Assembly: GCA_003225455.1 (NCBI GenBank)
Contig: QIAB01000074.1
Coordinates: forward strand, 24,846-61,269
Source of the DNA: Acidobacteriota bacterium
GTDB lineage: Bacteria > Acidobacteriota > Terriglobia > Terriglobales > Acidobacteriaceae
Reading direction: 5' to 3'
DNA length: 36,424 nucleotides
Every line of letters starts with the position of its first letter. Position 1 is the first letter of the stretch. Positions 1-36,424 of this stretch are shown in pieces. The notes beneath the pieces were generated by a model. The model made no database searches and was not told the DNA's origin. It saw only the letters and a list, made by a program, of their open reading frames with translations. A program made the translations under genes and the position numbers.

Positions 1-318
1 GCTCAAATTCTCGATAACGCCTTCGTACCAGCTTCCCAGGTTCTTAACCCGGTAGCGAACCGGCGTTTGCAGTTTTAGTCGGCGGGCCCGCGGTACCCAA
101 GTCGGCTTCTTGCTATGTCCGCGGGAACGGCGGGTGGTGGCCGCCTCTGGAACAGTTTGCATCCGCTCAGTGCGGCGCATGGTGGACCAGTCGTATTTGT
201 ACTCGGCGGCGCAAACCAGGCAGACCTGGTAATAGTGACCATCGGCAGCCCGGCGGGGCCAGGAAAACTCGTGGGAGCAGCGGCCAAGCATAAGCACATC
301 CATTAACTTCTGTGGCAT
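1..318 (-). CDS. PilZ-like domain protein with N-terminal Cys/His motif (partial, cut by window edge)
   Basis: An open frame of 106 codons starts at ATG 318 and is still open at base 1, so only the N-terminal part is present. The protein begins MPQKLMDVLMLGRCSHEF and has a C-H...CLVC pattern (about residues 14-35) that looks like a small zinc-binding knuckle. A basic stretch follows (RARRLKLQTPVRYR), then GVIENLS at the edge. The Arg-rich segment followed by an (N/D)-x-S-type motif is the layout of PilZ domains, which bind cyclic di-GMP. The conserved residues after the Ser would lie outside the window. A role as a c-di-GMP-responsive protein is inferred. No strong ribosome binding site is seen. 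Confidence 0.6.
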   Translation of the reverse strand, partial: MPQKLMDVLMLGRCSHEFSWPRRAADGHYYQVCLVCAAEYKYDWSTMRRTERMQTVPEAATTRRSRGHSKKPTWVPRARRLKLQTPVRYRVKNLGSWYEGVIENLS

Positions 319-645
319 GGTCGTTTCTCGGACGGGGGTACTGGACCAGACTCATAATCCACCGGATGCCTAAATCTTGCTAGGTTACCTTAGTGTAATT
401 GCGGAAGAGCTTTGTTTTCAGTGAGGAAGCCGTTGAGATGGGCACGCCAAGCTCTCAACCGGCTGTCGAATTCTTTTCAGCATTACTGCGGGGAACACAG
501 TACGGTTTTTAGCTGGAACGATGTCATTAATCGTGTCAAAGTCCGGATCTGCCGAGGCATCGGGCAAGAACGCCGATTTTCGAAGCTGAAGCAGGCTGGG
601 CAGGTGCTCACCGGCAATCTTCTGAAAACAAGCCAAATCCAGCTC
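319..645. other. Stretch without a convincing gene
   Basis: Between the divergent PilZ-like and XRE genes there are only overlapping open frames on both strands with no recognisable domain. The + frame runs into the XRE gene out of phase. The - frame (about 72 codons, ending near 418) needs a TTG start. No RNA gene was recognised. Confidence 0.4.
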
Positions 646-675
646 TTGACATTATATTCCAATTTGCAATATAAA
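646..675 (+). promoter_or_regulatory. Sigma70-type promoter of the XRE-NfeD-flotillin operon
   Basis: TTGACA at 646-651 is a perfect -35 box. TATAAA at 670-675 is a near-perfect -10 box, with an 18-base spacer. The transcript would begin near 682, about 10 bases before the ATG at 692, so the mRNA would be nearly leaderless. No Shine-Dalgarno sequence is visible before that ATG. Confidence 0.65.
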
Positions 676-681
676 TATTGC
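666..681. promoter_or_regulatory. Inverted repeat over the -10 box, likely operator
   Basis: GCAATAT (666-672) and ATATTGC (675-681) are perfect inverted arms separated by AA. They overlay the -10 hexamer and the likely start point. A dyad here, directly ahead of a gene for a helix-turn-helix protein, is the typical position of an autorepressor site. Autoregulation is inferred. Confidence 0.55.
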
Positions 682-691
682 GATTTGAGTT

Positions 692-1204
692 ATGACGGTC
701 GCGGAGAAAATCCGTTACTTACGCGAGGTGGAAGGCTCGCTGCGCGGCATGGGCCGGTCCTTGACCCAGCTTGAGTTGGTGCGTGGCATCCGCAAGGAGC
801 TCGGCAAAACCATCAGCCAGTCGTATATTTCGCAGATCGAAAGCGGCGCTCGCCCGCACATGACGCAATCGACGCGCATGCTCCTCGCCAGATTTTTTAA
901 AGTGCACCCCGGATTTTTGGTCGACGACCCTGAGGGCTATCACACCGAGCTGACTTCGGATTTGCGCACCACAGAAGGGAAGTTGGACGTGTGGCTGTTG
1001 CAAGCGTCCGAGCGGTTTGCGGGCGACACAGAAGTGAGTGCGGTGCTGATCAAGGCCGCGCGCCAGAAAGATACGCGGCGATGTTTCCTGCTGCTGGGCG
1101 CGATCCTCGATGCACCAGGGCTCGCGGATCGATTGCTCGAGGCGCTCAAGCCTGACGCGGCAGCGTCGGCGAGAGCGCGTGCGGAGCATGGGAGGCCGGT
1201 ATGA
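692..1204 (+). CDS. XRE-family helix-turn-helix transcriptional regulator
   Basis: A 170-residue protein. The N-terminal 70 residues form a lambda-repressor-like helix-turn-helix (TVAEKIRYLREVEG, then a recognition region around SYISQIESGARP). The C-terminal 100 residues are helical and not assignable to a known sensor domain. The gene overlaps nfeD by four bases (ATGA at 1201-1204), so the two are probably translationally coupled. This links the regulator to the NfeD/flotillin membrane module. Its own promoter carries an inverted repeat at the -10 box, suggesting self-repression. ATG 692 lies only about 10 bases past the likely transcription start. Confidence 0.8.
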   Translation: MTVAEKIRYLREVEGSLRGMGRSLTQLELVRGIRKELGKTISQSYISQIESGARPHMTQSTRMLLARFFKVHPGFLVDDPEGYHTELTSDLRTTEGKLDVWLLQASERFAGDTEVSAVLIKAARQKDTRRCFLLLGAILDAPGLADRLLEALKPDAAASARARAEHGRPV

Positions 1205-1866
1205 CATGGGCGGATTTCTATCTCCTCTGTTTTGCCGTGGGATTTGTTTTTAGCCTGCTCTCGTTCTTGATGGGCAGTTTCCATCTGCCGCATCTTCCGC
1301 ATGGCGCCGGCGGAGGCCACAGTGGGCACGGCGGCGGAGTTGCGCATCACGGGGGCGCCGGAAAAGCCGGTATTAAGGGTGGTCATGCCTCACCTTTCAA
1401 TCTGTTCACACTGGCCGCGTTCCTCGCATGGTTTGGCGGCACCGGATATCTGCTTACTCGCTATTTCACAATCTGGTTTGTATTTGGCCTCGGCATTGCG
1501 TCGCTCAGCGGATTAACGGGAGGAGCAATCATTTATCTCTTTCTCTCTCGCGTGCTCATGTCAGAGGGAGAAGAAATGGATCCTGCCGACTACGAGATGA
1601 CAGGAGTCCTCGGAAGAATCTCAATTCCGATTCGCGAGGGAGGTACGGGAGAAATTATCTACTCGCAAGCTGGTACGCGTCGCACCTGCGGCGCTCGGGC
1701 TGAAGATGGCGGCGTCATCGCCAAGGGAACTGAGGTGGTAGTGACGCGCTACGACAAAGGAATTGCGTACGTTCGTCTGTGGACCGAGGTGGCTGGCGAC
1801 GACGGGAGTGGTGCTCCCATCGGCGACCAAACGGCATCCAGGCCGGCTGAAAAGGCGGGTGCGTGA
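1201..1866 (+). CDS. NfeD-family membrane protein
   Basis: A 221-residue protein preceded by GGAGG at 1191-1195. A first membrane segment covers residues 4-25. A Gly/His-rich loop follows (about residues 30-60, with many GH and HH pairs), then two further membrane segments (about 65-115). The C-terminal domain (about 130-200, from GVLGRISIPIREGG to IAYVRLWTEV) matches the small OB-fold of NfeD proteins, which partner with flotillin/SPFH proteins in membrane organisation. The next gene is flotillin, as in many bacteria. The His-rich loop is unusual and might bind metal; that part is speculation. Confidence 0.8.
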   Translation: MTWADFYLLCFAVGFVFSLLSFLMGSFHLPHLPHGAGGGHSGHGGGVAHHGGAGKAGIKGGHASPFNLFTLAAFLAWFGGTGYLLTRYFTIWFVFGLGIASLSGLTGGAIIYLFLSRVLMSEGEEMDPADYEMTGVLGRISIPIREGGTGEIIYSQAGTRRTCGARAEDGGVIAKGTEVVVTRYDKGIAYVRLWTEVAGDDGSGAPIGDQTASRPAEKAGA

Positions 1867-1938
1867 TGGATCGCAAATTGTGGCACCGGGCATCATTCTT
1901 ATGTGGTTACTGATTTCCGGGTTGTGATAGGAGGCGAT

Positions 1939-3399
1939 ATGTTCGGCATACCAATTGAATATTTGATCATCGCGGGACTTGCTGTTCTCGCGGTTTTGCT
2001 CCTGATGAGCGTGCTGGCGCGGCTTTACCGAAAAGCAGGCCCTCACGAAGCTCTCGTGGTGTACGGGTTCCGAGGCAAGCGCGTGATCACCGGCCACGGA
2101 ACGATTGTGTTCCCAATGGTCGAAAACTGCCACGATTTGTCTTTGGAGCTAATGTCATTCGACGTTGCCCCGCAGCAGGACCTCTATACGAAGCAAGGTG
2201 TGGCGGTCACGGTCGAAGCAGTCGCGCAGATCAAAGTGAAGTCCGACACCGAATCCGTCTGGACGGCTGCGGAGCAGTTCCTGACCAAGTCTGACCAGGA
2301 GCGAGAGGGACTCATCAAGCTGGTGATGGAGGGGCACCTGCGCGGCATTATCGGCCAGCTCACAGTCGAAGAGATCGTCAAACAGCCGGAGATGGTGGGC
2401 GATCGCATGCGGTCCACGTGTGCCGACGACATGAACAAGATGGGGCTTGAAGTCATCTCGTTCACTATCAAAGAAGTACGGGACAAGAACGAATACATCA
2501 TCAACATGGGCCGGCCGGATGTCGCCCGCATCAAGCGCGACGCCGATGTAGCTGCCGCCGAAGCTGATCGTGATACCGCGATCAAGCGTGCGCTAGCACA
2601 GCGGGAGTCCGCAGTCGCGAAAGCGCAGGCCGATCAAGATCGTGTGCTCGCGGAGACGCTCTCTTTAGCCAAACAGGCTGAGGCGCAACGGGATCTTGAA
2701 GTGAAGCGGGCGCAGTTTCTGGAAGTCACTAAACGTCAGCAGGCGCAAGCCGATAAAGCTTATGACATCCAGACCAACATCATGCAGCAGCAGGTGGTCG
2801 CCGAGCAGGTGAAAGTGCAGCAGGTCGAGAAGGAGCAGCAGGTCAAGGTACAGGAAGCAGAGATTGCGCGGCGCGAGAAAGAGCTGATCGCGACTGTGCT
2901 GAAGCAGGCGGAGATCGAGCGCCAACGGATCGAGACTCTGGCGGCAGCTGAGAAGCAGCGCCTGATGGCCGAAGCTGAAGGTCACGCCTCAGCGATCCGG
3001 CAACAAGGCGAGGCCGAAGCAGAAATCATTTTCAAGAAAGGCGAAGCCGAAGCCAAGGCAATGAACGTGAAAGCCGAGGCGTACCAGGAGTACAACCAGG
3101 CGGCAGTCATTGACAAGCTGTTCACCAACATGCCGGAGGTGGTTAAAGCTCTGGCGAGCCCGCTGGCCAACGTGGACAAGATCACCATCGTTTCTACCGG
3201 CAACGGCGATGCCTCCGGCATGAACAAGATCACTGGGGACATCACCAAGATGGCGGCGCAAGTGCCAGCCCTGTTCGAAACGCTCTCCGGGATGAGCATG
3301 GGCGAACTGTTTGCCAAAGTGCGGACCATTGGCGACAAAGGACCGAAACCACCGGATTCTTTGCCTCCGTCGAGCAAGGGCGCGGGAGCAGGGAAGTAG
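1939..3399 (+). CDS. Flotillin-family (SPFH/Band 7) protein
   Basis: ATG 1939 is chosen because AGGAGG lies at 1929-1934; an upstream in-frame start at 1903 has no such site. The 486-residue protein has one N-terminal membrane span (about residues 8-30), an SPFH domain (about 35-210) and a long coiled coil rich in Ala, Glu, Gln and Lys (about 210-390, with repeated AEAE and GEAEAK units). The C-terminal part (VIDKLFTNMPEVVKALASPL) is typical of flotillins. Flotillins scaffold ordered membrane regions. Pairing with NfeD upstream and PspA downstream suggests a membrane-integrity function. Confidence 0.88.
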   Translation: MFGIPIEYLIIAGLAVLAVLLLMSVLARLYRKAGPHEALVVYGFRGKRVITGHGTIVFPMVENCHDLSLELMSFDVAPQQDLYTKQGVAVTVEAVAQIKVKSDTESVWTAAEQFLTKSDQEREGLIKLVMEGHLRGIIGQLTVEEIVKQPEMVGDRMRSTCADDMNKMGLEVISFTIKEVRDKNEYIINMGRPDVARIKRDADVAAAEADRDTAIKRALAQRESAVAKAQADQDRVLAETLSLAKQAEAQRDLEVKRAQFLEVTKRQQAQADKAYDIQTNIMQQQVVAEQVKVQQVEKEQQVKVQEAEIARREKELIATVLKQAEIERQRIETLAAAEKQRLMAEAEGHASAIRQQGEAEAEIIFKKGEAEAKAMNVKAEAYQEYNQAAVIDKLFTNMPEVVKALASPLANVDKITIVSTGNGDASGMNKITGDITKMAAQVPALFETLSGMSMGELFAKVRTIGDKGPKPPDSLPPSSKGAGAGK

Positions 3400-3408
3400 G
3401 TATCCGTG

Positions 3409-3430
3409 GGGCGGGCGCCCTCGCCCGCCC
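3409..3430. repeat. GC-rich hairpin after flotillin
   Basis: GGGCGGGCG (3409-3417) and CGCCCGCCC (3422-3430) form a perfect 9-bp stem with a CCCT loop, ten bases after the flotillin stop. There is no T-run, so an intrinsic terminator is not supported. A similar unit, less perfect, precedes the ATGTAG repeat near 15470, so the two elements appear to travel together. Confidence 0.6.
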
Positions 3431-3437
3431 TGAAGCG

Positions 3438-3464
3438 ATGTAGGCGCGGGCGTCTCGCCCGTGC
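3438..3464 (+). repeat. ATGTAG palindromic intergenic repeat, copy 1
   Basis: Starts ATGTAGGCGCGGGCG and ends CGCCCGTGC; the two GC-rich arms pair around a short loop. It belongs to a family with further copies at 7759, 8800, 8829, 15498 and 33254. Confidence 0.7.
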
Positions 3465-3548
3465 AGCGGACAGATCTTTGCTATCTGTTATTCCAAGCGG
3501 ACTCCAGTCCGGGAGGAATGCAGTAAACCGCCGAGCTTCGCTCGGCCG

Positions 3549-3570
3549 GACAGCCGAGGGCGGCTGTCCC
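3549..3570. repeat. Palindrome upstream of pspA
   Basis: GGACAGCCG and CGGCTGTCC form a perfect 9-bp hairpin with a GAGGG-like loop between the flotillin and pspA genes. It may be a separate intergenic repeat type. Confidence 0.5.
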
Positions 3571-3609
3571 TACGTGTTCATTGTTAGGAGATACGAAAGG
3601 AGTCACCCC

Positions 3610-4269
3610 ATGGCATTACTTGAGCGAGTATCAACATTAGTCCGAGCCAATCTTAATGACCTGATCGACCGCGCTGAGCATCCTGAAAAGATGATCAAGC
3701 AGGTCATCCTCGACATGCAGAACCAGCTATTGCAGGTGAAGACACAGGTGGCAATTGCCATCGCCGATCAACATCTGCTCGAAAAAAAGCAGAAGGAAGA
3801 CGAAGACAAAGTTGCGGAATGGATGCGCAAAGCGGAGCTGGCCGTGGACAAAAAACAAGACGATCTGGCGCGCGCCGCCCTGGAGCGCGTGGAAAGCTAC
3901 CGCGACCTGAGCGAGGGCTTCGCCCAGCAAGTGAAAGATCAAAAAGCTCAGGTGGAAAATCTGAAAACCGCGTTGCGGCAACTCGAGCAGAAGCTTACCG
4001 AAGCACAGGCCAAAGCCGATCTGCTGATTACGCAGCATCGCCGGGCCCGCGCTGTGGGCAAAGCGGCGGACGCCCATTTGACGCACGGCAACGGCGGCCA
4101 CGCTGCCGCCTTCGATCGGATGAAACGCAAGGTGGCCCACGCGGAAGCGCATAGCCAGGCGAAATCGCAAATCGCCGCAGAAGATATCGAGCATCGCTTG
4201 TCCGCTCTGGAAAAAGAAGATCGCATCGAGCAGGCGCTGAGCGAATTGAAGGCGAAGAGGGGTGCGTAA
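3610..4269 (+). CDS. pspA: PspA/IM30-family membrane-stress protein
   Basis: ATG 3610 is preceded by AAAGGAG (3596-3602), which decides the start over the longer open frame beginning at 3406 that runs through repeats. The 219-residue protein begins MALLERVSTLVRANLNDLID, the amphipathic N-terminal helix typical of PspA/IM30/Vipp1. The remainder is a long helical coiled coil (about 25-215), and the length fits the family. These ESCRT-III-like proteins coat damaged membranes and preserve the proton gradient. Placement after NfeD and flotillin supports a combined envelope-stress module. About 200 bases of repeats separate it from flotillin, so it may have its own promoter. Confidence 0.88.
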   Translation: MALLERVSTLVRANLNDLIDRAEHPEKMIKQVILDMQNQLLQVKTQVAIAIADQHLLEKKQKEDEDKVAEWMRKAELAVDKKQDDLARAALERVESYRDLSEGFAQQVKDQKAQVENLKTALRQLEQKLTEAQAKADLLITQHRRARAVGKAADAHLTHGNGGHAAAFDRMKRKVAHAEAHSQAKSQIAAEDIEHRLSALEKEDRIEQALSELKAKRGA

Positions 4270-4277
4270 AGGCGAAA

Positions 4278-4370
4278 GTGACCGAAAGAGCGAATAAGGC
4301 GCGGTTAATCGGAATGCTCGTCGGCATTGCTGTACTCATTGTGGCCCTGCTGTTGAAGGGCCTCAGATAA
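4278..4370 (+). CDS. Small single-span membrane protein (30 residues)
   Basis: A GTG at 4278, eight bases after the pspA stop, opens a 30-codon frame ending TAA at 4368-4370. The product starts with a charged segment (TERANKARL), continues with one hydrophobic helix (IGMLVGIAVLIVALLL) and ends KGLR. A weak AAAGGCG motif precedes it. Charged N-terminus, one span and a short basic tail is the layout of small membrane peptides such as PspB/YneM-type partners, though no sequence homology is claimed. Its position makes it a possible membrane partner of PspA. It could be a chance frame. Confidence 0.45.
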   Translation: MTERANKARLIGMLVGIAVLIVALLLKGLR

Positions 4371-4467
4371 AGGGCCCACGTAGAGCGAAACGTACGGCAT
4401 TGCTGGATAGGCCTATGGAAGAAGTATTCCAACTGGATCGCCCTTGAAACCTTGGTTCTGTTCGAGA

Positions 4468-5352
4468 TTACCGGTGGCATGACTCGCTCAGGCCCGGCTC
4501 ACAACGAAGGTGGAAGACGTATCGCCCGATTACGTATCCCAATGCGGAGCCGACCAGAATATCGGACGTGAAGTGGTCCCGGCCAAGCAAGCGTCCCGTG
4601 GAAACCGCGCCTGCTGCCCCATACGCGAGGATCTTCACCCAAGGCCGCGGATATTCCCGCGCTACCACACTGGCCATCGCCCACATGAACATGGCATGGC
4701 CGCCGGGGAATGAAGTGTTGAAAGCATGGTGCTTCAGGAAATCGCCATTGCCGGTTCCTTCGCCGGGGCGCTGCCGGCCCGCGATGAGTTGCATGGGAGC
4801 ATATATCAGGAACGTGTTGGCGAGCGTTTCGAGTTCCAGTTGCCCGGTCTCTTTGGCGCGTGCGTTGCCAGTTTTTATGCCGTAGGCCCAAATTCCGACA
4901 AGGGCGCCGCTCATGCTGCCGAGGCTCACATTGGAAATATTGCCGTACAAATTCACATTGCCACCGGGAAGCGCCTCCTGAGTTCGCTTATCGGTTGCCA
5001 GCAAGGCTGCCGTGCCCGCCAAGAAGAGCGCGTCCCACTTGAGGTTCGAAACTTTAAACGGAGCGGCATACAGCTTCTTCTGGTCCTGCAAGCCTCGCTT
5101 TATGCTTCGCATGATCAGCCCATTCGGCTTACGCTCGGCTGGGTTTTGCGCGTCAGTGGAACCACCGGGATTCTGGTTCTCGGCATCCGTCCGAAAAGCG
5201 CTCAATCCAGCCTGACCCTCTAGAAACACAGAGCTGGTGGTTCCTGCGGGAAGCAGCGTTGGAGCTGAGGAGACGGTTTGGCAGGGTGCGCTAATGCAAA
5301 CGGCAACAGCAAAGCACTCAGCGAACATGATGTTGCGAAAAATGTTTTGCAA
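4468..5352 (-). CDS. PAP2-superfamily phosphatase, exported or membrane-bound
   Basis: A 294-residue protein with an N-terminal signal-like segment (FAECFAVAVCISAPCQ). The three phosphatase motifs are present in order in the C-terminal half: GRQRP (motif 1, although the expected leading Lys is a Gln), FPGGHA (motif 2, Gly where Ser is common before Gly-His) and GRLLGRDHFTSD (motif 3, R-x5-H-x3-D). The family dephosphorylates lipid phosphates such as undecaprenyl pyrophosphate or phosphatidic acid at the outer face of the inner membrane. Substrate cannot be told from sequence. The gene stands alone, facing the pspA operon. Confidence 0.8.
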   Translation of the reverse strand: MQNIFRNIMFAECFAVAVCISAPCQTVSSAPTLLPAGTTSSVFLEGQAGLSAFRTDAENQNPGGSTDAQNPAERKPNGLIMRSIKRGLQDQKKLYAAPFKVSNLKWDALFLAGTAALLATDKRTQEALPGGNVNLYGNISNVSLGSMSGALVGIWAYGIKTGNARAKETGQLELETLANTFLIYAPMQLIAGRQRPGEGTGNGDFLKHHAFNTSFPGGHAMFMWAMASVVAREYPRPWVKILAYGAAGAVSTGRLLGRDHFTSDILVGSALGYVIGRYVFHLRCEPGLSESCHR

Positions 5353-5473
5353 GCCTGATTTCCTTAATGTGACGGTGTAACGAATGCGGCAACATTAGGA
5401 TGCAGATTTCTGCCACAGGGAAGTCAATTCTGCGAAAGAAGATATTGAAAAATCGGCGAAAAGCGCGTTTCTT

Positions 5474-6799
5474 TTATGCGCTCGCCTTATCTGCCAACGG
5501 CAAGCTCTCGTCGCCGTTTTTGCCTGAATCCAGCTCCAGTTGCTCCTGGCCGCTGAGAGCAGTAACGCGTCCACGGTAGGTCTTCAGATGTGTTGAGGCT
5601 TTGTCAAATGCCTCCTGCGCTTTGTTCAAACTCTTGCCAACGTTCTCAAACTGATTCTGGAAGAAGTCGAATGACTTTTGTGCCTTCGCCAGCTCCAGTC
5701 GGCTCTTCTCGAATCTGACTGCGACCTCATACCACTTGTGCACAAGCGCGATGGTCTGCAAGGTCATCAATAACGTGTTGGGAGAAACTGGAAATACGTG
5801 CTGCGCGTTCAGCCAATCCGCAAGCTCGCGGTTGCGCACGGCTTCCATGTAGAGGGTTTCGCTAGGCAGATACATGAGAGCTATATCGGTAGTTCCGTGC
5901 TCCGGCTGAATGTAGGCCTTGATGCGTTTCGCTTCCGCCTTCATCACCCGCACAAATTCGTGGCGTGCTGCTTCGATTTCGGCTTCGTCGCTGCTTTCGA
6001 ACAACGCCAACACTTGCTCGCGGGGAAACTTGGCATCGATCGGCAGACGGCGATCGGGGAATTGAATTACCGCATCGGCGCGGCCGCCGTCGGGCAGCGT
6101 GGATTGTATTTCGAACATATGCGCGGGAAGAAAATCCGCCAGCAATCGCTCAAGGCTCGCCTCGCCGAATTGCCCGCGAAGATGCGGCAGCTTCAGCATG
6201 TTGTTCAGATCATTAATGGACTGACCTAGAGTTCCGACCTCACGCAAGTGTTCTTCCGCGGCTTTCAGATGCTGCTGCACACGCTCGAACTGCGCGAATC
6301 CCTCCTTAATGTTCTGATCCAGTTTTTGCTGTACCTCGCCGGAGATGGCTAGCAGCTTGGCATCGACGCGATCGCGGATGGCATCCAAGCTCTGCGCCGT
6401 CTTGAGGTTTAGATTTTCGATCTCGGCTTTGAGCTGGGAGGTGGTGAGAGCCAGGGAGTTGGTCAGTTCGGCTCGGGCTTCGCGCAGGTCGTGAGTTTGT
6501 TCGCGCCGCCCACCAGCCAGTTGAGCCTCCACGGAGTTGATCTCTTTAAATCCTTGCCCTAATCTATCGGTTACTTCCTGCCGAAGATCCCCTTTGGTGC
6601 TTTCCAGCCGCATGGCCATATCGGCAGTAGCGGCACTGAACTTGTGGGAGAGGCACTCGCGCAGAGCTACTGACTCTTTCGCAAGTGCTTGCAGATCAGC
6701 CGTTTGAGAGGAGGATGTAATGCGGCGGATAAATACGAGAAGGAGTACCAGAAGTATCAGGTTCAAAACGACGACTATGCCCAGCAGTAACGTCCCCAT
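5474..6799 (-). CDS. rmuC: RmuC-family DNA recombination protein
   Basis: A 441-residue protein with one N-terminal membrane span (about residues 3-24), a long coiled coil (about 35-180) and a C-terminal RmuC nuclease-like domain (about 190-390). That domain includes DAVIQFPDRRLPIDAKFPRE, DIALMYLPSETLY and the NTLLMTLQTIAL region. RmuC limits recombination at inverted repeats in E. coli. This is of interest here because the window is rich in short inverted repeats, but no functional link is shown. It is divergent from the CAP-domain gene with almost no gap, so the two promoters probably overlap the coding starts. Confidence 0.9.
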   Translation of the reverse strand: MGTLLLGIVVVLNLILLVLLLVFIRRITSSSQTADLQALAKESVALRECLSHKFSAATADMAMRLESTKGDLRQEVTDRLGQGFKEINSVEAQLAGGRREQTHDLREARAELTNSLALTTSQLKAEIENLNLKTAQSLDAIRDRVDAKLLAISGEVQQKLDQNIKEGFAQFERVQQHLKAAEEHLREVGTLGQSINDLNNMLKLPHLRGQFGEASLERLLADFLPAHMFEIQSTLPDGGRADAVIQFPDRRLPIDAKFPREQVLALFESSDEAEIEAARHEFVRVMKAEAKRIKAYIQPEHGTTDIALMYLPSETLYMEAVRNRELADWLNAQHVFPVSPNTLLMTLQTIALVHKWYEVAVRFEKSRLELAKAQKSFDFFQNQFENVGKSLNKAQEAFDKASTHLKTYRGRVTALSGQEQLELDSGKNGDESLPLADKASA

Positions 6800-6814
6800 C
6801 GTAAGGTGCTCGGC

Positions 6815-7753
6815 ATGATTCTAGAAGCTAGGCTTGTGGAAACAAAGCGGAATTGTTGCTTTGTTCGGTGCTGCCTCTGGAAGGCGCTCTGGAAGCGCGT
6901 TTTCGAGGATAGCGTCGCTGCAAAACTTATGCCCTTCGTCCTGCTAGCTTCTCTGGCTGTTCTCTTTTTGCCCTGGCCGCCGTCCGTTTTCGCCGCTGCG
7001 CCTGTGTCATCTCCCTTGACCTACGATTCCGCGGCCGAACAGAAACTTCTTGATCTGGCCAATCAGGCGCGAGTTCAAGCGGGATTGGCGCCGCTGCATC
7101 CAGACGATGGATTGACCGAAGCGGCACGGGAGCACGCCGCTGCAATTGCTGAACGGCAGCAGCTTTCACACCAGCTTCCCGGGGAAGCTCCTCTGGCGCA
7201 GCGTCTGGCTACCAGCACCAATCTGCATCTGGAGCGTGGCGGGGAGAATGTCGCAACCGCCGCTACCGTGGATCAGATCTATGCCAGTCTGATGCGCTCG
7301 GCGCCGCATCGGGAAAATCTCTTGAACCCTTCATTCAATGTGGCTGGCTTTGGCGTCGTGCGAAATGGTTACTTGCTCTTTGTTACGCAGGATTTCGGAG
7401 AGGGAAGAGAGACGTATTCAGCGCAGACTTCCGAGGACCTGGTTGCAGCCAGCGTGACGCAGAAGCGTCAGCAGCAGAGACGTTCAAGTTTGCTACGACT
7501 GAACAGCAGCGCCGCACAAGCAGCAGCTTGCTCGATGGCACGAGCAAACTCACTCATCACGCCGATGTCACGGGACATGGCGCAGAGTCGCTATCTTCTC
7601 CGCTACACGAGTAACCAGCCGCAGAATTTGCCGTCAAGTGCGCCTCGAGCCATAGGCGATCGCAACATCAGCGCATTCGCGGTTGGAAGCTGCTATGCGA
7701 AGACCACGAGCTACCCCAACGGCGTCTATTGGGTGGCGCTAATGTTCTATTAA
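6815..7753 (+). CDS. CAP/SCP-domain secreted protein
   Basis: The CAP domain spans roughly LLDLANQARVQAGL to LLFVTQDFG and keeps the usual polar residues: His in AREHAAA, Glu in GGENVA and His in APHRENLL. The C-terminal 120 residues are Ser/Gln-rich and unassigned. The start is uncertain. ATG 6815 has TAAGG eight bases upstream. ATG 6929 would put a hydrophobic export segment (PFVLLASLAVLFL) at the very N-terminus and leave room for a promoter away from rmuC. Either way the protein is probably exported or membrane-anchored. The molecular function of bacterial CAP proteins is mostly unknown. Confidence 0.75.
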   Translation: MILEARLVETKRNCCFVRCCLWKALWKRVFEDSVAAKLMPFVLLASLAVLFLPWPPSVFAAAPVSSPLTYDSAAEQKLLDLANQARVQAGLAPLHPDDGLTEAAREHAAAIAERQQLSHQLPGEAPLAQRLATSTNLHLERGGENVATAATVDQIYASLMRSAPHRENLLNPSFNVAGFGVVRNGYLLFVTQDFGEGRETYSAQTSEDLVAASVTQKRQQQRRSSLLRLNSSAAQAAACSMARANSLITPMSRDMAQSRYLLRYTSNQPQNLPSSAPRAIGDRNISAFAVGSCYAKTTSYPNGVYWVALMFY

Positions 7754-7758
7754 GATCG

Positions 7759-7784
7759 ATGTAGGCGCGCGTCCTCGTGCGTGC
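7759..7784 (+). repeat. ATGTAG palindromic intergenic repeat, copy 2
   Basis: A 26-base, slightly shortened copy (ATGTAGGCGCG...GTGCGTGC) six bases after the CAP-domain gene stop. Confidence 0.6.
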
Positions 7785-7852
7785 CGCAGCATCCGCCGCA
7801 ACCCCAGCGACTGTGCTAACCTGCTTGCGGCGCCCCTTCCTCCTTCGAATCG

Positions 7853-8797
7853 ATGGAATCCTCTCCACAAATCCGAGTCGGCACGGCTGGCTGGTCATAC
7901 AAAGACTGGGAGGGCATTTTCTATCCTGCCGGGATGCAGCATCGCAAACAGCATCCACTTGATCTGTTGGCGCAATGCTTCGACGTCGTGGAGATTAATA
8001 CTTCTTTTTACGGACATATCAAGCCGCACATCGCCAAACTTTGGGTACACCGCGCCACAGCGGTGAATCCGAAATTCATGTTCACCGCCAAGCTGCATCG
8101 CTCGTTCACGCACAATCCGCTAGCGGTCATGGAGCCTACGTCTGCCGCGAGCATTCGGCCGAATGACGAGGATGAGCGACTTGCTCGAGAAGGGCTGGAG
8201 GCATTAGCCGGCGAAGGGAAACTCGGCGCTCTGCTTATCCAGTTTCCGGTTTCGTTCAAGAACACTTCGTTGAACCGCGAGTACGTAGAGCAATTGGCGC
8301 GGCAGTTCATCGAATACCCCCGGGTTGTAGAGGTGCGGCACGATAGCTGGAATAATCCCGAGACCATCGATTACTTCACGCAACGAAACGTTGCCTTCTG
8401 CAACATCGATCAGCCACTCATCGGTCGCTCGATGGGAGCGACTGAGCACGTGACTTCGCCGCTCGGCTATGTGCGGCTACACGGACGCAATTACGATCAA
8501 TGGTTCGAGGCGGAAAAGCCTCATGATCGCTACAACTATCTGTACAGCGAGGCGGAGTTGAGCGGCTGGAAGGAGAAGATCGAACACATCGCGCACAAAG
8601 CTGAGGTCACGTACGTTGTCGCCAACAACCATTTCGAGGCGAAAAGCGGCGTAAATGCGCTGCAAATCAAATACATGCTCACGGGAACCCGCGTGCAGGC
8701 CCCGGAGCCGCTCCTGACGCACTATCCGGACCTGAAGAAGATTGCGGATCCAATGTTCGAATCAACGTCAAGCTCTGATCTGCCGCTGCTTGCGTGA
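7853..8797 (+). CDS. DUF72 family protein
   Basis: A 314-residue protein starting MESSPQIRVGTAGWSYKDW. The GTAGWSYKDWxGxFYP signature and later blocks (VEINTSFYG, VEVRHDSWN, YVVANNHFEAKSGVNALQ) identify the DUF72 (YecE-like) family, predicted to fold as a TIM barrel. Its biochemical function is not established. The length is somewhat over the usual 240-300. It lies tail-to-tail with ispG, with two repeat units in between. Confidence 0.88.
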   Translation: MESSPQIRVGTAGWSYKDWEGIFYPAGMQHRKQHPLDLLAQCFDVVEINTSFYGHIKPHIAKLWVHRATAVNPKFMFTAKLHRSFTHNPLAVMEPTSAASIRPNDEDERLAREGLEALAGEGKLGALLIQFPVSFKNTSLNREYVEQLARQFIEYPRVVEVRHDSWNNPETIDYFTQRNVAFCNIDQPLIGRSMGATEHVTSPLGYVRLHGRNYDQWFEAEKPHDRYNYLYSEAELSGWKEKIEHIAHKAEVTYVVANNHFEAKSGVNALQIKYMLTGTRVQAPEPLLTHYPDLKKIADPMFESTSSSDLPLLA

Positions 8798-8799
8798 AT

Positions 8800-8827
8800 G
8801 CACGAGCGAGGACGCTCGCGCCTACAT
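8800..8827 (-). repeat. ATGTAG palindromic repeat, copy 3 (supplies the ispG stop)
   Basis: A full 28-base copy on the - strand. Its first six bases, ATGTAG (8827-8822), are read in frame as the final Met and stop codon of ispG. Confidence 0.75.
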
Positions 8828-10069
8828 CGCACGGGCGGGGACGCCTGCATCTACATCGGCGTAGTGAGACTCGACATAGTTTTCCAGAATCCTGATGAAC
8901 TCCGCCACAATTCGATCGCCCCTGAGAGTTGTGAACAGACGGCCATCAACATAGACGGGAGCTTTGGGTTCTTCAAATGTTCCCGGCAGCGAAATTCCCA
9001 AATTGGCATGTTTCGATTCGCCCGGGCCATTTACGACGCATCCCATCACGGCAACCTTCATCTCTTCTACGCCGCTATATCGGCTCTTCCAAACCGGCAT
9101 CTGCTCGCGCAGATAAGACTGAATCTGCTGGGCCATTTCCTGGAAGAAGGTGCTGGTGGTGCGTCCGCAACCTGGGCAAGCGGTGACCTGCGGGGTGAAG
9201 CTGCGGATGCCGAGCGATTGCAGAATTTGCTGCGCAACGCGAACCTCTTCGGTGCGGTCGCCGCCCGGAGCTGGCGTCAGCGAAACGCGAATCGTATCGC
9301 CGATTCCTTCCTGCAGCAGCACGCCCAGGGCCGCGCTGGAGGCCACGATTCCTTTTGCGCCCATGCCTGCTTCAGTCAATCCGAGATGCAGTGGGTAAGA
9401 ACAGCGTGCCGCGAGCGAGCGGTAAACATCAATCAAGTCCTGCACGCCGCTGACCTTGGCGCTCAAAATGATCTGATCAGGCCGCAAGCCGTATTTCTCG
9501 GCCAGTGCTGCTGAATTCAATGCGCTGACGACCATCGCTTCCATCGTGACTTCGCGGGCATCTTTCGGATCCGGCAACTTCGAGTTCTCATCCATCATGC
9601 GAGTCAGCAGAGCCTGATCCAGCGATCCCCAATTCACCCCAATCCGCACGGGCTTTTGATTCTCGACCGCAACTTCAACCATCGTGCGAAAATTGGAGTC
9701 GTCCTTTCTTCCAACGCTTACATTGCCAGGATTAATACGATATTTAGCGAGCGCCCGCGCGCACTCGGGATATTTCTTGAGCAGAATGTGTCCGTTGTAA
9801 TGGAAGTCGCCAATGATGGGCACGCGCATACCATGTTGTTCGAGTTCGTCGACGATAGGCGCCACGGCTGCTGCGGCTTCTTCGTTATTCACGGTGACGC
9901 GCACCAACTCAGATCCTGCCCGCGCCAGAGCGGCCACCTGCTCCACGGTCGAGGCGACATCGGCAGTGTCAGTGTTCGTCATCGATTGCACCACAACCGG
10001 TGCATCGGACCCGACTCGTACTCCTCCGATCGAAGCTGTAACGGTCTTTCTGCGATGAATATTAGCCAT
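8822..10069 (-). CDS. ispG: 4-hydroxy-3-methylbut-2-en-1-yl diphosphate synthase (flavodoxin)
   Basis: A 415-residue protein catalysing the penultimate step of the MEP isoprenoid pathway: 2-C-methylerythritol 2,4-cyclodiphosphate to HMBPP. The N-terminal TIM barrel opens with [19 protein letters not shown]. The C-terminal iron-sulfur domain carries the [4Fe-4S] ligands in ACPGCGRT and [10 protein letters not shown] (three Cys plus Glu). It is the compact bacterial form without the insert seen in plants. The last 11 residues or so ([11 protein letters not shown]) are encoded by two intergenic repeat units. The upstream isoprenoid cluster (uppS-cdsA-dxr-rseP) points the same way, but vapBC is lodged between. 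Confidence 0.95.
8829..8856 (-). repeat. ATGTAG palindromic repeat, copy 4 (inside the ispG 3' end)
   Basis: A more divergent copy next to copy 3, on the same strand. It is translated in a different phase as part of the ispG C-terminus ([10 protein letters not shown]). Confidence 0.6.
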
Positions 10070-10343
10070 GTAGAATCTTTAGTTTAGCATGTATCCTGAG
10101 CCGCGCCGTCAGTCATGGTGCCAGAATTAGTTTCTGGCTGACCCTAAAAACAAGCAAGGGATGTAGATTCGCAGCTCTCCAGCGCCCTGAGAGACGGTTG
10201 ATCGCATCGGAGATGGCTGCCTCAGCGTCCTGCATTTTCGTGTTTGGTTTAAAACAAGGATTCAGCGGTGATGCAATTTGTTTTTTCAAACGACCACCGT
10301 AACTTCTCGTCATCTGTTCCTCGTTTGCGCTTTTCCCCCTTTA
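10070..10343. other. Intergenic stretch between ispG and vapB
   Basis: It holds the promoter region of ispG and, near its right end, the vapBC control region. A 66-codon - strand frame (10113-10313) has a GAGGAA motif just before its ATG but no recognisable domain, and is not called as a gene. Confidence 0.35.
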
Positions 10344-10376
10344 GCACGTAAAATTGTGCTGCACATATCTACGTGC
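10344..10376. promoter_or_regulatory. Inverted repeat upstream of vapB, candidate toxin-antitoxin operator
   Basis: GCACGTA (10344-10350) and TACGTGC (10370-10376) are perfect 7-base arms with a 19-base gap. AGCAC/GTGCT (10343-10360) forms a nested pair. The right arm ends six bases before the vapB ATG. Ribbon-helix-helix antitoxins bind such dyads to repress their own operon. Confidence 0.45.
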
Positions 10377-10381
10377 GACAT

Positions 10382-10615
10382 ATGAAGGCGAACATTACAT
10401 TGAAATTAGATGCTGAGCTCTTGCGCGAAGTTCGGGTGCTTGCGGCTGAGCGGGGAACCTCGGTAAGCCGATTACTCGCCGATCGTTTGGAAGATATCGT
10501 TCGCGGACGAAAGGCCTATGATCGAGCGCGTAAACGCGCGCTGGCCAGGCTGCACCGCGGCTTCGATTTGAACTGGAGACCTCCGCGTTCGCGAGACGAG
10601 TTGCATGAGCGATAA
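10382..10615 (+). CDS. vapB: VapB-like ribbon-helix-helix antitoxin
   Basis: ATG 10382 gives 77 residues beginning MKANITLKLDAELLREVRVL, a ribbon-helix-helix DNA-binding fold (strand ANITLKLD, then two helices through about residue 40). The C-terminal tail is basic and probably binds the toxin. An in-frame GTG at 10373 is possible but falls within the inverted repeat. The gene overlaps vapC by 11 bases, the usual arrangement for coupled antitoxin and toxin synthesis. Confidence 0.8.
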   Translation: MKANITLKLDAELLREVRVLAAERGTSVSRLLADRLEDIVRGRKAYDRARKRALARLHRGFDLNWRPPRSRDELHER

Positions 10616-11036
10616 ACGGTTCGTAGATACCAACATTCTTGTTTACGCTCACGATCGGTCTGCCGGAGTAAAGCACAAGCGTGCCCAGAGCTTGATCGAG
10701 CAACTCTGGAACTCTGGCCAGGGAGTGTTGAGCACACAGGTACTACAGGAACTCTGCGTAAACCTACGCCGTAAAATCCAGCCGGCGTTGGTGGCTGATG
10801 AGGTACGTAGGTTGATTCAGGATTATTTGAGCTGGGAAATTGTGGTGAACACAACCGATTCAGTGATTGAAGCCTTGGAAATTGAGCAACGCCACAAGAT
10901 CTCTTTCTGGGACGCACTCATAGTGCAGTCAGCGCTAACTTCCGGCGCCACAGTTCTGTACAGCGAAGATCTAGCAGCAGGGCAAAGGTATGGAACAATT
11001 CGCGTCATCAACCCGCTTGCTGGCGTGAATGCCTAA
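10605..11036 (+). CDS. vapC: VapC-like PIN-domain ribonuclease toxin
   Basis: A 143-residue PIN domain. The acidic metal-binding residues are in place: Asp8 (RFVDTNILVY), Glu49 (VLQELCV), Asp103 (ISFWDALIV) and an acidic pair at 121-122 (YSEDL). PIN toxins cut tRNA or rRNA when the antitoxin is lost. The pair sits on the + strand inside an otherwise - strand isoprenoid/envelope cluster, separating rseP from ispG, and looks like a later insertion. Confidence 0.87.
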   Translation: MSDKRFVDTNILVYAHDRSAGVKHKRAQSLIEQLWNSGQGVLSTQVLQELCVNLRRKIQPALVADEVRRLIQDYLSWEIVVNTTDSVIEALEIEQRHKISFWDALIVQSALTSGATVLYSEDLAAGQRYGTIRVINPLAGVNA

Positions 11037-11053
11037 TTGTCCACGAGGCCGAG

Positions 11054-12406
11054 CTATGGCAGTCTCTGCATCACTCCCGGTAACGTCTTCGCGAGATCGT
11101 TGTAGATCACCATTACCGCGAACAAGACGAGAAAGACAAACGCCGCCTGATAGATTCTCTCTTTGATCTGCAGGCTGATGTCGCGTCGAATAATACTTTC
11201 GACAAACAGTAGAAGAATCACGCCACCATCGAGTATGGGAATGGGCAGCAGATTGAAAATACCCAAATTGAGGCTGATCGCCGAGGTCAGAGCCAACAAC
11301 GGGATCCAGCCTTTCTCTTGCGCAGCTTCCCCGGCTTGCTGGGCGATTCCGATTGGGCCGGAGATGGTGCGCATCGATATCTTGCGTTCGACTAGTTTTT
11401 CGACGAGCTGCAGAATCAGCACCGACCCTTTTTTGTTTTCCTCGAGCGAACGGTTGAAAGCATCGGAAAACGACAACTTGCTGACCTTCGTCTCCGGCGC
11501 GTTCTGGAATCCAATGCGGTAGCGCTTCTCAGTCGGGCTGTCAGGTCCCGCGTTCGCCAGCACAGGTTGAACCGTGAAGTCGAGCGTCTTGCCATCGCGC
11601 CGAACCGTGAGCTGCACGGGCTTGTCTTTGCTCTCCTGCAGGCGCTCAATCATGGTGTCGATGGACGGCAGCGGTTTGCCATCCATTGCGACTACTTTGT
11701 CGCCTTCTTTAATACCGGCTTTCGCCGCCGGCATCTTCGGTTCAAGATTGCCGACTATCACCGATTCGTCTGCATACCATCCCGCAGATCCCACTTGGTT
11801 GCTAGTTACCGCGACCGGCACGATTTGTTTCTCAATATCTTTTCCATCACGCAGCACGGTGATATCCAGCGGCTGGTTGGGGCTGAGCATCACCTTGAGA
11901 TAAACCTGCTCCCATGTGGGATTCTCAACTCCGTCAATCCGGATAATGCGATCTCGCGGACGCAATCCAGCTTTAGCCGCAGGAGAATCCTGCTTGACCC
12001 ACGAGATCACAGCGGGCTTGTCCAAAAATACGGGAGTTTCGTAGTGCACCATGTACACGACTGTGAGCAGCCCAATGGCGAGCAAAATGTTCATCGCCGG
12101 ACCTGCAATCGCGATGATGAAGCGATGCCAGCGCGGATGCGACAGGAACTCGCGCGAGTCGCCGGTGCGCTCATCCATCGGATTCTCACCGCTCATCTTT
12201 ACGTAGCCGCCGAGCGGGATTGCAGCTATGCGATAGTCGGTTTCGCCATGGCGAAAACCCAATAGTCGTCTGCCAAATCCGATGGAGAAAACTTCCACCC
12301 GCACGCCCAAAAGCTTAGCGGCAGCATAGTGGCCAAATTCGTGAATCAGAATCATGAAACCCAGAATCACGGCCACGGAAATCACAGCAGTAAGGAATCC
12401 CGACAT
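11054..12406 (-). CDS. rseP: RseP-family site-2 intramembrane zinc metalloprotease
   Basis: A 450-residue membrane protein. The zinc motif HEFGH is at residues 22-26 in the first membrane helix. Two PDZ domains lie between the second and third helices (about 125-200 and 210-290, the second containing AKAGIKEGDKVVAMDGKPLP). The C-terminal LLPIPILDGG carries the third metal-ligand motif. The family performs regulated intramembrane proteolysis of anti-sigma factors and clears signal-peptide remnants. It lies directly after dxr in an order conserved in many bacteria (uppS-cdsA-dxr-rseP). Confidence 0.95.
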   Translation of the reverse strand: MSGFLTAVISVAVILGFMILIHEFGHYAAAKLLGVRVEVFSIGFGRRLLGFRHGETDYRIAAIPLGGYVKMSGENPMDERTGDSREFLSHPRWHRFIIAIAGPAMNILLAIGLLTVVYMVHYETPVFLDKPAVISWVKQDSPAAKAGLRPRDRIIRIDGVENPTWEQVYLKVMLSPNQPLDITVLRDGKDIEKQIVPVAVTSNQVGSAGWYADESVIVGNLEPKMPAAKAGIKEGDKVVAMDGKPLPSIDTMIERLQESKDKPVQLTVRRDGKTLDFTVQPVLANAGPDSPTEKRYRIGFQNAPETKVSKLSFSDAFNRSLEENKKGSVLILQLVEKLVERKISMRTISGPIGIAQQAGEAAQEKGWIPLLALTSAISLNLGIFNLLPIPILDGGVILLLFVESIIRRDISLQIKERIYQAAFVFLVLFAVMVIYNDLAKTLPGVMQRLP

Positions 12407-12425
12407 AAATAATTGTTATCCCTTC

Positions 12426-13578
12426 TTAACTGGCCGAAGCCGGCCCAACCGCAGCGGACCCGGCCAACTGAACCACTTTTTCGCGGGCACGCCGGCGCGC
12501 TGTGGAATCCGCTTCCAGCACCTTCTTAATAGATTCCAATTTCCCGCTCTCCGTTTCACTGAGAACGGCTTCGATTATGTGGGGGATATCGTCAAAACCG
12601 ATCGAGTTGTCCAGAAACGCTGCCACTGCCACTTCATCGGCCGCATTGAGTGCGACCGTTTTAGCGCCCCCGGCCTCGGCGGCTTCATAGGCCAGGCGCA
12701 AACAAGAGAATTTTTCCATGTCCGGAGGCAGGAATTCGAGATGCCGTAAGTTCATGACCGGGAAGTGCATATCGGAGGCAATCCGCTCCGGATAGGTGAG
12801 CGCATACAGAATCGGCAGGCGCATATCGGTCACGGAAAATTGAGCAAGTATGCTGCCATCCACAAATTCCACCATGGAATGAATCGTAGACTGTGGATGA
12901 ACCATGACCTGAATTTTGCCCGGTGGCAAGTTAAACAAACGGCACGCCTCAATGACTTCGAACCCTTTGTTCATCAGGGTGGCCGAGTCGATCGTGATCC
13001 GCTGCCCCATCTTCCACGTGGGATGCCTTAGTGCCTGGGTGACGGTAATTGAGCCGAACTGAGACTTCGGTGTGTTGAGGAACGGACCTCCCGAGGCGGT
13101 CAGCCAGATGCGCTCGACTTCTTCGATTCTGCCGCCGCGCAGGCACTGGTGAACTGCATTGTGTTCACTGTCGATCGGGAGCAGTTGCTTGCCTTGGCGG
13201 CGCGCTTCGGCGGTGATCAACTCTCCGGCCGCGACCAGGCATTCCTTATTGGCAAGGGCCAGCGACTCCTACAATCGCGCTGACCACAAAATCTGCTTCG
13301 GGATGGGTGGCCACGCGAACTGCGCCGGAAGGACCTTGCGCGACCTCAACTTCTGTCAGCCCTGCGGCTTTGAGTTCTCGACGAAGTTTTTCCGCATCTG
13401 CTTCGGAACTGACTGAGATTACCCGCGGCTTCCATCGTTTCGCTTGATCCAGAGCGGCTTCAATATTTTTGCCGACAGCAAGGGAAACCATCTCGAAGCG
13501 GTCAGGATACGATTCGACCACGCTCAAAGTGCTGCGGCCGATCGAGCCAGTCGATCCTAAAATTGCGATTCGCTTCAT
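12426..13578 (-). pseudogene. dxr: 1-deoxy-D-xylulose 5-phosphate reductoisomerase, disrupted by an out-of-frame deletion
   Basis: The N-terminal part (110 codons, MKRIAILGSTGSIGRSTL to VVSAIVGVAG) runs into a stop at 13246-13248. The remainder (from ALANKECLVAAGEL at about 13259 down to 12426) continues in another frame. It keeps the substrate and catalytic regions, such as LLPIDSEHNA, TASGGPFLNTP, TIDSATLMNKG and VHPQSTIHSM. In intact Dxr about 14 residues, usually of the type LLPTLAAIRAGKT, lie between AIVGxAG and LANKE. Here they are missing, so about 40-45 bases are lost and the frame is shifted. The missing helix is part of the NADPH-binding domain. Neither half should work alone. Dxr performs the first committed MEP step, so a true loss would need a second enzyme; an assembly error is the main alternative. 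Confidence 0.85.
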
Positions 13579-13619
13579 CAGCGGGAAGGCGCCGTTAACG
13601 CGGCTCAGGGGAGATCAGG

Positions 13620-14522
13620 CTACTGCATCACGCGCCAGCTTGCATAGTACCACAGCACCGGCGCGGCAAAGAGCAGGGCATCAATTCTGTCAAGCATGCC
13701 TCCGTGGCCGGGCAGAAGTGTCCCTGAATCCTTCGCTCCAGCACCGCGCTTGATCAGCGATTCCACCAGATCACCGAGCTGCGCGGCGATGTTGATCGCC
13801 GCCGAAAGCAGCAAAATCGGCCACAGCGGCTGCTTTTCGAGCGCGAACAGCCCATCTCTCCTCTCAATTAGATGCGCATTTAGAAGTGCAGAGCTGATGG
13901 ACAGAGCGTACTTGTAAAGCAAAATTCCCACAATCGAACTCGCCGTGAGCGAAGCCAATGCGCCTTCCCAGGTTTTCTTGGGACTAATGCGCGGCGACAT
14001 AAGATTGCGGCCCACCGAACGGCCAACGAAATACGCGAAAATGTCTCCCGCCCAAACCACCAGCAAAACATAGAGCACCCAGTAGGCTCCCGCCCACTGC
14101 TGGCGGGTTTGCACCAGCATCGCCATGGGCAGAGCGATATATGCGAATGCGAAAGTTGAAGCCAATGCCGAAGGAAATGCACTCTTTAAATCAGAACGCC
14201 GCATACCAATCGCAGCGAAGAAGAACGGGGAGAGCGCCGCGGCAAAACCTGCGGTGTAGACGAAGATCGCGGTCGAAAGTAGAGGCTTCCCGCCGCCTGC
14301 ATTCAACGCAAGCAGCAAAAAAAGCGCAGCCACAAAAATGTACGTTGGCCACTGAATCGCAATGATGCCGTAGGCTTCGGCCAGTTTGAGCAGCTCCTGC
14401 ACCGCCAGCAGCGCCACCAGCGCTGCCACAGCGGCCACCGCCGGAACTGGCGCCCGCAGCACGAGTAGCAGAACAATAGGAATTAAGATGACTGCGGTCA
14501 GGACTCGCTTGAGAAGGTTCAA
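13620..14522 (-). CDS. cdsA: Phosphatidate cytidylyltransferase (CDP-diglyceride synthase)
   Basis: A 300-residue polytopic membrane protein with about eight hydrophobic segments. The C-terminal signature is clear: SPKKTWEGALASL, then KDSGTLLPGHGGMLDRIDAL, matching the CDP-alcohol synthase pattern with its conserved Lys-Asp, Gly-His-Gly-Gly and Asp-Arg-x-Asp. It makes CDP-diacylglycerol from phosphatidic acid and CTP for phospholipid synthesis. It is placed between uppS and dxr, in one likely transcript. Confidence 0.93.
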   Translation of the reverse strand: MNLLKRVLTAVILIPIVLLLVLRAPVPAVAAVAALVALLAVQELLKLAEAYGIIAIQWPTYIFVAALFLLLALNAGGGKPLLSTAIFVYTAGFAAALSPFFFAAIGMRRSDLKSAFPSALASTFAFAYIALPMAMLVQTRQQWAGAYWVLYVLLVVWAGDIFAYFVGRSVGRNLMSPRISPKKTWEGALASLTASSIVGILLYKYALSISSALLNAHLIERRDGLFALEKQPLWPILLLSAAINIAAQLGDLVESLIKRGAGAKDSGTLLPGHGGMLDRIDALLFAAPVLWYYASWRVMQ

Positions 14523-14534
14523 GAGACCTTGGAA

Positions 14535-14590
14535 TCCTTCGTGTCCCTTCGTGGTTAACTTGAATTGTCAACGACTAAGGACACGAAGGA
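14535..14590. repeat. 12-bp perfect inverted repeat between uppS and cdsA
   Basis: TCCTTCGTGTCC (14535-14546) and GGACACGAAGGA (14579-14590) are perfect inverted arms 32 bases apart. A second CCTTCGTG lies inside the loop as a direct repeat. It occupies most of the 86-base gap between two genes of one operon and could form a stable mRNA hairpin. It is probably an intergenic repeat element rather than a terminator, since no T-run follows. Confidence 0.65.
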
Positions 14591-14608
14591 ACAGTCAGGG
14601 CAAACGAA

Positions 14609-15409
14609 TTAACTTCGAGCCGTCTTCGCCGCGCTTTCTGCCAGCCCCCCATACCGCCGCTCGCGCTTCTGGTAATCCGAGATTGCTTCCAGTAGATGCG
14701 CACCGCGAAACTCGGGCCATAGCGTCGGCGTAACATGAATCTCCGCGTACGCAAGTTGCCACAGCAGAAAATTGCTCAGCCGCATCTCACCGCTGGTGCG
14801 AATCACCAGATCAGGATCAGGCAAATGCCGCGTATACAAATGACGGGAGACCGAATCTTCATCAATGCTCAGATGATCCAGCCCGCCATTGCGCGCGGCG
14901 GCATCGACCATCGCGCGAAACGCATCAACTAACTCCGTACGCGCGCTGTAATTCAATGCCAGCGTCAGAACCATGCCAGTGTTGCGCGCTGTGGCCTCGC
15001 GCGCCCATTGCATTTTTTCCTGCACTGCCGGCGGCAGCTCATGCTGGCGGCCGATGTACTCCAAGCGAATATTGTTCTTATTCAGGGTCGGCAGTTCCTG
15101 CTTCAGATACCGGCACAACAGCCCCATGAGGAAATCCACTTCGCTTTTGGGACGCTTCTTCCAGTTCTCTTCTGAGAACGCGTACAAGGTAAGCGCGGGG
15201 ATGCCGATGCGCGCCGCGGTCTCTACGGTCGAACGCACGGACGCGACTCCGGCGCGATGGCCAGCCACGCGTGGCAAATGCCGCCGGCGCGCCCATCGTC
15301 CATTGCCGTCCATAATGATTGCGATGTGCTTTGGGAGCCGCGCCGGATCAAGACGCCCGTAAGCTTCCGCTTCTTTGCGATCCAGCCCGGCAGGAATCGT
15401 CGCCTGCAA
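14609..15409 (-). CDS. uppS: Undecaprenyl diphosphate synthase (cis-prenyltransferase)
   Basis: A TTG at 15409 is chosen as start: GGAAGGG lies five bases upstream and the resulting 266 residues fit the family. The longer open frame up to 15679 runs through an intergenic repeat. Motifs: IAIIMDGNGRWARRR (catalytic Asp and phosphate-binding region), AFSEENWKKR, and VIRTSGEMRLSNFLLWQ with EIHVTPTLWPEF. The enzyme builds the C55 lipid carrier for peptidoglycan from farnesyl diphosphate and isopentenyl diphosphate. As the first gene of the - strand cluster it links isoprenoid supply to envelope building. Confidence 0.92.
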   Translation of the reverse strand: MQATIPAGLDRKEAEAYGRLDPARLPKHIAIIMDGNGRWARRRHLPRVAGHRAGVASVRSTVETAARIGIPALTLYAFSEENWKKRPKSEVDFLMGLLCRYLKQELPTLNKNNIRLEYIGRQHELPPAVQEKMQWAREATARNTGMVLTLALNYSARTELVDAFRAMVDAAARNGGLDHLSIDEDSVSRHLYTRHLPDPDLVIRTSGEMRLSNFLLWQLAYAEIHVTPTLWPEFRGAHLLEAISDYQKRERRYGGLAESAAKTARS

Positions 15410-15497
15410 GTAGCCCTTCCGTTTGTTGAAGCTAACACACAGAGCAGGGGAGCGCAATGACACCGGTGGGGAGGGTGCCCTCGCCCCCGAATTGTCG

Positions 15498-15525
15498 ATG
15501 TAGGCGCGAGCGTCCTCGCTCGTGC
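15498..15525 (+). repeat. ATGTAG palindromic intergenic repeat, copy 5
   Basis: A full 28-base copy, identical over its length to the copy at 33254. As at copy 1, a GC-rich palindrome (about 15468-15488) lies just ahead of it. Confidence 0.75.
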
Positions 15526-15645
15526 GGGCTGAAGTCTTTCGCAATAGCCCGAATAGTTGAATCCCTTGACCAACTTGGCTATAGTTCCCGGAACCTAGTG
15601 TCGTGTCCCAAGTCTTCGCGCCATAGGTTAGAAACGATTTGAAAG

Positions 15646-15665
15646 GGCGCGCCTTCAGGCGCGCC
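15646..15665. repeat. GGCGCGCC paired palindrome
   Basis: GGCGCGCC occurs at 15646-15653 and 15658-15665 with TTCA between. Each is self-complementary, and together they form a hairpin. It is another kind of short intergenic repeat. Confidence 0.5.
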
Positions 15666-15800
15666 GTAAGTTCCGCCAACAGGAATGACGGCTTTCGCCG
15701 CTGAGGTGAACTCGCGGCAGGTCACAATTGGCCTTGGAATTTATACCGCGAAATTGCGCGACGCCACACTAGGCTGACGCCAAAGCTGCGAGGAAACTCA

Positions 15801-16175
15801 GTGCCGCTATCATTGACCGCATGCGCAGTTGGGAGCGTTACTATTATCCGTTGCAGCGGGCGCATCGTCACCGGCGCCGAAGCCGACGGCTTACGCAGGC
15901 ACGTCAGCACGCTCTTGCCGGATTGCCGGGATATCGTTCTGCACCTGGGCAGCGTGGCATTCATCGACAGCACTGGCATGGGAACGCTCGCCCGTCTGCT
16001 GACCAGTGCACGCCGGTGTGGTGGTGACGTGAAGCTGTGCAATGTTACCGGCGAGATCCTGAAGGTTTTGCACATAACCAGATTGAATACTTTATTCCAA
16101 ATTCATGAATCCGAAGAAGCCGCAGTTTCTTCGTTCTCGCAAGGCATGCCAGGGAGGCGCGTAGCTCGCGTGTGA
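15801..16175 (+). CDS. STAS-domain anti-sigma factor antagonist
   Basis: GTG 15801, with GAGGAAA about six bases ahead, gives a 124-residue single STAS domain. The signature VAFIDSTGMGTLARLL contains the Ser that is phosphorylated in SpoIIAA/RsbV-type antagonists. Such proteins release a sigma factor or partner by binding a kinase anti-sigma factor, and their state is set by Ser phosphorylation. No cognate kinase or phosphatase lies in the window, so the pathway is unknown. The gene stands alone. Confidence 0.85.
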   Translation: MPLSLTACAVGSVTIIRCSGRIVTGAEADGLRRHVSTLLPDCRDIVLHLGSVAFIDSTGMGTLARLLTSARRCGGDVKLCNVTGEILKVLHITRLNTLFQIHESEEAAVSSFSQGMPGRRVARV

Positions 16176-16200
16176 GATTCCCCCCGGGACGATTGTGGGT

Positions 16201-16233
16201 GCCCATGTCTGGCCGGTTTTGCCAGACGTGGGC
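16201..16233. repeat. 13-bp hairpin after the STAS gene
   Basis: GCCCATGTCTGGC (16201-16213) pairs with GCCAGACGTGGGC (16221-16233), with one mismatch and a 7-base loop. It lies 25 bases after the STAS stop and could stop transcription or be a repeat element. No U-run follows. Confidence 0.5.
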
Positions 16234-16371
16234 CTCAAACTAGATTCTCGGCAGCGCCGAGCATCGCCGAAATCGAATTATTCATCAGGGCAAGGACATC
16301 TCCCGACCTAGTGAGTCGCGGTATCTTTCAGCCTTTACATCTCCCGCCACTTCCCGTTATCCTGCCCTCCC

Positions 16372-17883
16372 ATGAACCGTCGAACCTTTCTCCAAAGCGC
16401 CGCTGCCGGGGCTGCATCGCTTGCTTTTTCCCACAACTCACTCGCTGAAACCTCCAGCCCCGACCTCACCACCATCCAGAAAGAAATCGAGAAGCGACAT
16501 GGCGAATCGGTGCAGCGCTTGCAGCAGTGGATTCGCCAGCCCTCGATTGCCGCCGAGAAGCGCGGCATGGACGAAGGCTGCGACCTTACCATGCGCATGC
16601 TGCGCGATGCCGGATTCGGCGAGGTCACGAAAATTCCCACCGACGGCCAGCCCGGCATTTTTGCCATGCTCGATGCCGGCGCGTCGCGCAGCATCGGCAT
16701 GTACTTCATGTATGACGTGAAGCAGGCCGATCCGGCGGAGTGGTCGTCGCCGCCATTTGAGGCGGCGCTGGTTGATAAGCCCGGCCTCGGCAAATGCGTC
16801 GTGGGCCGAGGCGCCGTGAATCAGAAAGGTCCGGAAGCGGCATTTTTAGCGGCGCTGCACGCTATTCGTGGGGCAGGCCGCAAGTTGCCTGTCAATTTGG
16901 TGTTGGTCGCGGAAGGCGAAGAAGAAATTGGATCTCCGCATTTTCCCCAGATTGTGCGCCGCTCCGAAGTGCTAGCAGCGCTGCGAAAATGCAACGGAAT
17001 TTACATGCCCTCGGCCGAGCAGGATCTCGACGGCAAAGTGACGATGACACTCGGCGCCAAAGGCGTGATCGAGTGCGAACTGGTTTCGAGCGGCGAAAAG
17101 TGGGGACGCGGTCCGCGCAAAGACGTTCACTCCAGTACCAAAGCCATGCTTGACAGCCCGGCGTGGCACTTAGTCGAAGCTCTTGTGACCCTCGTCTCGC
17201 CCGATGGCAATACGCCCGCGATCGAAGGCTTCGCCGACAAAGCACGTCCGTTGTCAGCCGAAGAGAAGAAGATGATTGCTGAGGCCGCGCGCCGCCTTGA
17301 TGAGAACGTCGCCAAGAAACAGCTCAGCGCCGATCATTGGGTTCACGACGTGAATTACGAGCAAGCTCTGGACCTCTTGCAATCGCGGCCAACCGTGAAC
17401 ATTGAAGGCCTGGTCGGTGGCTACACCGGACCAGGCGGCAAGACAATTCTCCCACATCGCGCTGTCGCAAAGCTCGATCTGCGGCTGGTGCCCGATATGA
17501 AGGCTGACGAAGCTCTCGCCGCGTTGAAAGCACATCTTGCGAAGCACGGCTTTGGCGATATCGAAGTGAACATGACGGGCGGCTACGATCCGAACAGCAC
17601 GTCGGCCGACGCGCCGCTCATCCGCGCACAAATTGCTGTGTACCATCAGAAAGGAATTGACCCCATCATTCTTCCACGCAGCGCGGGATCGTGGCCTGGA
17701 TACGTCTTTACCGGGGATCCATTGCATCTTGCTGCCGGGCACTTCGGTATGGGCCACGGCAGCGGCGCGCATGCTCCGGATGAGTATTACGTGATCGAAT
17801 CCATGAATCCGAATGTGCAGGGAATTGATGGCGCAGTGCGCTCCCACGTCGAATATCTGTATGAACTGGCTGCTGTCAAATAG
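16372..17883 (+). CDS. M20-family metallohydrolase-like protein with Tat signal
   Basis: A 503-residue protein. The N-terminus NRRTFLQSAAAGAASLAF is a twin-arginine export signal, so the protein is folded and probably loaded with metal before export. The M20 fold is recognisable from EWSSPPFEAALVD, GRGAVNQKGPEAA, EGEEEIGSPHF, KDVHSSTKAML (dimerisation-domain His) and HGSGAHAPDEYYVIE. Two expected metal-site residues differ: the usual His-x-Asp reads MYD (Met113), and the bridging Asp after GRGA is Asn150. It may belong to a divergent subfamily with altered metal binding, or be catalytically impaired. Substrate unknown; related enzymes are peptidases or amidohydrolases. Confidence 0.82.
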   Translation: MNRRTFLQSAAAGAASLAFSHNSLAETSSPDLTTIQKEIEKRHGESVQRLQQWIRQPSIAAEKRGMDEGCDLTMRMLRDAGFGEVTKIPTDGQPGIFAMLDAGASRSIGMYFMYDVKQADPAEWSSPPFEAALVDKPGLGKCVVGRGAVNQKGPEAAFLAALHAIRGAGRKLPVNLVLVAEGEEEIGSPHFPQIVRRSEVLAALRKCNGIYMPSAEQDLDGKVTMTLGAKGVIECELVSSGEKWGRGPRKDVHSSTKAMLDSPAWHLVEALVTLVSPDGNTPAIEGFADKARPLSAEEKKMIAEAARRLDENVAKKQLSADHWVHDVNYEQALDLLQSRPTVNIEGLVGGYTGPGGKTILPHRAVAKLDLRLVPDMKADEALAALKAHLAKHGFGDIEVNMTGGYDPNSTSADAPLIRAQIAVYHQKGIDPIILPRSAGSWPGYVFTGDPLHLAAGHFGMGHGSGAHAPDEYYVIESMNPNVQGIDGAVRSHVEYLYELAAVK

Positions 17884-17902
17884 AATCAAGTAGCAACCGA
17901 AC

Positions 17903-18478
17903 TCATTCCCAATGCCTCGGATAAGGCGCCCATCCATGTACAGGGCTTGGTGGCCATGGACTCGGATCTGACGGCGGGCTGGGAGTGGACGCAATGCGCG
18001 CCTGATCCACGTTCACTGTTGCTTCCGACTCCGCCACCGCCCGCCGCGCCAGCCGCATCTTCGCCTCTGATGACAGCATTTGATCGAAGGTCAAGCGGAG
18101 TACACCCTCCGCATAAAAGTACGTGTCCCATTTCTTGAGGCGCAGCTCTCTCGCGTTTATGTCGGCTGAATTTTCATCCGTGCCCAGTATCAGTGTGAAG
18201 CGCGCGTAAATCGGCTGGGGCAATCTGAATTCCGCTGCGATGGCGCGGGCTGTGGACATATAAATGCGATTGGCTTCGGTTTCCGGCCACTTCTGATGTT
18301 TGGGATTGCGGACCTCAAATAAAGTCTGGGACGCGCAGAGTTGCGTCAGGATTAAGAGCACAACCACGGTCTGCACGAGAGTCATGTGAGGAAAGCAAGA
18401 TTGCTGGCGGGACGCATCGCAAGTTGCAGGTTGGCTAGTCCACCGGCTTGTCGAGTCTGATTGCCGCCGATCAGGCAT
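17903..18478 (-). CDS. Hypothetical protein with N-terminal export segment
   Basis: A 191-residue protein with no recognised family. ATG 18478 has a strong AGGAGG five bases ahead, which favours it over ATG 18385; the latter would start directly at a signal-peptide-like segment (MTLVQTVVVLLILTQLCAS). The body (NRIYMSTARAIAAEFRLPQP, then DINARELRLKKWD) resembles a small periplasmic domain. The C-terminus is Pro/Ser-rich. It faces the M20 gene tail-to-tail. Function unknown. Confidence 0.6.
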   Translation of the reverse strand: MPDRRQSDSTSRWTSQPATCDASRQQSCFPHMTLVQTVVVLLILTQLCASQTLFEVRNPKHQKWPETEANRIYMSTARAIAAEFRLPQPIYARFTLILGTDENSADINARELRLKKWDTYFYAEGVLRLTFDQMLSSEAKMRLARRAVAESEATVNVDQARIASTPSPPSDPSPWPPSPVHGWAPYPRHWE

Positions 18479-18718
18479 CGCCGCCTCCTGCGATTGGACG
18501 CGCAGAGTGCCAACATGTGAGCAAACCTCATGGCCTTAGTTCTTGGGGGTTGAACCGAACATTCAGGGAATCGATAGCGCAGCCCTCGTGCAGCATAATT
18601 ATTTGTTACCAGCAAGCCACACAATATCCCTCGCCGCTGGTTAAAAGCGCGGGATCTCGGGATGACACCAGTCGAGGCAGGCAGAGCCTTCCGCAGGCAG
18701 GGCTCGCGCCAAGCACAC

Positions 18719-19777
18719 TCAGTTACTCTGGACTTCCTCCGGTACCACTTTCAACTCCAACTTCTCCGTCCATCTCAGCACAATCAGCGCGCTACTCACG
18801 CCCACGCGCGCATCGGTGAGCAGGCGATGCAGATCGTCAACTCCAGCGACCGGCTTACCATCGAACGAAATGATTACGTCGCCTTCGCGTAACCCCGCGC
18901 GCTGCGCGGGGCTGTCGGGCGTCACTGCGGCTACGATCACGCCGCTCTTTTGCTGCAGGTCATAGAAACGCACCAGGCGGCGGTGCAGCGGAGCGGTTTG
19001 CGCTTCGACTCCGATGTACGCGCGGCGAATGCGCCCATCTTGCAGCAGGCGTCCCGCAACGAACTTTGCCGTGTTGATCCCAATCGCAAAGCACAATCCC
19101 TGCGCGCCCATGATGGTCGCAGTGTTTACGCCAACTACGTGCCCATCAGACGTGACAAGCGGCCCACCGGAGTTGCCCGGATTCAACGAAGCATCGGTCT
19201 GGATAACGTCGTCAATCAGTCTTCCGGAGTACGAACGTAGTGATCTTCCCAGCGCGCTTACAACACCGGCCGTGACAGTGTACTGAAAGCCGTAGGGGTT
19301 TCCGATGGCAATCGCCAATTGCCCAACCCGCAGCTTCTGCGAATCGCCCAGGGGAGCGGCGACCAGCGCTGGCGCATCGATTCGAATCACGGCTAGATCG
19401 GTGGCTGGGTCGTCGCCGATGGTGTGTGCCGGGAAGCGGCCGCCATCGGAAAAGGAAACCTGAATCCGCCTGGCGTCATGCACCACGTGGCTGTTGGTAA
19501 GAATCAATCCGTCGGGAGTGAATACAAAGCCCGAGCCCCCGCCCTGGCGCTCACGCGGCTAGCCTGCGCGGCTTCTGCCAGCTTGGGCGACATCAATCTT
19601 GACAACTGACGGACTGATTTTTTCCGACGCGCTGATTACGGCAGCCGAGTAGGCATCGAGCAAGGTCGAATCGCCCACCCCACCTGGATCGGGTGCTTGG
19701 CAGGGAAAACAACTGCACTGTCCTGACTCATAAAAGCTAGATGAACTCAGAAGCCGTGCGGATTCAGGCGCGATCAC
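18719..19777 (-). pseudogene. HtrA/DegP-like trypsin-family serine protease with an in-frame TAG
   Basis: One reading frame runs from GTG 19777 to 18719 but carries TAG at 19561-19559 (codon 73). Before it lies AYSAAVISASEKISPSVVKI; directly after it PRERQGGGSGFVFTPDG continues the normal protease N-terminus. The catalytic triad follows: His in LTNSHVVHD, Asp in ATDLAVI and Ser in NPGNSGGPL. A C-terminal PDZ domain contains AGLREGDVIISFDGKPV. A single C-to-T change of CAG (Gln) would explain the stop. The start overlaps the hemerythrin stop by four bases (GTGA). No signal peptide is seen. Restart at TTG 19507 is possible but would lose the first barrel strands. It could also be a sequencing error. 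Confidence 0.8.
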
Positions 19778-20277
19778 TTGCCTGAAGTCTTCGGACGCAG
19801 ACGCGTTGCTTCGGACGGAACGATGCACGCTTGAGAGGAATTGGCCAGCACCGCTTCAAGTGCCTTGCCGAGCACAGCGAGTTGATCCGCGCTCACCTTC
19901 TGCTGCAGTTGCTCGAACAACTGCCGTTCTTCCTTGCGGATGTGCGCGGAGAGCGTATCGGCAAAAATCTTTAAATCCGATGGAGCCAGCTGACGTTTTG
20001 CAGCAGAAGCAACAAAATCTCGCAAGCGTTTGTGCTCCGCCAAAAGTTCCTCGACTAACGCCCGCAGCTCAGAAAGGCGGGCGGCAGCAGGGAAGAGTTC
20101 AAGCTCCTCGGCTTCGAAGTGAGCTGCAACCTCCTGCTCGAAAATCTGCTGAATCTCCGCTTGCCAGGCATCGGCATCGACCTCGCCGGATTGAATCGCG
20201 CGATCCAATCGCACGCACAGTACCAGCGCGTGCTGATGCTGACGCGAAAGCGGAATCAGATTCTTGTCACGGAGCAT
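19774..20277 (-). CDS. Hemerythrin-like (HHE) domain protein
   Basis: A 167-residue all-helical protein with the di-iron ligand pattern: His16 (SRQHQHALVL), His53 and Glu57 (HFEAEE), His82 (EHKRLRD), and His112 and Glu116 (HIRKEE). Such proteins bind oxygen or nitric oxide or sense iron and redox state. Its stop overlaps the GTG start of the htrA-like gene by four bases, so the two would be translated together. That suggests a redox-linked protein quality-control unit, though the protease partner is now interrupted. Confidence 0.85.
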   Translation of the reverse strand: MLRDKNLIPLSRQHQHALVLCVRLDRAIQSGEVDADAWQAEIQQIFEQEVAAHFEAEELELFPAAARLSELRALVEELLAEHKRLRDFVASAAKRQLAPSDLKIFADTLSAHIRKEERQLFEQLQQKVSADQLAVLGKALEAVLANSSQACIVPSEATRLRPKTSGK

Positions 20278-20300
20278 TGAGAAAGTCTAGCTCAGGATCA

Positions 20301-21164
20301 TCATGGCAGCGCGAGATCCTGAGGAGACTTGAGTATACCGGCAGTCGCGTCATCGCTCTCGAAATCCGCCGAACGCAACGTGAGCCAGTCTGTGCGCACA
20401 CGGTCCCACTCCTGCACCAGCAGTCCGTAGGCTTCGAAGAACTCGCGAATGCGAAGACGATCCCAGCCCACGATATCTTCAAGAATGGGCGCCAGCACGG
20501 CCAAAGCATTGGTGCTCAGCACGGTTCGCTTGGCCACGTGGGCTACATGCTTGGCCTCGGAGACGGCGATCGTAAAGCCGTCCCGCACGTTCACGTGCAG
20601 CATTACGTGAACATCGGAGCTGCCGTCGCCGGTGTAAACAATTTGATCGGGCCCAACCTGCAGTTTGGCTTGCAAGCGGTCCAGTACGGCAACCTTACCG
20701 TAGCCGGCCGTGGCACGAATCACGCTGTCGATCCCGCCCTCCGTGTTGTAACGGAATTCTGTTCCGTAAATATGATCGGCGGGGAGCATTCCCTCCAGCG
20801 CTGACTGAATAACTTCCACCGGGGCCGCAGACAAAACATAGAAGTCGAACTGATAGCCTTCGATCCCGCCCTCAAGAATCTTGGAGAGAAGTTCGATATT
20901 TTCCTTCAACCGGATAATTTTCCCGACCTCATAGAGATGTTCGCGGCGCACGCGGCTGCGAAACTCAGGATCATGCAGAAGCAGGTAGGCAAGTTCCGCT
21001 CCCTGCTGCACCAAATTGAGCCTTGCCATCCCCTTCGCTTTGCGCTCGAATTCAGCCGTGGGAATCCCAACCAGCTCACTCAATACATATCCGGAATCAT
21101 TAAACGTGAGCGTCTGATCGAAATCGCTCGCAAAAATGTAGCGTTTCAAAACTTTATCAGTCAT
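20301..21164 (-). CDS. HAD-superfamily phosphatase (phosphoserine-phosphatase-like)
   Basis: ATG 21164 is preferred over an upstream TTG at 21203. The 287-residue protein has HAD motif I in [14 protein letters not shown] (nucleophile Asp and acid/base Asp), motif II around YVLSAAP, and motifs III-IV in KVAVLDRL and [13 protein letters not shown]. An alpha-helical cap lies between motifs I and II (about 30-110), as in phosphoserine phosphatase-type enzymes. The substrate cannot be named from sequence. It is immediately upstream of the hemerythrin gene on the same strand, with a 23-base gap, and may share its transcript. Confidence 0.8.
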
Positions 21165-21365
21165 ATCCAGATTAGATTCACTAGAGTGGCCGAAAGCAAA
21201 CAAAAAACATTTATAGCGTGGATCACAACTTCAGCTTGTTCCGCGCGATGTCGCCTTGCGCTTTACTAAATAGTTGGCAGCGTTGAGAATATGAGTATGA
21301 CCTCGTAAGCTGCGGCCTTCCTATTCGGCTGCATTCGATTGTTAATTTCTTGTTAAGGAGCGTTC

Positions 21366-21554
21366 ATGGCAGCGACTGGAGAACTCATTCGTCTTATCAA
21401 TTATGTCGATGACATTACCACCACCCTACGTCGCATCAGCGCTACCATTCCCATGATGGACGCTGACGAGCGCAAGAAGCTCGCCGAACACATGCGTAGC
21501 GCCACCTCCAATTTCACCGCCGTTCTGAGTCAACTGGAAAAGGGAGTTCAGTAG
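21366..21554 (+). CDS. Small conserved-looking helical protein (62 residues), coupled to Hbd
   Basis: AAGGAG lies just ahead of ATG 21366. The product (starts MAATGELIRLINYVDDITTT) is predicted helical and amphipathic, with no cysteines or membrane span. No family is recognised. Its TAG stop shares a base with the GTG start of the 3-hydroxybutyryl-CoA dehydrogenase gene, so the two are likely translationally coupled. A possible accessory of the dehydrogenase is inferred from position alone. Confidence 0.7.
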   Translation: MAATGELIRLINYVDDITTTLRRISATIPMMDADERKKLAEHMRSATSNFTAVLSQLEKGVQ

Positions 21555-22429
21555 TGGCCGAAGTGAAAACGGTCGCCGTAATTGGCGCCGGAACCATGGG
21601 GCGTGGCATCGCTTATGTGGCCGCACTCGGCGGGTACCGCACGGTTCTTGAAGATCTTCTTCCCAATGCGCTGCGCAAGGCGGAGAGCGAGATTCGCTCT
21701 CAGCTCGATAAAGCGGTCGAACTTGGTAAGGTTTCCGTGGGCGTAGCGGACGCGACTTTCTCCCGGATCGAATATGCAGCCTCGGTCGAAGAAGCCGCGC
21801 GCGAAGCTGATCTTGTGATCGAGGCCGTTCCCGAGGAGATGGAATCGAAGATCGAGATTTTCACTCTGCTCGATAAAATCTGCCGTCCGGGCACAATCCT
21901 CGCGTCCAACACATCTTCCCTCAGCATCACGGAGATCGCCAGCGTTACGTATCGCGCGGAGAAATGCTTGGGCATGCACTTTTTCAATCCCGTCCACAAA
22001 ATGAAGTTGCTTGAAATCGTTCGCGCGCTCGAGACGGACGACGACACGCTGGCGACCGCTGTCGAAGTCGGTAGGCGCATGGGGAAAGAAGTCGTTGCAA
22101 TTAAGGAATCTCCCGGTTTCATCACCAGCCGCATTAATGCGATGATCGGAAACGAAGCATTCTACATGCTGCAGGAAGGGATTGCTTCTGCGGGAGATAT
22201 CGATAAAGCTTTAAAGTTAGGCTTGAACCACCCCATGGGGCCGTTTGAGCTCGTCGATCTGGTCGGCCTTGATACGCGCTTGCACATCCTCGATTATCTG
22301 CACAAGACGTTTGGAGAGAAATATCGTCCTGCACCGCTTTTGGTGCAGTACGTTAAGGCTGGGCGCCTCGGGCGCAAATCTCGACGCGGCGTCTACGAAT
22401 ATCCGGAACAGGATGCCATAGAGGCTTGA
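21554..22429 (+). CDS. hbd: 3-hydroxybutyryl-CoA dehydrogenase (3-hydroxyacyl-CoA dehydrogenase family)
   Basis: GTG 21554 overlaps the preceding stop by one base. The 291-residue protein has an N-terminal Rossmann fold (VAVIGAGTMGRGIAYVAAL), the ILASNTSSLSITEIA stretch, the catalytic-His region LGMHFFNPVHKMKLLEIV and a C-terminal helical dimerisation domain (NHPMGPFELVDLVGLDTRL). It interconverts acetoacetyl-CoA and 3-hydroxybutyryl-CoA with NAD(P)H, in fatty-acid oxidation, butyrate metabolism or polyhydroxybutyrate turnover. It is the stand-alone dehydrogenase without a fused hydratase. Confidence 0.92.
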   Translation: MAEVKTVAVIGAGTMGRGIAYVAALGGYRTVLEDLLPNALRKAESEIRSQLDKAVELGKVSVGVADATFSRIEYAASVEEAAREADLVIEAVPEEMESKIEIFTLLDKICRPGTILASNTSSLSITEIASVTYRAEKCLGMHFFNPVHKMKLLEIVRALETDDDTLATAVEVGRRMGKEVVAIKESPGFITSRINAMIGNEAFYMLQEGIASAGDIDKALKLGLNHPMGPFELVDLVGLDTRLHILDYLHKTFGEKYRPAPLLVQYVKAGRLGRKSRRGVYEYPEQDAIEA

Positions 22430-22536
22430 GGTTCGTTGGCTGATCGACCCCCAGTTCCAAACTACTTCAGCGGTTGAAGCGAGACGGGCGCCGACGCCCG
22501 CCTAACAGCCCGCGCGTCCGCCGGCGCTACCGGACA

Positions 22537-23604
22537 TCACTTGTTTATATCTTCCTTCGCTTCCAACCGCCTGACCAATGTGTCCAGGAATGGCTTAGTT
22601 TGCGCCGGAGCGCCGCCAGCCGAGAGCTTCATTTCTTTCACGGCGTTGTCGAAGTCTCCTTTGGCGCATGCTATGCGCGCAGATTCGTTGTGAATAATCC
22701 AGTGGTCGGGATTTTTCTTGATGTTCATCTGGAAGATTTCGAATGCCTGCGCCTGTTGTCCTTGAGTCTGAAGCTGACGCCCGTAGCCATGGAGCTGAAT
22801 TGCGTTTGCCATGCTGATAGCTTTGTTCCGCGTGGCTGAGGCATCGTCCTTCCGTCCCAGCGCTTCGAGAGCTTGCGATTTGGTAATGAGATTGTCGAAC
22901 CGTTCTTCGTTCTGAATTGACTGGTCTTCGTACTTCAGGGCATCTTCCATATTTAGTTTGTTGGTGACCAGATAGGTCGCAGCGTCATCCCATCCAAACC
23001 AGGTGTACTGCGCCAAGCCGCGAAGCTGGTTATGCAGGCTGGCTTGCACGATCTCATTCGTATTCACGCCGACTTTGAATGGAACGGCTACCTTCTCCCA
23101 TCGCAGCGTAACAATCGTGGAATCCGGCTTGACATCATCAAAATCGTAGGCGAGGGCTTCGTGGAGCTCAGTGGGCTGGGGCTTTACTGTCACGCGCAGA
23201 GCATCTTCTTTCTCATCGTAAGTAAAGCTCCCCCAGGAAGTGGAATTTTTGGAGAAGATGACCGTCCAATCTTTCTCGCCTGGGATCATGTGCAGACCAT
23301 AGGTTCCCTTGGGCAGCGGCTTGCCCTCGACGGTAACCGGATCGGTGAATGTGATCGTTGTATTCTCGTTGGCCCCGGCACGCCACACTTGTCCATACGG
23401 GACTATGCTGCCCCAGATTTTTCTGCTATTCACCAAGGGGCGATGGTAGTTGACTGTGATATCGGTTATGCCAATTCGCTGAGTCACAACCGCGTGCTGG
23501 CTTTGCCGCGGCAAATCGAGAATGGTCGATTGTGCATGAGCAAGCTGGGTGAGCACGGCGACGGTTTGGAATAACAACAGAACACGTCTGAAGTGTTTGT
23601 GCAC
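22537..23604 (-). CDS. DUF2911-domain exported protein with TPR-like C-terminus
   Basis: GTG 23604 has GGGAGG nine bases upstream. The 355-residue protein begins with a signal peptide (VLLLFQTVAVLTQLAHAQS). A DUF2911 domain follows (about 30-175: ITVNYHRPLVNSRKIWGSIV, YGQVWRAGANENTTI, LPKGTYGLHMIP). The C-terminal half (about 215-345) is helical with TPR-like spacing (RFDNLITKSQALEALGRKDD, GQQAQAFEIFQMNIKKNPDH). DUF2911 proteins are common in Acidobacteria and Bacteroidetes, are probably periplasmic, and have unknown function. Confidence 0.87.
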   Translation of the reverse strand: MHKHFRRVLLLFQTVAVLTQLAHAQSTILDLPRQSQHAVVTQRIGITDITVNYHRPLVNSRKIWGSIVPYGQVWRAGANENTTITFTDPVTVEGKPLPKGTYGLHMIPGEKDWTVIFSKNSTSWGSFTYDEKEDALRVTVKPQPTELHEALAYDFDDVKPDSTIVTLRWEKVAVPFKVGVNTNEIVQASLHNQLRGLAQYTWFGWDDAATYLVTNKLNMEDALKYEDQSIQNEERFDNLITKSQALEALGRKDDASATRNKAISMANAIQLHGYGRQLQTQGQQAQAFEIFQMNIKKNPDHWIIHNESARIACAKGDFDNAVKEMKLSAGGAPAQTKPFLDTLVRRLEAKEDINK

Positions 23605-23736
23605 GGAAGCAGACCTCCCATTTCGAAATGTTTATCGATCCCCTGAGATTAGGTCACACAAAACGAGCGTTTAGACGAATGCTGAAGCCGCCGGTTAGCA
23701 CGGAGGAGCGGAAGACTGGACGAAGGGATGATGAGA

Positions 23737-24999
23737 TTAGATCCGGCACTTGCTGAAACTCAGCCCGCTAAGCCCCACAACTTTGGCTGGATCGATGCCC
23801 TTGCTGCAAACCAGCACGTGGAAGGCCTCGCCCATTCCCGCTGGAGTCACCAGATGCTTGAGCTGCAGCGCAACTTTGGCCGTCTCCTGCAGCAATCTGC
23901 AGTCTTCGAAAGCGTCTGCGAACTGATTTTGCTCGCCGATTCCCATCAGAAATTGTGATTGCGTGAGCAGCGGCTGCACTTGCATGCCATCTTGTTCCGC
24001 AGCCGCCGTCAGCGCAGTAAAGTTCACGTGAGCGGTGATGTCCTGATCGCCGGGAGCTTCGTAAGGGCTGGCGCTCACCGAGTGTTGGCGGAACGCCATC
24101 AAGGTCCCGCGATGCCGTCCCGCGAGCGTCTCCTCGCGCGTGTAGCCATAATCGACGACGATGATGATCCCCTGCGTTAGCGCGGTCCCCATCTTTGCCA
24201 TATAGCGTTGCGCCAGTAAGGGCACTTCGACCCGTTCTCCATCTTCAGGTTGGACACTATAGCGATCAAGGAATTCCATCTCATCAGAGGATGCTGGCGC
24301 CCAGGTTTCGACGAAGCGGCCATCTTTTATTCCGATGCGCAGTTCACCGCGCGGGCTGAGAACCTCGACCGGGAGGGCATCGAAGAATTCGTTGGCAAAA
24401 ATGATCACGGGTATCTCACGGGCGAGAGCCCTCTCCCGTGAGAAGATTCCCGGACCGTCGCCCGAGGGAACGACTGAAGTCACGTCCTTTTCCGTTGCTG
24501 CTGGCAAGTTCGCTAAGGGCATGGCTTCGGCCATGCCGTAAGGCCCGCGAGAAATATGGTGCTTCAACCCCTCAGGAGATAACGACGTCTTCCCCGCTAT
24601 GAAGTGCCGCTCCAAATTCGCCTGCAATCGCCGCTGCAACGCCGTGGATTTTTCCAGCAATGAATAGTGCAGCGCGCGAAAGAACCCCGGAAACTTCTTC
24701 TCTGACCAATCCAGCAAATCGCGTGCGAACAGTCCCCGTCCCGGGCCAAGCTCTAAAATTTCAATTTGCCCCGGAGAACCGAGCACTCGCCATATCTCTT
24801 CGAACTGACGTGCAAGCAGCCTCCCAAAAACGGCGTGAACGTCACTTGAGGTATAAAAATCCCCCGCCTTGCCGAACCGCTCCACGTCGCGCGAGTAATA
24901 CCCCAGATCGGGGTCGTAGAGACACATCTCCATATATTGCGAGAACGGAATCGGCCCGCGCTCGTGGATTTCCTGCTGAATTCTCTCGCGCAGGGTCAC
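23737..24999 (-). CDS. MidA/NDUFAF7-like SAM-dependent methyltransferase (DUF185)
   Basis: GTG 24999, with GGAAGGGG ahead, overlaps the upstream gene's TGA by four bases (GTGA); the longer open frame to 25101 lies inside that gene. The 420-residue protein shows the family signature: GPIPFSQYMEMCLYDPDLGY, then GDFYTSSDVHAVFG, and SAM motif I in IEILELGPGRGLFARDLL. FANEFFDALPVEV and GIIIVVDYGYTREE are further conserved blocks. The mitochondrial relative methylates an Arg of complex I subunit NDUFS2. A bacterial substrate is not known. A decayed copy of its 3' end is found at 28153-28370. Confidence 0.88.
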   Translation of the reverse strand: MTLRERIQQEIHERGPIPFSQYMEMCLYDPDLGYYSRDVERFGKAGDFYTSSDVHAVFGRLLARQFEEIWRVLGSPGQIEILELGPGRGLFARDLLDWSEKKFPGFFRALHYSLLEKSTALQRRLQANLERHFIAGKTSLSPEGLKHHISRGPYGMAEAMPLANLPAATEKDVTSVVPSGDGPGIFSRERALAREIPVIIFANEFFDALPVEVLSPRGELRIGIKDGRFVETWAPASSDEMEFLDRYSVQPEDGERVEVPLLAQRYMAKMGTALTQGIIIVVDYGYTREETLAGRHRGTLMAFRQHSVSASPYEAPGDQDITAHVNFTALTAAAEQDGMQVQPLLTQSQFLMGIGEQNQFADAFEDCRLLQETAKVALQLKHLVTPAGMGEAFHVLVCSKGIDPAKVVGLSGLSFSKCRI

Positions 25000-25298
25000 A
25001 ACCCCTTCCGCTGGCGATCCGCCCGGTCTTGCGGCGTGCGAATGAACATTTCGATCAGATAATCGTGCAGCGCGTCGTAAAGCTGGCGCTGGAAGGTCCA
25101 CTCGAATTGAGGATGATCCAAATCGCGGGGATGAAGCTCAAAATAATATGTATGCACCGGTATTGCGGAATCCTTGAATTGAATGATGACTTCCACTCCA
25201 TCGCCTTTAGCCCGCGCCGAGAAGTCCAGCAGAGGATGCTCATAGAGCTGCAACTGCGCTAGCACCCGGTCCAGCCGAGCCTGCGTGTTCTGATTCAC
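24996..25298 (-). CDS. Hypothetical protein upstream of the MidA-like gene
   Basis: About 100 residues; GTG 25298 is chosen over TTG 25304, and neither has a clear ribosome binding site. No family is recognised. The sequence is acidic/aromatic and mixed alpha/beta (DGVEVIIQFKDSAIPVHTYY, then PQFEWTFQRQLYDALHDYLI), with a basic C-terminal tail. The four-base overlap with the methyltransferase gene suggests a functional pair. Confidence 0.65.
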   Translation of the reverse strand: MNQNTQARLDRVLAQLQLYEHPLLDFSARAKGDGVEVIIQFKDSAIPVHTYYFELHPRDLDHPQFEWTFQRQLYDALHDYLIEMFIRTPQDRADRQRKGL

Positions 25299-25408
25299 GA
25301 ACAAGATTGTATTTGAAGTTGACAGAGGGGGGCAGTAGTCGTCCTACAGCCGCATCAACTGGGGGGTCGCGTGAATCCGGCGAACACAAAGCCGCTCGTG
25401 GCCCTAAG

Positions 25409-26647
25409 CTACTCGTACCTTAGCGCTTCTATCGGGTCCAATCGCGCGGCCTTGATGGCGGGCAGCATCCCGCTGACAATGCCGACAAAGCTCAGAATCG
25501 CTGTCGACCAAAGGAGCGTCGCCGTGTCGATCTTTAAATGAATATCGCCTTCGCTGGCGTTCTCCTGGAAAGCGCTCCATAACGTCAGCGAAGGCACCGC
25601 CCACGACACGAGATATGCGAACGCTACTCCGAGTAAGCCGCCCAGTGCCGTAATTGCCAGGGCTTCGGCAAGAAACTGGAACAGAATGTGCCAGCGATGA
25701 GCGCCTAGCGCTTTCTCCAAGCCAATCTCGCGCGTGCGCTGCGTAACTGAGACCAGCATGATGTTCATCAATCCCACTCCCCCGATGCCCAGCGTCAACA
25801 GGCCGATGAATCCCAGAAGAATCTTGATTCCCATCGTGATCACTCGCAGGTCGAGCAAATCCGCGAACACGTCAAAGACAAAAACCGCTCGTTTATCTTT
25901 GGGATCGAAGCTGTGGTGGAAAGCCATCGAGTTTCGCAGCGCCTTCACTACTTTTTCGTGGTCGCCTTCGTACTCCATCACAATCGCAGACAAGTAATAG
26001 GTGTCCCTCAGATCGCTCATCGCGCTGAACGGAACGTAGACATGGGCATTCAGATTATCGTCGCCGCTGTTGATGACGCGCTTGAGTACCCCGATAATCT
26101 GATAAGAGATCCCATCCAGCCTGATCTTCTCCCCAAATGCATTCTGGCCGGAAAACAATTTCTTTTTCACATCCGCGCCAATTAAAGCCACACGCGTGTG
26201 GGTGTAATTATCCGCCTCGCTGAAGGGTGTTCCTTCTTCAAAGTCCATCCGTCGCATCTTCGGATAATTGGCGTACACCCCGCTCACGCCATAACTCGAG
26301 CTGCGCGTGCCATATGCCACAGTGCATTGCTTAAGGACTTCGGGCGACAGCCGCTTGAGCAATGGAACCTCAGCGCGGACGTAATCGAGATCATTGACGG
26401 TCAACTTAATCTCGTTGCCCGCCTTGGTCCCTCCCGCCTGCAGTGAGGTGCGCCCTGGAAAGACAAAAACAAGGTTCGTTCCGAATGAGCGGAAGGCAGC
26501 CCATACGCCGCTTTCAAAACCAGCGCCGTAAGCGAGCAGCAGCACTACGGTCGCGATGCCCCACGCCATGCCCAACATGGTCAGAATGCTGCGGCGCTTA
26601 TTGTGGCGGAGAGCGCCGTAGGCTTGAATTGCCAGGTCACGTAGCAC
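25409..26647 (-). CDS. ABC transporter permease, MacB/FtsX type (second of pair)
   Basis: A 412-residue protein with one N-terminal span (SILTMLGMAWGIATVVLLLAY), a large periplasmic MacB-type core domain (about 50-270) and three C-terminal spans forming the FtsX domain. That domain includes GGVGLMNIMLVSVTQRTREI, typical of MacB-like permeases. Members power mechanotransmission or lipoprotein/antimicrobial export together with an ATPase. It starts three bases after the stop of the first permease, in one transcript. No ATP-binding subunit or membrane-fusion protein lies beside it. Confidence 0.9.
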   Translation of the reverse strand: MLRDLAIQAYGALRHNKRRSILTMLGMAWGIATVVLLLAYGAGFESGVWAAFRSFGTNLVFVFPGRTSLQAGGTKAGNEIKLTVNDLDYVRAEVPLLKRLSPEVLKQCTVAYGTRSSSYGVSGVYANYPKMRRMDFEEGTPFSEADNYTHTRVALIGADVKKKLFSGQNAFGEKIRLDGISYQIIGVLKRVINSGDDNLNAHVYVPFSAMSDLRDTYYLSAIVMEYEGDHEKVVKALRNSMAFHHSFDPKDKRAVFVFDVFADLLDLRVITMGIKILLGFIGLLTLGIGGVGLMNIMLVSVTQRTREIGLEKALGAHRWHILFQFLAEALAITALGGLLGVAFAYLVSWAVPSLTLWSAFQENASEGDIHLKIDTATLLWSTAILSFVGIVSGMLPAIKAARLDPIEALRYE

Positions 26648-26650
26648 CGG

Positions 26651-27898
26651 TTACTCCTGCCTCAAGGCCTCGACCGGGGCGAGCAGAGCCGCCTGCCGAG
26701 CTGGATAAACGCCCGCTCCAATACCGGCGAGTGCCAGCGACAGGATCGCGGTCACCGCCGAAATCGGAACAATGCGGGGCGTATCGAATCCCTCGGGCGC
26801 CGGTAGATGCGCCATAAGCGCGACGAATCCCGCGGTTATCGCCAGTCCAATTCCGCCGCTGAGTAGAGTCAGAAAGGCGCCTTCGACAAAAAACTGAGTG
26901 AGTATATTCCGGTGCGTCGCTCCTAAAGCTTTACGTAATCCGATCTCTCTAGTGCGCTCTGCGACTGAAACCAGCATGATGTTCACAATCCCAATCGCGC
27001 CAAGCGCCAGCGTTACCAGGCCCACCACACCGAGGAAATAGTCCATCGCGTCAAAAATCTGCCCCACTTTCTGGGAATTTTCGACGGTATCCCAATCTTC
27101 AAACACGTCGTCCAGCTTAGGATTGAAGCCATGCAGGCGGCCGATGATTTGGTGGACTTCTTCTTTTGATCGCAAGTGATCGGCTTTGTTCAGCGGACGA
27201 TAATTAATGAATGAGATCGCATTTTCAGTATTCTTTTCCTTCAAGCGAAACAGATTGCGCATCGTCTCGACCGGAACAAAGATGCGGGCACTAGTGCCGT
27301 TGTTCCCTTCCTGCCCCACCTTGGCTAGGACTCCGATTACATCAAAGCGGATGCCATTCAATAGCAGCCTCGCGCCCACCGCGGGCCGGCCAGGAAAAAC
27401 GTTCTTCAGCAACTCCCAGCCCACCACGGCAACGCGACGGCGTTCGTTGTTATCTTGATCGTTGAACCAACGCCCGCTTCCGATCGGGATGGTGCGAATC
27501 TCGTTGTACTCCGGCGCCACTCCAAAAACCTGGCCGCTTGTAGATCCGTAATCGCTGACAGCGCGAATGTCTTCGCGATTAATTACTGGTGAAACCGCAC
27601 GCAATGTCCGCGCTTGATCGCGAATGGCGATGTAATCATCGTATGTAAAGTGATAGGTTTGCCCCGATTGCAAGCTTCCCTCGACCGCGGGAATGCGGCC
27701 CGGAAACACAAACATAATGTCTTGACCTAGTGTGGCCAGTTGGCGTGCCTGGCCGCTGCGGAAGCCTTCTCCCAAACCAACCAGCAGAAGAAGCGAGCCA
27801 ACCCCCCAGGCAATGCCAAACATGGTGAGGAACGAGCGCAGCTTGTGCGCCCACAGTGTGGCCAGAGATTGACGAATAATATCGAAAAGCACTCGCAT
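26651..27898 (-). CDS. ABC transporter permease, MacB/FtsX type (first of pair)
   Basis: A 415-residue protein with the same architecture as its neighbour: an N-terminal span (LRSFLTMFGIAWGVGSLLLL), a periplasmic domain and a three-span FtsX region with GAIGIVNIMLVSVAERTREI. The two are clearly paralogous, though diverged, and probably form a heterodimer. A strong hairpin lies in the short leader just ahead of ATG 27898. Confidence 0.9.
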   Translation of the reverse strand: MRVLFDIIRQSLATLWAHKLRSFLTMFGIAWGVGSLLLLVGLGEGFRSGQARQLATLGQDIMFVFPGRIPAVEGSLQSGQTYHFTYDDYIAIRDQARTLRAVSPVINREDIRAVSDYGSTSGQVFGVAPEYNEIRTIPIGSGRWFNDQDNNERRRVAVVGWELLKNVFPGRPAVGARLLLNGIRFDVIGVLAKVGQEGNNGTSARIFVPVETMRNLFRLKEKNTENAISFINYRPLNKADHLRSKEEVHQIIGRLHGFNPKLDDVFEDWDTVENSQKVGQIFDAMDYFLGVVGLVTLALGAIGIVNIMLVSVAERTREIGLRKALGATHRNILTQFFVEGAFLTLLSGGIGLAITAGFVALMAHLPAPEGFDTPRIVPISAVTAILSLALAGIGAGVYPARQAALLAPVEALRQE

Positions 27899-27907
27899 GT
27901 CAGTTTA

Positions 27908-27934
27908 CCCCTGCTGCCGGGGAGACAGCAGGGG
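27908..27934 (-). promoter_or_regulatory. Hairpin just upstream of the permease start
   Basis: CCCCTGCTG (27908-27916) and CAGCAGGGG (27926-27934) are perfect 9-bp arms with a 9-base loop, ending nine bases from the permease ATG. In the mRNA this GC-rich stem would sit where a ribosome binds, and no other Shine-Dalgarno sequence is apparent. A translational control role is inferred; it could instead be an intergenic repeat. Confidence 0.45.
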
Positions 27935-28504
27935 AACGGAGTTAACCAGAGCGGGTGGTCTCAGACCCGCTGTAACACCTGGTATTTAGTACGTCCGCGC
28001 GCCGCCGCGGGTTCCAGGATTCTTCTCCCCTTCGATTAGACCAGGCTGAGCGGGAAAGGATAGTTCTCGCACAGATAGCCAATGCGCGCCCCTGAAGCAC
28101 TCCCGGCAGTTGGACCACCTTCTGGTGCTGAAGAGTGCCGGGAAGGGAATCAAATCACAATTTCCTCATGGGAATCGGCGAGCGGAATCAGTTCGCAGAC
28201 GCCTTCGAAGATTCTCATCTTCCGGAGGAGCAGTGCCAAAGTGGCGCTGCAACTCAATCAATGGTCACTCGCGGGCGGGAATGGGGGAGACTTCCACGTG
28301 TTGCTTGCGATCAAAGGCGTGGATCAAAATGGCGTCGCTAGTCTGAGCAACCCTGAATTTCTCGAAACAGAACAGAACTGTATCCGTGTTCACCTATGGG
28401 AACTGCCATGAAAGAAACCTGTCGATGCTATAGAAATTGTTCATCGCTTCGATCAGATTCGACAATGCCGGTGCCGGTATCTAATTAAGCGTTTGGGAGC
28501 GAAA
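27935..28504. other. Long intergenic stretch between the permease and DMT exporter genes
   Basis: Besides the permease leader hairpin and the methyltransferase remnant, it has a GCGGGT...ACCCGC palindrome near 27951-27970. Open frames here are short and overlapping. The DMT exporter promoter should lie in the last 100 bases, but no clear boxes were identified. Confidence 0.4.
28153..28370 (+). pseudogene. Decayed copy of the 3' end of a MidA-like methyltransferase gene
   Basis: The + strand here reads like the last 75 codons or so of the methyltransferase at 23737, with several frameshifts. Pieces in different frames give FLMGIGERNQFADAFED, VALQLNQ and FHVLLAIKGVDQNG. The intact gene has FLMGIGEQNQFADAFED, VALQLKH and FHVLVCSKGIDPAK. 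DNA similarity is obvious over about 220 bases. No upstream methyltransferase sequence is seen, so only a tail fragment remains. It is inverted relative to the intact gene, with the two permease genes between. Confidence 0.75.
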
Positions 28505-29506
28505 ATGAAAACCGGCCGCCCGCCTTCATGGCAAATCCTGCTGGCGTTCGCGACTATTTATTTTGTCTGGGGATCAACCTTCCTCGCGATCCGCGTCGGC
28601 GTGCGCGAATTGCCGCCCTTGCTATTCGCCGCCATGCGGTTCTTTGCGGCCGGGGTGATCCTCTATGTCTGGATGCGTCTCAAAGGCTCCCCGCCGCTCG
28701 CGCGGCGGGAATGGCTCGGGGCTTCGGTCCTAGGCGCGCTGATTTTCGTGGTCGATTACGGCTGCCTGTTTTGGGCCGAGCAGCGTGTGCCTTCCGGCAT
28801 CGCCGCCGTGATACTCGCGACCATTCCTGTATTCATCACGCTTTCGGAAATCATTTTTCTTCGCACCCAGAGACTCACCGCTCGCCTTGCGCTCGCGCTG
28901 CTTGTGGGTATCGGTGGCGTAGCGGTGCTGATGAGCCATTCAGAATCTCTCGGTGAAGCCCCGGTGAATCGAGCCGGAGCAGCTGCATTGCTGATCGCAG
29001 CCGTGACCTGGTCGATTGCGACGATTCTTACCAAACGCATGCCACTGCCCGCTTCTAAGCCCATGAGCGCCGCTGCGCAGATGCTGAGCGGGGGAATTCT
29101 ACTTTTCGTCGCAGCCTGGATCTTCGGAGAAATGAGAGGCGTCCACATCGCATCAATGTCCGCGGGCGCCTGGTTCTCGCTCATCTACCTGATCTTTGCC
29201 GGATCCATCGCCGGGTTTACCGCCTATATTTGGCTGCTACATTACGAGTCACCAACTAAAGTCGGAACCTACGCGTATGTGAACCCTGTCGTCGCGGTTG
29301 CCCTCGGGCATTTTCTCGGAGGTGAGAGCGTTGGCGCTCGCACGCTGCTGGGAACTTTACTGGTGCTGGTGAGTGTAATCGCGATTACTACAATGCCCGC
29401 GAGACGCACGCTGGAACCTGAATCGAGACAAGTCGAAGCAGAGGAATTGGCTACGGTCCCGTCATCTTCTCCGGCTTCATCAACTGATCGAATTCCTCGC
29501 CCGTGA
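28505..29506 (+). CDS. DMT-superfamily (EamA) transporter, YedA-like exporter
   Basis: ATG 28505 has GGGAG five bases upstream; an in-frame TTG 12 bases earlier is rejected. The 333-residue protein has ten hydrophobic helices in two EamA repeats (about 8-140 and 155-290). Family motifs include [24 protein letters not shown] and [20 protein letters not shown]. Members export amino acids, drugs or metabolites. The C-terminal tail (Glu/Ser-rich, about 300-333) is cytoplasmic, and its codons overlap the fumC 3' end by 56 bases tail-to-tail. Confidence 0.88.
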
Positions 29507-30860
29507 GATACCCGAGCTTCAACGCCGCCTCGCGCAGGCTGGTGTGCTCCACATGCGCGATGTGGGCGATTTTAGCGGCTTTGTCGTAGCCGACTTTCGG
29601 GGTGAGAGCAGTCACCAGCATCAGCGAGTTCTTCACGTACCAATCAACCTTGGCCTTATCGACCTCAATGCCCTTGATCATGTACTCAACGTAGCCGTGG
29701 CAGGCATCGGCGATCAGCGTGACCGAATGCAGGAAGTTGTAAATCATCACCGGCTTGAAGACGTTGAGTTCGAAATTGCCTTGCGAGCCGGCGAATCCGA
29801 CGGCAGCGGTAGCGCCATGAACCTGCACGCAGACCATGGTCATGGCCTCGCACTGCGTGGGATTCACTTTGCCCGGCATAATCGAAGAGCCCGGTTCGTT
29901 CTCTGGAATTGAGAGTTCACCTAGCCCGCAGCGCGGGCCGGAAGCCAGCCAGCGGATATCGTTCGAAATCTTCATCAGTGAGGCGGCCAAGGTTTCCAGT
30001 GCGCCCTGGGCGAATACAATTTCATCATGAGCGGAGAGGGCGGCAAATTTGTTGCCATGCGATCGGAATGGAAGCCCCGTGAGTTCGGCAATTTTCTTCG
30101 CAGCGCGCTCAGCGAACTCAGGATGCGCGTTCAAGCCTGTACCCACTGCGGTTCCGCCAATGGCGAGGTCATAGAGACCACCGAGCGCCTGTTCCAGGCG
30201 CTTGATGTCGCGCTCCAGCAGGCTGGCCCAGCCGCCAAATTCCTGCCCAAACGTCAGGGGCACAGCATCTTGTAAGTGCGTGCGGCCAATCTTTACGACA
30301 TCTTTGAATTGTTTCGCTTTGTCTGAGATGGCATCGTGAACACTGTTGATCGCAGGAATCAGCGCGTTCTTTACCCGATCGGCTGCGGCGATGTGCATCG
30401 CCGCAGGAAACGTATCGTTCGACGACTGCGACATGTTGACGTCATCATTGGGATGGATCGGTTTCTTGGATCCCATCTCGCCGCCCGCAAGCTCAATAGC
30501 GCGGTTGGAGATAACCTCGTTGACGTTCATGTTGGTTTGCGTGCCGCTGCCGGTCTGCCAAATGCGAAGAGGGAACTGGTCGTTGAGCTTACCCGAGATG
30601 ACTTCATCGGCAGCCTGAACGATCAATTTGGCCTTCTCAGCAGAAAGTTTGCCCAGGTCCTGATTGACGAGCGCACAGGCTTTCTTGAGGATCCCAAAAG
30701 CGCGGATCAGCTCCGGCGGCATCACGTCACGGCCGATGTCGAAGTGCAGGAGCGACCGCTGGGTCTGCGCGCCCCAATAGACGTTGCCTGGGACCTCAAT
30801 TTTCCCCATGCTGTCGGATTCAATGCGAGTGCGAGCGGGTTTTTCCGCAGGAGCAGCCAT
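29451..30860 (-). CDS. fumC: Fumarate hydratase, class II
   Basis: A 469-residue protein that hydrates fumarate to malate in the TCA cycle. Motifs: [12 protein letters not shown]-like segment ([14 protein letters not shown]), [19 protein letters not shown], the substrate-site [12 protein letters not shown], and the superfamily signature [13 protein letters not shown] with the catalytic Ser. Length and order fit iron-free FumC rather than aspartase; the fumarase-type surroundings (PIHPNDDVN) favour fumarase. Single gene; its 3' end overlaps the DMT exporter gene. Confidence 0.95.
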
Positions 30861-30986
30861 AGATCTGTTGATCGTGCGTCAGTAAGGGTAACCAGAAATT
30901 ATAGCGCCCGGGTATCCAAATTCGGGCACGCGACATCCGGCAAGGCATGATGGCTAATTACCTACTGTTGAAACTCAATGACGGAC

Positions 30987-32006
30987 TCACTTTATCCCAA
31001 TCACCACGTTGAAGAACGTCGGCGGAAGCGGATGCAATTCGCTGCTGCGAAATCCGGAGTTGCTCAGCATACGCTGCAGTTCTTTGAATGTGTATGCGTC
31101 TCCCGCTGGTGTTCCCGCCAGCATGATTAAGCTGAAGCTTGCGGCCAATGGCGGTGAGACGCGATCGTCATTGGGCACGAATTCTACAATTACGGCGCGG
31201 CCGTCGGGTTTCAATGAAGTTTGCACCTTCCTCAATAGAGCTTCACAAGTAGGCTGGTCGAAGTGGTGGAGAAAGTTCACTACGAGCGCCAGGTCGTAGC
31301 CGTCTCCATACTCCACGTCAAAAGCGCTGCCTGGGATGGTGTGGTATCGGTCAGTCACTCCAGCGCCAGCGGCGTTTTCTTTGGCGACCCGTAACACGTT
31401 GGCCCAGTCAACAGCCCAGACCTCGGCATTTCGATTGTGGCGGGCTAGAGTCACCTCGTAGAGTCCGTGGCCCGCTGCCAAACTCAACACTTTCCATTTG
31501 GCTCCCTCACTGGCTTTGAGCAATTTGGCAAGCATCTCGGCTGGCATCGCCATGAGCGGCGACATGCCGCGAGCGAACTCCACCCACATGGGATGCTCCG
31601 GCGTCAGGCCATGCTGGTCGAGAGCAGTTCCGCCTTTGCGCACGGCCTCAGTGAGCTGTTTGTGTCCTTCAATAACGGATGGCAGCAGTAAGAATTGCAG
31701 CCCCCCGCCGATATACGCTTTGGAGTGCTTATCCAGAAACATCGCCGAATCAGGCGTCAGAGCGTAGCGATTAGCCTGCTTGGTCAGCAAGCCATGGACC
31801 ACGAGAAAGTCACATAAAATGCGCGTGCCTCGCGGGGAAGCTTTGCAGCGCGCTCCAATATCCTCGGCGGTCTGCTTCCCCTCTGCGATGGCCGTGAATA
31901 ATTCGAGCTCAATGGCAGCCTTGAGCGCTTCTGTTCTCTGAAAAGCGTTAGCAGTCTCAAAAAATAATTGCGGTGACGGTGGTGCGCCGATGGTGGGTGC
32001 GGACAA
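30987..32006 (-). CDS. SAM-dependent O-methyltransferase-like protein (dimerisation domain plus methyltransferase)
   Basis: TTG 32006 is chosen because GGAGG lies six bases upstream (32013-32017); the longer frame to 32069 has no such site. The 339-residue protein has an N-terminal winged-helix dimerisation domain (about 10-90: FFETANAFQRTEALKAAIEL, LVVHGLLTKQANRYALTPDS) and a C-terminal SAM fold. Motif I is WKVLSLAAGHGLYEVTLA, followed by acidic DWAN and NFLHHFDQPTCEALL. The architecture matches plant-type and hydroxyneurosporene O-methyltransferases. Substrate unknown. It is divergent from the ypdA gene. Confidence 0.87.
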   Translation of the reverse strand: MSAPTIGAPPSPQLFFETANAFQRTEALKAAIELELFTAIAEGKQTAEDIGARCKASPRGTRILCDFLVVHGLLTKQANRYALTPDSAMFLDKHSKAYIGGGLQFLLLPSVIEGHKQLTEAVRKGGTALDQHGLTPEHPMWVEFARGMSPLMAMPAEMLAKLLKASEGAKWKVLSLAAGHGLYEVTLARHNRNAEVWAVDWANVLRVAKENAAGAGVTDRYHTIPGSAFDVEYGDGYDLALVVNFLHHFDQPTCEALLRKVQTSLKPDGRAVIVEFVPNDDRVSPPLAASFSLIMLAGTPAGDAYTFKELQRMLSNSGFRSSELHPLPPTFFNVVIGIK

Positions 32007-32206
32007 GGGAAGCCTCCAATTGGTTTTTTCGAACCACTGATTTTTGCATGGGTTGTCGTAATCCGGCAAGCAGAGGACAAGGCCCTTCGCCTACTCGATA
32101 CAGGTCAGTTTGTCCGCTGAATCGTGCTCGCAGTGGGCGATTTATCCCATGCTAGAATTAGAAATTTTTAGCAGTTAAGTTTTGCTTTCCAGAAGGATCA
32201 GGCTGA

Positions 32207-33259
32207 TTGCCAACGCAACAAATACCCGACACGCTCCCACGCGCGCAGACTTCGGCCCGTCCTGATACGCGCGCCGATGTTATCGTGATTGGCGCTGGCC
32301 CGACCGGTCTCGCCTGCGCAATCGAAGCGCAACGCGCGGGATTCAAAACAATCGCGATTGATAAGGGCTGTGTCGTCAATTCTATTTATAACTATCCGGC
32401 GAATATGTCGTTCTTCACAACGCCGGAGTTGCTGGAGATTGGCGACATCCCCTTCAGCACTTCACGCCAGAAACCAACCCGCGAGGAAGCGCTTGAGTAT
32501 TACCGTAAAGTTGCCGAGCACTATAACCTCGACATTCGGCAGTATCAGTGGGTGAAGACGGTGATGGGACGTGACGGCGAGTTCAACATTACGGCGACGG
32601 ATCGTCTTGGCCGTATTTACGACTACCAGGCGCGCAAGCTGATCGTCTCGACTGGTTATTACGATATGGCCAATGAGATGGGCATTCCTGGCGAGGACTT
32701 GCCCAAGGTATTTCATTATTACCGCGAACCGCATCCGTACTTTGATACCGACGTTTTGGTGATTGGCGGAAAGAACTCCGCCGCGATTTCAGCCCTCGAT
32801 TTGTGGAGGCACGGCGCGCGGGTCACGCTGGTTTACCGTGGTCCGAGAATGCACAGCCATGTAAAGTACTGGATTCTTCCTGACATTGAAAACCGCATCA
32901 AGAATGGAGAAATCGTCGCGTATTTCAACAGTTCGGCACGCGAGATTGAGCCTGATTACGCGCTTGTCGAAACCCCCGATGGTGCGCTGCGCCTGAAAAA
33001 TGATTTCGTTTTCGCCATGACTGGCTACCATCCCGATTATGATTTTTTGCGTTCGATGGGAATTGAACTGTCAGCCGATCAATGCCGGCCAGTGTGCGAC
33101 CCCGAGACCTTGGAAAGCAATGTGCCCGGAATATACGTCGCGGGAGTGATCGTCGCCGGCTCGCGCACCAACGAAATTTTCATTGAGAACGGACGCTTCC
33201 ACGGCCGGCAGATCGCAGCACACCTGCGGCAACAGTTGGGATCGAGCGCAACAATGTAG
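32207..33259 (+). CDS. ypdA: YpdA-family bacillithiol-disulfide reductase (FAD/NAD(P)-binding)
   Basis: TTG 32207 with AAGGATCAGG upstream; 350 residues. Two Rossmann motifs, VIVIGAGPTGLACAIEA (FAD) and VLVIGGKNSAAISALDLW (NADPH), bracket the YpdA-specific blocks NYPANMSFFTTPELLEIG and YYREPHPYFDTDVLVIGG. GIYVAGVIVAGSRTNEIFIE lies near the end. YpdA reduces oxidised bacillithiol in Firmicutes, and bacillithiol genes also occur in Acidobacteria. The gene ends ATG TAG, supplied by the first six bases of an intergenic repeat. Confidence 0.9.
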   Translation: MPTQQIPDTLPRAQTSARPDTRADVIVIGAGPTGLACAIEAQRAGFKTIAIDKGCVVNSIYNYPANMSFFTTPELLEIGDIPFSTSRQKPTREEALEYYRKVAEHYNLDIRQYQWVKTVMGRDGEFNITATDRLGRIYDYQARKLIVSTGYYDMANEMGIPGEDLPKVFHYYREPHPYFDTDVLVIGGKNSAAISALDLWRHGARVTLVYRGPRMHSHVKYWILPDIENRIKNGEIVAYFNSSAREIEPDYALVETPDGALRLKNDFVFAMTGYHPDYDFLRSMGIELSADQCRPVCDPETLESNVPGIYVAGVIVAGSRTNEIFIENGRFHGRQIAAHLRQQLGSSATM

Positions 33260-33281
33260 GCGCGAGCGTCCTCGCTCGTGC
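33254..33281 (+). repeat. ATGTAG palindromic repeat, copy 6 (supplies the ypdA stop)
   Basis: A full 28-base copy, matching the copy at 15498. Its ATG TAG is in frame with ypdA and ends it. The next bases abut the truncated end of the PPOX remnant on the other strand. Confidence 0.75.
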
Positions 33282-33287
33282 GGCTGG

Positions 33288-33419
33288 TCAGCGGTCATCG
33301 TCCCAACCGGCCGTTGCTTTGGGTGACAAGTTCGGTGTTCCATCCGGAAAGACCGTTGCGATGTACCCCAGCCGCTGTTGCCACACGATTCGCTTCATAT
33401 CGTTCGTGAGGGTTCCCAT
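33288..33419 (-). pseudogene. Truncated N-terminus of a PPOX-family (pyridoxamine 5'-phosphate oxidase-like) flavoprotein
   Basis: ATG 33419 with GGAGAG upstream begins MGTLTNDMKRIVWQQRLGYI and continues ATVFPDGTPNLSPK, the usual N-terminus of split-barrel FMN-binding PPOX-like proteins. Full-length members have about 130-150 residues; this frame ends after 43 (GWDDDR). The break falls six bases from the palindromic repeat at 33254-33281, as if the rest was deleted at the repeat. The remaining fragment lacks most of the FMN site. Confidence 0.65.
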
Positions 33420-33483
33420 AAAAACTCTCCGCCCGGAATTTCCGCTTTTGCGTCGAGCATGGAGCCTGTCGCGCAATGGCCAT

Positions 33484-35342
33484 TCATTTCAGCAAATACT
33501 CTCTCACGAACATCACCGTGGCGTAAAACTGATAGTCCTGATTTTTCTTCTTACGGAAGCCGTGTCCCTCATCCTTAGCTTCGAGCCACCATACCGGCGT
33601 GCCGTTCTGGCGAACGATTGAGACCATCTGGTCGGATTCGCTGGCGGGCACGCGCGGATCATTCTTGCCGGCGATTACGAACAGCGGCTTGGTGATGTTC
33701 TTGGCTTTGTTGAAGGGCGCGATTTGCTCAAGAAACGCGCGCACCTTGGGATCACGCTCATCGCCGTATTCAACTCTGCGTAAATCCTGGCGATATCCCG
33801 ATGTGTGCTCGAGAAATGTAACCAGGTTTGATGGTCCGACGACATCCACTGAGCAGCAGATACGGTTGTTGTAATTGGTCGCGACGGCGAGGGTCATGAA
33901 GCCTCCGTAACTGCCGCCGGTTACCAGCACGCGACTTGCGTCCAGATCAGGCTGGGTTTGAATCCAGTCGAACAAAGAATCGATGTCTTTATATGAGCCT
34001 TCGCGAAGAAGGCCATTGTCAAGGGTGAGGAAAGTTTTGCCATAACCTGACGATCCGCGCACGTTGGGAAGGATCAGCGCGATTCCGAGTTCGTTCAAGT
34101 AGTAATTATTGCGCCCCAAGAATCCGGGACGATATTGGGCCTCCGGCCCGCCGTGGATATTAATAAATGACTGGCCGTTTGCCGCTGAACTTCGCCGGAG
34201 GCCGGTACAGGAAGCCGCTGATCTCGCGGCCATCCCAGGTTTTCCAGTGAATCAGTTGCGGCTCGGAGAAATTCGCAGTGTTCAAGCCGCCGGTTTCGCT
34301 GTAGGTCCAGCGATCAACTTTACCGGTTTGCGCATCGAGCGAATAGACGTCTGAAGTGGAGCGAGCGGAAGTGATATTGAATCCCAAGTCGCGATCGTTT
34401 TTGTGCCAGCGAACGCCGGAAACAATTCGCTTCGGCAGATCGGGTACAGCTTTTTCTTTCCCGGTTTTCGTGTCGAGCAGGTGGAGCACGCCGAAACCAT
34501 CTTCGTTAGTGACAAACGCGATGGTGCTGCCGTCATGCGAAAGATCGAACTCATCGACATCCCAGGAAAGGTGGCTGCTCAGGTAAGTATGCTGCTTGCT
34601 GGCGAGATCGATGTAGGCCAGCCGCTGAAACTCAGAATCTTTATTGGTCGTAACGTAGATGCCCTTGCCATCTTTGCTGAACTGGCCGACGCCGTAAGAA
34701 ATCTTCGCATCCGTTTTCGGAGTGATTAGGGTCTTCTCTCCAGTGCCGGCATCTGCGATCCAGAGATAGCTTTCGTTGGCGGAGACTTCCTCTCTTAAGA
34801 GAATTTTGCGATTATCTGGAGACCAATCGAGCGGCTCCCAGCCTCCGCCCTGAAGTTGCTCCAGCATGTGATCGGACTTCGGATTCGCTGGCTCAACGGT
34901 GTAAACATCAACGTCGTTTCCATTCCGGCGGGTTGATCCGTAGGCCAGCTTTCGCCCGTCGTACGACCAGACCGGCGCGACATTGCGCGATTTGCCATCG
35001 GTAAGCAGCGTTACCTCGCCGCTTTCATTGTCGAACCGATAGAGCTGAAAGAATTCACCTCCGCCGATGTCTTTCGAAAACACGAAAGCGTTTCCGGAAG
35101 CAGGCGAGTAAAGCGCGCCACTGATTGAATCGGGATAAAACGTCAGCTGTGTGCGTGCTCCGCCCGGCATCTTCACCAGATGGACTTGGGAGGTTTCGGC
35201 GAAGCGTGTGGAGATCAGCATCTCCCGCTTGACCGGATCCCAACTGTCCAGACTGGCCCCGCGAAAATTCGTATAGCGATCCACGGTCTCGGCGAGGGAA
35301 GCGGGGATCTTAGGAATGCCTTCGACTACCAGATTTTCATTA
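33484..35342 (-). pseudogene. S9 prolyl-oligopeptidase-family peptidase, frameshifted and with an IS at its 5' end
   Basis: The N-terminal part (from about 35342 to 34160) encodes the beta-propeller, beginning NENLVVEGIPKIPASLAETV. It ends PVIY and stop. One base out of phase, the C-terminal part continues INIHGGPEAQY with the alpha/beta-hydrolase domain. Catalytic Ser is in GGSYGGFMT, Asp in GKNDPRVP and His in DEGHGF. Reading ATTATT instead of ATTTATT (around 34160-34168) restores one frame, so a single extra T is the lesion. An IS5-type element interrupts the gene's 5' side at 35343, and no start codon or signal peptide is recovered beyond the IS. Family members release or trim peptides, often exported. 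Confidence 0.85.
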
Positions 35343-35351
35343 GAGGGTGTT

Positions 35352-36160
35352 TCAAAAATACCTCCGAAGCGTGATCCAGAAGCAAGCAAGATAGAAGAAC
35401 GCGTAGTAGATGGAGAGTAGATGTTCATGACGGACCAGCAATCTGCGAAACTGCCCGAGCCAGGCGTTGGTTCGTTCTACGATCCAGCGGCGCTTGTAGC
35501 GGCGGAGTTTGCGTCCATCTTCATACCGTCGTTTCTTGTTGTTCTTGCGATACGGGGCAATCAGTTCGATGCCCCGCTTTCTGAGCCGCCGACGCAACGG
35601 ATCGGAATCGTACCCGGCATCGGCGATTATGCGCTCCGGTTTCTGTCGCGGGCGGCCGCGCGACTGCGGGACCGAGACTTCGGCCAGCGTGGTTTCCGCA
35701 AGCGTAATTTCTGCCGGAGAGGCACTTTCCAGCTGAACTCCCAGCGGAATGCCTTCACCGTCTGCCAGTACCATCCACTTCGTTCCCTTGCCGCGCTTGG
35801 TTTTCCCGACCGCAAGGCCCCCTTTTTGGCGGGTGCGAAACTGCCGTCTAAGAAACTCTCATCCCAGCGCAGCAGGCCGTTTTCATCCAGCGCCCCCAAC
35901 AGGGTGCGCCAGGCTTCCAGCCAAATCCCTTGCTCTTGCCAGCGTTGCAGCCGCCGCCAGCAGGTCGAGGGCGAGGGAAACTCGTCCGGAAGAAATCGCC
36001 ACGCCGCTCCCGTCTGCAGAATCCAGAGAATGCCCTCCAGACAGGCGCGGTTGGCTGCCGGTGGCCGACCGCGTTTATCGGCTCGCCGCTTCGGCCGGGG
36101 AAACAAGGGCGCAATTAACTCCCACTGTTCATCGGTCAACAGCCTCTGCCGCTTCTTCAT
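35352..36160 (-). CDS. IS5-family transposase, two frames joined by -1 frameshift
   Basis: OrfA (36160 to 35627) starts MKKRQRLLTDEQWELIAPLF and contains the first catalytic Asp (DESFLDGSFAP). OrfB (overlapping, ending at 35352) supplies the second Asp (IIADAGYDSDPLRRRLRKRG) and the Glu (RWIVERTNAWLGQFRRLL). At 35818-35827 the coding strand reads AAAAAGGGGG. Slipping back one base there changes the orfA tail into GGLAVGKTKRGKGTKW and runs into orfB as one protein, as in IS427-type elements. Without the slip, orfA alone would be a 177-residue inactive product. Confidence 0.88.
35818..35827 (-). promoter_or_regulatory. Programmed -1 frameshift site of the transposase
   Basis: Five A then five G on the coding strand (A AAA AGG GGG), at the point where the orfA product stops matching the family and orfB takes over. 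This is inferred from reading-frame comparison. Confidence 0.6.
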
Positions 36161-36315
36161 GGCAGAAGCTCAACCCATAACCTATCTCACACGTAAGTAC
36201 CTGATGTGAGGCTGAATCTATTTTTGAAACACGCTCTAAGGGAAACTATGATTAAGACAGTGGCCCGTCCTGTCGCATCAGAACCACTTGGTCAATTGTC
36301 GAAGGAAAGGCGACA

Positions 36316-36416
36316 CCACAGAGGGCACAGTGGTACACAGAGGAACGCCACAGAGCAGTGTTTACGGCATGAAAGCCTCTGTGTCTTTTCGCCTGTGACA
36401 CTCTGTGTCCCCTGTG
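36316..36416. repeat. Large imperfect inverted repeat at the right edge
   Basis: CCACAGAGGGCACAG (36316-36330) pairs with CTGTGTCCCCTGTGG (36402-36416) with two mismatches. ACACAGAGG (36335-36343) pairs perfectly with CCTCTGTGT (36376-36384) inside it. The unit consists of degenerate CACAGAGG words and is probably an intergenic repeat. No gene is seen from 36237 to the end. Confidence 0.55.
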
Positions 36417-36424
36417 GTTGACGT

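Follow-up and report, generated by a model that had tools for sequence, protein, structure and literature searches.

Why should conserved bacterial genes end inside a repeated sequence? In a 36,424-nt stretch of an Acidobacteriaceae genome (contig QIAB01000074.1; the whole stretch is referred to here as the window), both ispG and ypdA take their last codon and their stop codon from a short palindromic repeat. The locus thus raises the questions of what the repeat is, what moves it, and whether its place at gene ends reflects targeted insertion or selection. Our analysis points strongly to a GTAG-type REP, a nonautonomous element of about 30 nt that is in all likelihood mobilized by a RAYT transposase and whose sites are filtered by selection.

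The repeat, a unit of 28–30 nt that reads (CG)ATGTAGGCGCGRGCGTCCTCGCYCGTGC, is found six times in the window, as the initial annotation had claimed. The positions that it gave hold as the left ends of all six copies, but the units at 8800 and 8829 are on the minus strand, and their ATGTAG is at 8827-8822 and 8856-8851, respectively, instead of at the positions named. Perfect consensus copies (49.0 bits each) are located at 8800..8827 on the minus strand and at 15498..15525 and 33254..33281 on the plus strand. The others are a one-base-shorter variant with a TCTC loop (3438..3464, plus; 45.1 bits), which follows the stop codon of a gene at 1903-3399 at a distance of 38 nt, a unit with a shorter stem (7759..7784, plus; 37.0 bits), 5 nt past the TAA that ends a CAP-domain gene (6806-7753), and a second unit next to the 8800 copy (8829..8856, minus; 37.2 bits). 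The ispG gene, encoding a flavodoxin-dependent HMB-PP synthase (8822..10069, minus; NF001540, matching residues 3-401 of 415), reads through this second unit, which lies in an open phase and encodes ten residues, and then reaches its final Met and stop in the 8800 unit (ATG TAG at 8827-8822, with the TAG at 8822-8824). The far end of the 8800 unit is 2 nt from the TGA of the convergent DUF72 gene (7853..8797, plus; PF01904), which has its own stop before the REP pair. The ypdA gene, encoding a YpdA family putative bacillithiol disulfide reductase (32285..33259, plus; TIGR04018, residues 1-316 of 324), finishes as ...GSSATM-TAG on the 33254 unit, the TAG being 33257-33259; its start at 32285 is the choice of the gene caller within a frame open from 32207. 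Coordinates and translations thus bear out the proposal that both proteins end in a Met-stop drawn from the first six bases of the repeat, and the REP-coded residues of IspG and YpdA fall outside the modeled domains (NCBIfam models). The accompanying proposal, that ispG had gained a short tail encoded by the adjacent copy, was right as to the source of the tail but not as to a simple gain: relatives also have tails, native ones of comparable length (in the sister genome, SHYAAKEELAAKV), and REP-coded residues stand in their place here. The closest named relatives of this ispG belong to the Terriglobia (Acidobacteriota).

The setting of the remaining perfect copy is less clear-cut. The 15498 unit is antisense to the N-terminal part of an open frame at 14609-15679 (minus), which is uppS-like by eye; the true start of this frame probably lies downstream, and the copy is perhaps intergenic. 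At 12426-13578 (minus), N-terminal and C-terminal parts of a dxr-like gene (DXP reductoisomerase) occupy separate open frames by eye, adjoining rseP-, cdsA- and uppS-like genes; this split would be a frameshift or an assembly error. A transposase-like gene at 35352-36160 (minus) is also divided between two frames by eye, as is the peptidase-like gene beside it (33484-35428, minus). Degenerate GC-rich hairpins that lack GTAG (window positions 3408-3430 and ~15469-15490) immediately precede the two REPs at 3438 and 15498; the first of these hairpins is a weak match to our covariance model (E 1.2). These hairpins are possibly the decayed partners of REP pairs.

The repeat is a canonical GTAG-type REP, composed of the GTAG tetranucleotide and a 9-bp hairpin. 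Across 18 aligned seed copies GTAG is invariant and sits directly 5′ of the hairpin (weaker copies vary), and the 9-bp stem, a single pair of which is G-U in its common form, closes on a TCCT loop. The stem is paired in 98.5% of cells over the 15 distinct seed sequences, and pairing drops to 23-68% when the stem partners are slid; six of the nine pairs change on both sides, compared with a shuffled mean of 2.3 and with none of 500 shuffles reaching six. The left border is sharp, information being near background one base beyond the CG. This CG precedes ATGTAG in 35 of the 44 family-A copies of this genome, whether or not a stop is nearby. In three relatives (G009, G014, and G061) CA is the commonest dinucleotide at that position (25 of 72 copies), a difference that perhaps reflects a changed cleavage preference of the RAYT.

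Twenty copies with at most three mismatches to the 28-mer are present in the 5.0 Mb of this genome and none of the reversed pattern; this control and the covariation rule out a chance origin. The covariance model returned at least 149 matches at E ≤ 10 and at least 89 at E ≤ 0.01 from the assembly, which consists of 195 contigs; these counts come from the 150 of 4801 first-look candidates that were scored and so underestimate weak copies. A unit of 28–30 nt with at least the latter number of copies agrees with the size (20–40 nt) and abundance of GTAG-type REPs, and the view of the repeat as REP-like is upheld by its GTAG, its imperfect palindrome, and its dozens of copies. A known structured RNA was considered and set aside, there being no Rfam match within the window at the curated gathering score. 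Two further sub-families, ACGTAGGCCC... and ACGTAGGGGC... (at loci L066, L073, L065, L071, L055, and L082), consist for the most part of units in which the first hairpin is followed by another, and include some head-to-head pairs.

The frame content of the unit bears directly on what it can do to a gene. The consensus with CG is 30 nt long (several copies are one base shorter) and holds a stop in one of its six frames, the other five being open. Because of this, internal copies need not break a gene, and a gene that terminates inside the unit must end at its TAG. The phase shared by ispG and ypdA is therefore less striking than it appears.

The initial annotation had suggested a transposase encoded elsewhere as one model for the spread of the repeat, and such a gene is present. 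This genome has 11 Y1_Tnp matches. At locus L009, a 153-aa open frame (1372-1833, minus; NF047646, 94.7 bits, cut-off 80) is, judged by its sequence, an intact RAYT flanked on both sides by REPs of the window's own family, at 1281-1308 (minus) and 1336-1362 (plus) on one side and at 1860-1886 (minus) on the other. The protein aligns with Escherichia coli TnpA_REP (PDB 4er8) at E 0.0028 over the HUH motif, the tyrosine, and the W-Q-x4-[DE]-H-x2-R block, and contains the motifs PDHVH, QYICENP, and WQHESFDHVLR. Related paralogs and fragments accompany it: a second RAYT at L007 (81.6 bits, against the same cut-off) carries WQEESFDRVLR, and L010 holds a transposase fragment with three more REP copies. 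The L007 gene lies among the two other REP sub-families, with L066 on the same contig stretch. Across 41 genomes of the family, 13 have matches to the REP model (E ≤ 0.001) and 30 have a relative of the L009 RAYT (E ≤ 1e-10). The two co-occur weakly, with REP matches in 12 of the 30 RAYT-positive and 1 of the 11 RAYT-negative genomes and with 18 RAYT-positive genomes lacking a match. The assembly of G014 contains no RAYT of the L009 kind at E ≤ 1e-10, despite its 21 REPs. The looseness of this link and the case of G014 both count against mobilization by a RAYT.

Where the copies lie relative to genes was assessed on 57 sources from this genome (the window and 56 stretches) and on 60 stretches of the three relatives; every stretch was chosen for holding REPs, and the null was drawn from the same stretches. 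Genes (395 and 358, respectively) were called with a home-made 3-periodic model, an earlier round of which made 90 calls on ten real sequences and a single call on their reversed versions; the caller misses some genes, including the CAP gene of the window. One overlapping match of 84 (L271 3589-3626, minus) was dropped before counting, and matches from this genome below 29 bits were excluded from the gene-end statistics. The 163 copies form 135 clusters. Although 76% of the DNA is coding, only 18 of these clusters count as intragenic, which here means deeper than 60 nt within a gene. Among the 117 other clusters, 39 are no more than 10 nt from the 3′ end of a gene, whereas 1000 random placements gave a mean of 13.5 and a maximum of 26; at this distance from 5′ ends there are 4, against a random mean of 13.6. 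The 3′ excess is found both in this genome (17 clusters against 5.2 expected) and in the relatives (22 against 8.9). The unbiased scatter that would have spoken against the first interpretation was thus not what the mapping to gene ends revealed. By neighborhood, 29 clusters are convergent, 68 tandem, 14 divergent, and 6 at edges, the available gaps being 99 convergent, 404 tandem, and 101 divergent; the excess at convergent gaps is modest.

The repeat is also oriented with respect to stop codons. Thirty-four sense copies have the stop of the gene between 10 nt before the unit and its TAG, as against nine antisense copies within 10 nt. The sense stops at the repeat fall at the TAG (ten), exactly at the first base (five), or flush (one); sense read-through within 60 nt involves two copies only, and antisense read-through two genes. 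Such a bias in strand could mean that the REP is a regulatory element, the hairpin protecting 3′ ends or stalling ribosomes in the mRNA and the TAG at its foot forming part of the function, a reading that we consider conceivable but unlikely. In its favor, too, are the G-U pair of the stem, a feature that published work interprets as an indication of transcription (PMC3733652), and a report, cited in PMC12306157, that E. coli REPs no more than 15 nt from a stop lower translation; for ribosome stalling at REPs beside stops, the citation inside that paper was the only printed source found. A regulatory role is, however, at odds with the poor conservation of the repeat, which also occurs within genes and antisense to them. 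Among the relatives' ispG ends listed, none but that of G014 lies in the repeat, the ypdA stop is free of it in all 29 relatives listed (sister genome G009 among them), and none of the listed meaB and permease orthologs has it at the stop. Relatives that lack the repeat differ from this genome in the last residues of IspG and YpdA; identical C-termini without a repeat, which would have undone the idea that the element supplied them, were not what the comparison yielded.

Ten copies in four genomes act as TAG donors. In this genome the recipients are ispG, ypdA, meaB, and the genes for 3-methyladenine DNA glycosylase (Mpg) and an amino-acid permease; in G014 they are ispG and an alcohol dehydrogenase gene, in G009 valS and a 95-aa frame that matches no Pfam family, and in G061 the gene for a TPR protein. 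The stops of seven of the ten donor genes were compared with those of orthologs. In six (ypdA, meaB, Mpg, valS, and both ispG genes) the REP-made stop and the nearest native ones are a few codons apart at most, the end column of meaB being the same as that of 4 of 11 orthologs and the end column of the G014 ispG the same as that of 4 of 12 relatives (this genome excluded). The permease departs from this pattern, in that its closest ortholog runs on for ~13 codons past the REP stop. Read-through tails are found in queG and lpxB (antisense in both; ...ARAGTPAPTSEG in the lpxB product) and in another permease gene, and internal copies in metH (also in G014), uvrA, and a molybdopterin oxidoreductase gene. 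Within uvrA and metH coding sequence the frame continues across the copies at L057 4001-4027 (gene 1533-4496, minus), L061 4001-4028 (gene 964-4530, plus), and L277 3589-3616.

The number of donors invites the alternative that the RAYT prefers targets, T-R-A-T contexts for instance, that overlap termination codons. Copies in the TAG register are over-represented (10 of 12 against an expected 1/3, binomial P 5e-4, in a small sample in which two ispG units belong to one gene); in five copies, all of them from relatives, the first base of the unit is also the last base of a stop codon (TA|A, TG|A, TA|G); and the end columns that meaB and the G014 ispG have in common with their orthologs are likewise what such targeting would produce. 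Against it, the CG flank is present regardless of a nearby stop, CT or CA dinucleotides are the cleavage sites of characterized TnpA_REP enzymes (PMC8266576), 18 of the 135 clusters are intragenic, and 78 of the 117 others are more than 10 nt from any 3′ end. The initial annotation had left the choice between targeting to 3′ ends and selection for harmless sites open. The data favor the second; stop-codon targeting is possible but not needed to explain them, and we judge it improbable. Also doubtful is a stronger version, in which the RAYT/REP pair would place copies in register with stops and so set the terminating ribosome against the hairpin. If this were true, the REP would be less a neutral passenger than a transposable stop-plus-brake module acting where genes end.

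Relatives with and without the repeat bear on its mobility. The sister genome G009 (support 0.97, FastTree) has no REP between ispG and the convergent DUF72 gene, and G014, which falls outside the clade formed by this genome and G009, has one in that gap that supplies the ispG stop. Either the REP inserted twice in this gap or a single insertion was followed by a loss; both histories are possible, and the distribution is a complication for the explanation that we prefer. When 95 copies of this genome were tried against stretches of the relatives, seven could be aligned across; five of these are missing from the relative and two (metH; L090) are apparently common to it, and no clean insertion junction was seen among the seven. 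Unoccupied orthologous sites in relatives suggest mobility, no excision or insertion event having been observed. That the copies are instead old fixed hairpins or assembly artifacts, as might be supposed from the fragmented assembly, the degeneracy of some copies, and the two apparently held in common, is very improbable in view of the perfect 28-nt copies at unrelated loci, the absence of the repeat from orthologous sites in the sister genome, and the intact resident RAYT.

The explanation that we favor, a REP mobilized by a RAYT with its sites filtered by selection, can be set out as a series of proposed steps. The resident RAYT (TnpA_REP, an HUH-tyrosine transposase) would recognize the REP as single-stranded DNA, cut it, and transfer it; we infer that the L009 enzyme moves the REPs of the window and that selection shapes their sites. 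Insertions within coding sequence would mostly be lost, and copies at or just past the end of a gene would survive because only the last residues are altered. A REP whose GTAG side is turned towards the gene and read as ATG-TAG or ACG-TAG would become its stop codon; read in any of the five open frames of the consensus, it would provide a tail (lpxB, queG, the first ispG unit) or an internal segment (metH, uvrA). Stop donation would then follow from the TAG inside GTAG together with the survival of gene-end insertions. Support for this scheme comes from the anatomy and copy number of the repeat, the REP-flanked RAYT and its GTAG-contact residues, presence and absence in relatives, the 3′-end bias, and stop donation itself. 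To the complications already noted may be added the longer permease ortholog and the use of home-made gene calls.

These findings document, for a Terriglobia-type acidobacterium, GTAG REPs together with their cognate RAYT. They also provide a quantified case of mobile elements rewriting C-termini and stops, with the ten donor copies in four genomes affecting conserved genes such as ispG, valS, and meaB. Moreover, the availability of related genomes with and without the REP makes the question of insertion versus selection testable.

Stop donation is an instance of behavior already described, and the principle is in print: in the words of Di Nocera, De Gregorio and Rocco (2013), GTAG REPs "often provide" the ORFs beside them with a TAG stop (PMC3733652). 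The families discussed there resemble the present one in having GTAG at the foot of a 6–13 bp stem with a short loop, in being dispersed, and in lying between unidirectional or convergent genes, near 3′ ends, and sometimes within genes, uvrA being an example; repair genes such as uvrA are indeed named in print as REP carriers. The TCCT loop and the conserved CG/CA-AT before GTAG are different here. The section of that study on GTAG REPs names no acidobacterial family, and the study mentions Acidobacteria in connection with transposases flanked by terminal inverted repeats. Predicted REPs in Acidobacteriota are nonetheless already in print, because a table in PMC12306157 gives palindrome counts for three members of the phylum, including Granulicella aggregans. 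Searches of the open-licence literature returned no title or abstract opening devoted to the combination of GTAG REPs and their RAYT in Terriglobia.

The enzyme, too, has known counterparts. The E. coli, Stenotrophomonas, and Marinomonas enzymes act on the single-stranded GTAG hairpin and cut at CT or CA (PMC8266576), and by analogy this RAYT most likely acts on such a hairpin as well. Like E. coli TnpA_REP (4er8) and the TnpA_Y1 enzymes of subclasses 2.5 and 2.7 (PMC6006769), the L009 RAYT has the HUH motif and the tyrosine, is encoded by a gene lying between its own REPs, and shares the W94-Q95-x4-[E/D]100-H101-x2-R104 spacing (numbered from the alignment), in which W94, Q95, E100, H101, and R104 are conserved or GTAG-contact positions (PMC6006769). 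It differs from 4er8 in that the similarity is remote and the host belongs to the Acidobacteriota, and it has D at position 100, as do subclasses 2.5 and 2.7 in the same paper. Closer to home taxonomically, Solibacter usitatus has a class 3 TnpA_Y1 with ~600 copies of CnGA-footed hairpins (PMC6006769). Both systems thus tie acidobacterial REP-like hairpins to a Y1 transposase, and they differ in the foot of the hairpin, which is CnGA in Solibacter and GTAG here.
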